From: Daphnia pulex
Taxonomy: Eukaryota; Arthropoda; Branchiopoda; Diplostraca; Daphniidae
Assembly (NCBI RefSeq): GCF_021134715.1
Contig: NC_060017.1
Span: forward strand, 7,378,001-7,442,000
Direction of reading: 5' to 3'
DNA length: 64,000 nucleotides
Below the pieces are notes generated by a model that had not been told where the DNA came from, did not search any database, and saw only the letters and a program-made list of their open reading frames with translations. Of the stretch, positions 1 to 64,000 are shown piece by piece (within the stretch, counting starts at the first letter, position 1; each line of letters opens with the position of its first letter). The translations under genes were made by a program, and so were the position numbers.

Positions 1-86
1 GCCTCTCGTCCAATCGTGTGATTTGAAATGAATTTTAATGAAGTCGCTTTGGCTGGGACGCTGGGTGTTTAGTTAGAAAATTAAGT

Positions 87-92
87 TTTATT
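87..92 (-). terminator. Poly(A) signal AATAAA of the coiled-coil gene
   Basis: AATAAA on the minus strand, about 155 bp past the stop codon at 249. It is the nearest canonical signal downstream of the coiled-coil gene. Confidence 0.4.
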
Positions 93-248
93 TTCGACTT
101 GGTAATTCTTTCCCATTTAATTCATGAGAATATTTGACGAGAAAATGTTGATAAAAATTTTGTTGCGCAGCTGGTCCTGCGTCGAGCGCAGGATCGTTGA
201 CTTGGAACATATGGCACCTTTGGTGATTGGGAGAAAAATAAAATGAAA

Positions 249-2121
249 TCAATTTTCGTTGGACTCTTCAGATGAAGATGATTTGTCAATGACGGAAGAA
301 TTTCCAACGACGAAAGCTTCATTCCAGCTGCCCATGGTTTTGTTAAAAGTTTCAATCTATTTTAATTCAAGAGAACATTAAAATTCTAATTGCAGAGTGA
401 AATTTAATATTTGTAATTTTATACCTCGAACTTGAGAGCTTCGATTTGGTACAAGACAGTTTGCAATTTCAAGTCTTGGATTTGATCCTTTGTCTCATCT
501 TTACACATTTGCAACGTCTGGTTCATGGCCCTATTTTGCAGACCCAGAATGGTGATTCGATCCTTCTCCATTTCGCTTTCAATTAGGATGACGTTGTCGG
601 CGACTCGGGTCAGTTTGTCCTCGGTCACTTCCTGGATTGATATTTATGGCAGCCATAAAGTTATATCAGTTGCCAATTTTTATTTTTTTCTCAAAGAAAT
701 ATATTTACCGTGCGCTGTAGGGCCTGTTCGCACTGGACTTGAATTTCCGTCAAGTTGTAATTAAGTTGGTCGATGGCCAATTGCGTTTCTCTGGCCTGGA
801 AATCGTTCTGCTCTCCAATCAACTCCATTTGTTCGTGCAGGCGATAATGGCGAGTTTCCAGCGAGTCCAGCACAGCTTCGTTGGCTTCTATTTTAGACTC
901 CAATCGGTTGTATTGTTGAATGAATCCTTCCACTCGCTGCTCGATCGGTTCCATCACGGATGACGACTCCGCTGTGGGGACGCTTAGATTTTCCATTTTG
1001 CTTTCGAGATTTTGTTGCATATCGCGAACAGATTGGAGTGTATTTTTCAGCTCATTGAATTTGTGGTTCCAGTGGCTGTAGCGGCCAGTCGATCGGCCGT
1101 GATGGCCGTCAAAAGTGGAAGCGCTGGACTCGATGGAAGCGTTCCAGTCGGCTTTCAGCGACTGGACCTGTCAACATTGCATTAACGTTATAATCAATCG
1201 CCTCTTTTAATTATACGGAGAATAATATGGGGGATAGTAATTACCTCTGAGGACATGTGAGCAACGTCCTTGAGGCAACGTTGGTGGTTTTCGGTCGTTT
1301 CCACTAAATCGGTGCGCAATTGAACCACTTCAGCCGCAATTCGCTGCCGTTCGACGCTTTCTTCCGTCCACTGATGACGTAATTGGTGTACTGCATCCTG
1401 ATATTAGGCGATTAAAAGTTAAATATCGACCCCTTCGATAGGTAACGTAATAATAAAAGTAGTACTTGAACCAGATTAATTTGTTTCTGGACATCGTCGG
1501 AGTGTTGGAGCGTCTTGGTAACATTGAAATTCTGATTGATTTGATTGACGTCCGCTTTGAGGTTGCTGACAGATTTCAACAGCCACTGTAAAGTTTTGAC
1601 GGCATTTTCTGACGAAGTATCTCGAACGGTGCGCACCGAACCTCCTGATTTGCCCACCACTTCATCAACTTTGATTCTATAAAAGATAAATTGGATTTAA
1701 ATATATATGTGAATGAATTGTCAAACATTATATAAATATATGCAATAACTTACTTGAGAAGGTCCAACTCGCGGCGGAATGATTCAATCACCTCGGCTTG
1801 GTGATTTTTATGAAGACCCAACTGTTCCAACGAGTTCTGGAGGCTCCTCATTTGCGTGTCAAATTGGGACAGTGCTCGGCTTTCAACCTCGAGGGCCGTG
1901 ATAGTTTCCTTGGCCAATTTGACTTCTTCCTTTGACGAATAACTCGATTCGCTCGTCCGCTCTTGACGGCATTTCACTTCTTTGAGATCTTTCATTTCGC
2001 GAGTTAATTTGTGAATCGTCTCCTCCAGTTTGTTGATCCTCTTCCATTCCGATCGTCCGGCGGAAACTTGCGTTAACGCTAAAACCAAAACCAACAAGAA
2101 CACGGGCGTTGGACACTCCAT
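249..2121 (-). CDS. Secreted coiled-coil protein, six exons
   Basis: Exons on the minus strand: 1754-2121, 1466-1676, 1245-1397, 709-1167, 425-631 and 249-356. All junctions are GT-AG and the frame is kept, giving 501 residues. The start at 2121 is chosen because it opens with a signal peptide (MECPTP, then a hydrophobic LLVLVLALT core ending near VSAG). An upstream in-frame ATG at 2208 would bury that signal and overlaps a TATA-like box. The rest is almost entirely heptad-rich, charged helix (long Glu/Lys/Gln runs) with few cysteines and several NxT/NxS sites. It ends in an acidic Ser/Glu tail. I see no fibrinogen, laminin G or other globular domain. Secreted coiled-coil proteins such as the scabrous N-terminal half look similar, but I cannot assign a family. 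The gene model is solid; the function is unknown. Confidence 0.75.
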
Positions 2122-2205
2122 TTTCTCCTGACGTTCTGTGACGGACTTCTGCGACGGTATGACTGAATGCGACGGAATTGTTTGCCGTTTAAATGTCCCC
2201 CCCCT

Positions 2206-2213
2206 CATATACT
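2206..2213 (-). promoter_or_regulatory. TATA-like box of the coiled-coil gene
   Basis: TATATGAG on the minus strand, about 85 bp upstream of the ATG at 2121. The spacing suits a short 5' UTR. It is inferred from position and sequence only. Confidence 0.3.
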
Positions 2214-3393
2214 ACTGTATTCTTTCCCCCCAATATATCTGCGCTATAGCTACTACTACACCAGATGGCCCTTTTTAGAGTTTCCCTTCCTTTTACTCTG
2301 CACCCCACATCTGCCATCGATATGTTTGTATGGCTGGTCACCGGTCCCTGTAATTTCCAACAGAAAATTTCTAAGAAGGGAGAAAAAACGGAAAACTGGA
2401 AAAGAATCACAAACACTTTGTAGCAATTAAATGCTGGGCGGCTTTGGTTTAAAGAGTCCTGCCGATAAAAGTTTTTTAAGAAAATACTTTTGGAAGCCCC
2501 GAGTTAATTTGATGCTAATGAACCTAAAAGGGTCAACTAACGAGAAGCATATTGGCGAAGGGCGGAGGCGGATGGTAGATAATCTCTTCAGAGACACATT
2601 CGACCCATTTTCTTCCAGGGGTCAGTCCGTCCGTGGGAAAAGCGCAAAAATAAAAAATATCGAAGTATATCTGGACTAAATTAGAATAACAATGCGAAGT
2701 GAAGCGTCAGTGACGCCACATTTTATACAAAATCCTGGAAAAAAAAAATAAAGTAACAGAATGATGAAGAATTGAGGGAGGTATTTTCCCCCGCATCCAG
2801 GTGTGTGCCATGTTGTTGGTAGAAGGGAGAGGGAAATGAAAAACCGTTGGCGATAGTATATACTACGTCCCACCTTTATTGTATCTCAGATTCACAACAA
2901 ACCCAACCCTCTTTTCTCTTCCCCCCAACAAATAAAAGCCTATCCGTACAATATAGCAACACATTGAATGAAAGAATACCTTCGAGCGCGTGCTGCCCTT
3001 TAAATGATCGACGTCTATGGTAACCGTTAAACATTAGATGCCGTGTTTCATCAAAAGCTTTTTTTTTCTTTCTAAGAATTATACATACATCGTATGTACA
3101 CAGTGTATTTAAAATTTTCTTTTGTAAAGTGAAATAAAGAATAAATAACAACCCCCCATGGAAAACGGTACAACTCGTAGCCTCTAGAAGAAAGAATTCG
3201 TTTTTTTGGCAAGTTTCCCACATTGGATCATTTAGTCAATCAGCAAACTAGTCTAAGTGGGTCAACGGTTTTTTTTCTTAGAATCAACAAAAACAGATCT
3301 ATCAGCGCAGTGCTGAAAGCAGTTTGGTGTTTTTCTTCTTCTTTTAAATAGAATACCGCGACATGCTGATAGTTTGATTAGGATTTATCTCAC
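2214..3393. other. Intergenic, no gene seen
   Basis: Lies between the 5' end of the coiled-coil gene and the 3' end of the glycanase gene. Short ORFs on both strands (for example an 82-codon one at 2431-2679, +) show no recognisable protein, splice context or conserved motif. The part nearest 3393 is probably the glycanase 3' UTR. Confidence 0.4.
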
Positions 3394-5282
3394 TCAATCT
3401 GCTGATCCGAAGAAAATCCGGAGGCACAGGGGAAAGCGGTCCAACTCTTTGGTTGATTGACGGGCTATTTGAGTGTGTTGCCAGGCGTTGTCTCCTCGAC
3501 CGCGACTCATCTCGGCGCTCAGTACACACCACTTGGATCCAGACAAATCAACTTCAAAGTCAATACAGCCTGTTGTTTTCATGGAACAATTGTTTTTTAG
3601 CGATGGAACATTCAAGATAATGATTTTTAACATTTGTAAGTATAAGTATAAGCCTTTTACCATTTTCTAGGATTTGGCAGTGATCCGGTCCGCAAATTTT
3701 CCAAATAATTTCTCCATCCTCGTATGTTGTTCCAGGGCAAGATACGGTAGCTTGAAGAATAACCAGATTTGTTGACGATAAATCAAATTTCCAAGACAAG
3801 CTACTTTTCGGACTTCCTTCTACAGGTTTCACGAAATGTATTGTTATAGAATTTGACGTGACAGTAAGGTTGAAATGAATGTAGAAATTTACCAACGCGG
3901 GCCAAGTAAGCCATATTCCAGTCGTTTTCTGTTTTACGAAAAACAGCCTCCGCCTGGAACACTCCATTGGTCCATTTGTCTATCGTGGTGTCTCCATCTG
4001 AGCGACGAACATACTTGTCCAAACTGGCACTACATTATAAGATGAAAGGAAGCGAATTAAGAATTTAGATTTACAACCAAATTAAGGAGAGTATACTCTT
4101 TAACACCTGTATTCCAAGCAGAATTCTCCATTATTCATTTCATTCTCTGAAGGAGTCCAAATAATTGGCTTGTGCTTGGGTCGAGTCATCCCCAATTCAC
4201 CGCGGGCTTGTCGCCAGGTGACATCACCACTCGTTCTACCTTGCACTTCACCTTCCTTGACTTCTCCTGGTAACAGAAACTCGGTCAACTCGCCAATGAG
4301 TCGTAGAGTCAGCGCCTCCCTTTGTGAAACACCAAGAGATGATTGAAGTTGTTGAGAAAGTCTGTTGGTTTGATGAAGAAGCCATTCTTCTGAAACCAGG
4401 TTTCTTCGTTTTAAAACCTGAAATACAAGCAGTAAGACATTTAAACACGTTATTACATTTTATTCATCTATAAGCCGAACCTCTTTATGGTTTCGGACAT
4501 AGCGCCATGTCACGTCTTGCACTTCGTCCTTGGAGAAAGCAATTACATAAGAAAGCTTCTTTCCCCAACCTGCTTCGTAAAGAAGGGGCTTATCACAAAC
4601 AGCTTCACAGGAATCACAATGTAACCTAAGTAAAAATAAAATTTATAAAAACTTTAAACAGAACTTGATAATTTTTTTACCATCTTTTTAGTCTTTCTGA
4701 ATAGACCTCTGTCCAAACATGATCTGTCCAATCCAATACATATCGGACATCATATTTCAAAGCCCTACAAATAAGAGTAAAACAGTTGGCCCATTCACCA
4801 CACCTTCCTCTTCTGGTCTGCAGAAGTTTTTCTATGAAAAGGTAAATTTTAACAACAAAATATTTTTAAAAACTGCTTTTTATCTAACCAGGGTCATTGT
4901 ATCTTGGAAATCTGTCTGTAGCCCCACAAGAGCTACACTTGTAATTTTCCACCCGGTTGGCACCATAGCGAACATCCTCAGCACTTGGGACTCCCAGACC
5001 AACACTTTGCATGTCTGTATTGCATGTGCTGCAAGTGGCTGCATCAAACCAACTAAAATAACTGTTTTTGAACCAGGATAATAATTCAATCAGGAGGGCA
5101 TCCCGAAATAGTTGAGTGTCTGCTTTAGGATCACTTGAACAGTTCTGTTGAGCACGCACTAGTAAATCCGTAAGGGGGACGCAAGCTTTAGCCTTAACTT
5201 GCAATTCAGCATTTTCATATTTGAAAACATGCCGACTATTAATACTGAGACGTTGTAGAAATTCAACCTGCAAATGCGACAT
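3394..5282 (-). CDS. NGLY1: Peptide-N-glycanase (cytosolic deglycosylating enzyme)
   Basis: Exons: 4889-5282, 4681-4831, 4481-4625, 4107-4417, 3893-4029, 3661-3819, 3394-3569 (490 residues). PNGase removes N-glycans from misfolded glycoproteins exported from the ER before proteasomal decay. The transglutaminase-like core is present in order: a zinc site made of CSTC and CSSC pairs, FPRYNDP, then the catalytic triad as Cys in CGEWANCF, His in DHVWTEVY and Asp in LHCDSCE. Downstream come [16 protein letters not shown] and a C-terminal PAW mannose-binding domain ending in [16 protein letters not shown]. The fifth intron is only 73 bp (3820-3892) and mimics a frameshift if overlooked. Animal orthologues usually carry an N-terminal PUB domain; this protein starts directly at the core ([12 protein letters not shown]). 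No upstream PUB exon is visible before the repeat at 5405. Family assignment is certain; absence of PUB is inferred from this window. Confidence 0.95.
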
Positions 5283-5368
5283 TTTTTTTTTTACTAGAAT
5301 GACGTGGATAAGCTGCCAATATTTTGGTCATTTGAATTGGAGTAATAAAAGTGACCACTAGATGGCGA
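5246..5368 (-). promoter_or_regulatory. Glycanase 5' end and promoter, copy A of a triplicated segment
   Basis: This covers the first codons of the glycanase gene and about 85 bp upstream. It contains a T-run, ACTAGAATGACGTGG, the phrase GAATTGGAGTAATAAAAGTG and CCACTAGATGGCGA at 5355-5368. Related sequence recurs in the same orientation at 8618-8750 and 11917-12003. The last motif fits the CTCF core consensus closely. That it is the promoter is inferred from its position. Confidence 0.5.
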
Positions 5369-5404
5369 AAATGACACTGGAGACTGGACTCTAATGCACT
5401 GGAC

Positions 5405-5981
5405 CATGGACTACTTAAGCTAGAGGACGGGTCTCTCGTCCTATCCCGCCGTGTTATAGCTTGTCGGGTGGATTTTTAATCATAATTTTTGAAGAAGGGT
5501 CAATCGATAGAGATTTAAAAAGCTATTCTAAGTCTCCAAAGCTCCTTTCTTGTGAAGATATTAAAAAAAAAGATATTTGCGCTTAAATTTTGAGGGGAAC
5601 GGGAGAGGTGCTCGTTGGTTGTCTCCACCTAGCGCCAAGAATTCTAAACTCTTCCATGGTTTTTAGAAAGAAAACAAACAGAATCCATAGAATCACCAGA
5701 GAATCACAGATAGCAGACGCACCTAATCATACCAAACCAAACCAAAACCAGAGAATCACAGAGTGGTCAACCAACAATCACCGCTAGGCGGCGACAACCA
5801 ACGAGCACCTCCGTCAATTTCTAATTAGAATATCATCGAAATTAAATATTTGCCGCATAGGGATAATTTAATAAACTATAGCTCATTTCTAAAGCTCTAT
5901 TGATTTCAGTAACAAAAAAAAAAATGGTAGCCGACATAGGAATTGACGAAGAGACCCGTCCTCTAGCTTAAGTAGTCCATG
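5405..5981. mobile_element. MITE-like non-autonomous DNA transposon
   Basis: A 577 bp unit. Its left end (CATGGACTACTTAAGC..., 5405 on) and right end (...GCTTAAGTAGTCCATG, to 5981) form inverted repeats of about 36 bp that continue through CTAGAGGACGGGTCTCT. The unit is flanked by a direct ACTGGAC at 5398-5404 and 5982-5988, with an eighth base differing (C/T), consistent with a 7-8 bp target-site duplication. There is no transposase ORF. An 8 bp duplication is typical of hAT elements, but the family is not established. Confidence 0.7.
5604..5813. repeat. Inner inverted repeat, possible nested element
   Basis: Inside the 577 bp element a second inverted pair is seen: GAGGTGCTCGTTGGTTGTC near 5605-5625 and its complement near 5790-5812. 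The match extends imperfectly to about 34 bp (CCACCTAGCG / CGCTAGGCGG). Between them is the short direct repeat AGAGAATCACAGA (twice, near 5698 and 5750). It could be a nested foldback element or an internal structural repeat of the larger one. Confidence 0.5.
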
Positions 5982-6235
5982 ACTGGACTCGCAATAACAA
6001 AATATACTATGAAACGAGCATCCTCTCATGCGTTAAGGTTCGCACCCTAGCTGTGTGATATGGTATACAAGCGCAACAGCCGCTTCGGTTCCATTGAACA
6101 CGTGTATTGTCACGCGAGGAGCCACAAGTAGCAGAATTCAAAGGATCGAATGACGGATGCAGTTCTAAAAGGGGAGCAAGAAAAGGGAGCGGTCCCAGTC
6201 CTTTGTTCTACGTCAAGGTTGTTGGACGTGAGTTT

Positions 6236-6345
6236 ACGTTGTTCTCCCGAATATACTCTATTTTGCGACGACTCGTTAACTGGTAAAATTCCGGATAACG
6301 AGTCGTCGCAGAATTCAGTCGTATATTCGAGAGAAAATACAATTG
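6236..6345. repeat. Inverted repeat with ~45 bp arms
   Basis: TGCGACGACTCGTTA and its exact complement TAACGAGTCGTCGCA face each other across a 17 bp loop. Weaker pairing continues outward through CGAATATAC. Together they form a stem of about 45 bp with a few mismatches. No ORF uses it. It looks like a foldback repeat or the fused ends of a transposon. Confidence 0.55.
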
Positions 6346-6545
6346 ACTCAAAAAAACTTGTTAAATTGACAAGGGACCGTCCATAAACGACGTCACACGG
6401 CTAGGGGGGAGGGGCTAAGGCTAGTGTGCGAAGGGGTTATTTTTTTTAAGTGTGACGTCACACAATCGGCACTACGCCATCTCTTGGGAAAAATACCAAG
6501 ATGACTAAAAAAAACTTGTTAAATTGACAAGGGGCCGTCCATAAA
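6345..6545 (+). repeat. Pair of ~43 bp direct repeats
   Basis: The phrase AAAAAACTTGTTAAATTGAC, followed by AAGGGACCGTCCATAAA (6345-6387) or AAGGGGCCGTCCATAAA (6502-6545), occurs twice, 157 bp apart. In the first copy CGACGTCACAC follows directly. Between the two lies another GTGACGTCACAC. This looks like transposon-terminus sequence; the family was not identified. Just downstream (6546-6690) is a GC-rich stretch starting GGCTGTGGCCCGGGCC, unlike its AT-rich surroundings and also transposon-like. Confidence 0.45.
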
Positions 6546-6940
6546 TAGGGCTGTGGCCCGGGCCACTGTTCGGGCTAAAGGGAAAAAAAACCCCAACCCG
6601 ACACAATCCATCGAGGCATTTTTTTACGGGGCGGGCGATGGGTCGAAACGCCGGGTCCGGGCCAACCCGCGGATGTGGCGCCATTAATTAATTAATTATT
6701 AATTAGTCGAATAAAGAACTGAGATTGTCGATGAATGGTCTTCGCCCGGATGGCAATTTTCATCAGAGAATTGAAGAATTCCCACATGAGTTGGTGTGGT
6801 ACAGTCGCACACGGTGGCATTGAAGGCCATCGGTGACGTCATGCACCTAGAAGGAGAATGAATTGGGGTGCACTGTTAAGAATGGCTTTAGTCGTATGAC
6901 CCGAAGATGGAACCGGTGTTGGTTCCTCGTCATCTGATGG

Positions 6941-7078
6941 TTAGGTGTTGTAACGTTGGTTTTCGGCCGTCTTAGGGCGAGGCCAATCGAAGACTCGGCC
7001 AACTCGTGGAGGTGGAGTGAGATTTACTTCGTCGTAGACGAAGCCAGGTTCAAGAAGAAGACGTTCTCGTCCGGCCAT
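6941..7078 (-). CDS. Small orphan ORF, 45 codons
   Basis: It opens MAGRERLLLEPGFVYDEVNL and continues with a proline- and arginine-rich tail (TPPPRVGRVFDWPRP) to a TAA at 6941. After the stop the same frame stays open and acidic (PSDDEEPTPVPSSGH), which suggests a longer ancestral frame. No family recognised. It sits in the repeat-rich patch, so it may be a relic of a mobile or duplicated gene. Confidence 0.2.
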   Translation of the reverse strand: MAGRERLLLEPGFVYDEVNLTPPPRVGRVFDWPRPKTAENQRYNT

Positions 7079-7268
7079 GATGAAGAGGATAAAATAGGTT
7101 TTGTCGAAGTGAAGAAAAAAAAAGATTTTACAGTGATATTTATAGTATTTAGCTGAAGAAGATCACAATAGAGAATTTTGGGCGGTAGCCTACTTATAGA
7201 AGGTGTAGACAAGTTGATTCTTTTTTTTTGTATTACATTAAAACAAATTTTTTGTTTTATTACATTGG

Positions 7269-7937
7269 CTACAAGGAAAGGTGACAAAAAGAGGAGGAGT
7301 AAATACAAAGTAGACAAAAAAATAAAAGTTTGAGGGGTTTAAGGAATTTTAACCAAAATAAAAGCAATGGCCAATTTAACGAAAACCCATTCACACCATG
7401 AAAAACAATGTGTTCACACATAGTAGAATTAAACGTCAAATAGATATTCAAAATAAATCCCAGTATTTGGAGGAATGCTTCCAATAGATGACTCATCGTG
7501 ATACTCGGAGCGGGAATTGGAATGGGATCCTGAGTCGCTGCCGGTTGGAGCGGGCGATAAGTGCGACCGTTCAAACCTTCTGGCCGTTGAATGTCCCGGA
7601 TGTAATTAGATACGGCGAACACGTTTGGCCAATGGACTTCGTCGTAGAAATCGTGAGTCAGCGTGCGATGGCTGGCCGGATTGGCGATGTATTCGTCGAC
7701 GTCGCCGTCTGACATCAGCACGTCCAGTTCAGCGGGAGTTACAGGGGAAGAACGCGATCGTTAAGACTGGTAAAGCAAGATGGTTTCGTCGTCGTCGTCA
7801 GTGATGGAGTCATCAACGATGACGAGCGGGTCGGTTGGAAGAGCAGAAGGAACGAAAGTCTGGACGGCAAAGATTTCTTCAATTCTTCCCCAATCGGCGC
7901 AAGAAAAATGAATTTTGGGCTGGTTGTCGTCAGACAT
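7269..7937 (-). pseudogene. Orphan ORF interrupted by one in-frame stop
   Basis: Starting at the ATG at 7937 (MSDDNQPKIHFSCADWGRIE), the frame runs 58 codons to a TAA at 7761-7763. It then continues in the same frame without interruption for another 164 codons (SRSSPVTPAELDVLMSDGDV, then an HWPNVFAVSNYIRDIQRPEG stretch) to 7269. The composition on both sides of the stop is protein-like and acidic. The last ~60 codons are hydrophobic and may be intron or UTR. Either this is a recently broken gene, or translation reads through the stop (next base C), or two genes lie end to end. I recognise no family. Confidence 0.35.
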
Positions 7938-8559
7938 GATCAAGTAGTTTGAATAGACTTGGTTGGAATGATAGACAGTGATTGAATGGCAACTTGGAAC
8001 ATTATACATGGCGTTTTTATACTTTAAAATTTCAAAGTTTATTTTTATTTGTATACTGCGAATAATTAAGAATTTGAGAAAATATATGGCGAATGAGAAA
8101 ATTCCACTGAATTTCTTTCGGCATTTGTACAATTTTCTCAGAGGGGAAGAGAAGAAACATTTTCTCGGAGGGGTTGAGTAAATTAGCAGACAGCTGACCG
8201 GTTGGAGGCTGAAACCCGTAGCTCGGCGGACGCTCGCTATATCAATCGCGTTGTCTGTTGGGACCGCTCCTGGACGATTCTGGGGAAATACGCAAATAAT
8301 ATTAGTAAATTATAAGAAAAATGTACAAAAGTACGAAAAGATTTCACAAAAAAACATGCAAACGAAAACTTACTTGATCCTTTTAGATAGGCTAGTCATT
8401 CAAATAATGACGTGGGCATGGACGTCTCAGTGGGTCCGGGATGGCAATCTGCAGGAGCATAAAGCAATCAAGAAAAGTCCTGAAAAGGGTGCACATTAAA
8501 TATCTTACGCGGCTTCTAAGTTCTCTTTGGAGACGTAACAGCTTTTCTTCTTCGCGTCT

Positions 8560-8661
8560 TTAGAGGCGCCTCTGTTCTTCTTCTTCTTCTTGGCGTCTTT
8601 GGAGGCGCCAAGAATTGATTTTTATGAGACGTTGCAGAAATTCAACCTGCAAATCCGACAT
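8560..8661 (-). pseudogene. Truncated copy of the glycanase start
   Basis: ATG at 8661 begins [12 protein letters not shown], against [12 protein letters not shown] in the real gene at 5282. After about 15 matching codons it runs into low-complexity sequence (RRQEEEEEQRR) and a stop at 8560. The upstream flank also matches the glycanase promoter, with an insertion of about 40 bp. It is a duplicated 5' fragment, not a functional enzyme. Confidence 0.7.
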
Positions 8662-8750
8662 TCGGATTTTTTTACTAGAATAGTAGAATGCTACGTGGAA
8701 AACAGAAACAGAAGGGTAGAAAGCAGACGATAAGCTGCCAATATTTTTGT
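8618..8750 (-). repeat. Copy B of the glycanase 5' segment
   Basis: Shares GACGTTG(C/T)AGAAATTCAACC, the T-run plus ACTAGAAT, and GATAAGCTGCCAATATTTT with copy A at 5246-5368, in the same orientation. Extra bases separate the blocks, so it is an older or rearranged copy. Confidence 0.7.
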
Positions 8751-9563
8751 TGGTTCGAAACGATGTCGTGGCGCGACGGTCGAAACTGTCTATAGCCGAC
8801 GACATCTTTCGTGGCAATAAAGAGAAAATTGTCTATTGCCACGAAACGCCTATACTTCCTCTCTAATCTCTCATTTCGTGGCAATAACACGAATTTTGTG
8901 TTCTACTAAGAGCGCATGGCGCTATGATTAACTTGCGCTCAATTTAGCGCAATTCATTTCATCTCTTATAATTTTTAAAACGCACAAGCGCTAAAATAAA
9001 TAGGTATTTAACGCTATACCTATCGCGCATCGCACCGAATTCAATTATAACTCTGCGCATGCTAACGAAAAATTTACCTGTTAAACTTTATTTGTTATTT
9101 TTTTTTGTCAAATTCCGATTTTCTTCCGTTCATTTATATTCATGGCATTAAGTTTTTGTTTTTATTTTGCTAATCGTGTTTTACAATGAAACATGAAATC
9201 GTGCTTGCTTTTTAATTAAGAAACCAATTGGTTTGTGTGAAAAATAAGTTAGTTTTGTCGATCGCAGCAGTCAAACCAGAGACCAAAATAAATATGTTTA
9301 AATAAATTTTAATTTTAAAAAAATACGCTTCTCTTTGAATTAAGAAAATTGGCAAATGGTGGTTAGTGGCTACTGGCTAGCAACGAGTGAGACTCGAGAG
9401 TCGTAATAATTCGGCTGCCCTGCTGCCCAAAATCAGTTGACATTTGACAATTGACATGTGCATGTCAGGGCGTGTGGGTGACAGCCTTCCTTGTTCCGTC
9501 CTTCAATAGTTAATATTTTGTCATCTTAAAGCAACCAGGTACAATTTTTATTCTGATATGTAA
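8751..9563. other. Intergenic, AT-rich with short inverted motifs
   Basis: TTTCGTGGCAATA occurs near 8806 and 8872 in one orientation and near 8838 in the other, so it can fold back either way. The remainder (8900-9560) is AT-rich. I see no ORF, RNA gene or recognisable element. Confidence 0.4.
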
Positions 9564-9631
9564 GTAAATGGGAATTAAATATTAATCTTGTTAGCTTGTA
9601 AATGGGAATTAAGTATTAATCTTGTTCGCTT
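9564..9631 (+). repeat. Two tandem 34 bp units
   Basis: Unit 1 (9564-9597) and unit 2 (9598-9631) both read GTAAATGGGAATTAA(A/G)TATTAATC followed by TTGTT(A/C)GCTT. They differ at two positions, so the duplication is recent. They lie just upstream of the TOPBP1 fragment. Confidence 0.7.
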
Positions 9632-9716
9632 GGTATTCTGCCAACACAAACTTATATATTTTTTTTGTTAGTTTCCAGAGCCTTTTGTAAGATCTTAACT
9701 GCTGATTTGTTTTGAA

Positions 9717-10578
9717 ATGAAAGTTTTAAGCGATTCATCGATTCATGCATCAACGCCTCCTATCCAAAAGCAAAATGTTACCTGTCAGTCAGAAGAGTGT
9801 TTGGATTTAGTTCTTTCATTGAAAGCTGGACGTTTTCTAGAAGGTTTTAAAATTTTCCTTATTGGCTTTGATGGTCCACAGATGGAAAAACTACGGTATG
9901 TCAAGATTGTTCCAGTGTTTTAAAATTTTTATTTATTTTATTTTATCTTGTTTCTTTACAGGCGAGTCCTGAAAAATGCTGGTGTGATCCATCTTAGCAC
10001 AATCAACAACGATGAGTCGATTTCTCATGTCATTGTCGGAAATATCGGAAAAGAAGATGAAAAGCAACTCCAGCAATTAACGAGAAAGCCTCACGTTGTA
10101 ACAGTCGAATCTCGAATGGTTGACACAAAGTCTGCGACTGAATGCCCCAGCTCCCGAAGCCGAGTATCTACATCCATTTTACAAGAACCTCTTCACTCTT
10201 AGCAGACAATTAAGAGCTTCTTAAAGGAAAAAGAGATGGAAGAAGATGTTTCGGTATTGTTGAAATATCCTCCTGCCGATGCCGTATTTTCCTGTGTGAC
10301 TTTTCAACTCGTTGGTCTCATGGACGCGGATTGAATCTCTTGGACGACCGATCTCATTGAAAGTAACGGAGAAGCAGGTGAACCCACTTACTCCAAGGAT
10401 TATACCGCTCCGACATCCCTAACTGTCGTCAAGATCTTTCAACCACCTGGCGATCCTGCAGAAAAACTTTCAGCTCCTATTTCATTTCCGGCAATTGATT
10501 TTGATGGCCCCACGCCTGTTACTGTGGTACAAGTATTTTATTCTTAAATTTGTGCTTAATCATTCAGCTTAACTTCAT
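9717..10578 (+). pseudogene. TOPBP1 (mus101) fragment, degenerate
   Basis: Exon 9717-9895 (LEGFKIFLIGFDGPQMEKLR) splices to an exon from 9962 (RVLKNAGVIHLS, then SISHVIVGNI and KPHVV). This is the order and spacing of a TOPBP1 BRCT repeat, where RPHVV is followed by WLLECF. Here, after VVTVE, a 7 bp tandem duplication (TCGAATC TCGAATG, near 10109) throws the frame. The expected WLTQSLRL...EYLHPFYKNL continues in the next frame and stops in LRAS. Further TOPBP1-like sequence (FSCVTFQLVGL, then LIESNGE) follows with an in-frame TGA near 10331. TOPBP1 is a DNA-replication checkpoint scaffold; this copy cannot encode it. From 10148 on, the fragment is also present inverted. Confidence 0.75.
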
Positions 10579-11116
10579 AATTTTCTTTATCTAGATGGGG
10601 CAACCAAAGATTCCTGCGATTCTCCCTGTCCTGACTGACCCGGTTTCAGAGCTTTTACTGCAGACATCTAATGGTACAAAAACTTTCGGTATACATGAAG
10701 TTAAGCTGAATGATTAAGCACAAATTTAAGAATAAAATACTTGTACAGGCGTGGGGGCATCAAAAGAAATTGACGGAAATGAAGTAGGAGCTGAAAGTTT
10801 TTCTGCAGGATCACCAGGTGGTCGAAAGATCCTGACAACAGTTAGGGGTGTCGGAACGGTAAAATCCTTGGAGTAACTGGGTTCACCTGCTTCTCCGTTA
10901 CTTTCAATGAGATCTGTCGTTCAAGAGATTCAATCCGCGTCCATGAGACCAACGAGTTGAAAAGTCACACAGGAAAATACGGCATCGGCAGGAGGATATT
11001 TCAACAATACCGAAACATCTTCTTCCACCTCTTTTTCCTTTAAGAAGCTCTTAATTGGCTACTAAGAGTGAAGAGGTTCTTGTAAAAGGGATGTAGATAC
11101 TCGGCTTCGGGAGCTG
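10148..11116. repeat. Large inverted repeat of TOPBP1-derived sequence
   Basis: Left arm 10148-10578 and right arm 10695-11116 are near-identical reverse complements, about 430 bp each, around a 116 bp spacer. Arm differences are scattered substitutions plus a ~9 bp indel near 10519. The spacer itself looks like another TOPBP1 exon (GQPKIPAILPVLTDPVSELL). Both arms carry the same in-frame stop, so the stop predates the inversion. A transcript across it would fold into a very long hairpin. Confidence 0.85.
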
Positions 11117-11610
11117 AATAATACGCCAGTAAAGGTATCTATTGCGCCTCACCCAATTACCTCAGGGAGTTGATCCTCGCCATAGACAAGAAGTGTCAGG
11201 GTGCGGAATGTGTTTTGCCAAAATTTCTCCCCCATCTAGACGCCATTCCTTCAACCCACATTTAGTTATTCTGTTGTCGTTATTTGTTTCTTTAGCCGAT
11301 TTATCTCGATATTGTGTCTTAACTTCTTCTTTAACGTCAGAAAGAATGATTGAACTATGTTGCGGGTTTTTATTAGGTTACAAAAGACTTTTAGCGAATG
11401 TTTGTCGAGATAATTTTATGCTGTTTGTTTTTTAAGAAAAGAAAGTGATGTATGCCGTTTGTAATTTTTGTTCGGTTGCGGAGTAGTGATGGAGTACGGT
11501 AGCTTGTGATATTCTTTGCATTTTCAAAGAATGGTTTGTACTAAAGTTGTTAATTCTACGTAGAATATTTATGTGAAGTTTATTTCTTTTACGGTGACAA
11601 AATTGTACGT

Positions 11611-11880
11611 CTATTGGTTATAAATTTTACAAAGATCAGTCAGATCTCGCGAAAATGTGCCTAATAAATAATAATCGCGATATGCATCTTGTTGAATTAA
11701 AAATTGATTTAGTCTGACGCAATTCCTGCAAAAATAATACATCGCCTTCTGTTTCTTTAATTTCAACTGCTTTAAATCGTAACACAATGGCGAAATATTA
11801 CCCTTAAATGAAATAAAATGAATAACTAAGAGTACAGTAAAAAGAAGCCCTCTACGGCTATTGCCCTGTCGGACCGGCAT
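11611..11880 (-). CDS. Unassigned ORF, 89 codons
   Basis: The ATG at 11880 opens a frame of 89 codons with a hydrophobic stretch near the start (LLFTVLLVIHFISF) and a lysine-rich middle. No domain recognised. The only reason to list it is that copy C of the glycanase promoter segment lies about 40 bp upstream in the correct orientation. It could equally be chance. Confidence 0.2.
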   Translation of the reverse strand: MPVRQGNSRRGLLFTVLLVIHFISFKGNISPLCYDLKQLKLKKQKAMYYFCRNCVRLNQFLIQQDAYRDYYLLGTFSRDLTDLCKIYNQ

Positions 11881-11916
11881 GGCAATTAGATTTCACACAT
11901 TTTTATTTTGTTTACT

Positions 11917-12003
11917 CTAGAGTGACGTGGAATATTCAAAAGCAGGCCAATTTTATTGTCATTTTGAATTGGAGTAATAAAAGTGACCGCTAGATGGCGA
12001 AAT
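11917..12003 (-). repeat. Copy C of the glycanase promoter segment
   Basis: Matches copy A (5290-5368) through ACTCTAGAGTGACGTGG, GGCCAATTTTATTGTCATTT and TTGAATTGGAGTAATAAAAG, then GTGACCGCTAGATGGCGA. Only the upstream part is present here, without the glycanase start codon. It ends about 270 bp before the alpha-arrestin start on the other strand. Confidence 0.75.
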
Positions 12004-12276
12004 TCGAGGCGCGTCTTCCGTCAATTCGAAAAAAAACTCTTCATTAGTAGGTAGATTTGAAGCAGGAGGCAGGAGCATACGTCGTCGATAAGATGCTGCG
12101 ATTTACATTAGTTTATATTAAGTCACGTCCCATTCTATAAATAGAATTTTCCCGCCAGCAGCTTGATGGTTGAATGGTTCATTCGCGGTTGTCGTGGCGA
12201 GGCGAGAACACGCGAACGCGCGTCATCGTCGCTACTGGATCGTATCACTGCTCATCATCATACGTAATAATACTTA

Positions 12277-14719
12277 ATGGATAACTTCAGTGTCGAGTTG
12301 GACCAAGCAAAAGGAGTATTCCTTCCTGGACAGAATGTCAGTGGCCTTGTCCAGTTTCAACTCACTGCCCCCGAGAGTTTCAAAGGTATTTTTATCCCCA
12401 TATTGACCCGCAACGATGAATAAAGATTTATTTCTTTTTGACATAGGTCTCACAGTCGAGTGCATTGGTATGTAATTAAAAACTATTAATAAATTGATTG
12501 ACGAGTCATTTTTCGAAATCATATCAGGTAAGAGTCAAGTGCATTGGTCGGAAACGGAAACATCCGGCCGCGAAACGGAAACGGTTCACTACCAAGCCAG
12601 CGAAAACTATTTTTACCACAAAATTCAACTATTCGCAGGTAATAATGAGACCGGATTTTATTTGTTTTTACAGTAAAATTAGAAGCGACATGATAGGGTA
12701 TTGCCTTTCTTAAAAATAGCAACGGGTCGTCCGCTCTGCGGTGTTTGCAATATTTTCCATCACGGAAAATATTGCAAAGATATTTATAGTTATTTGAAAT
12801 CCATCCAACCTCTTGGACATGTATACTGCGTGTTGACATAATTTATCAAACTCAATGTTGGTGTCGGAATCCAATCCTTCAAACGTCGAATTCAGCACTT
12901 GACATTGGCCTTTCTAATTCAAGGGCGCGAATATCCAGAAATTAATTAATCCTCATATGTCACACGCAGGAAGTGACAAAGAGTTGGAGCCAGACTATTA
13001 CCGCTACGCCTTTTCGTTCACGCTTCCACACCAGCTGCCTGCGTCCTTTGAAGGGGCCCACGGTTCCTTGCGCTATTACATCAAAGCGGTTCTGGGTCGG
13101 CGCTGGATGCTTGATGCCGTTTTTAAGCGCGGAATCTCCGTCAACACCATAGTCGACCTCAACCAAAATTTCCAGGCGTCGGTGAGTAGTCGCGGTGGAA
13201 TCGCAGAGCTTATAAAGAGAATTTTATGGTTAGCAGCACGACTGGAGGACAACTCTTTTCACGGACCCTCGAATACTACTATGAATAGAACCTACACTGT
13301 TTCCGTAGGGCTGCTGCTGGCTGGTTGGTATAGGGAAATACGGAGATAACGACGACGTTGCCGTTATCAAAACTTCGTGAGAAAACAACATCGAACGAGT
13401 TCTTCTTCATTTTATGTTTTTTTTATTTTATTGTCGTCTTCGGAACTCTTGTTTTTCCATCACGGCATGTTTGCGTTAACGTGCGGGGAGTTCGCTACCC
13501 AACTATTTCATCTATTCTTTTGGCGTGTGTGTGTGTGTGTGTGGCTACGTGGCAGATTCCAGTGAAGAATGAGGAGACCAAGACTGTTTGTTGTCTATGC
13601 TGTCAGTCGGGACCCATCACGGCGATCGCTTGGCTCCCGAAATCTGGATACGTTCCAGGGGAAACAATTCTCTTTTGCGGGCGAGTAGACAACAAAAGTC
13701 GATCGAGGTTACTGCACACATCGGTCCGGCTGGTCGAGGTATATAACACCCATTTCCACCCAGGCAAACTCACCCGACTCCCGCTTATACGTCTATATTT
13801 GTTGGAAAGAAACCGATTTATCCTAACTAACCCAATATAACCGTGCGAAAACAACATTGTCTCATTAGCGTGCCTTGATTTACCCAACTCGGATTGAAAG
13901 CCTGGATGGGGGGGCGACGCAAAAACTTGGCACGGCTAACTAGAGAGCCATATATATTCTTCAAGATTCTTTTTTTGTACAGTTGTCAACTGCTTTTTTC
14001 ATTTTCTCTTTTGTAGAGGACAATATTTAAAGCCCAAGGTAAACAGAAGGAAGATGAACGAGTCATACGAGAAATCACCCGAAACCAGCAAACAGCGCCG
14101 GAAAGGGAGAACCTAGAACTTTGGAATGATATTCCAATTATTGTGCCGCCGTTGGCGCCATCCGATCTGCATCACTGTTCGATTATTGACCTTCGATATT
14201 TTATCGAGGTGAAACGAATCTTATTTTCCATGACTCATGGTGACATTTAATAATTTTTTTTTTACATTTTATCTTGCTTTCTTTCAGTTTATCGTCAATC
14301 CGGGAACACTATCATTCAATTTCAAGGTCCCAATTGAGATTACGATTGGCACAGTTCCTTTCCGAGATAGTTTCCCCACATTCCAGCCGCAAGCTAGCGC
14401 TCCGCCATTCACAAATGGAATCAACGTAGAAAATAACGTTACGCACCCAATTGGTTTTTTGCCTCCGTTCATGATCAATCAGTATCCAAATCTCCGTAAG
14501 AAATTATGATTTATAGTTTTATAGACGTATTGAAGTAATTGCAATATTTTATTTGTTTTAAAAATCTCAGCTCAAAGCACATACGAATCCGGAGTATTTA
14601 GCGGCAACTTGAGGGAGGAAGGAGACACGGAACATCTTAACATTGGCTTTGACACATTATTTAAACCAACTTACATTAGCTATCCCAGCGTTGACAGTCA
14701 AAATAACCCGTCATCTTAA
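12277..14719 (+). CDS. Alpha-arrestin (arrestin-domain-containing protein)
   Basis: Exons: 12277-12385, 12447-12467 (21 bp), 12528-12638, 12970-13181, 13556-13738, 14017-14208, 14288-14495, 14571-14719 (394 residues). Alpha-arrestins are endosomal adaptors that recruit ubiquitin ligases to membrane receptors. The N-terminal arrestin fold is seen as VFLPGQNVSGLVQFQL, then VHWSETETSGRETE and YRYAFSFTLPHQLPASFEG with YYIKAVLGRRW. The C-terminal fold begins KTVCCLCCQSGPITAIAWLP and includes SGYVPGETILF and the FIVNPGTLSF stretch. The usual PPxY motifs for NEDD4-type ligases are not seen in the tail. The 21 bp second exon is unusual but keeps the reading frame and supplies GLTVECIG. The family is certain; which ARRDC/Vdup1 subgroup it belongs to is not. 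Confidence 0.92.
12744..12778. repeat. Perfect short hairpin in an arrestin intron
   Basis: TTTGCAATATTTTCC and its exact complement are separated by ATCAC, giving a 15 bp stem with a 5 base loop inside intron 3 of the arrestin gene. Confidence 0.8.
13526..13544 (+). repeat. (GT)n microsatellite
   Basis: A run of about nine GT units in intron 4 of the arrestin gene. Similar runs occur in prominin introns near 17800, 21745 and 24192, and in its 3' UTR near 27712. Confidence 0.8.
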
Positions 14720-15263
14720 ACATGAAATTTGAAACAAACATCTAATGTACTCAAATAATTGATCCATGCAGAATAAAACGACTTTGATATCCAGCGCTCG
14801 ATAGTTGCCAGGAATATAAATGTTTTAGTTCAAGTACACAATAAGTTATCTCAAGTAAAGATATTTGGTTCCGTCCTTACTCAAATAACAATTAATTGAC
14901 TATCATTTCAAAAATGAAATATAATAAAAAACTGGCGAAATTCAATGTTGGTTCTTTTTACTTTTACACTGTGTTTTATTCTTAATGCTTTTTTCGTGTT
15001 GCATTTTAATGCCGCAAACATGTTTGTAATAATGCATTGGCGACTTTCACATGTGTTGGCCAACTATGTCTAATTGTGTCTCAATCCAGATGAATAATTT
15101 ATTTTGTGCTATAAATTTCTACATTCAAGGTCTAACCTTTCTGATATCTGCTTGGATAGGAAAACCTGAGTCTACTCTTGAATAATAATAGAAAAATGCA
15201 ATATTTATGATGTAATTTAAAGAAATGTAAATATGCTTCAAGAAAAAAAATGACATTCAAGTA
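14720..15263. other. Convergent 3' region of arrestin and NR2C2AP
   Basis: Contains an AATAAA on the plus strand at 14772-14777 (arrestin) and one on the minus strand at 15098-15103 (NR2C2AP). No other gene-like signal was seen. Confidence 0.5.
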
Positions 15264-15824
15264 TTACAAATCTTGATATAAGTTGAGCTTATACACAATC
15301 ATTCTCCCAAACATATCAGTGCCTTCGGGGAATAGAAATTTCAAATTATCTGTTAGCAAAGGTGTGTCAGGAATAGGAAAACTTTGTATGGAATTGACAT
15401 CTTCTGGATAGTAAGTTTTTATCGTTTCTAATTTTGTAACTCCTGAATCTGTACTTGTTCTTTGAAGGCAGATGCTTTTGGCTGCAAAACCCCCTTGAAA
15501 TTGAATTTCAAACTTTGTCACTGGCACGGGTTTTGCAAACTGAACCATTACCCACTGAGGAGTTCCCTGCAATAAGATTAACATTTGAGTCAACAATTGA
15601 TGTTTGGTTAGAATTAAAAATACAGATTTTACCTCGTCAGAATTCCAACAGGTTTGGTCGCAGCCATCGAACAAAAATTGTTTGCCATATGACTTTACTT
15701 CACGTCCTAAAACGGAACTTACTCTACATAAAAATCGAGAAATTTATTATTTTACTGTATTTTGCATTTAACATTTTGTCATTTTATACTTTGCCGTAAT
15801 ATCTTTACTTGGTACAAGAGTCAT
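15264..15824 (-). CDS. NR2C2AP: Nuclear receptor 2C2-associated protein homologue
   Basis: Exons: 15809-15824 (16 bp), 15633-15721, 15264-15566 (135 residues; the human protein is about 139). Key matches to the family are SSVLGREVKSYGKQFLFDG, CDQTCWNSDEGTPQWVMVQF, FEIQFQGGF, YYPEDVNSIQSFPIPDTP and GTDMFGRMIVYKL. This is a small discoidin-like beta-sandwich protein. In mammals it was described as a repressor partner of the orphan receptor TR4; in arthropods its role is not known. Exons 2 and 3 are firm. The tiny first exon (MTLVP) is the best fit to start, phase and a GTAAAG donor but is the weak part of the model. Confidence 0.85.
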
Positions 15825-16740
15825 TAAAAATAAATAATAAATTCGTGGGATTAGCACGAAGTGAAAAGTTTGGAAAAGCTTTTTTTTTTTCGAAAACAAG
15901 ATGAATTAGGGTCGTCTGCTGTTGCAATACACGAAACAGTTGACTATCGGCAACCGCAGACTTTATCAGATATGTGTAATGAAAAGTGAAAGCGGCATTA
16001 CGCATCAAATCCGGATTTTGAAAACATGAAGATGTTTGGTTAACCAAGCATATCCTTATCTAAAATATCATCACGCATTTCTACATTTTCCTTGCGGGTG
16101 GAAAATCCTGTCGAGTCAACTGCTATAAAACTTTAATATGATACGTCATTTCCCCATGCGCGCTTTCAATCCTGATTTCACGCTAGAATTACCTTGACCG
16201 ACCGATTGTCCCTCGAGGTATTGGGGATTGGGTTACATTTATGGGCAGAAGAAAGAGTGAACAAAATATGTGTCTGTTGGAGGTCGTCCATGGCTTGTGG
16301 CTACAAAATTTCGTGTATGGTTTCTACTTATAAGAAAAAAAAACCGGTAGTGGCCAGGAAGTGAAATGCTTCACTCGCATTACACATGGCCACATGGAAA
16401 TGTTGGAGGAAAAAAAAAGCAATTGTGTTTTAGTGGTGTACTGTGCGTAAGAAATCCCACACATCCTTCGAACAGAGAGAATGTGTCAGGAAGTTGCTGG
16501 GTTATTCCCAGTTGAGGTGGGGCTGTGTCGGTGACTAAAATCACTTCACCCCTCTGACTTTAGATTCAAAATAAATATGAGAAAATAAGGTGTGTCTCGT
16601 AGCACAGATAATCGTTCTTGCTCCTAAACTTTGTTGTTGGGGTTCAACGACACTGAGTTTACCCATGCGTGTCGAACCTCAGTCACGGGCTCACGGCTCA
16701 TTTCGTACGTAATGTTTAAAAAGAACATTGAATATTTTGG
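15825..16740. other. Intergenic between NR2C2AP and prominin
   Basis: One hairpin can be drawn around 16640-16680 (GGTTCAACGACAC with GTGTCGAACC); a tRNA reading was considered and not supported. No ORF or repeat of note. Confidence 0.4.
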
Positions 16741-17078
16741 CCGCTAGATGGCAGAGAGAACTGCCACATGTAGCGAAATTCGTATTGAAATCCCAGCCCC
16801 CCTTGCCACCAAGCCTTGGGGTCTACGAGTTGCCAGTGCCGTGAGAGATATTCAGTCAGTGTTGTGTGTGTTGGCGTGATGGCACTATCGTGCCCACGGC
16901 TTTCGTTGAAAAAGAAACTGAAACTCTCTTTGATTAACTTGCAATAATATTCGCGTTCGTTGTGTGTTCATCGTCCGTTGTGATTGTGTGTCGCCCAAAA
17001 AACCCACCGCTCATATTGCCAACAGCACAAGATAGAATTGAGGAGAAGTAAAACGGGAAATCATTTCAACCAAACGAG
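16741..17078 (+). promoter_or_regulatory. Putative prominin promoter and first non-coding exon
   Basis: CCGCTAGATGGCAG (CTCF-core-like) lies at 16741-16754. A TCAGTCAGTGTTGTG initiator-like phrase follows near 16853. A 5' UTR exon would end at the donor ACGAG|GTGAGC (17078/17079) and join the acceptor TTGATTTTAG just before the prominin ATG at 18215. This is inferred from signals only. Confidence 0.35.
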
Positions 17079-18214
17079 GTGAGCCTGGAGATGCATCAAC
17101 GTTATATGGCCGAAAGACATGTTGAGGGCCTCTTGTTGTGTTTCTTTTGTTCCGGCTCCACACAGTCACTTGCCTCGAGGTTTTTCGGTGTGTGAGAAAA
17201 TAAAAAAGAAGGGGGTGGTTTTCTTGTCTGAAATTACAACCGGAGGGTTTTTGACTTTGCTTCCCCCCTCCATCTTCTCGTCGTACCACAGACCAACTGT
17301 TATCTCGATTTTATGTATGTTGGTCGGTTTTAAATGTAATTTCAGTTTTTAACTGATAACTTGAAGTAGAAAAAAAAGGAAATGGCCGATTTGATGCGAA
17401 ACGATTTCTTGACCTTGAACCACTATCATATCGTCTGCGGCGGATATCGACGTAAAAGGATATCGACCTTTTTTCTTCTCAAAAGTATTTTGGCATCCAG
17501 ATGAATAAATCCGGTGGCGTCGTCCCTAAAGTGCTCCCGTTTCCCTTCATTTAAAAGTCTAAACTGTCAACCATTTCCTGATTTTATAGACAGCCATAAA
17601 AGCTGACTGCAACTCGAGACCGTATGTCTTTTCACTACTGCGAGCGAAATCAAAAACTTGGTGATCAATGGGTCTAGAAAAGAAGAAGAAATTCTTGCAA
17701 GTTCAACACAAAGTTCATTGTGCACAAAAAGTTTAAGCAAAAATAAAAATTTTTGTTTCATACTAGAGTAGGAGGGTACATATGCACACACACAGTGTGT
17801 GTGTAAGATTGCGTGACTGTCGGTCGGTAGACGGGGAAGTTATTGATTACATCTCTCTTGCAGCGGCCGGGATCAATGTTTTTATATTCGTAACAAAGGA
17901 GGATTTGTCAGTAAGAATCAGCCTGATTGCCATAAGAGCGAGAGAGACGAAAAGTAAAGAAAAATGGAAAAAAAATAAATAAGATAGAAAAAAAGGAAAC
18001 ATAAAAGAGGAAACCCTAATAAGCTAGATGAGTCTGAGAAAAAGATGGAGGAGGGCGGTCCGGGATTGATTGGATTTCCTGCGATGTCAACTCGGACACT
18101 GCACGTTCTAGCGGGAGAGAGAGATGTGATGAAATGCGATCGATCACCACACACGCCTCCTCTTATAATACTGTTTCTCCCTACTCAATTTTCTCTCTTT
18201 TATTGATTTTAGAA

Positions 18215-21200
18215 ATGATGATGAAGAAGACGTCATGGCCGATGCTGCTGGTGGTGCTCCTACTACTACTACTCTGTTTAATGAAATCCGGCTGCTGCTC
18301 CGGCCAGTCGGATCCATCGAGCCGGACGGATGGATCAGCGGCTGATGGTGGGTCGTGGTGGCGGACAACGCCGTTCGCTTCACTTCCCGGGATGACGACT
18401 CAGCAGGTGTTGCGCAGCATCCTTCCACCCGACGTCATCCCGTACACGCCAGTTAGTTCACCGGAAGAAACGGCTGGATACATCCGCGATTACGTCTCCA
18501 CATTCAAGATGCAAAGTCGCGGAATGGAACATCTTCATACATACACCAACATGTTTATGGCCTTGATCATGCCCAAACATCTAGTCCCGCCCGGTAATTC
18601 CCATTTTTTCTTCTTCTGCAACTTCCCCCACGGGGAACGAACTTCATCTTCGTGTAACTTAAATAATAATTCATTCTTTATTGAGGATAGAAAAAAAAAA
18701 AAAAAACATGCAACATCTGTCGTTGGCTGCCATATAGTGGTAAAGCCTGTACCCACTCTCTTTGTGAACCATCTGGGACAACGTCGTGGGGTTGCTTGTT
18801 CACGTGGGGTGGTGTTCTACTATTATTACTAGTGCCACCGAATGCCGGAGAAATCTTGACGGCTATTGTTTATTTCTGATGTAATTTATACCCTTAGTAT
18901 AATCGCACCCCGGGAATGTTTTAAAGGCTCGTTAGACTGGAAAAAAGGGATATTCGACGCCATGACGGAGAAAAAGAAATCAACGTCGTTCGTGTATTGT
19001 GTGTGTGGCTTATTTTTTCTTGAACGAGAGAGAATTTGGGTTAATGGTTAGGCATTGTATCAATTCTTTATCCGGGAGTCGCTTGGGTAACGCACATTGC
19101 CCTCGTTATCTTGACTTTGATGACGAAGGTATGCGGACCGTTCAATCTCGCACGAACCTACCTGTCCATCGTTCTTTTGTGTCAATTTAACGGGAATTCT
19201 TTCGACATTTCAGTGAGTGACTGACGGCTAGCAAATCCCGTTTGAACGACCCTATGACCTTCTTTCGCCATTATTTAAAAAAACAAAATGGCTACCGTTT
19301 CTCTCGAAGGTTCTGATAAAAATGTCGTCATCAACATCCGGTAATGGCGTCATTATACGGGCAAGATCAAGGACACATCTTGATGATTTCCTTCTTTTTT
19401 CGCTTTTCTCGTTCACGCACCAATCATCATTCCGTTTATTTAACCTTCGTCATGGTCGCCCATCGGGCAGGTTGTTGAACCCCTCGCGGCCCTTTTTTTC
19501 TGAGCGTGAGCCGTCGTCGTCATGGTGATGAATGCACCTGTGTGCAAAGCTGGGAAAAGAAGAAGAAGGGAAAAAGAGTTGGGAATCAATACTTTTGTGC
19601 CTCCATGCATACTATTTAGATAAAATGGCCAGCACGAGAGAAACGAATCGCTGTAGCGTGAGTGTGCGGTCCAAAAATTCCACAACGCGTGTTGTTTCCC
19701 CTAACAACTTGGAAAAATAGACAAATGCCGATCCTCAGGAATGGAAAAATTATTTCAAGTTTTAAACCATCCGCCCCCCTTTTCACTGCCCCGCTTTTAA
19801 CCGATGAAGCCGATTAACACGTATAGCGACTGTCGCGTGATTAGGATTGTCAGAACTTGTTTTATCTCCCTTTTTTCCATTTAAATTTAGAAAGTCTTGT
19901 GATACCATTGTCCTCTTTATTTAGCGCCCTTGAGAAAGTCCTTCTTTTTCTCTACCATTCATTGAAAAAAAGGTGCAAGTTATACTAGTACTATCACTGC
20001 AGTCAAATCAGTTCCAGCTTAGTGTCGGTAGTGAATGAAAGGCATTGTGCCCTTTGGTGCATATTAATGACGTTACGTATGAGTCATACTCGGCATTACA
20101 ATGAACCCGATTTTTCTTGTTTTCTTTTTTTTCAATTTCTAGGTATTCAACTCAGCACTGAGCCAGAGCTGATGCTGGACCAAGCCCAAAACAAGTGGCA
20201 AGTCATTTTGAAACATTACGCCGGAGTTGTAGCAGTAGCCGCAATCGGACTGTTGCTGGCCGCCATAATCCCCATCGCCGGTGTCTTCGTCTGCTGCTGC
20301 CGTTGCGCCGGTATACTATCCATTACACTACTCTCTATCGTATCTCTCTCCAGTAGTAGATAGATCTCTCTTATACTGCCTGGGCGCTATACTCTCTCGC
20401 CAGATATGTACACCTCGGGAGAGAGAGAGAGAAGGTTATCGATCCATTCCGGAACCAATTTCACGGAAAGATGGAAACTTGCGCAGTCGATGTTCCTTTT
20501 CAAAATTAAGTTGATCGTCACAAGGATTGCTTCACCCCTTTTTCCCCCCTTTAGTGGTACGAAATAAGATTTTTCACGGATCGATCAAGACAAATGTTGC
20601 CTGGAATTTTTTGAATAAAAAATGCGTTAGCGATAAAGAAGAGAGAGGAGGTCGTTATCAGCCACTAACGATCAGATCAAGTGTGCGCGCTACTATACGG
20701 CGTATATATACGTATGTCGTTGGCGGAATGCTGATCCGGCCACACACACTCCTCTTTTCTCCAGAGACTTGACATCCTTCTCCTACCCCCGTAGGCTCAT
20801 GCTTTAATCCAATGGCTGACGAAGCTACTATAAAGTGTATAGCAGCAGCCCAGCAGTATTGTGCACACTAGACTGGAGCTTCTGTTAGGTACTACTAGTA
20901 CTGTGTGTGTACTACTTTGTATGGGACCATAACAAGCATTGATCCCCTCTTCTACCACCACCACCACCACCCAGATGGGAGAGGAGAGAGAAGAAAAGCG
21001 ACGACATGAATAGAGAAAATCCTCCCGAGATTATAGTGGTGCTTATATCTGTTTTTGTTTGTAAATAATAATAGGCCGTTGCGGTGCTAAAGAAGAGCCA
21101 TTCGAGAAACGGGGTGACAAATGCCAGCGAGTCATTCTCGGTCTTTTCCTCGGCGTTTTGCTTCTTCTCGTCGCGTAAGTTGTTGTTGTTGTTGTTGTTG

Positions 21201-24200
21201 CTTGTGAGACACGGACTACTGGTATATATAGTCGACAGCGATCGATGATGTCTTTTTCTGTTTTTTGTGTGTGTCCGTTCGTTTCTCACAGATTCGGCAT
21301 CATCTGCGCTTTTGTATCCAATGCCAACGCACAGGATGGCGTCAACGCCTTGCCGACGGCTCTTCGCCACACTACCGAAGATACAGCCACTTACTTTAAT
21401 CACACCCGAAAAGTACAGTTTCTCTTACTCTTGTCATCGCTCTAAATTAATTTGGCATCCCTTCAACTTGTCTTATTTATTTTCTTCCACTTTCTATTCC
21501 CCCACAGGAGTACGTGACATTGTTGACGACAAACTATCGTGAATTGGAAGCCGCCATCGCCAAAGCACTCGACGGTAAAATACAAAAATAAAAATTGAAA
21601 GACAAATCGCGAATGAAATAAAGCCCCCTACCCCTACACAACAGATCATTTCACGCACTCTTATGACATTGATTTATCCCAGTGTTATCGTTGTGTTGTG
21701 TGTATACGTCGGGTTTTCTTGCCGTTTTTATGGGGAGGAACTTGTGTGTGTGTGTGTTTTATTGATCGTCAAGTTAGGTTTATTTTTCTTTTCGCTTGAT
21801 CTATTGGTTTGGAGGAGCGCATAAACCAAAGCAAATGTACATAGACATGGATATCCCCCGCCCGGTTTTTTCTCTTATACTGTATACGTATATATTTTCT
21901 ATTGATATATTTATTTGTGTACGTCTATAAACAGACAGCGGGAGACTGGTGACTAACGAACTGAAGCACGTGTCCCGGGCCATCGCTGTTGACAACTTGA
22001 CGGCCATCGTTTCCAATTTGGCAGAGATCCGGCAGAATCTAGCAAACATTGAACAAGATACTGGAATACTACAAGACAGGGCTAATCAACTTCAGGTATA
22101 ATCATCTCCTCTATAGCGTGCTTGATTTTTTCTTCAGAGGTTGACAAAAGGGATGAACACAGTGCACACAGTTGGCTCTATCACTCATCTAATTGAATTT
22201 GGCGTTGTGTGTTTTTATTTTTTTTTAGGACGGTTTGCTCGAGGTTAAAAGGCAGCTGAAGCAGCTGCTGGATCGATGCGCTTCCCAGCCCATTTGTGCG
22301 AATTTCCGGCAGCAGTACGATCTCGACTCGCTTTCAGTAGATCTTCAATTTCAAGAGGTAAAGCTTTTTCATCAACTTTAATGTAATTGCCTCCAACTTT
22401 TCGAAAAACTTTTACTAACCAACGGTGATTATTGTCAACTACTACGCTATATTACATACGCCGCTACTAACTCTCAATAATAATGACGAATCCTTTTCTA
22501 AACTTTCTCTGCCGCATCGTGACACGAAAATTAAAAAGTTTGTCGAGAATTATTTGCCCAAGGTAAGAAGACACACACCATTGTTTTGGTTGGTACAGTC
22601 GGCACGTTTCTCCCCTCTCTATATCCTTAAAAACCAACAGCCACCACGACCACACTCTGTGTATATACACGGCGAAAACTTTGTGTTCGTGGCTCACTCT
22701 TCCGGCATGATAGTTCCAGTGCACCCTTATTCTAGCTCTCTAGTATTTTCTTTTTTTAATGATGTTTTATTGCTCTAAACTATTGATGTCGTTGTAGTAC
22801 ACATTTATACTGTAGCTACTTTATTTACAAAGGATACAAAAAGAAGATTTTAAAAGGAAACAACTTTTTCTTTTCTTTCTTTTCTCTCCCATTTATTTAT
22901 ATCAAATGTTTGATAGTTGCCGGATGTGCAGAGGATAGCGCGCAACATTTCTCAATTGATCACTACCGGAGTGGAGAGTGAAGTCAAGCGGGGTCGTTCC
23001 GCTCTGGAGAGAATCTCAAACGATGTCCAGAGAGCCGTCGGAAGTACTCTACCCTCGTTCAAGCAACACTTACGATCGGCCGGTAATTTTCGTTTATATC
23101 ACACGAAAATCTCGACATTTTCTACAACTGGAAAATGTCGAGAGATGCATTTTATTTTTTTGTCTTTTTACGATGGTCGCTGGAAATCATTAGAGTGTAA
23201 AGAGAGAGAAAAAAGCCCCACCAAGAAAGTAACTTTTTTTTGTTACACACAGGCGCTAATGATGGCCAACTTTTTTACGTCTTAGTTTAACGACGCGAAT
23301 CGTGCTGCGACTAAAAAAATAATGCATTTAACTGGTTTTTTTCAGGACAAAGTTTAGAGCGGAATTCCGAGGACATTTCCATCCTGATGGGTCGTGGTGT
23401 CGAGATGGCCCGCAGTGAGTCCATCCAAGAGTCTATCAATACTCTACAGAGCTACATCGACCACTATGGTCAATATCGGTAAGGGGATTTATCTATAGCA
23501 CAGGCTGGACGACTATGTTTTGACTCTCTTTTTTAAAAGTCTGGTTGTAAGAATGTCATTGCAGACAGAAACCCCACGCAGCAGCAGAGACCCCCCTTTG
23601 GCTTCTTCTAGCTCCTATTTATTATATTGCGTTTATTTGTTGTTATAGGTTCTACATCGATATCGGTATAGCGAGTCTAGTGCTTTTGATCACGCTCTGC
23701 TTCGCTTTTGGATTGCTGTGCGGCTGTTGCGGTAAACGGCCTGTCGACCGATACGACGACGACTTCGGGACCCGGGCCACTGGTGCCTCTTGTTTGATGT
23801 CGTAAGTAGAAAAAAACACGCACTACATTCACGTTTCGTGGAAAATTTGTTTTTTTTTCCGCGAAACAGGAAGGAAGGAATCGATTCAACAACCCTTTTT
23901 TCTTTATTTTCTTGGGGGTTCTTTGTCTTGGCTTTTGTTTTTTCCAATAGGGGTGTTGGATTGGTGTTTATGACCTCGTTTGTTCTTTTGGTCCTGACCG
24001 TCGTTCACTTCCTGGTCGGTGTCTTTGGCCAAAATCTATCGTGCGAGGTACTGACCCGTTTAGGAACGGGAGAGGAGCCCCAACAGCGTGAGCTGTATGA
24101 TTTTATCGACCGCAACATACCTCTCACGGCACTCAACCCACACGGCGTAGTCAAGGACGACCTCGTCACCGTCTCCAATATCGTCAAGTACGTGTGTGTG

Positions 24201-27200
24201 TGTGTGTGTGTAAACCACCACAAGAATTGCGTGTGCCGCTTTTGTGTCTGGTCGGGGGGCGTTATACGCTTCGGCCAAAAAGGAACGCTTGACAAATATA
24301 ATAACAAACCTTAACCCTCCTTGTCGTTTCACTTCATTAGGGAGTGCCACCAGAATAAGACACTTTACCAAATGTTGAAGCTGGAACGCGTGCTGAACGT
24401 TTCTTCGCTGGGCGACCCGTCCCGTCGCTTGAACATCGAGTCTGAAGTCCGCCGCCTTACCAGCAACATTCGATTTAATGGAGTCAACTTGTTGTCCGTC
24501 GAAGCCAAACAGCAATTAAGAGATTTCGCCGCCTCAGACTTGATGCGCGTCAACTTTACGGCCTATTCGATCCTTGTAAGTTACGCTTGATGCTATACAT
24601 CTATTTAGATTGGATAATAGAATGTTGTGAATTTGATTTACAGTTGGAACAGAACATCACGTCGGTCAACCTCCAGGAAATGGCGGCCATACTGAACAAC
24701 ACGGCCGTTCAAGTACAGCAATTCGAACCAAATGTAAGTCGGCTAAAGTGTTATTATTCGTTGTCGCCTTGAGCGACGACACGTAACGTATTACTTTATA
24801 TATTAGGCTGCCAATACTCTATGGGACAATGCCATCTTCCTGTCGCGACTACAAAAGTCTGAATTGATTCCGATGAAAGAAGCAGCCCAGCGACTGCGCA
24901 AGGCGGCCGCCAATTTGGAAGAACGTGTCCGCTTCAATCAATCTAGCTTGTCGGAGGCTATTGAAATGCTAATTGGCCAGGCTGAATCCGCGCAGACCTT
25001 TCTCGAGAATAAAGGGCCCGAGCAATTGTCTAAGGTATATATAATAATCATAAAATAAAAAATTTGAAAAGAAAATCTTTCACGCTGGTGGGAACGACAG
25101 CGAGTTGATCGATCCGAGACAAATTGATGTATCGATCTCTCCGCTCCATCTCTCTCTTCCCTTTTATAAATTATTATATCTAACACAAAAGATGGATTGA
25201 TTTATATGCAGTTGGCGGTTGAATTTGCCAAAGAGTGCGAGCGACTCATCGACCAATACGTCCAGCGGGTTACCGACCACGTCCTCTTTAAAGTCGGCAA
25301 ATGTTGGCCGCTCTCGCAGGCCTACAATACTACATCAGCCGTGATCTGCCAACAAATCTTCTGGCCTTTTGTAAGTTTTCTCTCTCTCTGCGGCTGTATC
25401 CCGCCCCGGGATTAAAGTTGCTTCTTTTTTGTGTGTGTGCTTTTAAAAAATTGGATTCTTTGTTCTCGCTCCCCTTAGTCCTTTACTTGTTTCTTTTTTG
25501 TAAATCCGTTGGGTTTTTTGACTTATTGATTTCGTTTCAAAAGTTTGGTAGTGCGCGTTTTTTTCCTCTCTTTCCAATTCCCTACTTGAGTTGTGATGAA
25601 TAGGTTAGGAATAACACATTCGACAGCGCTATTGGAAAAATGTGCTGGACTTGTATACTTTATTGTTTTTTCTTCTTCTATTTGAGAAGAGCAAAGTTTT
25701 CCTCCTTTTTTTCTTCCAGTTTAGTGATTCATTGTTGATCGATTTGTTGTTTCTCGACTTATATATAGAATGGATTCTGGGCCAGCGTTGGATGGTGCTG
25801 CCTCTTGTTTCTACCCTGCGTCGTTTTGGCTATGGTGCTAGCCTCCCTCTACAGGAAGACGGATCCTTATCCGGGTTCGATTGTCGAGAGGTAAGAGCGT
25901 GTTAATGGGAAGGAAAACAAAAAAATGCCGAGGCGGTAAAAGCCCCTCTCATATACCCGAAAAAGGAACATCTCTTTTTTTTTTCTTTCTTCTTTTTTTG
26001 GGTTATTTTTTTGATTTTACGATTATTTAAGGCCATTTCCTGACTGGATATCTTTTTATTGGGCGATGCATATCAAAGAGAAAAGAAACATTCCTCCCTG
26101 TTTGAAGAGAGAGAGAGAGAATAACTATGACATCCTTTCGTCATTCGGTTGAATTGGTGCCAAAGCTTTACTCTCTTTCTAGCATGAATTTCAGCTCTTT
26201 TTATATCATTGGATATTTTATTTATCATCGGGTATTTCTCTCGTTCTTGGTAGTATTTTATTTTTTTTTCAACCCCTCCCTCTAACAAAAAAATTGGTGA
26301 TGGCGTGTAAATCATTTCTTTATTTTATTCGATGGCGTTGGTTGGTTGGTTGGTTGGTGGTGGTCTGGCTATTTTGCTTGTCTCTTTTCAAGTGAAAAAA
26401 TATTGAACGATGATTTTTTTTTTTCTTCCGGGGGTTGTTTCCGCTATTTTTCTCTTCTTTTTTATTTTTTTTTTTATTCTTTTCATACCATTCCGGAAAT
26501 CACAACACTTTTTCCTTCCGATATATTTCTTCAGAGAGTACTTGTATGATGCTTATGCCGACCGGGACAACATTCCATTGGCCTTAAACAAGTAAGACTT
26601 GATGGCTGTCTTCATCTCTTTTGATTTTTTTTTTCTTCTCCGTATTCTTCGTGTTGATTCAATTAACTTGACTGCATGCATTTTGAAAGGCTGGATATTA
26701 GAACGTTTTGCACGTACTGTGTATTTGTCTCAATATACTTGTCTTTTTCTGTCTTTCCTTTCTTTCTCTTCTTCTTAAAACAAAAGAAATGTTTTGGTCT
26801 TTTTTCCTTTTCTGTTTATGTTTCTGGTTTGTCCCTTTACGTTCAAAGAGATTTCTCCAACATCTGAATTGAAAATTCCATGTTTAACGAAAAAATTTCC
26901 ATTTCTTTCCCCCAAAAAAAGTCGAGATCGTAGAGGCATCCCAGTCCCGAGCAACACCCGATCGGGTCACGCATACGGCCACGTTTACGGAGGCGCTTAC
27001 GAAGACGATTACAGCATCTCGCAGCATCAGGCCAGGACGGGTAACGGGAGTGCCAGCAATCGTATCGGCGTCACTTCATCGGCTTCGAGTGGTGGCGGCG
27101 GAGTGAACTCTTCAACGGCCGTAGTGGCCCCGTCGGAACGCAATGGAAAGACACCCGGCCGCTTTCAAGATCCAGCTCCAAGAGCCTGGGGCGACGGAAG

Positions 27201-27480
27201 TGTTCCCCGTTACGTGGCATCTCCCACTCACGCTGCTGCCGCCGCTGCTACTGCCACATCGCCGTCCGCTGGAACTCCGGGAGGCGGAACCCCGTCCGCT
27301 CCATCCGCCGCCGACTACGAGAGACCTCCGCCGTATTACTATCCAGGACCAGCGTGAGTATTTTATTGATAAAAAGTCAGTCCTCTCAGCCTCTCGAGAG
27401 AGAGCAGCTGTGTGTCTACTCTCTTCAAGTTGATGATGGATTCTGAATGATTCTCGTCTTTTGATTGCAGCGATAAGTGA
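18215..27480 (+). CDS. prom: Prominin, five-span membrane glycoprotein
   Basis: Nineteen exons: 18215-18593, 20143-20310, 21075-21174, 21292-21412, 21508-21574, 21935-22095, 22229-22357, 22917-23082, 23346-23478, 23649-23801, 23951-24187, 24341-24575, 24644-24733, 24807-25034, 25212-25370, 25769-25890, 26535-26591, 26922-27353, 27471-27480. All phases agree, giving 1048 residues. Prominins organise plasma-membrane protrusions such as microvilli and, in arthropods, photoreceptor rhabdomeres. Visible are a signal peptide (MLLVVLLLLLLCL) and membrane spans near residues 152-178 (followed by CCCRC), 197-225, 476-503, 527-553 and 843-871. The two large extracellular loops are helical with many Asn-glycosylation sites. 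This is the classic prominin topology. The cytoplasmic tail has tyrosines (EYLYDAYADRD, YGHVYGGAYEDDY) and a Ser/Gly/Ala-rich stretch longer than usual. The last coding exon is only 10 bp (D-K-stop). Introns are much longer than in neighbouring genes. Confidence 0.95.
21178..21200 (+). repeat. (TTG)n microsatellite in a prominin intron
   Basis: About seven TTG units immediately after the exon 3 donor. A similar run is near 28226 in the 3' UTR. Confidence 0.8.
23110..23143. repeat. Perfect short hairpin in prominin intron 8
   Basis: TCTCGACATTTTC and its exact complement flank the loop TACAACTG, giving a 13 bp stem. It lies in the intron after exon 22917-23082. Confidence 0.8.
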
Positions 27481-28926
27481 AAAGCTTTGATGATCTCGTC
27501 CTCGATTCCATCAACGTCCCGAATGACGTCTATCCTCCATTCTCTCCCCCCCGGCTGCTGCTTCCATTTCGAGTTGTTGTTTTTCGTCGCTGGATTGATG
27601 ACGGAGGGGAAGCGGAAGTACTGATTGTTTTCCTCCACTTGTTCTTTTTTTCCATTTCGCGTGTCGTCGTGTTGCCGCGCATCTGCGCGCGCACACAGAC
27701 GTCAAATGTTGTGTGTGTGTGTGTGTATACAATCCTCGGCGGAGCGATCGCGCGTGTGTGTGTATGTAAGAGTGAACGTGTTTGTACATTATTCATGAGT
27801 TTCAGAGTTTCATCTCTCCTCTCATCTCTTCAACAAAACAACAAAAAAAGTCCCGACTTGCACATGGATGCACTCCTCGCCCCCGGCCCCCCCCCCCTTT
27901 TATGTGATTTTTCTTGGCAATTTGTCTCTTTAAACGTGTGATGACATGTGCATTTGCTCCTACTTTATATGTGTATAACAGGATATAAAGGCGTGTTTGA
28001 GCATTCGAAACACGTACGTTTCTCTCTTGTCTCTGGTTGAACTCCCTGTCTATCTTTTTGGGTGGGGACTTGGGCCGCTGTTTCAAACTTTTTTCTTCTT
28101 CGTCGTCATCATCAGACCAAAGCCCAGTATAGTAAGGGATTTTCAATTCTTCCCTTTCTCTCTCTCTTACTTACTCACGGTTCGGTACTTTTGATGAGCA
28201 ATTGAGGAGGAAGCAAAAAGTCTTTGTTGTTGTTGTTGTTGTTGATGAAATCTCTCTCTCTCTTTATAATATGATTCAATCAATACTTTTTCAATACCTT
28301 CTCAAACCAAACAGAAAAGAGTCAATCTCTTTTGTTGTTTTTTTAAAGCTCGGAGTAATCGAATCTCGATAAGTGTTTATTCTTATTCCCTCGTAAAAAA
28401 AAAAGAAATTTTGAAGAAAAAATGCCATTCAATTATTGAGGGGAGGAAACTAAATTTTTGATTGTTTGTTATACATGTCACCCGTTCCATATTTCTTCGT
28501 CTATCCGCTGTCATTAATTGAATCTTCCACCCCCCCTTTTTTGTATTATGTATAACAACACACAAAAGCTGCTGCCGCTGCTGGCGAACTTTTGAGAATT
28601 TCCGTCTCTTTTCACAGCTGGGACGGGCTAAAAAATTCAAAATTTTTTTTTTTTAAACATCAAACTACGATTTCATTCGTGTTTCTTCTTTTCTCCCCTG
28701 ATTTTTGGCCGTCTTTTGAATTGTAAAATGACTCCCGCGGAATCTCGTCATTTAAGAGAATCATTCGCTCTTTGATGTCTTTAACCTCCCCCGCCACCCA
28801 CCATTAATGGTGTCGTCTACTTAGTTGAAAACAAAATTAAAATAAAGAAATACACTCATTTCAAAGTGTTGCTCATATCCCTGTAGCCGTGTTCATTTAT
28901 TTTGTAAATTTATAATTGATTTTGTC
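27481..28926 (+). other. Prominin 3' UTR
   Basis: Rich in CT, GT and TTG runs, with no ORF of interest. A plus-strand AATAAA near 28840 is the likely poly(A) signal, which would make the UTR about 1.36 kb. The B9D1 3' end lies immediately beyond on the other strand. Confidence 0.5.
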
Positions 28927-29727
28927 TTAAAAAATAGGCAAAGTGGATGATACTTTTTCCGGTCCACTGATTGATGAATCGTAGCCTAAACTTTGGAAAT
29001 CTTTAAAAGTGGTGTGGAATTCGACCGTGACGTAGCCCAGAGTTTCCATTCGGAGAACTATACGAGAGAAAACAAATTGAATCAACTTTTGAAATAAAGT
29101 TATATAATTGAATAATAACTTGGTGGAGTATTACCGTCACGGCCTTCGTTGAGGGCAATAGTTTTGGGATCAATCAATTCAGGACGACGCCCGGTAAACC
29201 AACTGGTCCATTTGTGCAGAAGAGATTGTGACTGCGGCCGATAGATAGCCAGTGTTCTTGTGTAATGCCCAGCACAGATGGGCAAAACGGTGGAACCATA
29301 GCCGTATGCGACGTCATCGTTACCCAGCTCGTCGGGTCCATAAAGACTGACGATCATTCTAGGCCATCCGTGGGGATTCGTGCTCTTCCACGACGATTGT
29401 AAAGGAAAATTCCACACCAATTCTCGGCCCCCAGATGACTTTTGAATGGCTAGCTGACTTAACCCTTCTTCAATACCCTGTGCGTCAAACGAAGAGCTGC
29501 AAAGTCATTTTTCTACAATAAAAAAAAAAACAAACAAAGTTGACTGTGTATCTAGTTACGTGGCAGAAGATCCAGTCAGCTCCGTGGTGATAGCAAGTTT
29601 TGACGTAAAGTTGGGAATTGAGCGGGAATTCTCCGTGCCGGATTTGGCCTTGGACGGAATAATAAAAGCTGGTTGCTATCAGAGGAGTAGATGTGACGGG
29701 TCCATTTGAAGTTGCTACCGATGTCAT
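28927..29727 (-). CDS. B9D1: B9 domain-containing protein 1 (cilium transition zone)
   Basis: Exons: 29560-29727, 29135-29477, 28927-29057 (213 residues; the human protein is 204). B9D1 belongs to the MKS complex that gates the ciliary transition zone. The B9 domain is clear: GQIRHGEFP, DWIFCHGIEEGLSQ, LVWNFPLQSSWKSTNPHGWP, VSLYGPDELGNDDVAYGYG and TSWFTGRRPELIDPK. The exon 2 acceptor is at GACGCACAG|GGTATTG. An AG 24 bp upstream would put a stop in frame, whereas this one aligns residue for residue with vertebrate B9D1. It is tail-to-tail with prominin. Confidence 0.93.
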
Positions 29728-30475
29728 TCTAAATTAAGATGTGCTTGACTGGAAAAAAACGTTAAGAATTCTCTACATCACAACAATATACACCGACTGC
29801 TGGCTCGTTTGTTTCGATTGTCGGGCTGACTCGTTGCCATGGTTACGTCTAATATATGCCGCCGCCCCTATGACTACGTAGCGAAATAAATGGGGGCATT
29901 ATTCAATTTTTCTGCATTTTAGCGATTGTATCTTTCTATTCAGTAATGAAATGAATGAGTTAACTTGTATGATGAATAAGTCATCAAAATAATAAAGAGA
30001 ATAAGTGAAAGTCAAAATTTTGTAGACTCGTCTCGGCGCCCAGTCAAAGGGAATTGCTCAATCTGGTATCAGTTACCGCACAAACTACACACAATAGCCA
30101 ACATTGTTCTATTTCCTATATGGTTTTTATTTACAGTTGTCGCCTTTCACTGATAACGCAATTTCAATGAATAAACCACCTTTGATTGAATAGTAACCAA
30201 GTAGACTTATAGGCTCATCTTACCCTCCCAGCGTTGTTTGCTCAGTTAAAGTTCAATAAAAAGCTAAATTTTAAAAATTAAAAATAAGAAAAAATATAAT
30301 AGAATCGTGAAATTTATTTTATACCTTTATTAAGTATCTTGCTCGGGTGACAAAACAATTACAAGGCATAATGCAGGCTAGACAATGGGTTCGAAGTGGT
30401 AGAAATGAAAGTTAAAATCCATCGTCTAGCCCTGCCAGATGGGATTTAGATAGAAACAATTTGTATCTCAATTTT
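29728..30475. other. Spacer: B9D1 upstream region and ZIP7 3' UTR
   Basis: 29728-30240 holds the B9D1 5' flank. The part near 30475 is the ZIP7 3' UTR. It includes a strong stem-loop at 30373-30435 and TTTATT (minus-strand AATAAA) near 30315. No additional gene seen. Confidence 0.4.
30373..30435 (-). repeat. Stem-loop in the ZIP7 3' UTR
   Basis: GCAGGCTAGACAATGG (30373-30388) pairs with CCATCGTCTAGCCCTGC (30419-30435). This gives about 16 paired positions with one mismatch and one bulge, around a 30 base loop. It lies about 40-100 bp beyond the ZIP7 stop codon. Confidence 0.65.
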
Positions 30476-31876
30476 TCATTCATATTCGGCTATCAAAACC
30501 ATCATATAGACACCAGCTAACAAGGCAGCGATTTCCATTAAAGTTTGTGAGAATTTGCTGTTTTCTAAAAGCTCAGGAATGACAGAAACGGTGGCAATGT
30601 AAATGAATCCACCGGCTGTGAACGGAAGGATCCAGGCAGTAGCAGCAGCACCGATTCCTTCTGCTAATAAAGAAACTGCACATCCAGTAAGAGCTCCCAC
30701 TGCTGTAATAAGCTGCAAAAAGATAGCCTGTCCAATAGAAAGTGGAGAATTAAGATTCCTGTTACTTTGAGATTGTCGGAGCGTTTGAAATTACTTTTTT
30801 GCGATCACAGCCTGACTGAATGAGAATGGCGAAATCCCCGATCTCGTGGGGAACTTCGTGCAACAAAACTGTGACTGTTGTTACGATTCCTGTACTTCTT
30901 CCAGCCAAAAATGACGCACCAATAGCCAAGCCATCAGTGAAGTTGTGGGTAAAATCCGCAGCCAGGTTCAAATATCCAGCTACCTTGATGTCTCCTAAAG
31001 AAATGGAATAATACAACAGATTTAATGACATACTACCAAAAAATAAACTAAATATTTACCAGAGGGTTTGGCAACCTCCTTGGTTTTCTTTTCCTTCTTT
31101 TCTTTGGCTTTTCCGTCTTTCGCATCTTTTGCATCAGTTGTTTTATCCTTCTTGGGTTCAGCATGACTGTGGCTGTGACCTTGGCCACCTTTAAGAATTC
31201 TAACAAACTTTTCAACAGCAAGGAAGGCAATAATGCCGCAGAGAACCCAAAGTCCAACAGTCATGTCGTGCCCATGAGAATGACCCTCTCCATGAGAATG
31301 TCCATGAGAATGCGAATGAGGTTCCTCATCTTCAGAATGAGCCATCAATGCATGCGGAATCAAATGTAGGAAAGCATCACCAAGAAGTCCACCGGAAGCA
31401 AAGCTAAGTAAAACTTTTAACAAGGGCTGTCGTTCAGGGCTGCTGTCAATGGGAATGAAAAAAAGCACAATGAACGGTGCTACACTAATGATTAGAGTGG
31501 AACCAATGGCTTCTGTCCATAAGGCAGCAGTTGTCCTTTTGGGAGCTTCAACATTTTCTGTGTGATGGTCATGATGATGATCATGTAAGTGTTCATCATG
31601 ATCATGTGAGTGTCCGTGATGTTCGTGCGAATGCCCATGGTGATGTTCCTTTTCTATTTTCTTGGCTGGGGGTGGAGGAGGTTTCGGAATATTCGCTTCC
31701 TTGGAATACTTAAATGAAGGCCGCTCTTCTACATGATCGTGCGAGTGTCCATGATGATCATGTGAATGTCCGTGATGGTCGTGAGAGTGAGAATGGCAAA
31801 ACTGTGGAAGTGTCAAAAAAATTCCTACCAAGAGCAGAAAACTGCAGAGTTTTACGACGAACCTTCGGTCAAGCAT
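30476..31876 (-). CDS. Catsup: ZIP7-type zinc transporter of the ER/Golgi
   Basis: Exons: 31060-31876, 30795-30994, 30476-30727 (422 residues). ZIP7 (SLC39A7; Catsup in Drosophila) releases zinc from the ER and Golgi into the cytosol. The signal sequence ([15 protein letters not shown]) is followed by long His-rich luminal repeats of the form HSHDHHG. A second His cluster lies between spans ([18 protein letters not shown]). The LIV-1 signature residues are present: [10 protein letters not shown] and the metalloprotease-like [15 protein letters not shown]. The last exon carries TAVGAL...[21 protein letters not shown] and ends EYE. Length and domain order are normal for the family. It is divergent from the importin-like gene, with about 520 bp between start codons. 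Confidence 0.95.
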
Positions 31877-32393
31877 TTTGACAGACCGAATGAAAGCGCT
31901 TCAAGTCTGACGTGTTAAACAGCTGGTAATACTCGGGCTCAGAGTCAGACTCTCTGACGCGGTGACAGACCTTCACAACAAAAAACATGATTTAAAATAT
32001 TACCCTTACCTATTCTTTAAAAAAATATAATAATTAAATAATTTGTTTTTCTTAGTTGTTTACAATTTGTTTGATAATTGCCAATTTGTTAGTACACGCA
32101 AAAAAGCTTAGAGATCACCTAGACAGGCGTCAAAATTTACATCACCGACGCCACCTAGCACCTACATCCAAGTCTTCATTGATCTCACACTAGATGACGT
32201 CTTTGTAATTTCATCTGAATATTTTTATTTGGCAACATCAACATCAGTAAATGTAAAAATGGCGTATTTAAAAAACTTTTCAGTTTTCATGTTTTCAGTC
32301 TCAGCAGCATTGTCTCAGTCGTTGGTTTAACTGTTCCCATGTGTTTGTCACTTCCGTGATTCAAGAGAATTGGACAAAACATCAACTATCAAA
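31877..32393. promoter_or_regulatory. Shared upstream region of ZIP7 and importin-like gene
   Basis: A 517 bp head-to-head interval. On the minus strand a CTAGGTGGCG motif (32148-32161, CTCF-core-like) lies near the middle. A TCAGTCGTTGG initiator-like phrase on the plus strand near 32314 could start the importin-like transcript. No TATA box is obvious. Confidence 0.35.
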
Positions 32394-35034
32394 ATGACAA
32401 CTGAAGCAAATCCCACCCTGTTGAAGGACATCAATCATAATTGCAGAGGATATGAGGTAATAAGCTTTAGATAGTCAAATGTCATTTATTAAATTAAACA
32501 AATTGTTCATCTTTCATGTATGAGATGAATGTTAATTTGCAGGAAGTCAAGAAGGAAGATCACATGCTGTATAATAGATACAACCAATACATCCTTGAAG
32601 TCTACGATGAGGACCTCAGCCCTCTTGAAGTACTAAAATGCATGGCTGCAGCGAAGAGCATTGAGGACATAGTTAATGGTATAGTTTTTTTTCTATGTAA
32701 CATATATTCTCATATGAATCTTTATACTGTAGGTATCAACAGTGGTGATGTAAACAAGGAGATTACAGCAACCAATGCTATACGTAAATTCCTATCTGAG
32801 GAACACAATCCAGCACTCATTCGTATCCTCATCAATGCTAATGTTGTTCCCAAGCTAGTAGAATTCCTTAGTCGTGTCAAAAAGTATGTTGTGTCTTTAA
32901 ATTGGTCTTATTCAAACATTTCTTCATGACATTTTTGTTTTAGCGCTGAACTTCAGTTAGAGTCAGCCAGGACTCTCACCACCATTGTGCTATGCAGATC
33001 TTTTCAGGTCCAAGCTGTGGTCAGTGCTGGGGCTATTGCTGGTTTCATGTCAATGTTGAGTTCACCTCATCCAGTTACGGCCGAGCAAGCTGTCCGGGCG
33101 CTCGGCATTATTGCGAAAGACGGACCAAAGTTAAGAGATTACTTAATCGAGCAAGGATTTATAAAGGCGATGCTCAGTTTGGTCAAATCTAACTCTTCAG
33201 TAAGTTTATTTTTGAAACCTTGGTGAACATTTATTATTAACCGATTTCAATATTAGGCTACATTATTGCGTAGCGTCACTTCGACTTTGTCCAACTTGTG
33301 TCGCTATTTGGGTGGGAGTGTCCTTGCCGTCCGACAGCTTCTTCCTGCCCTGTACCACCTAATCCACGCAAATGACGAGGAGATTCTCGCCACCGCTTGC
33401 ATGGCTCTCTCTCATCTCACTGATGGCCCGAAAGAAATAAAGAAAGAAGTTATCAACGCCGGAGTCGTCCCTCGGCTCGTTGAGCTATTCTATCACAAAG
33501 AAGAGACCGTAATTTACCCCACGCTGATGGTAATCGGCTACATTGCTTATTCAGGCGAAGACATATCTGATGAGATCGAAGCTTTTGTCAGCGCTGGGGC
33601 TGTTGCTGGGATGATTCATTTGTTAGATTCACCTCATCCAGTTGTAGTGGAACATGCTGCCTGGGTTCTGGGTAACTTTGCCAATCAGGGAGCAGAGATA
33701 AGAGATTTTTTAATTGAGGAAGGCATTATTAAGCCATTGGTATCCTTGATTAATAAACCCGACACTCCAGTAAATAAATTTTTTAATTAACCTTTAGAAA
33801 CAAATAATAATTGACTTCATTATTAGGTTAAATTGTTGCAAGAAGTCACTGTGACCTTGACCAACTTGTGTGGTGGATACGAGGACAGTCCACTCAGTGT
33901 CCCGGCAGTCCGACAGCTTATTCCCGCCCTGGCCCACCTTCTCAACTCCAACGACAGCGATATTCTCGTCTGCGCTTCCATGGCTCTATCTAATCTCTCT
34001 GCTGATGGTCACGACGAACGAATCCAAGATGTTGTCGACACTGGAGTCGTTCCTCGGCTCATTTCTTTGTTGGACAAAAATAGATTAAACGATGATTTTG
34101 TAATCTCCATGGCTCTGTCGATAATCGCCAACATCGTCACAGCCAATGATAGTCAAACCGATTCCGTCCTGGCTGCTGGTGCCTGCCCGGCGCTGGCCAA
34201 GTTACTTGCTCATTCCGATTTGGAAATCGTCAAACGGGCTGCCCGGACCGTGGCGAAGATTGCTGCAGGCAACGCCACCCAGATTCAAGCTCTCATTACC
34301 AACAACGTTATTCGTCCGTTAGTGGACGTGCTGGGCAATGGCGACTTCAAATGCCAAAAGGCAGCAGCTTTGGCCATTACCAACATCACTATGGGTAATT
34401 TATTTAAGTTTTACTGGTGTTGATTAATTTTTAAATGCTGTCTTTTAAATTTCAGGTGGCAATGTCGAGCAGATCGCTTTGTTGTGTCAGTTTGGTGCCG
34501 TTGCTCCGCTGTGCACTTTGCTGGAGACCAAGAAACCCAAGACTATCGTGGTCGTATTGGATTGCTTAGCTAATATTTTGGCGGCTGCCAAGAAAATGGG
34601 CGAGCTGGAGAAAGTTTCTCTTGACGTAAGAGTGTGTGGTGGCTTGGATTTAATCGAAGTTTTGGTTATCCACAACAATGTTGATATTTCTCTCAAGTCG
34701 CTGGCTGTTCTGAAGCAGTATTTCTCCACTGACGTAAATTATTTTATATTATGGCTTATTTTCCTTTTTTTTTTCATGATTACCAGTTTACCATAATTGT
34801 TCACATTCAAAGTATTTGTGTTGACAACTTGACCGTTACTGAGATTTTAGAAAACTATTTTTTTTTTTAATTTTTTTTTTCATTTTGATTTAATTGGTTT
34901 TTTGTTTGTTTTTTTTTTTTTACTTTTGACAGAGGGATGAAGATTCTGAGTTGGCGCCATCGATATCGCAGAGTGGCAATTACGAATTCAACACCCAGCC
35001 ATTTCAAACCCCTGAAGGAGGTTTCTCATTCTAA
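32394..35034 (+). CDS. Divergent importin-alpha-like armadillo protein
   Basis: Exons: 32394-32456, 32543-32678, 32733-32883, 32944-33199, 33257-33769, 33827-34394, 34456-34733, 34933-35034 (688 residues; ordinary importin-alpha is about 520). Armadillo repeats are typical of importin-alpha (SPHPVVVEHAAWVLGNFANQ, LTNLCGGYED, GVVPRLISLL, AGACPALAKLL, IRPLVDVLGNGDFKCQKAA). The protein ends in a GGFSF tail like other members. Two things are odd. The first ~65 residues lack the basic importin-beta-binding sequence. And a block of about 170 residues, AGAIAGFM...LPALYHL, recurs as AGAVAGMI...IPALAHLL, so the solenoid is extended. Most Trp/Asn pairs that bind nuclear localisation signals are replaced (for example WALTN by RTLTT), and only AAWVLGN is intact. 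It is clearly in the family, but classical import function is doubtful. Confidence 0.9.
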
Positions 35035-35279
35035 ATTTTGTAAATCTAAAATTCTTTTTTCTGCATATACAACGGTCAATATATTCTTCACTTCTTCCCC
35101 ATCCTAACCATGAGTTTCGGCCTTTTCTTTAAAGTTTTTTTTTTCTAATTTTTTGAAATTCAAAGTTGCCATGCACGTCTCTTTCCTCTTTCTCTACAGA
35201 ACAACTCGATCACAGCTGTGCATTTGATTCGTTTGATTTTGTCGTGCTAGTTTTTTTTTTGTAGATAATATACTGCCGA

Positions 35280-35285
35280 AATAAA
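35280..35285 (+). terminator. Poly(A) signal of the importin-like gene
   Basis: AATAAA about 246 bp after the stop codon; it is the first canonical signal downstream. Confidence 0.5.
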
Positions 35286-35969
35286 AACAAATGCTTTTCA
35301 TAAATGAAGGGTACGTTTAAATAATGCAAACAGGACCACTTCAATTTTGGAGTGATGACAAGTATTGATGATCAGTGCACGGATTTCCTTTGCGCATTAG
35401 TTGGGCCATCCAAATTTTTATCATTTGGCATTAAAAAAAAGAACCCCATTGTTTTTTTTTTCTGGGAATCAGGTAATTTATGGTGTCGGCACTCGGAAGT
35501 TTGATTGGGTATCTGTCATCCCGTGATTTCCAGTTTTCCACGCAAATCTTGAAATGTAGTGTGTTATCTTTTATGATCCAAAGTCTTGGTAAAAAAGCAT
35601 CTGTATGGAGAAAGTAACAGCTAGGGCAGACTCCAGAATAACATAATAAAATAATATATAAATTTTATCTATTAAGCTTCATCCTTCGCCAATATTTCTT
35701 TACGTTTATTTTTTAAATTACTGATGTACTCTATATAAAACTCGAATAAACTTGTTGTTTTTTGAAAAATGTTGAATATTTGTGATGATTTTGAAATTTT
35801 TTCTACAAGATGTCACCACTAACAAGGCCTGCAAGAAGGCTTTCGTTGTCATGTTAGGTCGTGTTGGTTTATTGATAACGTGATAACGTGATCAAACGCA
35901 AATGAACCGAAGTCGAAAGTGTGGAAAGTTGTTGATGGATCATAACAGAGTTTTCTCAAATCATCTGCA
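35286..35969. other. Intergenic, SOCS upstream region
   Basis: No ORF of note. Near 35875 the phrase GATAACGTGATAACGTGATC is a short tandem repeat about 75-95 bp upstream of the SOCS start, a possible factor-binding site. Confidence 0.35.
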
Positions 35970-37295
35970 ATGAAAAAACTCAACTGGAGTGGTTTGGACT
36001 TTCTTCGGAGAGACCGAGGAGCTATCGCACGCGAATCGAACTCGAATACATCATCATCTCAATTAGGGACCAACCGATGGAGTTCCGAGTCAAAGCTTCA
36101 AATGACAGATACAGTTTCTCAGAGCAGCAGTGATTTGAATCAAGAGAAACCTCTATCTAATAAGGGGAGATTAAGTTTCAGTGATCTGTTAAGGATAAAG
36201 AAAAATCCAAGTGAACCTGGCTATCCAGAACCAAAGACCAAATCCAGTTTACTTGATACTTTAAAGCGCAAGTTCAAGATTGCAAGAAGTGAACATTCTC
36301 GTATTAGGCAAATGAACAAAAGACACAGTTTCTCTCTTTCTATTTCATCAATTGCTGAAGAATCATGTGAACGGGATTCCTTACAAAAGAGCAAAACTCT
36401 TCCCTCTATTCAACAGAGTTGTCGTTTCTGTTCTGTGTCTAACTCAATGAGAAGTGCCAGAGAAAACTGTTGTGGTGTTCATGATTTAGATCCACTTTCT
36501 GAAAACCAAGATGACCCTAATGAAAACAGTTTACCAGTAGCAGTACAAGTAAGTCTATTTTTACTTTCAGATGAAATATAATCTTACTAATACTTTTTTT
36601 TAAATCAACAGGAAGATATGCCACCCACTATCAATGATTCAGAAACCTTATTTCCCAGTAATAATGCAGAAGCTGAAGTTTCATTACACAGCCCGAGTAA
36701 TGCAGCTGTAGTACCCACAACCTCCTCCAGTAACAGTAATTTAGCGTGGGAACTTTTCAAGTTGGTCAAATATGGCTGGTATTGGGGAAGAATGACCCGA
36801 GGAGAAGCAGAACGGAAGCTGGTAGATCAACCTGACGGAGCCTTTCTGGTACGCGATTCATCTGACGATTGTCACCTGTTGAGCTTGAGCTTTCGCTCCT
36901 ACGGTCGAACGTTGCATACAAGAATCGAGCACACCAACGGCTACTTTAGCTTTTATGCGTACCCAGAGGCTGAACAGCATAGCAGCGTTGGTCAGCTCAT
37001 TGAGCACTTGATGGATACATCTCGTTCTGGCATCTTTTGTTATTCTAGGTATTTAATAAAATTTGTTTAGACTAAACATAAATTTTCTAAAATTTATGCT
37101 ATTTTTAGGTCACGTTCACCTGGATCTCCCTCATATCCCGTCCGACTGACCAAACCTGTATCTCGCTTCTCGGAAGTTCTACCGTTGCAGTACATGTGTC
37201 GTTTCGTTATCCGTCAGTACGTTCGGATGGATCACATAGAAGCTCTGCCTCTGCCCGAGTCCCTCAAATCGTTCATTGTACGAGGTAACTCTTAA
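35970..37295 (+). CDS. Socs6: Suppressor of cytokine signalling, SOCS6/7 type
   Basis: Exons: 35970-36548, 36612-37048, 37109-37295 (400 residues). SOCS proteins bind phosphotyrosine with an SH2 domain and recruit a cullin-5/elongin ubiquitin ligase through the SOCS box, damping receptor kinase and JAK-STAT signalling. The N-terminal ~235 residues are low-complexity and Ser-rich, with basic patches. The SH2 domain runs roughly 250-350: YGWYWGRMTRGEAE, the phosphate-binding FLVRDSSDD, LLSLSFRSYGRTLHTRIEH. The SOCS box is PLQYMCRFVIRQYVRMD followed by LPLPESLKSFI. The combination of KYGWYWG and RSYGRTLHTRIEHTNG places it with SOCS6/SOCS7 rather than CIS/SOCS1-3. A plus-strand AATAAA is at 37738-37743. 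Confidence 0.93.
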
Positions 37296-38645
37296 ACACG
37301 AAAGTTCTTCCGCAAATTTTGAAGGAGTGCCTCTCCAGTTGCGGGAAGATTAAGCTGAAAATGAACTGCGTGCAACTCTATTATTGACCGCCAGTTGAGA
37401 ATTCTCAATTTAAGGAATTAAGGTCAACAGTCGGATCTTGAGAATCGTTTCGAAAACGTGAAACCAAAATGAAAGTGAGCATTCAGCAATCCTGCATAAC
37501 GTGTCCTCGTGTGTCTTGGCCTCATTTGCTGTGATACCTTTTGATTTCAATTTTCTCGATTTTTACTTCGACGACCCTCCCCTTTTTCTCCCCCTTGCCA
37601 TTTGAATCGATAATCTTTTGGTAAGATATTAATGCTGTAAAAAAAACTAGTTTTCATTCAATGTTTTCGACTGATGAAAGTTATTAGCTGCTACGTTTGG
37701 ATGTCGACGATTTTTTTGTTTTGTTTTATGTTCAAAGAATAAAAGAAGCGTGCATGGGCATTAAACCTCTCGTATATGACTTATAGGAAAAAGGGAAAAA
37801 AAATATTGTGCGAAAGAGACTGTTGTAACAACTGAAACATAATGTTAACACCACTAGATATGTATATCCAATTGAATCAACATTGTCCACATATGCTCAT
37901 TTTCTTGAACAATGATTCTTGATTGAATATGCACTTGTATTTGAATACACCTTTGTTCTGATCACTCATTCAATGACCCTTTAATATCTTTTGCTCCAAA
38001 GCTAAGCCTAAGGCTTCTAACGTCTTATGTTATCCACGGAAAAAAAATATTTTCCGATTATGCATTGGTACTACACAAATGAGAGAACGAGGAATCGAAC
38101 AAGGTATTTTGGGTGACAAGGTGCGACACTGCTGGATGAGATGATCTCTATAAAATGTTTCATCCCTATCAGCATTAAATGAGCAGCGTTGTCTTCGTAA
38201 CAATGGAAATCCCTAGCATTCGAAAAATCCAAATCCAAATTTATTACTGTAAATTAAAACTGATTTATACACTCAAACAAGGTCTGTCCTAGAAGGAAAC
38301 TCGCGCGTGCAAGAAGGGATCGGATCGGATTGCTTCCCCATCACTACCAATGTTATCTGGAATCTACTTTACCTTTTAAATAAAAAATAATTCAAGATAC
38401 TAAATAATTTAATGGAAAACAATTTTTTGTTAGAAAATGCACCGTTCCTTTTCAGATGATGTCAACTTTGGCTGATAGATGGAGAAGTACGGAAAGTTAA
38501 AAATTAAGTCCGCAAAGGCGCAAACGGAGAAGGGGCTTCGGAATCGATTCTTGATGTTTGATTTATAAAATAAAACCCTGAAAAGCAGTTTAGCCACAAA
38601 TCATCACAAAATCGTAGATTGGCCGACTAATTTCATCCGTCAAAA
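37296..38645. other. SOCS 3' UTR and KDSR upstream region
   Basis: The SOCS 3' UTR probably ends near 37760 (AATAAA at 37738). The remainder to 38645 shows no ORF, RNA gene or repeat that I can identify. Confidence 0.4.
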
Positions 38646-40042
38646 ATGATTCACGTAATATGGGATCTTATGACGATTGAATTTGTTGTAGTAACGTGTA
38701 TAGCGATACTGTTTGGGGTTTGGGTTGGATTTTATGCTGCAAAACCTAGAAGTCTGAAAGGGAAACATGTCATGGTAAATAATTTCCATGTTGATCGAAA
38801 TTGTATCCTAACATTTTAATAACTATGTGTGAATCAGATTACTGGTGGTTCAAGTGGAATAGGCAAGTATTTAGCTATTGAATGCGCAAAGAACGGCGCC
38901 CATATATCCTTAGTCTCAAGGAACCCAACCCTTCTTGAAGAAGCTAGAGTGGAAGTTTTGAAGTTCGCTTCTGTTGCTGAACAAAAAGTGTCCTGTTTTT
39001 CTGGTAAATTATAATTGTACATCAATGGCATGCTTGAACTAATTCAATTCAATTTTTAGTTGATGTTAGTGGACCATATGATCAAATTGAACGAACAGTA
39101 CTTCAGGCAGAAGAAGAACTTGGGCCACTTTTTTTACTAGCAAACTGTGCAGGATATGCTAGAGCAGCACGCTTTGAAGACACTTCTGTTGAAGAAATTA
39201 AGGTATAATTTAAAATTGTTTGTATTACATATAAACTTGGTTTAATGTACACCTTTATCTTTTAGAGACTAATGGCTGTAAACTACTTTGGGGCTGCCCA
39301 ATTTTCACATGCAGTAATCAGCGGAATGAAAGGAAGAAGGGAAGGTGGCATTGTTTTTGTCTCCTCCCAAGGTGGTTTGTGTGGTATTTATGGATTTGCT
39401 GCTTATGCGGCATCAAAGTTTGCTCTACGCGGATTAGCAGAATCATTGGCCATGGAGGTAACTTCTATAAATACTAAAACATCTTTAATCCTTAACAAAA
39501 CCATAACTATCTTCTCGTTACACAAGTTGAAACCTTATAATCTAACGGTGACTGTTAGTTTTCCGCCGGATACGGACACACCCGGATTTGCTGAAGAAAA
39601 TAAAAACAAACCTGAAGAGACTCGCCTTATTTCTGAAACTGCTGGCCTTTTTTCGCCTGAAACTGTTGCCAAAGTCTTGTTGGATCACAGTCTAGTAATT
39701 CTTCGTTGATACGAACAAATGGATGACATATTTTTAATCATATGTTATTGTTTATTGTAGAAAGGAAAATTTATTAGCACCGTTGGATTTGAAGGGTTTT
39801 TGCAGTCAGTTGTTTGCATTGGAATGGCACCCATAACTTCGGTCTTCGATTTACTAGTACAGGTAAAAAATAGTTCAACCAAACTGAAGATGCAGTGGTA
39901 TAACTTTTTTTTTCTGATGTGCTTACGTTAGAGTTTTACCATGGGAATATTCCGTCTAATATCTTCGTTTTACCTGTTCAAATTTGACCGAATTGTTGTC
40001 AAGTGCATGGAGAATCGAGATTTAAAGAAGCGCTCTCAATGA
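38646..40042 (+). CDS. KDSR: 3-ketodihydrosphingosine reductase
   Basis: Exons: 38646-38774, 38838-39003, 39060-39202, 39266-39457, 39527-39694, 39761-39862, 39932-40042 (336 residues; human 332). It reduces 3-ketosphinganine to sphinganine with NADPH, the second step of sphingolipid synthesis, on the cytosolic face of the ER. An N-terminal membrane anchor precedes the short-chain dehydrogenase core: [10 protein letters not shown] (cofactor loop), NCAGYA, SSQGG and the catalytic [15 protein letters not shown] follows the active site as in the family. The C-terminus has further hydrophobic segments and ends KKRSQ, close to an ER-retrieval dilysine signal. It is convergent with PEX2. Confidence 0.95.
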
Positions 40043-40490
40043 TAAAGGGAGATCATATTTTTTCGTCTCATCAAGTTGGTAAACATCCTTTTGTTCCATT
40101 TACGGATAGTCATAGTCAACAGTCTTGTGATTCGGTCGAAGGATCACATTCATGTTTGTATTGGCACAACGGTCTACATTCCATACAGAATTGAATTTCC
40201 TACTTCTATATCAATATCCCTTGCGAGATAAATTTATATGCAAGCTTATTTGTTACTATTTTGTTACTATTCTCAACGTGTGTAATTTTCTATAACATTT
40301 AAAAATTTGATACTTGGACTTCAAGGTCACAAAGGCAAATAAAGGAAATGAAATTGATCCCCATTCCAATCCAAAGGATTGTTGTAGAATATTGCATGCT
40401 ATTGTCTTCCAATGCTTGAATATCTAGCAGTTGACAATATCACAATTGTTTTGTATAATATGTAGCATTCTCCATTCCTGTATGCATGAG
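40043..40490. other. KDSR and PEX2 3' UTRs
   Basis: AATAAA on the plus strand at 40338-40343 fits KDSR. No other feature seen in this convergent interval. Confidence 0.45.
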
Positions 40491-41735
40491 TTAATCCTCC
40501 TCCTTCCGGCCGTCATCAGCAACGATAAGGAAGGAACACAGAGGGCAGGTATATTCACTTACAGCTTCCAAATTTGCCTGCAATCAGCAGTATTGCATAT
40601 AACATCTAGTTTAATATTTTTAAATAATTTAAAGTTGATACCTTCAAGCAATAATAACAAAACACATGCTGACATTGCGTTTCTTGCGGAATTATAGGCG
40701 TTTCGTTGCAAACTGCACACAAAGTGTTTCTGCTTACGGTAATCGATGGATTGTCATCTTTCAGTTTAATGAGACGAGTTAACCAACTTTTAGCGCGATG
40801 GACGTTCACCAATGGTAATGCAAACATTAACATTTCCTAAATTCGCAAGTCATTAACAAAATTAGTCTAATGTTTCAGCTTTTGTGCCACGGTAGCAGTT
40901 AACTCACAGAAAATGAATGCCACAGTAACTCTCTGGTTAAAGTAGAAAGATCTGCTGATTTAGGCTCATTTGGGTTGACTAATTCTGTTTTTAGTTGTAA
41001 AACCCTGTGGAGGATTGTAGGATAGACACCTTGTTTCAGGAATACTAAGCTATTTAGCAGATTAAGTATTTTTGCTGAAATATGCAACCAGTTCAGAAAT
41101 TGAGAAGCCTGTATAACAAAGAAATTATGCTATTAAGAAATGGAAATAATATTTTTTTTATTTTTATTTTTCATACCGGCTGCACCGTATTTTCATTTAA
41201 GATAGTTCCTGAAATAGTGTTCCATCTATTGGAAATCCAATTTATTCCAACTAATGTAAAACTGTATATATACCATTTTTTGGGTATATAAGAACCATTG
41301 GTTTTCTTTGAAAATTGTATTCCTAAGAGTTCATGGCTCACCAGACTAGAACTTGTATATAGAGGAACCTGAGAGCAATGTGACCGAAAGAACACTTTAG
41401 TTTTAGGAACCAAATAATTTATATAGTATGCCTTGTTAATTACCACATAAACAGCAAGATTGAGTAATGCTGAAATCTCTGGTTCAATTTTCTTTAAGAT
41501 GTTTATCTAATAATGGGAGAAATGATAATCGCCAGAATCCAAAACAGCAATTTAAAAAAAAATTTCATTACCGGTAAATGTGTAAGGGATTGATTTATTT
41601 GGGACTGAAAAAGCTGATAACATTCTGAATCTAGTTCAATGGCGTCGATCTATTATTTTGTAACAAAAGATGTAATCCCTTCTTAAAATTTAGAGTAAAT
41701 GTAGTATTTACCTGACTCTCTCTTGAAACTGCCAT
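40491..41735 (-). CDS. PEX2: Peroxin-2, RING-finger ubiquitin ligase of the peroxisome
   Basis: Exons: 41712-41735, 41572-41649, 41444-41506, 41177-41368, 40908-41108, 40642-40836, 40491-40577 (279 residues; human 305). PEX2 with PEX10 and PEX12 forms the membrane ligase that ubiquitinates the import receptor PEX5. Matches in order: IDAIELD, KKIEPEISALLNLAVYV, WISNRWNTI, REIWW-like RELLWHSFSEMLMFALPLVN. The RING is built from CAVC, CQHVFCYYC and CPLC, so all ligand positions of the C3HC4 finger are present although split over two exons. The intron between 41444 and 41368 stays open in frame and is easily missed; removing it restores a gap-free match to the human protein. Confidence 0.93.
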
Positions 41736-43726
41736 TTTATTTGTTTACATTTCATTTGTCACTATGAGACACCACCTATGAACTAAAAAAGATACTGTTT
41801 GTAAGCAGCTGTAGTTAAAAGAAAAGAGTAAAAGACTTTCCGATTCCGACTACCAAGAAAAAAAGAAACTTAAGTTAAAACTAACGTATACTGTATACAA
41901 GTATATCTTCAAAATCTTTTTTGTGTCATTGCTAATAATATCTATTAATTATTTGGATTGGAAGGGGGACATCGTCATCATTTTGTGACACTCACTGTTT
42001 TATTGGCCATTAATTTACTAGATATAACTTTTCATTTGACTAACTTAGCAACATTTTTGAAAAAAGCCGCCATGAAGATTGAAGCCGCAATCATTATTCT
42101 TTTTTATCAGGCAGTACCCTCCCTAACCGCAGAGGAATTTGAATTTCACTTTTCTTTTCGCATAAAAATATTTCATTAAATGGTTGCGTAACTTCACAGT
42201 CGAACTTTTGCCGCTTTATTGACTCGCAGGGATCGGACGTTTTTAATCTGGAATGGCAATGTTGCGCGTTTCCTGTTACTTTCAAGATGGCTGCTGACAG
42301 TCTGCCAGCCTCGGCGAGCTAAGTCAGCTCAATTTACTCAACTTAAATACCATGACATTGTTCGTCATATAATGGTAACTCCTCCTTGTATTCATTTAAG
42401 GCTATTAAATGTAATTTTTTTTTGTGTGGTGCATTTACAGATAAAATAGCCTATAATTGAGTTTTTATTTTTCTATTAACAGCATGGTGAAGTAGTCTTA
42501 GCTTCTTCACTGCAGTCCAATGCACTGTGCATGTGTGATTTGTTGCAGCCAGCTGGTGAAAGGTGTTCCTCTTATTACAGTTATCCTCTTGTTTGTAGCT
42601 TTCGTCACATGCATAAACACTTCCAAACAATTTCAAGTAACTAAGTTGATCAACTTTTTTACAGTAAGGCTACAGATTTAATTTGTTTGTGACTACTCTG
42701 ACTAGCTCTTTGCTTTATATCTGTTGACTTTGCAGTTAAGATCGTTTTATAAGCTTGTCAATTGTTGATTCCTTTGGAATGTTTGTAAAAGTAATTTTTA
42801 GAGATTGCTTAGTTTAACTATGCTTCTGTTATTTTCTTGTGTTACACGTAACTTTGTTTTCTGATACTAATTGAGTTTTTTTTCCCCAAGTAGGATTAAC
42901 AGCCTCTTGAGGTCTGAGCCTTTCCGTTGCAGTCCAATGTGTACATGAATTTTGTGCAGCCAGCTAGTGAACAGTGTGGTGAGCGGTTCATGCAGACTGT
43001 GGTACTGGTGTCGTGCGTTCATTTAACTATGACCATTCAGTCGTTCGTTTATCGTAAGAAATTCGTCACTTGTCGTAGGTGTGTAAAATTGTGTCCACCA
43101 GGTGACAAAGAACTTGATGTTGAAGACAAGTGACATCTTATTTTGTGCTTCTAAATAAGTGCTTTTGTGGAAAGTACTTGTAAAGAGTTTTAATTTTTTT
43201 TTGATGAAACAAAACAGAAATTCCCTTGATTTTTAAAAAGGTGAAATTAAATCTTGATGATCTTTGATCATCTTCTTGATTTCTTTTTCTCTAGTTTTTA
43301 GTTTAGTGTACATTTCAAGTAAATCATTATTGGTATATTTTTTACATTTCTAATTGTTATTGTTCTTTTGCTTTGTAGATTTCCATGGTCAGTTTTATGT
43401 TTGAGCTGTTAATGGTGTTGCTGTATGGGGTACAGTGGTTTTGCAGACCTTTTCCAGTTGAGAGATGCGATGAAATGGAGCCTGTGCAGACTTGCAGTTG
43501 AATATCATACTTTATTAATGTGTCATTTTCCTATGTTGGTGTCCATGCAGTATATGCAGCGTTGTGTAAAATAGTCGGTGTTGCCTGATGGCTGTCGGGC
43601 TTATTTTATCGGCAGCATTTTGTCGAAATCTCGTCTCTTGCAACCTGTATCGCCGTTGAGGTAATGCTTCATGTACAGTCTCATTTAATTATTGGCTTTA
43701 AGTTAATGTCTCCGTTTTCATTTCAG
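41736..43726. other. No protein gene; possible non-coding transcription unit
   Basis: No ORF longer than about 75 codons carries recognisable protein. Acceptor-like sites (for example CCCCAAGTAG near 42895 and TTTCATTTCAG ending at 43726) and polypyrimidine runs on the plus strand could belong to a spliced non-coding RNA. That is speculative. Confidence 0.3.
42511..42972 (+). repeat. Two diverged ~50 bp repeats
   Basis: TGCAGTCCAATG...GTGCAGCCAGCT(G)GTGA-type sequence occurs at 42511-42561 and 42928-42972. Both pair TGCAGTCCAATG with TG(T/C)AGCCAGCT(G/A)GTGAA about 30 bp later. They may be duplicated exon parts of the same putative transcript. Confidence 0.45.
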
Positions 43727-44175
43727 TTGATTCGTTTGCCGCCGTTCCTTAGACTCAATCCACCGGTGAAACTAAGAAGACGTTGCTGAAATTCAAAATT
43801 AATCGATAAATTATATAGATAAATTACAAGTGCATATCTGGGCTCCCTTCTTCAGTGGCCCCGTTTCCCTAAATAACCACTAACCAACGCCCGCCGGTGG
43901 TCACTCACTCGCTGCGACAACCAGAAAGAAGGGAGATGTTTGGTCGCACGGGGACTTGCAAGGCGCATGATTCGATGAAATCTGTTGGAGGGTCATGAGT
44001 CTAAGCCGGAAGTCTACTATGATGCATTGCTCTCTTAAAAGCTGTTCCTAGGCTCTCTTCGCTCTTTTTCCGGTGTCTCTTAACCATGGCCGGGTAATCT
44101 CCCTGGTTCAGTCAATCACTGCAGTGTCTCCCCCCCGCTTATTGGCTGTGTATTGAACCGGGCGGTCAGTTAAAT
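43727..44175 (+). repeat. Duplicated non-coding block, copy 1
   Basis: Begins just after an acceptor-like TTTCATTTCAG. It shares long identities with 45823-46765: TTTGCCGCCGTTCC, AAGTGCATATCT, GGCTCCCTTCTT, AACCACTAACCAACGCCCGC, GGTGGTCACTCAC, GGCGCATGAT, GGGTCATGAGTCTAA, GGTAATCTCCCTGG and TTGAACCGG. There is no shared ORF, so the conservation is not obviously protein-driven. Confidence 0.75.
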
Positions 44176-45822
44176 AAACAATTCTACATAAATTTTGCTA
44201 TTAATATTGATGATTCTGTTAAAGGTAATGAAAAACGTACGAAGAAATAACTATAAATAATTTATATAGTTTATTTTCATTCATTGATTTTCGTTGATTT
44301 TAACCATACATTTTACAATTCATTCATTTGTTTATTGAACTTAGTCCGCTCGATTGCGACCGCACGGGGAAGTTAGACTTTATAAGTGACTTTTGCATGT
44401 TGCATCTTTAGATTTTTCTACGAATTTACAATCTGATTTTTTCCTAGGTGTACATTCTATGATGGACTTCCTTTTACTGGTTGCCTTTATTTCGTGATTT
44501 CAAGTATGAAATTGAGCTTTGCATGTCATGTAGGTTTATCTCGACCCAATTTTTTTATGTTTATAGCCCTACCATCAACTTATTTTTTTCAAATTCTAGA
44601 TGCATCCTGTTTCTAGGATTTATTCTAGATGAAATCCTCAAATCCCCCACCAGGTGCCACTGCAGTTTAATAACAACAATGACTGTTATGGTTAGTGCAC
44701 GGTTATGTTACTGTCTTTCACGTTTCGATGAGTATAAAGTGAACTATTAAACATTTCAAAAAGTTGATTAAGTAGCAAAATGTGGTAAAGCAGATTAAGT
44801 GTGAAACCAACATTATAGGTATTCTGCTTAGTTGATTTAACAATTTGTATTTTTTATTTCCTTGACTTGCAATGCAATCTCACACTTATCAATTCTTTTG
44901 ATGTCTGATTTTTTGAAACAGTGAGATCCTTGTGAATGGAAAATAGCATGATCCAGGCTGTTCTTCAATTGCAAAGAAAGAGAATTATGATTGAAACAAA
45001 TGCAAAATTTCCAACTGGAATTCTCTTCATATTCGTGGTGTAAGTTTTCCTGTAAGTTGTAGGCCCTACAGTAAACTTTATACTAATTCCTTTTACTTCT
45101 TCTTTTGATCATGATCAGAATTTTGGAATTCCAGAGAATAACACCTTAAAAAGAAAGAACTGTGGCTGTGCTAATGTAGCAGTATTGCGTGAGTAGGTTT
45201 ATTATTACCTGTTTTTGTTTGGTATGATTTTTTCTTATTTTAGTATAAGTCTCGATTTAGCTAGAGCAGGGATCCTTTTCATTTTGCTGTTTAAAATTTT
45301 AAACATCTCTTGTTTACAAGGCTAGACGATGGCTTAGATCGTTTTTCATCAGTCAGAAAAAAAAACAGTAGTTTCACTGTTTCAGTTACTTTTACTTTAC
45401 GCAATTCTAAAGACATTTATCGGCAGTTAACGTTAGATAATTTTGTGTGATAACTGACCGTAAGCCACAAAGCTCAATTGTTAGACTTTGGTAATTTGCT
45501 TGCCTACTTTCGGATTTTAAAGGAGTTAGTACTTCATTTAGTACTTATTAGACGCCCAAAAGAACTAACAGTTGAATGTGAAATTCGGCTTTTTCCTGAA
45601 TTAATCCTGAATTAATTTCCTGAATTTTTACTGAACTACAGGATATGGCATAAGACAACAATTAGTGCATATTCTTGATTTGCTGATTTGATTCAATATT
45701 TTTGAAGTGCTCTCCATTATTTTTTGTTGACTTGTTTCTCTACGCCTCATAATAGCATCATGCTTGTTATTGATTATGATTGTTCTTGTTATTGATCAAA
45801 TCCTACTTAAATCTCCTTTTAG

Positions 45823-46765
45823 GTGAATCTGTTGCCGCCATTCCATAGACTGACCCATTGGAATGGTGAAACTGGCGAGTAAACGCTGAAATTCAAGAAA
45901 ATTATGTTGATGTAGATAAATTAAAAGTGCATATCTAGGCTCCCTTCTTTTCTGTGGCCCCATTTTCCTAACTAACCACTAACCAACGCCCGCCAGTGGT
46001 CACTCACCCGCTGTGAAACCAGGAGGAGGGGAGGGCTCTGGTCGAACGGGGACTTGGAAGGCGCATGATCCGACGAAAACTTTTAGAGGGTCATGAGTCT
46101 AACCCGGAAGCCTAGTAGTGACTAATCGCTCCCCAGTAAAACTTGCCTCGCACTCTTCTCTCCTCTTCCATTTCCAGGTAATCTCCCTGGATCTACGCCG
46201 ACACTGCATGTGTGAGTTTTAGCAAGCAATCCGCCACCCAATTTGACAAAAAGTGATAGTTTGTTTTCACGGAAATTGCGTCAGGCGGTTAAAAATTGTC
46301 TAGTTCAACAATCTCATGTAGAAATTTGCATCTAGTCTACTGGTGCACTTTGCGATTCTTTAAGCTTGATTGATTTAGGTGATGTGTTAAAATCAATTGT
46401 GGGTAGCTTAAAAATTGAACTAATTCGCTTTTTCAGAATATTTTGAAGATAGATCACAAGAAAGTCTAAAAACAACAAAGTGATCCAAAACCAAAATATT
46501 CAGAAAAAGTTAGTTCAATTGTTTAGCTACCCACAATTGCTTTTAACACATCACCTAAATTAATCAAGCTTAAAGAATCGCAATTTGCACCAGTAGACTA
46601 GATGCAAATTTCTACATGAGATTGTTGAACTAGAAATTTTTTAACCGTCTGACGCAATTTCCGTGAAAACAAACTATCACTTTTTGTCAAATTGGGTGGC
46701 GGATTGCTTGCTAAAAAGCCTCGCACAAAAAAAACTGTCTTGAACCGGACGCTCTGTTTAATGAA
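45823..46765 (+). repeat. Duplicated non-coding block, copy 2 (interrupted)
   Basis: Second copy of the block at 43727-44175, about 2.1 kb downstream and in the same orientation. It also starts after an acceptor-like TCTCCTTTTAG. Near its 3' end it is split by the 500 bp foldback element at 46217-46716. After it the match resumes (TTGAACCGG, then a TTTAATGAATTG tail). Confidence 0.7.
46217..46716. mobile_element. 500 bp foldback element
   Basis: Arms 46217-46455 and 46482-46716 are reverse complements of about 235 bp around a ~26 bp centre. The outer ends are TTTTAGCAAGCAATCC and GGATTGCTTGCTAAAA. It carries no ORF. No clear target-site duplication is visible, but its position within copy 2 of the duplicated block shows it is an insertion. 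Foldback MITE is the best guess. Confidence 0.8.
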
Positions 46766-48805
46766 TTGTTTATTTTGTTCGTGTTCCAGAATAAATATAG
46801 TTGACGCATTTTATATACAATGACATTTTATTTATTTATACATGAATACGACTATACCTATACAACAATTGTGACAATTGGATGTTGGAGATTATGGGGT
46901 TTGAGGAATGGATGTGGGAATTTATGTCGGGGTTTGAGGAATGGATGTGTAAGTGGAGAAGGTTATATGGGTTAACAACAGATTTTATCACCTGCATATT
47001 CATTTAAAAAATAATAAAATATACCGAACTTGTTTTAGTAAATGATAATCAAATATCCCACCCCAACTTCCTCCTCATTCCCCAATCGCGGACATGTTTA
47101 TTATTTGTTTGACATAAACCTCCCCGTATAACTTTTTTTTGTTTCTTCTCAACATATAAAAGGTAAACTGCAAAGAAACAATTAGCAATAAAACACAATA
47201 CTGGATGTAACTTCTGTAGCACAAAACCAGCACCTTGGATGCACAAGAAACAGCAACTTGATGCAGATATCTTTCACCACCATAGGCTGCAACAACACGC
47301 CACATTGGACAGCAACACCACCCCACCATGTAAACATGAACCTATAACCAAAATAAAATTAATCTTCAGCATCATTGGAAATCCTGTACGAAACCAAAAA
47401 TAATATGCTACATTATATCACTTCAAAGTTCAAATATTCAACCCAAATATTATATGGCAACATTATATTATACCTATCATTGAAACTCAAATTTATATGA
47501 AACTAGATGACTCATTTAAGATTTAAATACAAATTCATTGAAACTTTAAAGAATACTCTACAGTGGAACAAATAAACTAAACCTCTTTCAGTATCTGCCT
47601 TTCTTGCTTACAACAAACCCCCCTTTAAAAAATCCATAACAGAACACAACCCTGAAGGAAATAGCTGTTGACTTGACAAAATCCCAAAATGTTAAAACTA
47701 ACCAACGAATGCATAGAATTAATAAACAGATGGGAAACTAATTGAAAGATTGCCAATTTTGAAAAGCAAACATTTCCTGAATTAACTAAAACTCTTCCAT
47801 CCTGGTTATCACAGTGGAAGCATGACTAACAGCGGGATTATTAGGTCTCAAGGGGAAATGGCAACAGAAAACAAGGAAGCCCAGGTATCACATTAATTTA
47901 TCAAATCATATTACCAAATTATGATCTTTCACCAAGTGTTCTCTTCCATCATGGCATCATCAGAATCATCAGATGTTGCCTTGTTGGCTAATGAGCAAAA
48001 CTAAGAGAATACAAAGACTTTATCCATTAATGCTTAATTTTCTATGCAAAAAATGTCACACAACTTACAATTTAGTGAATTTCAGGTTGTTCAGTGTTAA
48101 GTTCAGAAGTGATATCTCCAGATTCTCGACCCATCCAACATTATTTCGTTTTCCATCTTGTCACTCTAAAGTTTTGTTTTCTCTCCTTCCTCCTTAATAC
48201 GAGTTTTGATTGAACTCTATATTGTCTGGAGTTTGCTTTAACAGCTTCGCGTTAAATAAAGCCGACCGATGATTTCTGGAAGGAAAACATCACTTCCTTC
48301 TGTCCAGAACAAAATGACGTGTAACATGCTGTCTGCTGTCAATGGCTAAAACTTATTCGCCGTGCGCCATCTAGGGACAAATAAAAACATTTACGTTAAA
48401 ATATTGTAAGCTACCTGCGTTGCAAGGCATGTTTGTGATTGAATTTTTCATTAAAAAAAAGTTTGGAAAAAAATTATATTAAATCTACAAATAGCTTTTT
48501 TTTATTAAAGCTTAGCTCAAATTAAAATACCTAGTGCTATACGCTACACCTAGGTCTCTGAATTTCGAATTCAAGCAATAAGCCAACAGCCCAACACACA
48601 ATAATACTGCGTCACTGCATGTCAACAATTAGATGGATAAATCGGACTGTCTATTAGGAACACGAATGAAGTTTAGGTTTTTTTTTTTTACCAAGAAGTT
48701 TTCGTCATCTTGTGTGGTGCCGTGGTCGACCTGCAGGTTTTCCAATGTTAACGACTTTTCCTCTTTTTCCACGCTGATCGACGATCGATTAGAAATTGTG
48801 ATCTG
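46766..48805. other. No gene identified
   Basis: AT-rich. A short direct repeat GGGGTTTGAGGAATGGATGTG occurs at about 46897 and 46931. A minus-strand CTAGATGGCGC motif (48364-48377) resembles the promoter-associated motifs elsewhere in the window. No convincing coding exon was found on either strand. Confidence 0.35.
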
Positions 48806-49055
48806 TTAGTTGACGTCGGTAGTCACTGAATTTTCTTCGATTACTATTAGGATGGTGGCGTCAGGAGTAGCCGATGCAATTAGGATTAGTCTTTGCCTTG
48901 TTCCACACGAGATCTTTTCTCTTCTGACACATCGCTCACCAATTTGACTGCTTTTTTTTCGATTTGGTTTCTTGTCAGTTGTCTTCCACCAGTTTGCTGT
49001 AAGTTCCGTTTTACTTTTCCGCACAATCTCACACAATTCAATTCTTTGGTCAAGT
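48806..49055 (-). CDS. Possible 3' exon of an unidentified gene
   Basis: Follows a good acceptor (TTTTTTATTTAG). The frame reads LDQRIELCEIVRKSKTELTA, then a basic NWWKTTDKKPNRKK stretch, and ends VTTDVN-stop at 48806. It looks protein-like but has no partner exon that I could join: upstream minus-strand candidates around 49850-49970 (MKWPVPTRQF) do not give a consistent phase. No family recognised. Confidence 0.25.
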
Positions 49056-50468
49056 CTAAATAAAAAATTACAGAATCATTAGAAAGGAACTTATGAATAT
49101 TTGTGGCAGAAAAATTTTAAAATTCTACATATACAAAAATCGGGTCCCTAAACCTAAACCAAGGATAGGACACGAACTAAAAGACCCATCGTCAGGGTAT
49201 CACCATATTCATAACACACTAAAAAGAACCTGATTCATAAATGTGTCTCTACTTATGGGGGTTACCCTAATGGGAAAGATTCACCCTGTTTTACCAGTTG
49301 GTTAAATATGACTTGATTTGACTTTATTACCTAGCTCAACTGGTAGAAATTATTCTGTTGCACATTGCAACAAAATTTTGCCTGGATTTCAACACTCAGA
49401 CAGATTTTCTTTACTGGATCATGCTGGATCATCAAATGACAGGAGTGGAGAATAAGTTGATGCGAGTTATTGTTACACCGAGTCATTCAAGAGAACTGAG
49501 ATCTTCTAGATAGCAGAAACAATTTCAGTCAGGTAGTGACATTGAGTTTGGCTTTCAAGAAATAAGAATTAAAAAAGAAAAGAAAAACAATTCTAATTTT
49601 GACTAAGTGAATAAATCACCTCATTTGCAATTACTTTGGTCCATGGTCAGCTGAAAAGAGCCAGGAACTTCAGCTGAAGGAAGCAGTAGTAAAGTTCACA
49701 GTACTGATATATAAGCCAACAGAGAATTCTGAAAGAGATTTCAGCATTTAAAAAAAACTTAACATTATGGTAAAACTTAACATTATGGTTCACCCCCCTA
49801 AAACGAAAGTTTTTCAAAAATTGCCTAATATTTGAAGCAACTCTACGCTGTGCCTCCAGAAATTCTACAATAAACATATACCGGGCAATCTTAGAAACAA
49901 AGTGATAAAAGTTTAGATAAACTCCATCATACATACAAAACTGTCGTGTTGGTACTGGCCACTTCATTTTTTATTTCAGCAGCACCCAAGTCACATGAGG
50001 AGTATCCTAATGCCCCGTTTCGCCTACTTTTAACGGCCAGAACAAACTTATTACTCCATCAGCAGACAGAAACCGGAAAGAGAAGACTGCCCACACGAAC
50101 GCCCAGAACAAAAAGACACAACACACTTGCTCCTAACAAAGTGTCAACACAAAAATAAAGCGAGGACTAACCCCCAAACTTTACCGTTTACCGTCTCAAC
50201 AGTCAACAAACAATAACTATGGCAACACTACTAGTGCTCAATAGCTCAATCCCTAAACACACTCAAAATTGCGTCCTTAGTACCGAAAGCGGCCACTTTA
50301 AACAACTTTCGGCGCGAACACAAAAGATTTGTATAGAATAGCATTAAAAACACAACGTAATTATTTAAACTGAGTAATTATTGATATTTTTTACACTACA
50401 TAAAATAAAAGCATACACGATAACCATTCATTAACAAACAATGAAACAAGTTGTCATTGCTAAAAAAC
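49056..50468. other. Intergenic, no gene supported
   Basis: A box-A-like TAGCTCAACTGG near 49333 and a weak box-B-like stretch 40-50 bp later suggest a decayed tRNA-derived element. Otherwise only short ORFs occur. The end nearest 50468 is the MsrB 3' UTR. Confidence 0.3.
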
Positions 50469-51148
50469 CTAATTTTTTTCTTGGACGTCTTCTACCTTTG
50501 GTGCAAAATCAATGGCCACACTATTGATGCAAAAACGTTCTCCAGTTGGTTGTGGTCCATCTTGGAAAACATGGCCCAAATGAGCTTGACACTGAATTGA
50601 AAATCAATCAGAATAACGTTTTAATCTTTTTAACAAAAAATCTTTGGTTTATATAAATTGAAGCTCCAGGAACAGTTAACCGGACAGATTTTTATCTTTG
50701 TTATTTACCTTTGTGCACACCACTTCAATTCTAGGTCTTCCTTCGATGGAATCATCCGGTTTTCTCTCAACGGTTTCCTTTTCTGCTTCGTACGGAAGGG
50801 TTTTGTAGAACGATGGCCAACCGGAACCAGAGTCATATTTGGTTTCAGAGCTGAGGTTTACCAAGAAAGATTCAAAAATTACTATTAGAAACTAAGCCAA
50901 GGACTAAAGAACCGTTCATACCTGAATAGTGGATTGCTGCAAACGATACAAATGTAAGTCCCTACTTCGTGATGATCATTGAATTTTCCAGTAAAAGGCT
51001 TGAAAAGACAGACCATTTAAATCAAATTAAAATAGAAAACCTTAAATTTTTTCTTTACCTCTTCAGTGCCCGCTTCTTGCTTAACATGGTACTGTTCAGC
51101 CGTTAATTTTGTTGTCAAGTCTCTTCCGCACGATCCGCCGCAAGACAT
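50469..51148 (-). CDS. MsrB: Methionine-R-sulfoxide reductase B, cytosolic-type copy
   Basis: Exons: 51059-51148, 50922-50998, 50709-50850, 50469-50591 (143 residues). It reduces the R-epimer of methionine sulfoxide in proteins, using thioredoxin. Landmarks: two zinc-binding pairs CIVC and CTKC, the fold signature [14 protein letters not shown](Q)DGP and the catalytic Cys in [11 protein letters not shown]. It starts [10 protein letters not shown] with no targeting peptide, so it is likely cytosolic or nuclear. Intron positions and phases match the neighbouring MsrB gene exactly, showing tandem duplication. Confidence 0.95.
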
Positions 51149-51270
51149 AATTAGCTATTTATACACAATATTCACAATAGTGAGAAGTTTTACTTGCAAC
51201 TGTTACTCCGAATACAGGTAGAATGATTGAGATCTTCTTTTCAACTGGCATCTTATTCCAACGTCCGCCC

Positions 51271-51278
51271 CTTTTATA
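51271..51278 (-). promoter_or_regulatory. TATA box of the first MsrB gene
   Basis: TATAAAAG on the minus strand, followed by GGGGCGG, about 125 bp upstream of the ATG at 51148. It would place the transcription start near 51245. Confidence 0.5.
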
Positions 51279-51964
51279 AAACGCCAAATGTTGAGAGTTT
51301 GAGACTCGAAACTAAGAGAAATTATTATGCTGGCTTTTGAATTCTAGATGGTAAGCAATACGGAAACGCCAATCAGGATCCTTTGATAGGAATTCCAAAA
51401 GGCGCGTTAAAAAACCAGGAACAGCTCATTCTTGCGAAACCAGACGCGTGAATGGTGAATACAACAGCTTCGTTATCACGAAGATAAAAAGGAAGGTGTA
51501 ATTTACATAGCAACACAATAGAAGAAATCTATCTGGAATGAAAGCCCACAGTTCAGCATAAAGTTCTACGCATAGCACGGACAAGTGCAACGGGAAAATC
51601 ATGGTTTTAGTACTTAACGTATTACTTACTATATGCTTTATTCAGGTTTCCTAGTGAATTAATTATAAATTCAATAGATAATAGACAACCGTGCTCAGAA
51701 ATAAAATGCGACTGTTGATTGACGTTGCTTTGTTAGTATCAACACCATGTCGTTTGGAAAGTGGTGTTGTACATTTTCTGACTGAGAAGCAGTGAGTTGA
51801 GAGGAGCTTTCACAATAAGATTGTTATCCCTAAATTTTTCTTTAGTGCCATGTTAGTTGTAAATGATATAACTAGTAAAATATAATTAATTTTTATATAT
51901 TGTATGTGCTCACAGCAATTAATTGGTATACATGGTACATCAAGAAATGCAAACCCATCATTTG
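51279..51964. other. Spacer between the two MsrB genes
   Basis: Upstream flank of the first MsrB gene and 3' flank of the second. No ORF, repeat or RNA gene seen. Confidence 0.4.
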
Positions 51965-52810
51965 CTACTTATTTTCAATTCCCACAAAGCCTAAGGACGC
52001 AGAATTTATGCAAAAGCGTTCTCCTGTTGGCCTTGGGCCATCATCAAAAACATGACCAAGGTGTGCCCTACACTATTAAAGATTTAAACAGTTAAATTTT
52101 AAATAAGTCCAGCATTTTTCTGTTACTAGGTAAAACTTACATTTCTGCATACTACTTCCACCCTAATCATTCCATGTGAAGCATCTGATATACGTTCAAC
52201 ACTCTCAACAGATGGTGATAATTCAAGAGTTTTGTAGAATGATGGCCATCCTGAACCAGAATCATACTTTGTGTCAGAGCTAGAATTTAAAAAATCACAG
52301 AAAAATACAAAAGTAAGTACTTGTTGAAGTAACAAAAATCAAAACTCATTTTACCTAAAGAGTGGAGTGTCACAACAAACACAGGTATAAGTTCCTTTCT
52401 CGTGATGGTCATAAAAATTGCCAGTAAAAGCCTTCAAATATAAATTTAGTTTTGAAATGATTCTCAGAACTAACAATACAATTAGGTTTTACTATTTCAG
52501 TGCCTTTTTCTTGAGTCACTCTGAATTGCTGAGGTGTCAGTTTCTTTTGCAGATCTTGACAGGAACCTTTGCCTTGGCATGACATGTTTCTTTGATTATC
52601 TATTCAGAAATAAATACAAATAATGTTGCACTTTAAATGCTGTTGCTTACGTAACTAAAACTTACACGTAGACGAGACTGAACAAGTTAATCCTGCACTA
52701 GAGACCCGTTCGCAGAGCCTCACACTTTTACCTGTCCCTACAATTCTGCTGATTGTGCGACCAAACATCGCTAAGCATCTAGAAATAAATGTTCCAATCA
52801 CTGTAGCCAT
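51965..52810 (-). CDS. MsrB2: Methionine-R-sulfoxide reductase B with mitochondrial presequence
   Basis: Exons: 52666-52810, 52493-52599, 52355-52431, 52141-52279, 51965-52072 (191 residues). Same enzyme as its neighbour: CVCC and CRNC zinc pairs, [18 protein letters not shown] and the catalytic Cys in GERFCINS. The extra first exon encodes [20 protein letters not shown] and a further Arg/Ser-rich, nearly acid-free stretch, a typical mitochondrial targeting peptide. It joins in phase (T + AT) to the exon containing the inner MSCQGKGSC start at 52585. Two start sites could therefore yield mitochondrial and cytosolic forms. The leader exon is inferred from splice sites (ACGT|GTAAGT; CTGAATAG) and composition; the remaining four exons are certain. 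Confidence 0.9.
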
Positions 52811-53051
52811 ATGAGTTATGTAATCCTGATATCTGTAGCGTAAATATCTCCTGTGCAACGATGCCTCATTTTCTATTACGCAGTTGAAACGTTTTATGCA
52901 AGAAAAACAACCCTGGCCACAAATGTTCATTTAATCATACAGTAATTCTGATGATTATCTGATCAAGAAAGTAAATGCAAATTTAGCGATATCCAATATG
53001 TATTCAACAATTGCAACACGGTCGATACACACTGAAAATGCCTAACCAAAT

Positions 53052-55575
53052 TTAAGCCTTGGCGGGAGCTGCAGGGGTAGCGGCGGCAGCAGCAGCCGGG
53101 GTCTTGGTCTTCTTGGTAGGTCCCATAAACGAGGCCTTGTCTGCCGGAGTTTGGAATCTTCCGTGACCGAACTTGGAAGATGTGTCGATGAACTTGAGCT
53201 CGATCTTCTCCAAAGCAACACGCTTGGCACTGGTAACCAAAGCCTAGAAAGAAAAGAAACTATCACTTTATGATCTCATAAAACCTCTTCACTGTTGTAG
53301 CCTTGTAGGGGAAAATGCTTCAGTCCTATCATTAAATTTCACGTGGTTCTCATACAAAATATAGGCTCTTGGGTTTATCATCATCAGCGTCGCAATAAAT
53401 AAAAGTATAATAGAATTTGTATTCACCTTGCGAAGAGTGATGACACGCTTCTTGGGTCCCATGCAACATCCCTTGATCATAACGAAGTCATTATTGACCT
53501 CACCATAATGGGGGAAGCCACCCATGGGAGTGATGGACTTGTCTGTCAAATCGTACTCGGTAGCGGCGTTGTTCTTGATAACCTAGAACCAATAGAAAAT
53601 TGAGGTTAGTATAACTCTTAATTAAATAGTAGATATGAACTGTATCAAACCGAGGTGATCTACCATAGTAATTTAAGAACTACGGTTGAGCATAAGTGGT
53701 TAGACCCTCTTTAATTTACGAGATCCTCTAGCACCGGAATACTATACATTCGTTAGACCGGTGACTCTGAGGCTCGAAATGGAATAGAGAATTTACATAC
53801 CTTTCCTTTGCGAGTGTGGATACCCTTGCCGATACGGTAGATCTTTTTGTTCATTTCCGTACGGTGATGGTAACCCTTCTGACCGGCGCGAGCAACCGTG
53901 TACTGGACACGGGACGGATGCCAAGCTCCAATACAAGCGACCTTGCGGAGACCCTTGTGGGTCTTGCGAGGAAGCTTACGGGTATGCCAACGAGAAGTGA
54001 CACCTAAGAGAAAATGAGCATTTTAATTTAAGGTAAAAAACAAATTTAAGTAATTTAAAATTCTAAATAACGATCAAAAGGAAGGCAACATGGATTTCAA
54101 CACGGTACTCTGACAATGCTATTATAGCGGTTCTCATCATTTCGAATAATAAAAAGCAGAAAAGTATAACAAAACATTTCATTACCCTTGAATCCTTTGC
54201 CCTTAGTGACACCAATAACGTCAATCATCTCATCCTGAGCGAAGAGAGAGGTGATTGGAATGGTCTTCTCCAAGTGTTGACGGGCCCAGTCGACCTTTTG
54301 GCGGATGGTGCCTCCGTTGACTTGGATTTCCATCATATGGGCTTTCTTTTGACGTTGTCGGAGAAGTTTCATCTGCAATAAGAGAAAAAAAAATGACGTC
54401 AAAATTACAAAACGAGAATTTTGCAGAATACCAACCTGAGTGTGAGCGATGACACGGATCACTTTGCAGTAACGTTTCATGGCCCTCAGCTCCTTTTCAA
54501 TGACTTTCTTGCCCAAGTCATCTTGCCACTTCTTTGAAGCCTTGGTGAAAGCCTTCTTCTTGGATTTGTACCTTCAAGATAAGATACCGTGGTAAAAAGA
54601 ATCCTTCATGGGCACAAGCCTCATCAGTTAAAAACTGAGCGGAGACTGTAGACCCAATTGGATGTGAAGCTCATGGACACTTGGTCAGAGGAGCTGGAGT
54701 ATTAATGAGCATTTACTATTTGAAAAGGTCTTAGATAGTCATCAGTTCGCCCTAGTTCAAGCAAAGTCTGTCTTCAGGCATTTAGCTCAGGAACCATATT
54801 AAATCATCACTTGACCATCTTAAGACCAGGCAAGAAAAGTCAAGTACCAGTTCTTGTAGAAACGACGACGGCAGTCCTCGCCGATATGTTCGGCCCAGAC
54901 AGTTTTCAAAGCACGAAGACCTTTGGGGGTAGCAACATAACCAACAATGCCCACGATGACCATTGGTGGTGTTTCCAAGATGGTAACCGCCTCAACAACT
55001 TCCTTCTTGTTGACCTCTACAGTTTGAGAAAGAGAAATTAGTCTCTGCCATTGATATGTCAGCTTTGCGAGTAGTTTTTCAGCATGTTCCTAAGTGAAAT
55101 TTGACAGGTAACGAAACTTACTTGAGCCAGGTTTGTCGCATTCACGAACAATATGGGTCATGCCAGCTTTGTAAGCCAAGAAAGCAGTCAAGTGGATAGG
55201 TTTCTTGGGATCATCATGGGGGAAGGACTTTACGCGACCACGATGTGAGCGACAACGCTTCTTGGGGTAGAATCCCATGGAGCCATGGCGAGGCGCGCTA
55301 AATTTCCGGTGAGACTGTAATTACAAAGCATGAATTAATAAAACGAAACCATAATAAATTACAATTGTACTAATAAAAATTCCACTCGACGAAAACAATG
55401 CTTCAACAAGATTAAAATTCTAGTAAAAAATTCACATTTCTTGACACATATTAAAGTCTAACAGCACATTGAACTTTTGCCAAATACAATATCAACAATT
55501 TACGTGAATCAAAAGTTTAATACGCTCGATGTTTAAAGATAAAATATTTCTTTTAAGTGAGCACTGACTTACCAT
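53052..55575 (-). CDS. RpL3: 60S ribosomal protein L3 (uL3)
   Basis: Exons: 55573-55575 (ATG only), 55122-55314, 54848-55016, 54436-54571, 54186-54372, 53801-54003, 53427-53582, 53052-53243 (412 residues). uL3 lines the entrance to the peptidyl-transferase centre. The sequence follows the family throughout: [32 protein letters not shown], the W-loop [17 protein letters not shown] with the conserved histidine in the [14 protein letters not shown] region, and [20 protein letters not shown]. The initiator ATG stands alone at the end of exon 1, as is common in ribosomal protein genes. The Ala/Pro/Lys C-terminus is normal for arthropods. Two or three introns hold snoRNA-like sequences. It is divergent from NDUFB10. 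Confidence 0.97.
53317..53388 (-). ncRNA. Candidate box C/D snoRNA in an RpL3 intron
   Basis: A 72 nt sequence on the gene strand opens GCTGATGATGA (C box) and closes ACTGA-AGC (D box). The outer GCT/AGC can pair as a terminal stem. Size and box spacing are typical. Vertebrate RPL3 introns host C/D snoRNAs, so the context is right. The guide target is not identified. Confidence 0.5.
53638..53770 (-). ncRNA. Candidate H/ACA snoRNA in an RpL3 intron
   Basis: In the intron between exons 53801-54003 and 53427-53582, the gene strand shows a first hairpin (CACCGG...CCGGTG), an ANANNA-like hinge AAATTA, and a second hairpin (ACCGTAGT...ACTATGGT). The 3' end is GATACAGTTC, with ACA a few bases from the end. 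Total length about 133 nt fits the class. Guide pockets were not assigned. Confidence 0.35.
54738..54814 (-). ncRNA. Candidate box C/D snoRNA in RpL3 intron 3
   Basis: On the gene strand: C box GTGATGA (54810-54804), D' CTGA (54790-54787), C' TGAAGAC (about 54776-54770) and D box CTGA (54745-54742). The flanks GTCA and TGAC can pair as a terminal stem. All four boxes are in the right order within 77 nt. This is the strongest of the snoRNA candidates. Target not identified. Confidence 0.6.
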
Positions 55576-55587
55576 TGCTTTAGAATG

Positions 55588-55640
55588 CCGGAAAGAGATG
55601 TACAGGAAAGTAACCAGCACACCGGTACATATATATATAG
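55588..55640 (-). promoter_or_regulatory. RpL3 promoter: TATA plus TOP/TCT start
   Basis: On the gene strand a TATATATATA run lies at about 55629-55640. CTCTTTCCGG follows at 55597-55588, about 30-40 bp further. A pyrimidine-rich start of this kind (TOP/TCT) is the usual initiator of ribosomal protein genes. The 5' UTR would be about 20 bases. Confidence 0.55.
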
Positions 55641-56174
55641 TTTTGCCTCATGCAGTAACCAGCATTGCCAACTCGTCTTTGAAATTCACCCAACTTTTTA
55701 CAGCTGCCGCCAGCCGCCGCCACCCGCTTGAAATTAAATTATGATTAAAACAAATAACTTGTATTGTTAACTGAATTTTGAATTGTTAGTAACCTAAAAT
55801 ATTTTTTTCTTTTACAACATGGAATTAAAAAGTGATTTTCTAATAATTCTAGCATTTTAACGATTTTGCTTTCCAGCCTATTCAAGTTTGCACAACGCTG
55901 ACTCATTAGATCGGATTCCCTTCGTGCCCCACTTTATTTCTATTTCATTTGGACTGCGAAATCATTTTCGATTCTAATTCAAAAAGAAATTCAAAAATGA
56001 TTCTGAAAATCTGAATTCTCGATTAACGGAATTTCTGAAATGGCAATGCTGATAGAGAGACGGAAAGTATGGCCGACTAGTTCGTCGTCTGTCACGAAAA
56101 CCTTAGAAAAACAGGCAATTTTTCGTCAATTTCAAACTCGAATTCAATAATTTACTTAATAACCCTAAGTTAAA
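55641..56174. other. Divergent spacer between RpL3 and NDUFB10
   Basis: About 530 bp with short CCGCC runs near 55707 and otherwise AT-rich sequence. No gene seen. It presumably carries upstream elements of both housekeeping genes. Confidence 0.4.
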
Positions 56175-56944
56175 ATGGAAGATCCTCCAAGAGCACCAGC
56201 TCATAACCCATTCTTTCGATTCGTCCATGCGGTGCAAAACACTATTGATCGTCCTGTTACTTGGTTCCGAGGTAAGATTGGAATAAAGCAATAATGCAGA
56301 GTCGTATCGGTACAGTTATTGTTTGTTTATCAATCACCTGACAATTCTCGTAATTGAACAGAATCGGTTGTGACCCCCAATCGACCAGACCATGTTTACT
56401 ACCACCAAAAGTTTCGACGAGTCCCAACCATCGATCAGTGTTACACTGATGATCCTGTCTGCCGCTTTGAGGCACAGCAACAATTCAACCGTGACAAGTA
56501 TGCCACCTATATGAAATTATACGGATGTCTCTTTGAACTAACCAATTTTTTGTCTTTACAGGTTAGTTGATGGTGAGATTGTTCAACTTGTTCGTCAGCG
56601 CTTGAAGGAGTAAGCTCATAAATCCTTCCACACTCTAAATCTTTGGTCATTGATATTCATTATTCTTTTAGGTGCATTGCTTATGAGATACCAGATCAAG
56701 ATAGAAAATGTGCCAAGCTTAAGGAAGAATTTGACAAAGTTTCGGAAAGTTTCTGCATGAAATGTAAGTGCATCATTTCAATTACGATGAGTTTGCAATG
56801 ATTCTAATGCTCCTCCCTTGCAATGCAGACGCAGACCTTGGTCCCTACAACAACGTCAAGGATGCCTACATGAAGCAGAAGCATCGCATGCTGTGGGAGA
56901 GAAGGCACGGCAAAGTCGGCACCGGCATGAAGATTGAAGAATAA
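56175..56944 (+). CDS. NDUFB10: NADH dehydrogenase 1 beta subunit 10 (PDSW)
   Basis: Exons: 56175-56271, 56362-56497, 56562-56609, 56672-56763, 56829-56944 (162 residues). It is an accessory subunit of respiratory complex I in the inner membrane arm, facing the intermembrane space. Family landmarks: NTIDRPVTWFRESVV, YYHQKFRRVPTIDQCYTDDPVC with its cysteine pair, REVQ-like EIVQLVRQRLKEC, CAKLKEEFDKVSESFCMKY and the basic KDAYMKQKHRMLWERR tail. The length is close to the vertebrate protein (172). An ATTAAA at 56964-56969 probably serves as the poly(A) signal. Confidence 0.95.
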
Positions 56945-57217
56945 GCCCCTTTAAAAAGAAAAGATTAAAAAAAAAGATGGCTTTCTATTCAATGGATAGA
57001 ACTGTATCTTTGTAATGGTCGCAATGTAAACACAATAGAATGAGAATCTACATAGACGGTTTATTGACGTGGTAAAAATAACTTGAAAACACCTTTCTTC
57101 ATCATTATTTTTTTTCCGTTCATTTATTGAGAGGACAGCACATGTTATACACACACAAAAGGTTAAAAGACGATTCGGCGGGAGGGAGAGATTCGGGAGT
57201 CAATTGTCGTCGATTTG

Positions 57218-60200
57218 TCACAACGGCGTCTGTTGGTAGACGTTGGCCAGCCCCTCGAAGGCCACCTTGCGGGGCATGGTGGACGCTCTGTGAATGCCGG
57301 CAACGTGATTGCTATTGCGCATTTTCGGTCGGTTGTAGGTGGCGTAGTGAATCTGACAGGTGCAGTCCATCTCCTGCTGGATGCCGGGTCCCGATTCCGC
57401 GTTGTTGATGTACATCGGACTGGGTCTTCCGCCCGCTCCGGCCGCCAGGAACGGCGGTACATCAGGATCTCGATCGAATTCTCCGTGTGCTGTCGAATGG
57501 CCAGGATCCATGGTGAGCAAGTCGCAATAGGGCACGTGCATCTAAAAATAATCCGCCGGAAAAAAAAGAAGAAATGCTTAGAAAATACCAAGAGTTCCAT
57601 CTCAATAAACGAGAATCCAGGTCGTTTAGCCCTTTTCGCCCCTCCATCAACTATTCGTAGACTCTCTAACGAATCTTTTCCCTTATTCATAATAGAATAA
57701 GTAAAGCCGAACGAAGACTCTACGAAGAAAAGAGGATCTACAGTACACTCACTAGTGTGTGTGTGGATGTCTTCCGAAAATCCCCCGGAGAGGACATCTC
57801 CCAGCGCCTTTAGTAGCTTTTAGTTCTTATGCGCTTAATACTCTCGTCGTCTTCTCAATCTCTTTCTAAAAAGGCAAAGAAAATGGCGAGTATTTCTAAG
57901 AAGGGGGTTGAACTCTTGTCTGCTGGACCTGTTCATATATTACAGAGGGCAGTGTATACGTTTAGACTGGAAGAAAAATAAAGTTGTTGTGAGGGATTTG
58001 CAGGACTTGCCATTCACGTAGAATCTCTATCTGCTGGGCGGTTAATACACACAGTTCAGTCCAGCAAGTAAGTAAAAAAAAGAAACTAGTAGTAACCGGG
58101 CAGAGTAATAGGATTCACTTGGGAATTTGCGGGAAAGATGGACGTGAAAAGACAGTGGAGAAGGCGGGAACCAATCGATTGCTGGTGCTGTTATATTCCC
58201 CCCCGATCCTTCTCGACAGTTTCCGATTGTTTCTCTCAGAAGCACTCGACAATTTTCTTAGAGACTTTTTTTCTTTTTCTACTTTTCGATAGTGTCAACG
58301 GATTACGACGAACTGGGTACCAGGTACCTTCTTCTCGCCAAAGTTCACGTTTGATTTCTCCCCTGGAAAATGTTGTCGAGAGAGAGAGACAGACAGGAGC
58401 TGTCTCCTCTCTGTCGGGGAGCAAGTGGAGACTAGTCAATAATGAGACAGACGAGAGCAAAGTAGAGAGAATCAAAAAAAGAAAAAAAGGATAAAAGCAG
58501 CAGCAGCAGCAGCATACCCTCTAGCTAACAACTCTTGATGGGAACTCGTCGACCTCAACTTGTGCGTCTCGTCGCTCCAGCGCCAAACGATCCATTTTCC
58601 AACGAGAGATAGAGAAAAAAAGAGGTTCAACTTGATCGGCAACTTTGGCCCATCAATTGTCAGCGCAGCCATTCAAATGGAAGAGAAAAAATAATCATCT
58701 CTTCCGGGTGGATTATATATTTTCTTATTTCAGTTTGTTACTCGAGTCGAGTGATGTGTGTATACTATCAAAAAAGCAAAGATCAATAAAAGGAGGAACT
58801 ATATCCTATAGCTGAGGTCCCCCCCCCACCCTATATACTCGGTTGGCAATCACGGGACCCCACTGATGGCGTTGGGGTTTCGGTTTTCTTTGTCAATCAA
58901 AAGCCGAGAACGCGCACAAGAGAGTATACGATTAGATGTTGGCATTACTTACACACACATCGAAGAGAGATATATGTGTGTTGGGCTTCTTCTAGTCTCT
59001 TTCGGGGGATAATTGGAAAACGAGGGGAAGCGAGAAACCTTTGATCGGGTAAAAAGGAAAAGCCTTGATCATCTGCTGGCGCATTTTCAATTAGGTGAGA
59101 CACACACAGCGGAGGAGGAGGAAATGCTATTCCTTTATAGTTTCTCCTTCAGATATATTGGCCCCCATCACCCCAACCAATTCCTATGCGGATATATCGC
59201 TTCGACTTTTATTATTTCAAATATAATCCGGAACTTCTTTGAGATCGAGAGCTGGGCCAACTTGAATTAAAGCTCGCCCGGTTTGTGTTTTAAATGTTAT
59301 TGGGGGAAAATGATTCATTTTTACTTGTTGGCTGTGATGGGAGACGTCGGCGATGGCCGACGCCGTGGGGCTGATGGCCGACACTTCGCTGGACCGTTTG
59401 TCCATCATCATCAAGAGCGAGGCTGATGAGAGCGGCGACGTTTGGACGCCAATCTCTTTGCAGACGGACGCCGCCGTCGTGCTGCTGGCCAGACTGTTGG
59501 TGGCCATCAGGAGCAATTTGCCCGAAGAATTGGCCGCCGCTTGGGCCGCCGACCTGGTCCGGCTGGCCCATTTGAAGATGTGCGTGTGCAAAATGATGTA
59601 GACGGCGGCGGCCAGTTCAGAGCTGACAAAGGCGGCCAGGGCCGCGTAAAACGACCAGCCGTAGCGGAAGGACGGGATCAGGGCGGCCGAGACCAATCCG
59701 CTCCCGCCGGCAGCGGACGACGAAGCCACTGAATGTTGCCCGCCAGTCGCCGTTGTGGCCGTCAGCAAGCTCCGGCTGTCCGAGTAGAAAGCGCTTCCGG
59801 GGCCAGCTCCGCCTATTCCGGCGCTGTCGCCATTGTAGAAACGGTTGGACGGCGACAAGGCCGGCGGCCACCCACCGGAATGGCGCGACGATCGCAGCGA
59901 CGGCAGCGAAAATTCTTCGTGAAGGACCGAAACGAAAATGATCAATCCGCTCCCCAGAGACAATCCTAAATGATTCACAATTGAGAGATATTTTAATTAT
60001 TGTGCCATTGACGGAATAAGAAAATGCCACTAATAGTTCATTGCACTCGTGAAAAATAAAATGTCATACATTTTTAATCCATCCCCCGCTTCCGTCTGTT
60101 ACTCCCCCGCCTGATCTAAGTCACATCATCCAAAATTCAAACGAATAAATAAAAATAAATAAATAAATAAATGAAAACCGAAGTAATTCAGATTGGTGTG

Positions 60201-62880
60201 GGATGACAATATGCAGACGCAATTTATACAATACGATTGGTTTCTTTTTTCAATTAAAAGATTCAAAATTCCCGCCGAAAACAGAAATTTGAAATAACTA
60301 ATCAAGTCAATTAAACTAGCCAGTTTTTATCTAGCTGGTTTGTCCGACCCCACCCAAATGGTATGCAAATATCTGGGGGGAAAAAACGAGTCGAGAGTTG
60401 CAATAGAAAAACACACGCAGATCCAGGAGCGAGCGAAAATGATTTTGCCGAGCGATACTCGACCGTGAAATCGTTCGTGTATCAAAGCGGCGACGGGACG
60501 CTCTTCATTCAAATTGCAAATATTTATTCATCTCTCCTTTTGTTTCTAACTCGCCCTATTATGAAAGCTGCTGCTGCTGCCCAGTTATTCCTTTATTTCC
60601 ATTTGGAAGAAATCTCAATTAATCCGCAGACGCCAAAAGATGATTATCTAATGTTTCGGCAGCCTAATTTTATTCCGCATCTCTTCACTCCCATTTCAGC
60701 CCGGCGGGAGGTCCTTTTGCAACTGGGATGATGAGATGATTATCTTTCTTTCTTTGAGCTGCTGGAGAGAGACTCGAGGAAGAAGAAGCTCGTACGACCG
60801 GAAAAAAGTCAGACAATTGGCCAGAAAGGAGAAACTGGACCGGAAATAGTAAAAAAGTGCATCACAACAGTACACGACTCAAACAAACAAGACAACACAT
60901 CACACGGTCGTATAGCTCTGCTCCCCCCTCCTACGTCGTCAATGTCTACTCAATCAAAAAAATAAAATTCTAATTAAATTACATCCAAAATGAATTATTT
61001 TTTAAAACAAAAGCTTCCGGCTTTATGAAATCTAATGAGAAAACCGTGGGAGTTTCATCATTTTCTTTCCTCATTCCGCTGAAAATCCAATTCTGTGTAC
61101 ACATCAAATACAATTAATATCACGCGTTGAATATCTACATCTATATATACTATAGCGCTTATTTAATCCGTATTATATCAACGTTTAAATCATTTTTTGG
61201 AAGTGGAGATTATAAATATCGCACCTATAGACACACGCACACACTCCATTTACTTTCCGCCCCCCTTTTATTTTTGTTGTTATAATTTCAGACAAGATCC
61301 CCCGGCTGCTACTGCTGCTGCTGTTATAAGCCTACCAATTATAAGCTTTTCCAGCAAGTTGTTGGTTGTTGTTGTTCTTCTCTTTTCTCTTTCGCTATTT
61401 TTCTTTTCCCCCGGATATATTATATATACATAAGCAACGTACACTATAGTCTATAATTATATTCCGGGAGGCGGTAGACATTATATAGTCTGTGTTCAAT
61501 TAGAGCCTGGGCTATACTGGATGTTGCTAAGGCTCCTATTTTTATCAAAAACAACTGCACGCCCAGCTACAAAAGCGGAGCTCCCAAAAAGTTTCAGAGA
61601 AAGAAGAAGAAGAAGACAAGAGTTTCCATTAGGAGCTGCTGCGTGCAGTGCAAAACAAAAGCGCGGGTGGGAAATATTATTATTTTAGACATGAAAATTT
61701 TTGTTTCATTTTTCTTTTTCTCTGGAGGTGTTTTTTTTTTAATATTTAACTTCCTCCTTTGGCTCCTGACGAAAACGTCTGAAACTTTTGGCACATCACG
61801 AACCTCACCACTACCACCCCCGCTATTATTTCTAGGAGCGCAACAAGGCGGAAATTGCTGGGCCGAGATGATGAACGACGTCGAGAAGAATTGATGAAAT
61901 CGATCCAGTTATATAATGGCCGCCATAGTCCAAAAACTCAACTTGCAAAATATTCGCCCAGCCAAAACAAAAAGATTTGGTTATTCTCATATTTCAGACC
62001 TCAGTGTACACACAAGAGTGTATATAATAATATCTATGTGTAACACGGATAAATATTGACGTATTTCCCCTCCCCCCACCCTGGCCGCTATACAATGTCT
62101 ATAGACACACACACACACAGAGCCGGCCCACAGTTTCTCAGCTTGGCCTTCTCTATACCGTTTTATCGATCGGATGAAACTCGAGACTTTGCCGGCCCAG
62201 ACTTTAGCTTGTGGCTCTGCTCTGCTCTCCCGCTTGTATTTATTTATTTAGACTTTAGGTCCAGCAACAACTCTCTCACTGTCGTAGAAGGAGGGGGGGG
62301 GGGCATTGTAGACGACGCTCAGTGCCAAAGACGGGCACAGGTTGAATTTCGATTCACGTTCAGTCATCTGCACTCAACCGCCCTGCATCTAATCTCCCAC
62401 AAAGTTGGCTGGGCCAAAAAAGGACGGACCACTTTTATGTCCGTCGAACAGACACACAAGACAATCTCCAAGTGGTTGAATGATAGTAGAAATGGGATGT
62501 GGTTTAATAGTTACCGGCCAGAATGTGCAGCGAACTGCAGACGAGGGTCCGATCGGGACCGGTGCAGCGTCCGCCGATGGCGATGATGAGGGCCACCAGA
62601 CCGATGAAGGTGCCCAGCACGAAACAAGGTGTGGCGTACCTGAGTGGACAGACAAACAAACCAAAGTACAATCTCTCAGAATGATATTAACCGCCCGTTT
62701 GATATGTATGAGAGAGATGCCCCCAGGAGACGGGCGCAGCAATTTGCCGGTTGATGTGTCACCTGAGTTTGTTGAGGAAATCGGGCGTGTACTCGACGTT
62801 TCTCCACAGACGGAAACTTTGCCCAGTCAACGGCCGCCAGTTGATGTACTCGAGCGGAGCGCACGGCAAATTCGGTAGAA
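57218..62880 (-). CDS. stg1: Stargazin-like (TARP / CACNG family) protein, 3' part
   Basis: Exons found: 62763-62880, 62515-62639, 59325-59965, 57218-57541, in frame. The 5' exon(s) with the start and first membrane span were not found and may lie beyond 64000. Stargazin-type proteins are four-span claudin-fold auxiliary subunits of AMPA-type glutamate receptors or calcium channels. Visible: RLWRNVEYTPDFLNKLRY before span 2 (CFVLGTFIGLVALIIAIGG), span 3 in two exons (LHILAGLSLGSGLIIFVSVL), then RYGWSFYAALAAFVSSELAA for span 4 (stargazin has YSYGWSFYFGAL). The loop between spans 3 and 4 has about 80 residues rich in Ser/Gly/Ala, longer than usual. The C-terminus ends QQTPL, a class I PDZ ligand like stargazin's TTPV. 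The 1.8 kb and 2.5 kb introns are large for this window. Confidence 0.85.
57542..59324 (-). other. Large intron of the stargazin-like gene
   Basis: Holds an (AGC)n run at 58497-58513 and CT/GA-rich stretches. ORFs here are short and lack protein character. Confidence 0.5.
59966..62514 (-). other. Large intron of the stargazin-like gene
   Basis: Contains an (AAAT)n stretch near 60147-60170 and several GT/CA runs. No exon-like ORF with flanking splice signals and recognisable sequence was found. Confidence 0.5.
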
Positions 62881-64000
62881 CTGCCGGGCAAATAAAAGAG
62901 AAAAAGAAAAAGAAATTATTCATTTGTGCTGGAATATAATTGTGACAGCAGCAGCCGGACACATTCATCATGTAGACCATTTAGACGATCGTCTAAATGG
63001 TAATCAGGCCGGCAAATATACTCGGGATAACACTCACTGGCGCTGATGAGCCTGTCTACCCATCAACTTGTGTATCCAACCCAGCTGGGCGCAAGCAACA
63101 AACGGGCAGAGTAAAAGATAAAAAAGGAGGGACAAATATAAGACGGACCCTCGCAAACATGTCAAATATAAAAGTTAAGGATAAAAGGAAAAGAGCTCCT
63201 GTGATGTTTATCGGCACGTCTCTGCAGTTGCCCAGTCCCTACAGACACCAGCACAGAAGAAAAGGCTATATTAGCCGGCCTTGCCCGTCTTTTCTTTTTT
63301 TCCTGGATACTTTTGAATAATTCCCAGTGTAGAAATAAGAAAGTCCAGCTGCACTGGAAGATCAAAAGAATGAAGATACCCCCGGATAGAGTCCAGCAGT
63401 CCAGTTTCGACCAATGAACAGGACACACGAAGGTAAAATATATACATGTCCAGTCAACTCTCATTTGTTTTTTTCGTTTACTTTTCACACGTGTACGGGA
63501 AGACACGACAAACTTTATCCCGTTGCCAGGCAATCGTCAAAGTTAAAAAAAGGAAATTCAGTTGGTGGGCAACGACGGCCATTATATTTCAGATATTCCT
63601 CTTTGTGTCCGGCATGTTGTACCCAATGACGTCCATTGCGGACAAACAACACAACAAAAAGAAGGGGTAAAAAAAAAGTTGTTTTTGTAGTACAACAACA
63701 ACAACAACACTCGATCACATTGGGGAGAAAAAGAAAAACATGTAATATGGGAGTGGCTCCAGGAGCCCAAAAAAAAGAAAAAACTGGGCCAGCAGCGGCA
63801 ATAAAAACCCTTCCGGTGGTGGATGACGTCAAACGGGGCGTATAGCGCATCCGTTGCATCCAGCAGCTTCCCCCCATTTCCGAATCTTCTTTTGATCCAT
63901 CCAACACGTAAAGAGAAAAAAAGAAAAATTTTGTTATTTGGTTGTTGTTGTTGATATTCTGGCCGGCAACGTCTATTTTTCCTGGCCGGATTTAGAGGCC
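62881..64000 (-). other. Upstream intron of the stargazin-like gene, 5' exon not found
   Basis: The acceptor of exon 62763-62880 (GCCCGGCAG) requires an upstream exon leaving one base. I could not find one with a membrane span and matching phase before the window ends. A perfect 26 bp palindrome lies at 62976-63001. Confidence 0.45.
62976..63001. repeat. Perfect 26 bp palindrome
   Basis: CCATTTAGAC, then GATC, then the exact complement GTCTAAATGG, with one further A/T pair on each side. No loop bases are unpaired. Confidence 0.85.

Follow-up and report, generated by a model that had tools for sequence, protein, structure and literature searches.

Inverted-duplicated pseudogenes give rise to siRNAs in mouse oocytes and in plants, and fold-back inverted duplication is marked by a short single-copy spacer and by the loss of adjoining sequence, both of which are also found at the Daphnia pulex locus presented here. 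This locus lies in a 64-kb stretch of DNA, the whole of which was analysed and is called the window below. It resembles the mouse and plant systems in being a pseudogene arranged as an inverted repeat and homologous to living paralogs, and it differs from them in being known from DNA alone and in the distance to its nearest relatives, whose identity is 82-90% over the matched blocks of the arms.

Of the systems described, the Drosophila set of hairpin RNA (hpRNA) loci comes closest, with hp-Nmy, hp58 and hp88 among its members (PMC10317233). These too are long inverted repeats derived from protein-coding genes, which lie far from or near their parent and may use a pre-existing transcription unit. 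In contrast to that set, the locus in the window formed in a parent copy that had become a pseudogene before, and it shows no excess complementarity to targets; what we know of it comes from its sequence only. Studies of Drosophila describe the origin of hairpin RNA loci as a continuing conundrum, in which promoter acquisition is a possible issue (PMC10317233). Fold-back inverted duplications (PMC3907307, PMC11724301) likewise place an inverted copy beside its source. With about 430 nt, the repeat in the window lies in size between the 5-34 nt yeast insertions and the large human events of those sources, and it differs in being an old event, with 4.5% divergence between its arms. In the titles and abstract openings listed for the Daphnia literature on TopBP1, endo-siRNAs and small RNAs, a weak test, neither this TOPBP1-like locus nor Daphnia hairpin RNA loci were found; the small-RNA part includes work on Daphnia magna miRNAs.

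A degraded TOPBP1-like gene in the window

Homology of the window copy to a tandem pair of TOPBP1-like genes on contig C11 (copies A and B) runs from about 9053 to 11846, introns and both flanks included. Its features, in window coordinates, are the following:

9053..9716, + strand: 5' flank and 5' UTR from the TOPBP1-like parent; 89% to both C11 copies (571 and 586 ungapped columns)
9539-9678, + strand: kept intron, 140 nt, GT-AG by its splice-site letters
9717..9895, + strand: broken coding start, in which a deletion has brought roughly the first four codons next to the first half of a BRCT3-like stretch
9896..9961, + strand: kept intron, 66 nt, GT-AG; 95-96% to C11 over 9902/9904-9975
9962..10147, + strand: second half of that BRCT3-like stretch, which neither C11 copy has; includes the frameshift
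10148..10578, + strand: left arm, sense to the parent gene, which carries a TGA and two internal deletions and takes in the initial 46 nt of an intron
10533-10594, + strand: kept intron, GT-AG by its splice-site letters, ending in the spacer
10579..10694, + strand: spacer or hairpin loop, 116 nt, the normal continuation of the left arm; 10433-10693 is 85% to C11
10695..11116, - strand: right arm, an inverted copy of the left arm, found where C11 has about 1.6 kb of coding sequence
11121..11846, + strand: last 47 codons (11122-11262), in open frame, and 3' flank of the parent; 77-92% to C11 in pieces

With gaps counted, the identity of the 5' flank to C11 is 77%. The start of the broken coding region was compared with copy B, to which the stretch 11117-11650 is 86.6% identical over 516 ungapped columns. 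The BRCT3-like stretch, both exons together, is identical to an exon of the TOPBP1 gene on contig C6 at 54 of 108 aligned positions, gaps counted, and 10009-10086 also matches contig C7 at 86%. As Pfam gave no family at E 0.1 for six fragments of the window, the BRCT3 label is based on the alignment to C6 and on the order of domains. Since hits of the structure search are named by protein and not by domain, the domain numbers (BRCT0, 3, 4-5, 6 and 7-8) are in part provisional. There was no known RNA family at the gathering threshold within 8500-12500, no match to the exact 24-nt pattern searched in viral contigs and none to the exact 36-nt pattern searched in prokaryote genome contigs.

The reading frame is disabled by an in-frame TGA at 10332-10334, where both C11 relatives have TGG, by internal deletions and by a frame-shifting near-duplication of about 7 nt at 10105-10118, without which the C6 gene reads through; several stops interrupt the predicted spliced frame. 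TOPBP1-like homology that includes introns and flanks, together with a disabled frame, is what is expected of a duplicated pseudogene. A processed (retro) pseudogene is ruled out by the three GT-AG introns and the homologous 5' flank, and the copy is thus a genomic duplicate. Just past the start codon, beside the deletion of the upstream coding part, there is also a perfect 8-bp tandem duplication (9731-9746).

The initial annotation had described a TOPBP1 fragment, with its frame broken by a 7 bp duplication and an in-frame TGA, turned into an inverted repeat of about 430 bp with a 116 bp spacer. The repeat and its spacer were recovered with coordinates exact to the base and both lesions are present. 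The homology to TOPBP1 also stands, but it extends well past the fragment, over the range given above, and the genes nearest to the copy are those of the C11 pair, not the TOPBP1 gene on C6.

Relatives of the gene copy

The DNA search with 9717-11116 covered the whole genome (133,188,837 bases in 13 contigs), its counts being lower bounds, and gave at least 17 matches from four candidate regions: two at the locus itself, 14 on C11 and a short one on C7. The C11 matches form the tandem pair, at about 1202056-1207257 and 1220411-1224742, with open frames of 431 and 319 residues that match solved TOPBP1 chains in a structure search. Ubiquitin chains listed for residues 49-102 of the 431-residue frame were taken as spurious, since no stretch passed alone. 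It is this truncated pair that is nearest to the window copy, rather than the full-length TOPBP1 gene at C6:4610277-4613763, in which both long frames carry BRCT models and the 781-residue frame matches TOPBP1 chains with E down to 3.2e-46. The BRCT3 stretch retained in the window is missing from copies A and B alike, which indicates that the window copy descends from a fuller ancestor than either. The divergence of the window copy from C11 is of similar magnitude along its length, with 11% in the 5' flank, 13% in the 3' part and 12.5% (right) or 15.5% (left) in the exonic arms, and in one 145-nt coding block the left-arm mismatches are spread 5, 7 and 9 over the codon positions.

The C11 frames share 52% and 48% amino-acid identity with C6, with dN of 0.37-0.41 and dS from 1.6 to saturated, which argues that they have been under selection over the long run. 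Their present functional state is less certain than this past selection: copy A lacks the segment that bears the ATG of copy B, copy B has a stop early in its N-terminal exon, and the N-terminal part thus looks damaged in each of them, with the frames of 319 and 431 residues still open.

In the 3' region of copy B, part of the BRCT exon of this copy recurs in inverted form over 138 nt (C11:1220560-1220697) with 89% identity, and the inverted piece is lacking at that place from copy A and the window copy; this is a second fold-back-like event in the TOPBP1-like family. The 3' part of copy A holds an exact 329-nt tandem duplication (C11:1202813-1203468) that is recent or an assembly effect, the gene copies A and B being 97.7% alike. 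On C7, 2417188-2442022 contains five copies, at a spacing of about 6.09 kb, of a unit in which a TOPBP1-like 3' end (78%) stands beside unrelated open frames, and 2768162-2771073 contains further broken TOPBP1-like fragments, including a piece of the BRCT3-like exon that is absent from C11.

The inverted repeat as a predicted RNA hairpin

The arms of the inverted repeat, 10148-10578 and 10695-11116, are identical in 403 of 422 ungapped columns (95.5%) and differ at the other 19 positions and by one 9-nt indel (9 gap columns); with gaps counted, the joined alignment is 93.5% identical over 431 columns. The 116-nt spacer occupies 10579-10694. The repeat search itself splits the arms into 10148-10519/10745-11116 (372 nt, 95%) and 10527-10578/10695-10746 (52 nt, 100%). 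Folding energy, which together with arm identity had been put forward as a check in the initial annotation, is -752.5 kcal/mol for 10148-11116, whereas 20 shuffles average -249.4 (sd 5.7), so that the repeat is far beyond chance; the value for the minus-strand RNA, computed without shuffles, is -771.0 kcal/mol. RNA from either strand would, according to these folding models, form a very stable hairpin. The number of arm-arm pairs is 356 in the predicted spliced + transcript and 406 in the unspliced one, and the locus thus has a long inverted repeat able to make an extended RNA duplex, as hpRNA and endo-siRNA loci have.

Ten of the differences between arms are transitions, which give three G:U and seven A:C oppositions on the + strand and the reverse on the - strand; among all 19, G:U-compatible differences are 3 on the + strand versus 7 on the - strand. 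When clustering of differences was considered as a sign of gene conversion, the longest identical run between arms was 106 columns (P = 0.07).

The background of inverted repeats was sampled in 173,000 bases from 8 of the 13 contigs (the 64-kb window, five random 10-kb stretches making up 50,000 bases, and the TOPBP1-related loci), which is too small for a genome-wide rate. It held five rows of inverted repeats of at least 60 nt within 5 kb: the TOPBP1-like locus, a palindrome at window positions 46217-46716, two partly overlapping repeats near C7:5365611-5366818 and one of 140 nt in C11. The palindrome is a 500-bp near-palindrome, 89% self-complementary, and a copy of a dispersed fold-back repeat found 93-100% alike in at least 40 places scored out of 180 candidates; near it there is a direct repeat (43813-44022 and 45910-46121, about 213 columns at 85%). 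In the longer of the two C7 repeats, arms of about 500 nt are 89% alike and separated by about 210 nt, and stretches related to it occur on many contigs.

Timing and junctions of the inverted copy

Compared with C11, the left arm has two internal deletions, one that leaves 21 nt (10206-10226) in place of about 184 nt and another that leaves 61 nt (10372-10432) in place of about 466 nt. The right arm carries the same TGA and both deletions with their short fillers, and the gene was thus dead before the fold-back. Over 347 gap-free columns in three blocks, aligned with both C11 copies and leaving out 4 of the 19 arm differences, 36 of the differences from both copies occur in the two arms alike, 9 in the left arm only and 4 in the right arm only, while 2 are unclear; the 9:4 ratio comes from too few changes to be read. 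The large share of arm-shared differences indicates that the arms began to diverge from each other considerably later than the window copy did from C11. From these counts the fold-back would date to roughly the last third of the separate history of the copy, unless gene conversion has homogenised the arms.

The right arm occupies the place of C11 1222634-1221041, and its junctions, read against C11 1222635 and 1221040, have fillers of 1 nt and about 4 nt and minimal microhomology. Replacement of about 1.6 kb with such short-filler junctions fits fold-back or template-switch repair, two routes between which so little microhomology does not distinguish. In our reading, a genomic segment with a TOPBP1-like paralog was copied to the present chromosome, where deletions, a stop codon and a frameshift destroyed the frame of the copy. 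Repair of a break, by a folded-back end or a template switch, then probably made an inverted copy of about 430 nt of the gene and joined this stretch to the 3' end of the gene, which left a long hairpin-forming repeat between the inherited 5' flank and 3' end.

Complementarity to possible targets

Matches to possible targets were counted in 21-mers of each arm and in an exonic set from which the last 49 nt of each arm were cut, the intron part being 46 nt. Exact matches to C11 were found for 22 of 402 right-arm 21-mers (6 of 353 when exonic only) and for 16 of 411 from the left arm (0 of 362). The exact exonic right-arm matches to the pair are 24 nt and 22 nt long, and 150 of the 353 exonic right-arm 21-mers match copy A at up to three mismatches. 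In the aligned exonic blocks, exact 21-nt windows number 5 in the right arm and none in the left, against 11.3 and 5.5 expected from a mismatch shuffle; windows with up to three mismatches number 137 and 135, against 154.1 and 126.9. The matches to C11 are thus no more than divergence alone gives. Moreover, neither the mismatch shuffle nor the arm differences, tests that are weak with so few changes, gave any sign that pairing or target matching has been selected for.

The initial annotation had also suggested that the real TOPBP1 could be silenced from this locus, and this found no support. None of the 402 right-arm or 411 left-arm 21-mers matches the C6 stretch at up to two mismatches, three of the 402 and none of the 411 do so at three, and there is no exact run of at least 15 nt between either arm and that stretch; two control stretches had no 21-mer match at up to three mismatches. 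In blastn against the C6 stretch the left arm gave no match and the right arm a single one of 43 nt at 79%. This match and common ancestry are all that speaks for silencing of full-length TOPBP1 by the hairpin, none of the matches would be usable for it, and the gene was rejected as a target on the 21-mer and exact-run evidence, so that the locus almost certainly does not act on it. If the locus silences anything, the C11 pair would be the only plausible target found.

The hairpin-RNA geometry of the same annotation was borne out by the arm-arm pairing kept in the predicted spliced transcript, with the flanks of the gene inherited and candidate protein machinery encoded in the genome. The latter comprises 35 Piwi-domain and 20 RNase III-domain matches, counted exon by exon and some with internal stops. 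A D. pulex immune-gene survey lists two Argonautes and three Dicers (PMC2685406). An siRNA pathway is plausible in view of both.

Discussion

From its sequence, the locus is probably a neutral fold-back pseudogene, that is, a duplicated TOPBP1-like copy that lost its function and was then folded back. The sequence shows the anatomy of the locus, the loss of its frame, the succession of events in the arms and the capacity to form a hairpin. That it evolves neutrally at present is, like the repair mechanism, something that we infer, and two features count against it: a putative promoter has been inherited and the arms are still 95.5% alike. Fold-back chimeras are a familiar artefact of some library methods, and an assembly or sequencing artefact of this kind has to be considered. 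However, the arms differ at 19 of 422 positions and by the 9-nt indel, the outer junction joins another part of the gene, and states shared with C11 persist in the right arm after their loss from the left (seven left-only changes in the third block, and a 9-nt insert that the right arm does not have), as would be impossible if the right arm were an echo of the left; an artefact is therefore very unlikely. Still less credible is a fold-back transposable element with captured gene sequence. Such an origin could be suspected since the two other long inverted repeats that were followed up proved to be dispersed repeats, but the genome search, with its lower-bound counts, found this inverted repeat at one place and no dispersed copies, and both arms and both flanks are gene-derived.

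A further question is whether the neutral pseudogene also makes small RNAs. Long dsRNA is cut by Dicer, and since the 5' and 3' flanks have been inherited, the hairpin could be transcribed and diced without any selected target. This incidental source of siRNAs, which overlaps the neutral reading, is on the unlikely side; a hairpin RNA from the locus, if made, would be a Dicer substrate and, we think, more likely incidental than selected. It is considerably less probable that an inherited promoter and a stem of 356-406 pairs make a working hpRNA locus whose siRNAs repress the C11 pair. The hairpin is stable on both strands and retained after predicted splicing, the right arm of a + transcript would be antisense to C11 mRNA with the exact exonic matches and the many three-mismatch 21-mers given above, and genes with Piwi and RNase III domains are present. 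However, the well-matched 21-mers do not exceed the mismatch shuffle, G:U-compatible arm differences are fewer on the + strand than on the - strand, and the death of the gene precedes the hairpin. In addition, the presumed targets are truncated and damaged-looking in their N-terminal part, which lowers the odds further. Slightly more improbable again is the full proposal of a young crustacean hpRNA locus, born by fold-back in a dead copy with its own promoter and 3' end and silencing the C11 pair; nothing that we see in the sequence indicates that the hairpin is used.

The locus keeps together a plausible intermediate in the birth of an hpRNA: a living paralog pair, a dead copy with both flanks, and a fold-back. 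If the hpRNA reading were true, it would reveal a route by which such loci are born with a promoter and complementarity to a target already in place, in a checkpoint-control gene family. Even if inert, the locus is an example of how the raw material for hairpin RNA loci arises.
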